Both the position numbers and the translations under genes were made by a program. This document shows positions 1 through 8,475 of a stretch of DNA of 8,475 nt, in pieces; within the stretch, counting starts at the first letter, position 1, and the number at the start of each line of letters is the position of its first letter. The stretch is taken from contig JAFDCC010000190.1 in assembly GCA_019312985.1 (NCBI GenBank), positions 1-8,475 on the forward strand, in the 5' to 3' direction. The DNA comes from Deltaproteobacteria bacterium (GTDB lineage: Bacteria > Desulfobacterota > Desulfobulbia > Desulfobulbales > BM004). Under the pieces are notes generated by a model. That model did no database searches. It worked only from the letters and a program-made list of their open reading frames with translations, and was not told the origin of the DNA.

Positions 1-291
1 CTGGGACTGTATCAGATCACCCATGTGCTCAGCCGTGTTCTGGCACGGGTGACCCGTTTTCTGGTTACCTTTATCGCCGTGCTTAATATGATCTTCTACG
101 CCGCCCTCGGCAACAACCTCATGCACGACAAGGGGTACCAGGCTCTTTTTGCCGTTGCCCTGCTGCTCGGGGCATCCTGCTGGGCTCTGCGGATTGTCGA
201 CTTCAACTATCCCCTCAAAAATAAAACCGTTCCGGTTGGAATACTCGTCCTCGTCTCAATTGTACTGGTTGAGTTTATCCGGCCCCTTTGA
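1..291 (+). CDS. Partial multi-pass membrane protein, unrecognised (C-terminal 96 residues)
   Basis: The reading frame is open from the first base of the window to a TGA at 289-291, so the gene probably starts upstream. An in-frame GTG at 25 exists, but no Shine-Dalgarno sequence precedes it, so I do not take it as the start. The 96 visible residues begin with a basic stretch (SRVLARVTR, about 11-19). Three hydrophobic segments follow, at about residues 20-37, 47-67 and 77-94, separated by short polar loops (NNLMHDKG and NYPLKNKT), and the protein ends in FIRPL. This is the layout of an integral inner-membrane protein with the last three helices in view. I do not recognise the family and no catalytic motif is visible. 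It converges on the nitroreductase gene, with 176 nt between the two stops. A T-run terminator for this strand is not evident. Confidence 0.6.
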   Translation: MGLYQITHVLSRVLARVTRFLVTFIAVLNMIFYAALGNNLMHDKGYQALFAVALLLGASCWALRIVDFNYPLKNKTVPVGILVLVSIVLVEFIRPL

Positions 292-379
292 CATTTCCGA
301 AAATTTTCCTTTCATCCGGGCCGCCGTTACACCCGCGCAGGCGTCCTTGGTCTGTTGTTTCAGGGCCGGGCTTTTAAGC

Positions 380-413
380 AAAAAAAAGGTGCCCTGACGG
401 ACAGCAGGGCACC
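380..413 (-). terminator. Rho-independent terminator of the M48-wrbA-nitroreductase operon
   Basis: A perfect 9-bp GC-rich stem (GGTGCCCTG at 388-396 with CAGGGCACC at 405-413) encloses an 8-nt loop. On the minus strand the stem is followed at once by eight T (the A run at 380-387). It lies 54 nt beyond the nitroreductase stop, in the right orientation to end the leftward operon. Read on the plus strand, the hairpin is followed by TCGCGGC rather than T, so it should act in one direction only and not serve the convergent membrane-protein gene. The rest of the 292-467 gap shows nothing I can name. Confidence 0.9.
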
Positions 414-467
414 TCGCGGCACGGATTCAGGGCTCCGGCTCAGCAAAAGCAGAAAACAGCGGGCCCG

Positions 468-1010
468 CTAGAATGAATCGTAGTGAACAAATTCTTCCGG
501 CTCGAGTCGCTTCGGCGGGGACGGTTCATGGTCCGGGTATCCCAGTGGGATGAGGACCAGAACCTCGTGCTCCGGCGGCAGCTTGACAATCTCCCCAACC
601 TTTTCGTGGTCAAAGAGGCCGACGATTACCGTTCCCAGCCCTGCTTCGTGGGCCGCGAGGCAGAGGTTCTGGGTGGCCAGCCCAAGATCGTACATGAACC
701 AGTCTCCAAACTTTGTCGGGTACTGGTCACTGTAAAAACCGGACCGTTTCAGCTGGCCGCAGACGACGAGGAGTATCGGGGCATTTACCAGTGCCAGCGA
801 GGAGGGGTTGCGTGGCGAAACGGTCTCCTGGATCTTTTTCTTTACTGCGTCATCCCGGACCACGACAAAATGCCAACACTGGGTATTGGCCCACGACGGG
901 GCCCAGCGGGCCGCCTCAAAGAGCCTGCCGAGCAGTTCGTTCGGCACAGGTTTATCCGCGTAGCGGCGAATGCTTCTCCTGCCCCGGATGACATCCATCA
1001 GATCAGACAT
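468..1010 (-). CDS. Nitroreductase-family FMN flavoprotein
   Basis: This 180-residue protein has the plan of the nitroreductase superfamily: cytosolic FMN enzymes that use NAD(P)H to reduce nitroaromatics, quinones, enones or related electrophiles. The N-terminal flavin phosphate-binding motif RRSIRRY is at residues 11-17. APSWANTQCWHF at 37-48 is the usual 'AP(S)..N.Q.W.F' segment. The central helix and glycine stretch at about 104-131 (DLGLATQNLCLAAHEAGLG, then GLF) and LIPLGYP at 153-159 close the fold. The length is typical of the short single-domain subfamily. The ATG at 1010 follows GGAG with 7-nt spacing. The gene begins 24 nt after the wrbA stop, so it is the last gene of a three-gene operon ended by the terminator at 380-413. 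The physiological substrate cannot be read from sequence. Family assignment is secure; subfamily is not. Confidence 0.93.
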   Translation of the reverse strand: MSDLMDVIRGRRSIRRYADKPVPNELLGRLFEAARWAPSWANTQCWHFVVVRDDAVKKKIQETVSPRNPSSLALVNAPILLVVCGQLKRSGFYSDQYPTKFGDWFMYDLGLATQNLCLAAHEAGLGTVIVGLFDHEKVGEIVKLPPEHEVLVLIPLGYPDHEPSPPKRLEPEEFVHYDSF

Positions 1011-1034
1011 GGTATTCTCCTTCTCCTGGTTCAG

Positions 1035-1646
1035 TTATTGTGAGAGTTTTGCGGCAATTGTCGCGACATGATTCCCCTGGTAACGGGCTCCTTCCAGTTC
1101 ATTGTCGCTGGGCATCCTTTCCCCTGTCGGGCTGGCGATGGTGGAGGCGCCGTATGGCGACCCCCCGGTGATCTCATCCATGCGCGTCTGTCCCTGAAAA
1201 GCATAGGGAAGTCCGACAATAACCATACCGTGATGCAGCAGTGTCATGTGAAACGAGACAATTGTGGTTTCCTGACCGCCATGCTGGGAGCCGGTGCTGA
1301 CAAAGACGGATCCGACCTTGCCGACCAGGGCCCCTTCCTGCCAAAGCTTGCCGGTGCTGTCGAGAAACTGCCGCATCTGACCACACATATTGCCGAACCG
1401 TGTCGGGGTCCCGAAAATTATGGCGCCAGCCGCGGCAAGGTCCTCCACCGTGCAGACCGGCACCCCTGCCATCCCTTCCTGGGCCGCCACGGCACCCATT
1501 TTTTCCAGGACTTCCCGGGGTAATGTTTCCGGGACCCTGCGGAGAACCGGCTCAGCCCCTTCAACCCGGGCAACCCCTTCGGCAATGGCCTGGGCCATCC
1601 TGTAGATGTGGCCGTACAGCGAATAAAAAGGGATAAGTACTTTCAT
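1035..1646 (-). CDS. wrbA: NAD(P)H:quinone oxidoreductase, WrbA type
   Basis: This 203-residue flavodoxin-like protein matches the WrbA family, tetrameric FMN enzymes that reduce quinones by two electrons and so avoid semiquinone radicals. Visible signatures are the phosphate-binding loop SLYGHIYRM (9-17), [14 protein letters not shown] (79-92), the flavin-contacting [10 protein letters not shown] (117-126), HHGMVIVG (138-145), [11 protein letters not shown] (161-171) and the C-terminal ARYQG (187-191). The start is set at the ATG at 1644-1646 because a full AGGAGG lies 8 nt upstream and the family begins with (A)KVL. An earlier in-frame ATG at 1685 would add 13 residues ([13 protein letters not shown]) lying over the end of the protease gene and is unlikely. 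The gene follows the M48 protease stop by 19 nt and precedes the nitroreductase by 24 nt. The pairing with a second flavin reductase suggests a shared role in handling quinones or electrophiles. Confidence 0.96.
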
Positions 1647-1654
1647 TGTCTTCT

Positions 1655-1660
1655 CCTCCT
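1655..1660 (-). promoter_or_regulatory. Strong Shine-Dalgarno of wrbA (AGGAGG)
   Basis: A complete AGGAGG on the minus strand sits 8 nt before the ATG at 1644-1646. It decides that start against the in-frame ATG 39 nt upstream, which lies inside the M48 protease 3' end. It is located just 5 nt past the protease stop, so ribosomes finishing the protease would end beside it. Confidence 0.85.
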
Positions 1661-1665
1661 TGATT

Positions 1666-3219
1666 TTATTCAAGTAAATCCGCACCGGTTATCTCGATGC
1701 GGATGGCATTCAGTGCAGTGGCGCCCTTGAAGGGGCCGAGTTCGAGAGCGGCAAAGTAAACCTGGCCGGGACCGATGGTGGCAGCAATCGTCCGGACGGC
1801 CTGCAGCCCCTCCCCGGCAGGACCGGGGTAGCGGACAAGGAACTGCAGGTTTCTGAGACCTACCGGCGCCTGGTTGCTGATGCGTGCCTGGAGATACCCT
1901 TCGGGACCCAGGCCGATCAGGATCTCGATATACCGGCGGGCGTAGTTCTGAAAATCGAGGCGCAGAAGCGCTGTCCTTGCCTGCATCCCCACCTGGGAAT
2001 TGGATGCGGCTGCCTCGGCAAAATACTGGATGGCCTGCTGGCGCGCCCCCCGGGAGAGCTCCAGTTCACCCATACTGTTATACGCCGTAGCAGTCGGCAG
2101 CAGCCGTGTGCTTTTCTCGAGGTCGGCGAAGGCGTCCTCCCCAAGGTTCAGTTTTTTCCTGGTCTTACCCCGCTGCAGGTAGAAGTAGAAATAGTTGTCG
2201 TTGCGCTCGATGGCCCTGCTGTAATCGGCCAGGGCATCCTGGTAACGCTCCTGCATATAGTACGTGTCACCCCGCAGGGCATAAAACTGGGCCTCCCGCG
2301 GCTCAATTTTGATGGCCTCCTGGGCATATGCCCGGGCCTTTGGGGCATCATCGTTTTGCAGATACTCCCTGCCTATATCATAGTTTTCGTAAGCCCTCCT
2401 GCTTCTATCGAGAGAAGCGATGCGCTGCCGGTAAATCTCCTGCCCGACCTTGCCGCCTTTGGGCAGCCGGGATAAGGTTACCCGGTTGTCCTGGACCCGA
2501 TCCAATGAAGGAGGATGGCTGGCAAAAAGGCCGGCCAGCCAGTTGCTAGACCGGTTTTCCTGCAGACGGACAAATGTTTCCTGCAGGTAGACGGCGGCCA
2601 TGGGATCATAGCCGCTGCGGGACATGTACTGCATGCCATAGAAATCGGCCTCCCGTTCGTCTTCACGGCTGTACCTCGTCTGGATCAGCCCGGCCGCCAC
2701 CTGGGCCCCGCCGACAATGAGATTGGCGTAATCACTGCCTCCGGCGGCAATGCCCGTGGCGATGAGGGCCCCCTGGAGCATCATGCCCTTTTCCATCTGC
2801 CGGGCCCCGTGCCGGGCAGCTGCGTGGACAATTTCATGCCCCAGGACGGCGGCAAGTTCGGCCTCACTGTTGAGCTCCAGCAGCAGTCCCCGGTTTATCG
2901 CTATTTTACCACCGGGCAATGCCCAGGCATTGGGGGTGCTGTTGTTCAGCACCGCAAACTCGTAGGGCAGTTTCCGGTCGCTGACCGCTACCAGTTTCTG
3001 TCCGACTTCATTGACATAGGCCGTAACCTTCGGATCGACGGTGTAGTCGCCTCCCTGCATCTGCCTGCTGGGGGCAAAATTTTCCGAGCCGATATTTATT
3101 TCACTCGATTCGGGAATGATGGCCAGCTCGTTTCTGCCGGTTACGGGATTAACCGCGCAGCCGTAAACAAAGAGACAGGACAGTAAAAGTATGGGGACTG
3201 AGCGCGGCATTGCCAGCAT
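1666..3219 (-). CDS. M48 family zinc metalloprotease lipoprotein with TPRs (BepA/YfgC-like)
   Basis: This 517-residue protein is an envelope-anchored metallopeptidase of the BepA/YfgC kind, which in E. coli degrades or helps assemble stalled outer-membrane proteins. The N-terminus is a lipoprotein signal: a hydrophobic run ([12 protein letters not shown]) then Cys21 (VYG-C, an acceptable lipobox). The zinc site is H128-E-I-V-H132, with the third ligand probably E190 in [19 protein letters not shown] at 234-241 matches the conserved His-containing segment near the active site. TPR-like helical repeats cover about 275-420 (for example [20 protein letters not shown]). After about residue 430 comes a beta-rich tail that BepA lacks. 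The ATG at 3219 has GGAG 8 nt upstream; a second ATG at 3210 is less well placed. It heads the operon with wrbA and the nitroreductase, behind a plausible promoter. Subfamily function is inferred from architecture. Confidence 0.94.
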
Positions 3220-3265
3220 CGGTGCAACTCCTTCGGCTGAATTACAAAGTTTGGAACATGTCGCC

Positions 3266-3294
3266 AGTATGATAAACCTTCAGGATGAAAGCAA
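3266..3294 (-). promoter_or_regulatory. Putative sigma70-type promoter for the M48-wrbA-nitroreductase operon
   Basis: In the only gap between the two operons, the minus strand carries TTGCTT (3289-3294), a 17-nt spacer and CATACT (3266-3271). These match the consensus at 3 and 4 of 6 positions with ideal spacing. Transcription would start near 3258-3260, giving a leader of about 40 nt before the protease ATG at 3219. An overlapping TATCAT is a closer -10 but has no acceptable -35 at a suitable distance. No operator-like inverted repeat is evident, and no strong terminator separates this site from the glycosyltransferase gene upstream, so read-through is possible. Confidence 0.45.
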
Positions 3295-3323
3295 GTAGAT
3301 TTCACCAGTTCTCCGGTCCACCT

Positions 3324-4412
3324 TCATGGCTTCCTGCCGGTGGAAAACCACGCAACATATTTTTGCGTAAGGCTGTCCCAGGAAAAACGGGCCGCCAGTT
3401 CCTTCAGTTTCTGCCTCTCGTTATTCACCGGGTTTTTCAACAGCGATTTCAGCCGCGGGAAAAGTTCATTGTCCTCGTAGAGGTACTCTTCGGGAAATAG
3501 TTCGGGATAGGACAAGCGCTTCGGCAGCAGGGGTAAACAGCCGGCCCGGACCGCCTCGATAACCGCGATACCGTAAAACTCATGGCCGGCGGTTGAGACG
3601 ACAATATCGCCCTGTTGCAGCAGTTGCGCATATTCATCCGGTGAATCGACAAAGCCCCAGTGAAGAATCTTGGGCTGCAGCCTCTTCTTCGCCTCGGAAA
3701 AAATTGCCGGTCTTCGCCGGAAGGACTGGCCCAGGACAATCAGCCGAAAATCCGCGCCGGCTTTCTCAAGGTCCAGGATTGTCCGGAAAAAGAGTTCCGG
3801 GTTCTTGTCGTGTTCCCAGCGGTGATTCCAGACAACGACCGGCGGACCCGGCTTATTCTCCCGGCCCTTGCCGGCGGAGTCGATCCGGCTGAAATCAACA
3901 CCGGGGTTGAGGATTGAAATTTTTGTCTGAAGGGAGGCGGGGCTTTCTGCAAGTTTCATGTCAGGGCATATCTTCAGGATTTGTTCCGTTCCCCGGAGAA
4001 AGGTCTGCAGGTTGTAGCGGGTATTGAATGCCGCCCTGTCAGAGGCAAGAATTGTAGTGAAATTTGTCAGGCCGAAATGAAAGTCCCGTTCGTCCTCCCG
4101 CTGGACCGGGTAGGCAAACTGGTTCTCGTGAAAATAACTGTAAATGGGTATCTGCTGCAGAGGACCGGGGAGAAGTGCACGCAGGGCGGCAACATCAACA
4201 AAGGAGGAACAGAAGATGATGTCAGGAAGGTCAGCTTTTGCCCTGGCTGTTATTTTTTCTGCAAAATAGGGAGCGGCGAGCCGCATGCGCCATTTCCACT
4301 TGCGGGCCGGAAGACTCAGCAGCTTGAAGTCAAAGGGCAGGTGATTTTTCAGCCCGTTGAGAAAGGTCTTGTGCGAGCCGCCGTAATATGGCTCAAGAGC
4401 CAGGATTTTCAC
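3324..4412 (-). CDS. Glycosyltransferase, bacterial homologue of tRNA-queuosine alpha-mannosyltransferase (QTMAN/GTDC1, former DUF3524)
   Basis: This 362-residue cytosolic GT4/GT-B-type glycosyltransferase matches the QTMAN/GTDC1 family. The vertebrate enzyme transfers mannose from GDP-mannose to queuosine-34 of tRNA-Asp. From memory of the human protein, the shared N-terminal signatures are YYGGSHK (9-15), LPARKWKWR (34-42), SYFHENQFAYPV (92-103) and ERDFHFG (108-114). The C-terminal half has NHRWEHDKNPE (196-206) and the retaining-GT E-x7-E motif at E278/E286 within HEFYGIAVIEA, then the sugar-nucleotide-binding region LPLLPKRLSYPELFP. The start is GTG at 4410-4412, overlapping the HyuA stop as GTGA. 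The conserved first strand (KILALEPYYGG) leaves little room for another start. It is the last gene of the right-hand operon. Family membership is strong. Acceptor (tRNA Q, another nucleoside or a glycan) and donor sugar in this organism are inference. Confidence 0.88.
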   Translation of the reverse strand: MKILALEPYYGGSHKTFLNGLKNHLPFDFKLLSLPARKWKWRMRLAAPYFAEKITARAKADLPDIIFCSSFVDVAALRALLPGPLQQIPIYSYFHENQFAYPVQREDERDFHFGLTNFTTILASDRAAFNTRYNLQTFLRGTEQILKICPDMKLAESPASLQTKISILNPGVDFSRIDSAGKGRENKPGPPVVVWNHRWEHDKNPELFFRTILDLEKAGADFRLIVLGQSFRRRPAIFSEAKKRLQPKILHWGFVDSPDEYAQLLQQGDIVVSTAGHEFYGIAVIEAVRAGCLPLLPKRLSYPELFPEEYLYEDNELFPRLKSLLKNPVNNERQKLKELAARFSWDSLTQKYVAWFSTGRKP

Positions 4413-6421
4413 GAGCCTTCTCTCTCGATGACAAGGTTGTGAAACGTATCCACTTCCAGGGAGAAAGATGCCGGGAGAAGGACGGTCGTATAGTTATCGG
4501 CAACCAGGGCCGGACCGGAAAGGGTTGCGCCCGCCACCATCTCAGCCCGGTCGAATACCGGGACCCGGACCGGATTTTCGCCGAAAAAGAGTTCCTGTTC
4601 CGTAAACGGTAAAGCCTTGCAGCGAGCCTTCTTTTTTGCCCTGGGAAGAGGCCGCTGCGGCCGCCGCACCATGACAGAGGACTGGATCGAGATGAGTTCA
4701 AGGGGGGTATTGTCCAGTCTGTAGCCGAAGTTATGCTCGTGAACCCGGTGGAAGTGTTCCTGAAAATCTTCCCCGTACGGAACGGAGAGTTCGTACGACT
4801 GCCCCTGATAGCGCAGATTGAGAAAACGGGTTACGGCGGTGCGGCCCGGATCTTCGGCACGGCCGAGTTTTTCCGCCTCGGCGAGTCCTTTGGCGACCAG
4901 GGTGTCCATTGCCTCGGACAGAACAGGGGAGTCAAGTTCATCGCCGCGGAGAAACAGGGCCTGCATGGAATCGAGGACCGGATCGGCAAAGACCATGCCC
5001 TGGGCCGAGAGAATTCCGGCCCGGGCCGGAATGACAATGGAGCCCATGGCCAGTTCACCGGCAAGTTCGCAGCAGTGAAGCCCGGAAGCCCCGCCAAAGG
5101 CAAAAAGGCTGAATTCCCGGGGGGCATATCCCCTCTCCAGGGAGACGGCACGGATCGCCTTCGCCATGCTGGCGTTGACGATGCGGATTATGCCCAGCGC
5201 CGCGGCAACGGCATCAAGCTGCAGCTCCCCGGCAAGTCTTGTCATGGCATCATCCACCTTTTCTTTGCGAAGACGCATGGCGCCGCCCATGAATTTCTCC
5301 GGCAGCAGACGGCCGAGAAAAAGGTTGGCATCGGTTACGGTGAGCTGTTGGCCGCCAACCCCGTAGCAGATGGGGCCCGGTCGGGCGCCGGCGCTCTGCG
5401 GCCCCACCTTGAGAAGGCCGCCGCTATCAACGTGGGCCAGCGAGCCGCCGCCGGCGCCAACCGTGTGGATGTCAATGACCTCGATCCGGATTGGATATCC
5501 GTCGATGATATGGTCTCTCGTCAAAGTCGGAGTTTCGTCACAAAGGGAAACATCGGTGGAGGTGCCGCCCATGTCAAAGGTGATGATCCTGTCCCGCCCC
5601 ATTTCCTGGGCAAGCTGGTGCGCTCCGTGCACTCCCCCGGCCGGGCCTGATAGCACGGTGTTAACGGCCCGTTTTTCCATGTCAACGGCCGGCAGGACGC
5701 CGCCGTTGGACTGCTGGATATGGAGGGAAACCCCACCGATCTGCTGCAGGAGCCGTTTGATGTAGGATGACACCACCGGGCCGAGATAGGCGTTCACCAG
5801 CGTCGTTGTCAGCCGTTCGTACTCCCTGAATTCCGGCAGTATCTCCGAGGAAAGTGTTACGGGAAGATGCAGGGGGGCAAGTTCTGCCCCGATGAACCGC
5901 TCATGGGCATCGTTGGCATAGGAATGCAGGAAGCAGACGGCGACGGACTCTATGCCCTTATCCCGGCAGAGCGCGCGCAGCCTCTTTCCCACCGTTCTGC
6001 CCGGTGCCTGCCGGACGGTGCCGTCAAAAAGCATTCTTTCCCGAACGCCGGTCACCAGGTCACGGGATATAATCTCAGGCGGCCTGGTGATGTTGAAATC
6101 GTAAAGGTTCGGTCTGTTCTGGCGGCCGATGAACAGGACATCCTCAAAACCGTGGGTGGTGACGAGGAGCGTTCTGGCACCCTTGCGCTCCAGGAAGGCG
6201 TTGGTGGCCACCGTGCTGCCATGGATGATTTCCAGGTTCTTCGGCAGCCTGTTGCCGAAAAAGTGGTGCAGCCCCTTCATGATGGCACGGGAAGGGTCCG
6301 CCGGCGTCGAGGGAAGCTTGAAGGTCTGAAGGCCTGCGTCCGACTGCAGAACAAAATCGGTGAACGTCCCGCCGGTATCGACACCGAGGACGAGCCTTTC
6401 TTTTTCAGAGGTTCTCTTCAT
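4409..6421 (-). CDS. Hydantoinase/oxoprolinase family protein (HyuA type)
   Basis: This 670-residue protein is full length for the HyuA family, ATP-dependent cyclic-amide hydrolases or carboxylases (N-methylhydantoinase A, 5-oxoprolinase N-half, acetone/acetophenone carboxylase subunits). The ASKHA-type nucleotide-binding fold shows the N-terminal phosphate loop DTGGTFTDF (15-23), HGSTVATNAFLERKGA (67-82), LSGPAGG (257-263), the second phosphate motif TFDMGGTSTDVS (281-292), GAGGGS (322-327), GARPGPICYG (345-354) and AFGGASGLH (441-449). The C-terminal domain covers about 530-670. The ATG at 6421 lies inside the last codons of the ABC ATPase (17-nt overlap) with no clear Shine-Dalgarno, suggesting translational coupling. 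Its stop overlaps the glycosyltransferase GTG. No HyuB partner lies on either side in this window, which is unusual. The substrate cannot be deduced. Confidence 0.93.
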   Translation of the reverse strand: MKRTSEKERLVLGVDTGGTFTDFVLQSDAGLQTFKLPSTPADPSRAIMKGLHHFFGNRLPKNLEIIHGSTVATNAFLERKGARTLLVTTHGFEDVLFIGRQNRPNLYDFNITRPPEIISRDLVTGVRERMLFDGTVRQAPGRTVGKRLRALCRDKGIESVAVCFLHSYANDAHERFIGAELAPLHLPVTLSSEILPEFREYERLTTTLVNAYLGPVVSSYIKRLLQQIGGVSLHIQQSNGGVLPAVDMEKRAVNTVLSGPAGGVHGAHQLAQEMGRDRIITFDMGGTSTDVSLCDETPTLTRDHIIDGYPIRIEVIDIHTVGAGGGSLAHVDSGGLLKVGPQSAGARPGPICYGVGGQQLTVTDANLFLGRLLPEKFMGGAMRLRKEKVDDAMTRLAGELQLDAVAAALGIIRIVNASMAKAIRAVSLERGYAPREFSLFAFGGASGLHCCELAGELAMGSIVIPARAGILSAQGMVFADPVLDSMQALFLRGDELDSPVLSEAMDTLVAKGLAEAEKLGRAEDPGRTAVTRFLNLRYQGQSYELSVPYGEDFQEHFHRVHEHNFGYRLDNTPLELISIQSSVMVRRPQRPLPRAKKKARCKALPFTEQELFFGENPVRVPVFDRAEMVAGATLSGPALVADNYTTVLLPASFSLEVDTFHNLVIEREGS

Positions 6422-7214
6422 CAGGGGAAAGGTACTTGTCCGGAACAGGGGTCACCCTGGCAACCCGGCCCAGGGGGCTTTCGTCTACCTGCATCCGACA
6501 GCCGTATGTTTTTTCGAGAAGATCCCGGGTGAGAACATCGCCGGGAGTACCGGTCCTGACCTCCCTCCCCTCCTTGAGAAGAAGGAGGCGGTCGCCGTAC
6601 ATCGAGGCCAGGTTCAGGTCATGCGACACCATGACGACGGTGGTCCCCTGCTCCCGGCAGAAACGCTCCATCAGGTCCATGATCTTCAGCTGGTGCGCCG
6701 GATCAAGGGCGGTGGTCGGCTCGTCGAGCAGGATTATCTCGGGCTGCTGGCAGATGGCCCGGGCAATGATCACCCGCTGCAGTTCACCGCCGCTCAACTG
6801 GAAGAGTTTGCGCTCCGCCAGGTGCACGACATCGGTGAACTCCATGGCCTGGCGCGCAAGAGCGAAGTCTTCTTCATCTTCCATGCCGAGCATGCCGAGG
6901 TGGGGAGTACGCCCCATGACAACGGTTTCGGCAACGGTAAAAGGAAAACCGACCTCTACCTGCTGCGGCACAATGGCCATGATTTTTGCAAGATTGCGCC
7001 TCGAGTAGGATTCGATGTTTTTACCCTTCACCGTCAGCGTCCCCCTGCTCGCTTTCTGCAGCCCGGCGAGCACTTTCAGCAGGCTTGTTTTGCCGGCGCC
7101 GTTGGGACCAATCACCATGAAAAACTCACCGGCGCACACCGAAAAATTAACATTTTCAAGAATAATTTTATCACGGTATTCCAATGATATATCTTTAATA
7201 TCGAGAATCTGCAT
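6405..7214 (-). CDS. ABC transporter ATP-binding protein, BtuD/FecE family
   Basis: This 269-residue cytoplasmic ATPase powers import through the adjacent permease. Motifs are Walker A GPNGAGKT (36-43), Q-loop PQQ (83-85), signature LSGGE (140-144), Walker B IILLDEP (160-166), D-loop ALD and the switch His198 in VSHD. VVMGRTPHLG (98-107) and the C-terminal TGTPGDVLTRDLLEKTYG are characteristic of ATPases of cobalamin, haem and ferric-siderophore importers. The ATG at 7212-7214 shares one base with the permease stop (TAATG) and follows AGGA at about 5 nt, so longer readings upstream are rejected. The extension after residue 240 (to 269) is ordinary for the family. Substrate is unresolved between cobalamin and iron chelates. 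Confidence 0.95.
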   Translation of the reverse strand: MQILDIKDISLEYRDKIILENVNFSVCAGEFFMVIGPNGAGKTSLLKVLAGLQKASRGTLTVKGKNIESYSRRNLAKIMAIVPQQVEVGFPFTVAETVVMGRTPHLGMLGMEDEEDFALARQAMEFTDVVHLAERKLFQLSGGELQRVIIARAICQQPEIILLDEPTTALDPAHQLKIMDLMERFCREQGTTVVMVSHDLNLASMYGDRLLLLKEGREVRTGTPGDVLTRDLLEKTYGCRMQVDESPLGRVARVTPVPDKYLSPDEENL

Positions 7215-8341
7215 TAATTCCTGTGCCGGATAAGAAGGATGATAAAAAGCGGTGCGCCGATAAGGGCGGTGATGATGCCAACCGGCAGTTCTCCCGACGA
7301 GGGGATCACCCGGGCCAGGAGGTCGCAGACGATGAGGTAGGAAGCACCGCCGAGCAAACACGAGGGGACGAGCAGACGGTGGTCCGGGCCGAACACCATC
7401 CGGAAGATATGGGGAATGACGAGGCCGACAAATCCCACCAGACCCGAGAGGCTGACAATGATGCTGACCATGAGCGAGGTGACGACGAGGAGGACGAGAA
7501 TGGTATTTTTCACATTGATCCCCATGGCCGCCGCGGTCTCCCTGCCGAGAAGGAGAAGGTTCATGGGACGGGCCATGATGAAGATCACCGCAAAACAGGG
7601 CAGTACCAGAAAAAGAATGGAAAGCTGCCCCTTCTGCAGGGCGGCGAGGTCACCCATGAGCCAGTAGAGGATGTGCTGCACTTGAAACGAACGGGTCATG
7701 GAGATGAGAAACATGATAACCGCGGCACAGAAGGCGTTCATCATTACGCCGCCGAGCAAAAGTGAATCCCTGCTGAGCATGGTGTTGCCGAGGGTGGCCC
7801 CGGCCAGGGTAGTGACAAAGGCGAGCACCAGGAGGCTCCCGCCAAAGGAAAAGAGAGCGACCCCGGGAAAATAGGAAAGGCCGAGCAGCATTGCGAGGAT
7901 GGCGCCGATGGCCGAGCCTCCTGATATGCCAAGAATGTAGGGTTCGGCCAGGGGGTTGCGCAGCAGGGCCTGGAACACCAGGCCGCCGAGCGCCAGGGTG
8001 CCTCCGACAAAGGCGGCCAGGATTACCCGGGGCAGCCGGATCTGCCAGATGATGGTGCTGCTCACCGAGTCAGGGTCGCCATTGCCGACCAGGATAGCCA
8101 GGGTTTCCATGAAGTGGGTGCCCGACGACCCTGCGGAAATTGCCAGGATGGCGCTGCATGCGAGAACAACACCGAGAAGCAGGGTTGTAACTGTTATCTT
8201 GACACCGATGGACATTGTTTTTTGAGAATTTTTGTTTCCTGCCGAAACGGCCGGGATTTTTTTCCTTTTCATACCAGCTATCTTCCCCGGTCGCTCAATA
8301 ATCCTTGAAAAATGGTAAAAAAACGGGGCGGACCGCGTCAT
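7214..8341 (-). CDS. FecCD/BtuC-family ABC transporter permease
   Basis: This 375-residue inner-membrane permease belongs to the type II importer family used for cobalamin, haem and iron chelates. About ten hydrophobic segments run from residue 48 to the end. Family hallmarks are RLPRVILAAFVGG (102-114), LLRNPLAEPYILGISGG (126-142), the ATPase-coupling stretch LVGFVGLVIPHIFR (301-314) and the C-terminal PSSGELPVGIITALIGAP (347-364). The ATG at 8341 forms an ATGA overlap with the binding-protein stop and has AAGGG close upstream. That start gives an unusually long polar N-terminus of about 45 residues. An in-frame ATG at 8272, preceded by GGGGAAG at 9 nt, would give 352 residues, closer to the usual length. 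Start choice is therefore uncertain; the family is not. Confidence 0.94.
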   Translation of the reverse strand: MTRSAPFFYHFSRIIERPGKIAGMKRKKIPAVSAGNKNSQKTMSIGVKITVTTLLLGVVLACSAILAISAGSSGTHFMETLAILVGNGDPDSVSSTIIWQIRLPRVILAAFVGGTLALGGLVFQALLRNPLAEPYILGISGGSAIGAILAMLLGLSYFPGVALFSFGGSLLVLAFVTTLAGATLGNTMLSRDSLLLGGVMMNAFCAAVIMFLISMTRSFQVQHILYWLMGDLAALQKGQLSILFLVLPCFAVIFIMARPMNLLLLGRETAAAMGINVKNTILVLLVVTSLMVSIIVSLSGLVGFVGLVIPHIFRMVFGPDHRLLVPSCLLGGASYLIVCDLLARVIPSSGELPVGIITALIGAPLFIILLIRHRN

Positions 8342-8475
8342 TTTCCCTTCTGACTTTCAAAAAGCTCCGGGTGCATTATGGCGGCGATCACCTCAAGGCC
8401 ATCCACCAGTCTGGGGGTCGGCCGGTCAAAGAGCTCCGCGTTCACCACGAATATCCTGTCATTTTTCACCGCATC
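8338..8475 (-). CDS. Partial periplasmic substrate-binding protein of the BtuF/FecB type (C-terminal 45 residues)
   Basis: The minus strand is open from the right edge of the window to a TGA at 8338-8340. The 45 residues read DAVKNDRIFVVN, then LFDRPTPRLVDGLEVIAAIMHPELF, and end in SQKGK. The combination 'aVk..rifvv', 'RPtPRlvdGLe' and 'i.HPelf' is the standard C-terminus of cobalamin/ferric-chelate binding proteins (class III, BtuF-like). The stop overlaps the permease ATG (ATGA), completing a binding protein-permease-ATPase set. Most of the gene, including the signal peptide and ligand pocket, lies outside the window, so the ligand cannot be judged. Confidence 0.88.
   Translation of the reverse strand, partial: DAVKNDRIFVVNAELFDRPTPRLVDGLEVIAAIMHPELFESQKGK

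Follow-up and report, generated by a model that had tools for sequence, protein, structure and literature searches.

A QTMAN-family glycosyltransferase gene in a bacterial genome and the occurrence of its family with queuosine genes

Bacteria decorate queuosine (Q) at position 34 of tRNA by means of GluQRS (YadB), the glutamyl-queuosine tRNA-Asp synthetase which, as a relative of glutamyl-tRNA synthetase, is non-homologous to the animal tRNA-queuosine mannosyltransferase (QTMAN, GTDC1). GluQRS acts on the diol of tRNA-Asp Q34 that a queuosine glycosyltransferase would also use. The founding paper on QTMAN is reportedly that of Zhao et al. in Cell in 2023. In the excerpts available, animal mannosyl-queuosine (manQ) carries alpha-mannose on the allylic hydroxyl of Q (PMC8654956; PMC12518689), and its role is called unclear (PMC12518689). 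The same kind of excerpt places manQ on mosquito tRNA-Tyr, so the nucleoside reaches beyond vertebrates (PMC11705514). Animals are the only source from which glycosylated queuosine is described in the sections available of PMC12518689, PMC12873605, PMC9508811, PMC8654956, PMC12313893 and PMC11705514; one of these excerpts also mentions lectin-binding RNA from E. coli, the nucleoside being unnamed there (PMC12873605). For galQ and manQ, mass transitions of 572 to 163 and 572 to 295 are given (PMC12313893). Among the matches listed from the open-licence PMC literature, which leaves most subscription journals outside, the excerpts hold no bacterial enzyme with the Pfam domain PF12038 and no bacterial manQ, and the older domain name 'DUF3524' had no match in that literature. 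The Pfam domain name itself and the NCBI name of one bacterial protein (P0345, 'tRNA-queuosine alpha-mannosyltransferase domain-containing protein') show that the gene described below belongs to an already known family. What is new in this analysis is the test of queuosine dependence and the link to thiI.

The glycosyltransferase gene and its relation to animal QTMAN

The window, by which we mean the whole stretch of 8,475 nucleotides analysed, belongs to a metagenome-assembled genome (MAG) of 1.59 Mb that is 61% complete. Its features are collected in Table 1. The gene at 3324..4412 had been put forward in a preliminary description as encoding a bacterial QTMAN/GTDC1 homologue, and an ORF occupies exactly these positions on the minus strand, with a GTG start and a length of 362 aa. 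The GTG start shares the four bases GTGA with the stop of the hydantoinase-like gene, and a Shine-Dalgarno-like stretch, GAGAGAAGG, precedes it. No match was found among plasmids, phages or viral contigs, and a mobile or phage gene was rejected on that ground. At 6405-8341 the window encodes an ABC ATPase scoring 261.2 bits, just at the cut-off of 261 of the heme ABC ATPase model, and a FecCD-type permease under the BtuC cut-offs; together they probably import heme, vitamin B12 or a siderophore.

Table 1. Features of the window and of the glycosyltransferase encoded in it
Feature	Remarks	Position	Strand	Basis
Nitroreductase		468-1010	-	
WrbA quinone oxidoreductase		1035-1685	-	
M48 protease with TPR repeats		1666-3219	-	
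QTMAN-family glycosyltransferase gene, whole	362 aa, GTG start	3324..4412	-	ORF
PF00534 GT4-type C-terminal domain	residues 187-340; nucleotide-sugar side expected	3393..3854	-	Pfam
E-x7-E motif	E278 and E286, both invariant	3555..3581	-	alignments
HRWEHDK motif	residues 197-203; contains R198 and K203	3804..3824	-	alignment
PF12038 QTMAN_N domain	residues 2-172; N-terminal Rossmann domain, acceptor side expected	3897..4409	-	Pfam and model
YFHENQ motif	residues 93-98; invariant	4119..4136	-	22-sequence bacterial and vertebrate alignment
LPARKWKWR motif	residues 34-42; L34, A36, W39 and R42 invariant	4287..4313	-	22-sequence alignment
Hydantoinase/oxoprolinase-like gene, upstream	4-base overlap with glycosyltransferase start	4409..6421	-	ORF, Pfam

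Pfam assigns the N-terminal part of the protein to PF12038 (QTMAN_N; 192.1 bits, cut-off 25; E 8e-57; profile positions 1-168 of 168) and the C-terminal part to PF00534 (Glycos_transf_1; 44.8 bits against 26.4). The animal QTMAN sequences used for comparison were gathered with a human query sequence. Alignment with macaque QTMAN runs across residues 1-358 (E 8e-74), and identity to alligator QTMAN is 38% over residues 1-168 and 47% over residues 183-358. Judged by these alignments, the product is a homologue of animal QTMAN over its entire length, so that the family assignment made beforehand has been borne out by the full-length alignment, the Pfam score and the trees described below. All four N-terminal signatures noted in that description were found, YYGGSHK at residue 9, LPARKWKWR at 34, YFHENQ at 93 and ERDF at 108, as was the GT4 E-x7-E motif; in the aligned vertebrate sequences the counterparts of the first two are FYGGSHK and LPAKKWHWR, and the last two are unchanged. 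Linking glycosyl-Q to vertebrates was right as regards homology and too narrow as regards the nucleoside, given the excerpted mosquito report (PMC11705514). Membership of a bacterial protein in the family likewise held, with the correction that the family is large and that the QTMAN name is already in use in Pfam and NCBI.

Fifty-six columns are invariant in an alignment of 22 sequences, among them YFHENQ, R198, W199, E200, D202, K203, E278 and E286. When 55 sequences are aligned, E278, E286, R198 and K203 remain invariant and F94 is conserved in at least 90% only. We take R198 and K203 to be the expected GT4 diphosphate-binding pair, and these two residues and the E-x7-E motif presumably act in donor binding as in GT4 enzymes such as PimA. 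Structure prediction, which had been suggested together with the QTMAN alignment, gave a confident GT-B fold of GT4 type. The model of alligator QTMAN has a pLDDT of 74, with low confidence in linker residues 192-273. Sequence comparison with solved structures yielded no member of the PF12038 family, the best of three matches being a generic GT4 protein (E 6e-4), and none appears among the listed fold matches of the window model. Within these listed GT4 matches, users of UDP- and ADP-sugars outnumber users of GDP-mannose. The list also contains 9v0l and 9v0w, a tetrahydrobiopterin glucosyltransferase, the acceptor of which is a pterin, a compound chemically near a deazaguanine. A basic charge, considered as a possible sign of RNA binding, is seen in the window protein (pI 9.35) but is not a family trait, the median pI of 79 members being 7.34.

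The family search scored 7998 candidate proteins, of which 5380 match at E <= 0.001, and the family match is therefore well above chance. All 120 of the matches listed carry PF12038, the family was found in none of 14 control genomes (the E. coli one among them does have QueA and TGT), and the nearest relatives of the window protein are 65-95% identical to it. Cultured, named carriers include Desulfopila aestuarii DSM 18488 (L054) and Desulfofustis glycolicus DSM 9705 (L080). A profile built from 82 animal sequences only was then run on 2338 ORFs no shorter than 100 aa, taken from 80 related loci, the locus of the host's other PF00534 glycosyltransferase (the host has two, including the product studied here) and the window. 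It found a single match per locus in 80 of 80 loci and in the window, with no further match at E <= 1, and placed the window protein second of 81. A second run covered 3143 ORFs of 41 more loci from two phyla, whose genes are in no case 90% or more identical to any in the 80-locus set, and again exactly one gene was matched per locus.

Two trees were computed, both of PF12038 proteins alone and without another GT4 outgroup. The first comprised 79 loci of the 80-locus set, to which the window and five animal sequences were added; here the window protein joins those of two loci (L002 and L003, the latter from Desulfobulbaceae) with support of 100/97, and next those of L004 and L005 (99/98). Judged by these relatives, the host probably belongs to Desulfobacterota. 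The second tree, of 61 rows from several sources, was midpoint-rooted, and its animal rows fail the composition test. The animal enzymes sit on the window's side of a split supported by 99/99, together with the window clade, a thiI-linked clade that includes P0349 (a protein named Coriobacteriia), L076, P0243, P0297, L142 and L170. Taking into account the midpoint root, the failed composition test and the restriction to PF12038 proteins, we limit the claim to the side of the split and do not extend it to the direction of transfer.

Occurrence of the family with queuosine genes

The preliminary description had proposed that the host be examined for the queuosine pathway. The host has a full queA (G000:C277) and a full queH (G000:C25); a second copy of queH is partial, being cut by the end of its contig (G000:C3). 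Of tgt, the C-terminal half is present on G000:C47, where it runs off the end of the contig and scores below the cut-off. A host without the pathway, which that description had named as a refuting outcome, was thus not what was seen. Across 148 genomes of the host phylum, PF12038 is patchy, being present in 19. QueA occurs in 146 of the 148, including all 19 carriers, and since it is near-universal the host phylum has no power to test queuosine dependence (Fisher p 1). TGT, QueH and QueG were searched in 25 of these genomes, namely all 19 carriers, both genomes lacking QueA and four more. A TGT match was obtained in every carrier (that of the host being the fragment under the cut-off), as was QueH, and QueG was above the cut-off in none of the 25. 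Two full-length TGT genes occur in 4 of the 19 carriers (G018, G084, G108 and G131; L105-L108), against a single one in each of the four TGT-bearing non-carriers tested; a different substrate is possible for the extra copy.

Actinomycetota was taken as a second phylum by way of L076, one of the 80 loci, which lies in a MAG titled Slackia (genome G148), and 396 of its genomes were sampled, 31 of them with PF12038. QueA matches in this sample form two sets, a strong one of 213 genomes at E <= 2.4e-82 and a second population of 57 genomes with divergent homologues (E 3.8e-76 to 1.4e-30), with none in 126; the boundary between strong and weak was set after the values had been seen. In each of the 31 carriers QueA matches at E <= 6e-104, and PF12038 is found in 0 of the 183 genomes without strong QueA (Fisher 1.9e-9, shared descent ignored). 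Counting any QueA match, the figures are 31/270 against 0/126 (Fisher 7.5e-6, shared descent again ignored). The genomes are not independent, because the 30 gene copies that were fetched fall into 18 clusters at 60% identity or 7 at 50%; the chance figure is about (213/396)^18 = 1e-5 for 18 independent draws and about 0.013 for 7.

TGT was searched in 80 of the 396 genomes. It is present in all 31 carriers and in all 12 strong-QueA non-carriers examined (in two pieces below the cut-off in G179), in none of the 25 examined out of the 57 weak-QueA genomes, and in 2 of the 12 examined out of the 126 without QueA. As no TGT accompanies the 25 examined, the weak QueA matches seem to be homologues from genomes that lack queuosine. 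Streptomycetes, members of this phylum, are reported in the excerpt of one paper to lack Q (PMC9262613). The two genomes with TGT above the cut-off and no QueA match (G167 and G197) are as expected of queuine salvagers or of another deazaguanine pathway. One genome carries a second PF12038 gene with an in-frame stop inside the matched stretch (G468:C24:5205-5714). QueA was furthermore present in 12 of 12 genomes examined from the 80-locus set, including G148 and genomes of Nitrospirota. In the samples of the two phyla, the PF12038 gene is found only with the queuosine pathway.

Since both enzymes would use the same diol on tRNA-Asp Q34, we expected PF12038 and GluQRS to exclude each other. No mutual exclusion was seen in the host phylum, where 3 of 19 carriers, compared with 14 of 129 non-carriers, have GluQRS above the cut-off (p 0.46). 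The three carriers with GluQRS belong to one family (f44), and each also has two TGT genes.

Gene neighbourhood and the thiI link

The flanks of the family genes were searched with four query proteins (TGT, QueA, QueH and GluQRS) at E <= 1e-4, and no homologue was found in the 80 loci (853,600 bases) or in the 41 loci (677,608 bases). The queuosine link thus rests on distribution and not on neighbourhood. Ten recurrent neighbour types of the 80 loci were scanned, nine of which have a Pfam match: GlgB (glycogen branching enzyme), TerB-DnaJ, an SRP54-type GTPase (which we read as ftsY), shikimate kinase, a kinase-pyrophosphorylase, an AlgH-like protein, an aminotransferase, phosphoglycerate mutase and a radical SAM protein. 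A relative of the window's hydantoinase/oxoprolinase-like gene lies at position -1 or -2 in L002-L005, the four loci most closely related to the window.

The gene thiI serves tRNA 4-thiouridine synthesis and is thus a tRNA-modification gene. It lies upstream of the PF12038 gene and on the same strand in 8 of the 31 second-phylum carriers, and the flanking sequence of the 80 loci contains no thiI homologue. One of the eight is Pfam-confirmed and the others are 53-76% identical to it. From the end of the thiI alignment to the start of the glycosyltransferase, 7-18 bases were counted in five of the seven cases measured, 66 in L149 and 476 in L135. Seven of the eight thiI-linked genes are in the second tree, where they form a single clade (100/100).

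Proposed function, alternatives and known systems

The product of 3324..4412 is a GT4-type enzyme that likely transfers a hexose to the cyclopentene-diol of Q34 in a tRNA with a GUN anticodon. We consider glycosylation of Q34, with whichever sugar, to be probable, and weakly favour mannose as the specific sugar. Taking animal QTMAN as a guide, we propose that the N-terminal domain binds the anticodon loop, presenting Q34, and that the C-terminal domain holds the nucleotide sugar via R198, K203 and E-x7-E. The donor would probably be GDP-mannose, giving alpha-mannose, and the acceptor Q34 of a GUN-anticodon tRNA, tRNA-Asp being the best candidate. The sugar would go to the allylic hydroxyl of the diol with retention, as GT4 relatives suggest, and an effect on the decoding of NAU/NAC codons might follow.

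Queuosine may instead receive another sugar (glucose, galactose or N-acetylhexosamine), or the tRNA may be another of the GUN set (Tyr, Asn or His), which we hold to be rather unlikely. The prevalence of UDP- and ADP-sugar users among the listed fold matches would suit another donor. As for the tRNA, the excerpt on mosquito manQ reports tRNA-Tyr (PMC11705514), so the tRNA chosen differs even between animals, and another tRNA or hydroxyl would ease the co-occurrence with GluQRS in three of the 19 host-phylum carriers. HRWEHDK and both E-x7-E glutamates are nevertheless identical in the window protein and the aligned vertebrate QTMANs, and the second rank against the animal-only profile also counts against a different sugar or tRNA. 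That the acceptor is some other tRNA nucleoside, or a queuosine-pathway product other than Q, the animal acceptor being a later specialisation, appears highly improbable. Divergent members in the other phylum (the lowest five score 115-140 bits against the animal-only profile) and the thiI link, which points to tRNA modification in general, speak for it; the shared, supported half of the tree (99/99), the retention of YFHENQ, R198, K203, E278 and E286 by the window protein, and a Q pathway in 31/31 and 19/19 carriers count against it.

An ordinary GT4 enzyme of the cell envelope or of exopolysaccharide synthesis would have the same GT4 fold. Many relatives are labelled 'glycosyltransferase involved in cell wall biosynthesis' by JGI, and, by eye, exopolysaccharide sugar transferase-like ORFs lie at most four ORFs away in a few of the 80 loci. 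Yet the exopolysaccharide NCBIfam models all score far under their cut-offs (EPS_HpsP 27.7 against 550, XYAG1 17.2 against 400, EpsE 17.3 against 400), and the animal-only profile sets the family apart from every other ORF of 100 aa or more across the 121 loci. On these scores and profile results an exopolysaccharide enzyme was rejected, and the placement among polysaccharide glycosyltransferases that had been named as the opposing outcome was not seen. Recurrent neighbours of the shikimate kinase, SRP54-type GTPase and phosphoglycerate mutase kind, with one glycogen branching enzyme, also speak against an envelope role, as does the association with TGT and QueA, which would be unexpected of such an enzyme. 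We regard this explanation as very unlikely.

Returning to queuosine glycosylation, the carriers likely make sugar-decorated queuosine, because PF12038 genes occur only alongside queuosine-making genes in the sampled genomes. On balance we lean towards hexosylated queuosine, mannosyl or other, being widespread in bacterial tRNA as a product of the PF12038 family, with animal QTMAN belonging to one branch of this bacterial family and the modification bacterial in distribution and perhaps in origin. Queuosine dependence turns bacterial mannosyl-Q into a testable prediction with a concrete list of carriers. Should these (19/148 and 31/396 of the genomes sampled) make glycosyl-Q, bacteria would have an overlooked second way, next to glutamyl-Q, of decorating Q34; the role of manQ would become open to bacterial genetics, and the queuine that animals salvage from bacteria might partly derive from glycosylated tRNA.

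Compared with known systems, GluQRS adds glutamate, whereas the window enzyme is predicted to add a sugar. PimA, PimB' and the methylmannose polysaccharide mannosyltransferase have a fold like that of the window protein, but their identity to it is low (14-16%) and their acceptors are lipids or polysaccharides. From the bacterial PF12038 (DUF3524) proteins the window protein, a member of the same family, shows no material difference. Animal QTMAN has in common with it homology over the full length, the motifs, the E-x7-E pair and, in both models, the two-domain layout. It differs in that the vertebrate proteins contain an interdomain linker of about 100 residues, which is missing from the aligned bacterial proteins, and in that the host of the window gene is a bacterium making its own Q, where the activity of the enzyme is a predicted one.
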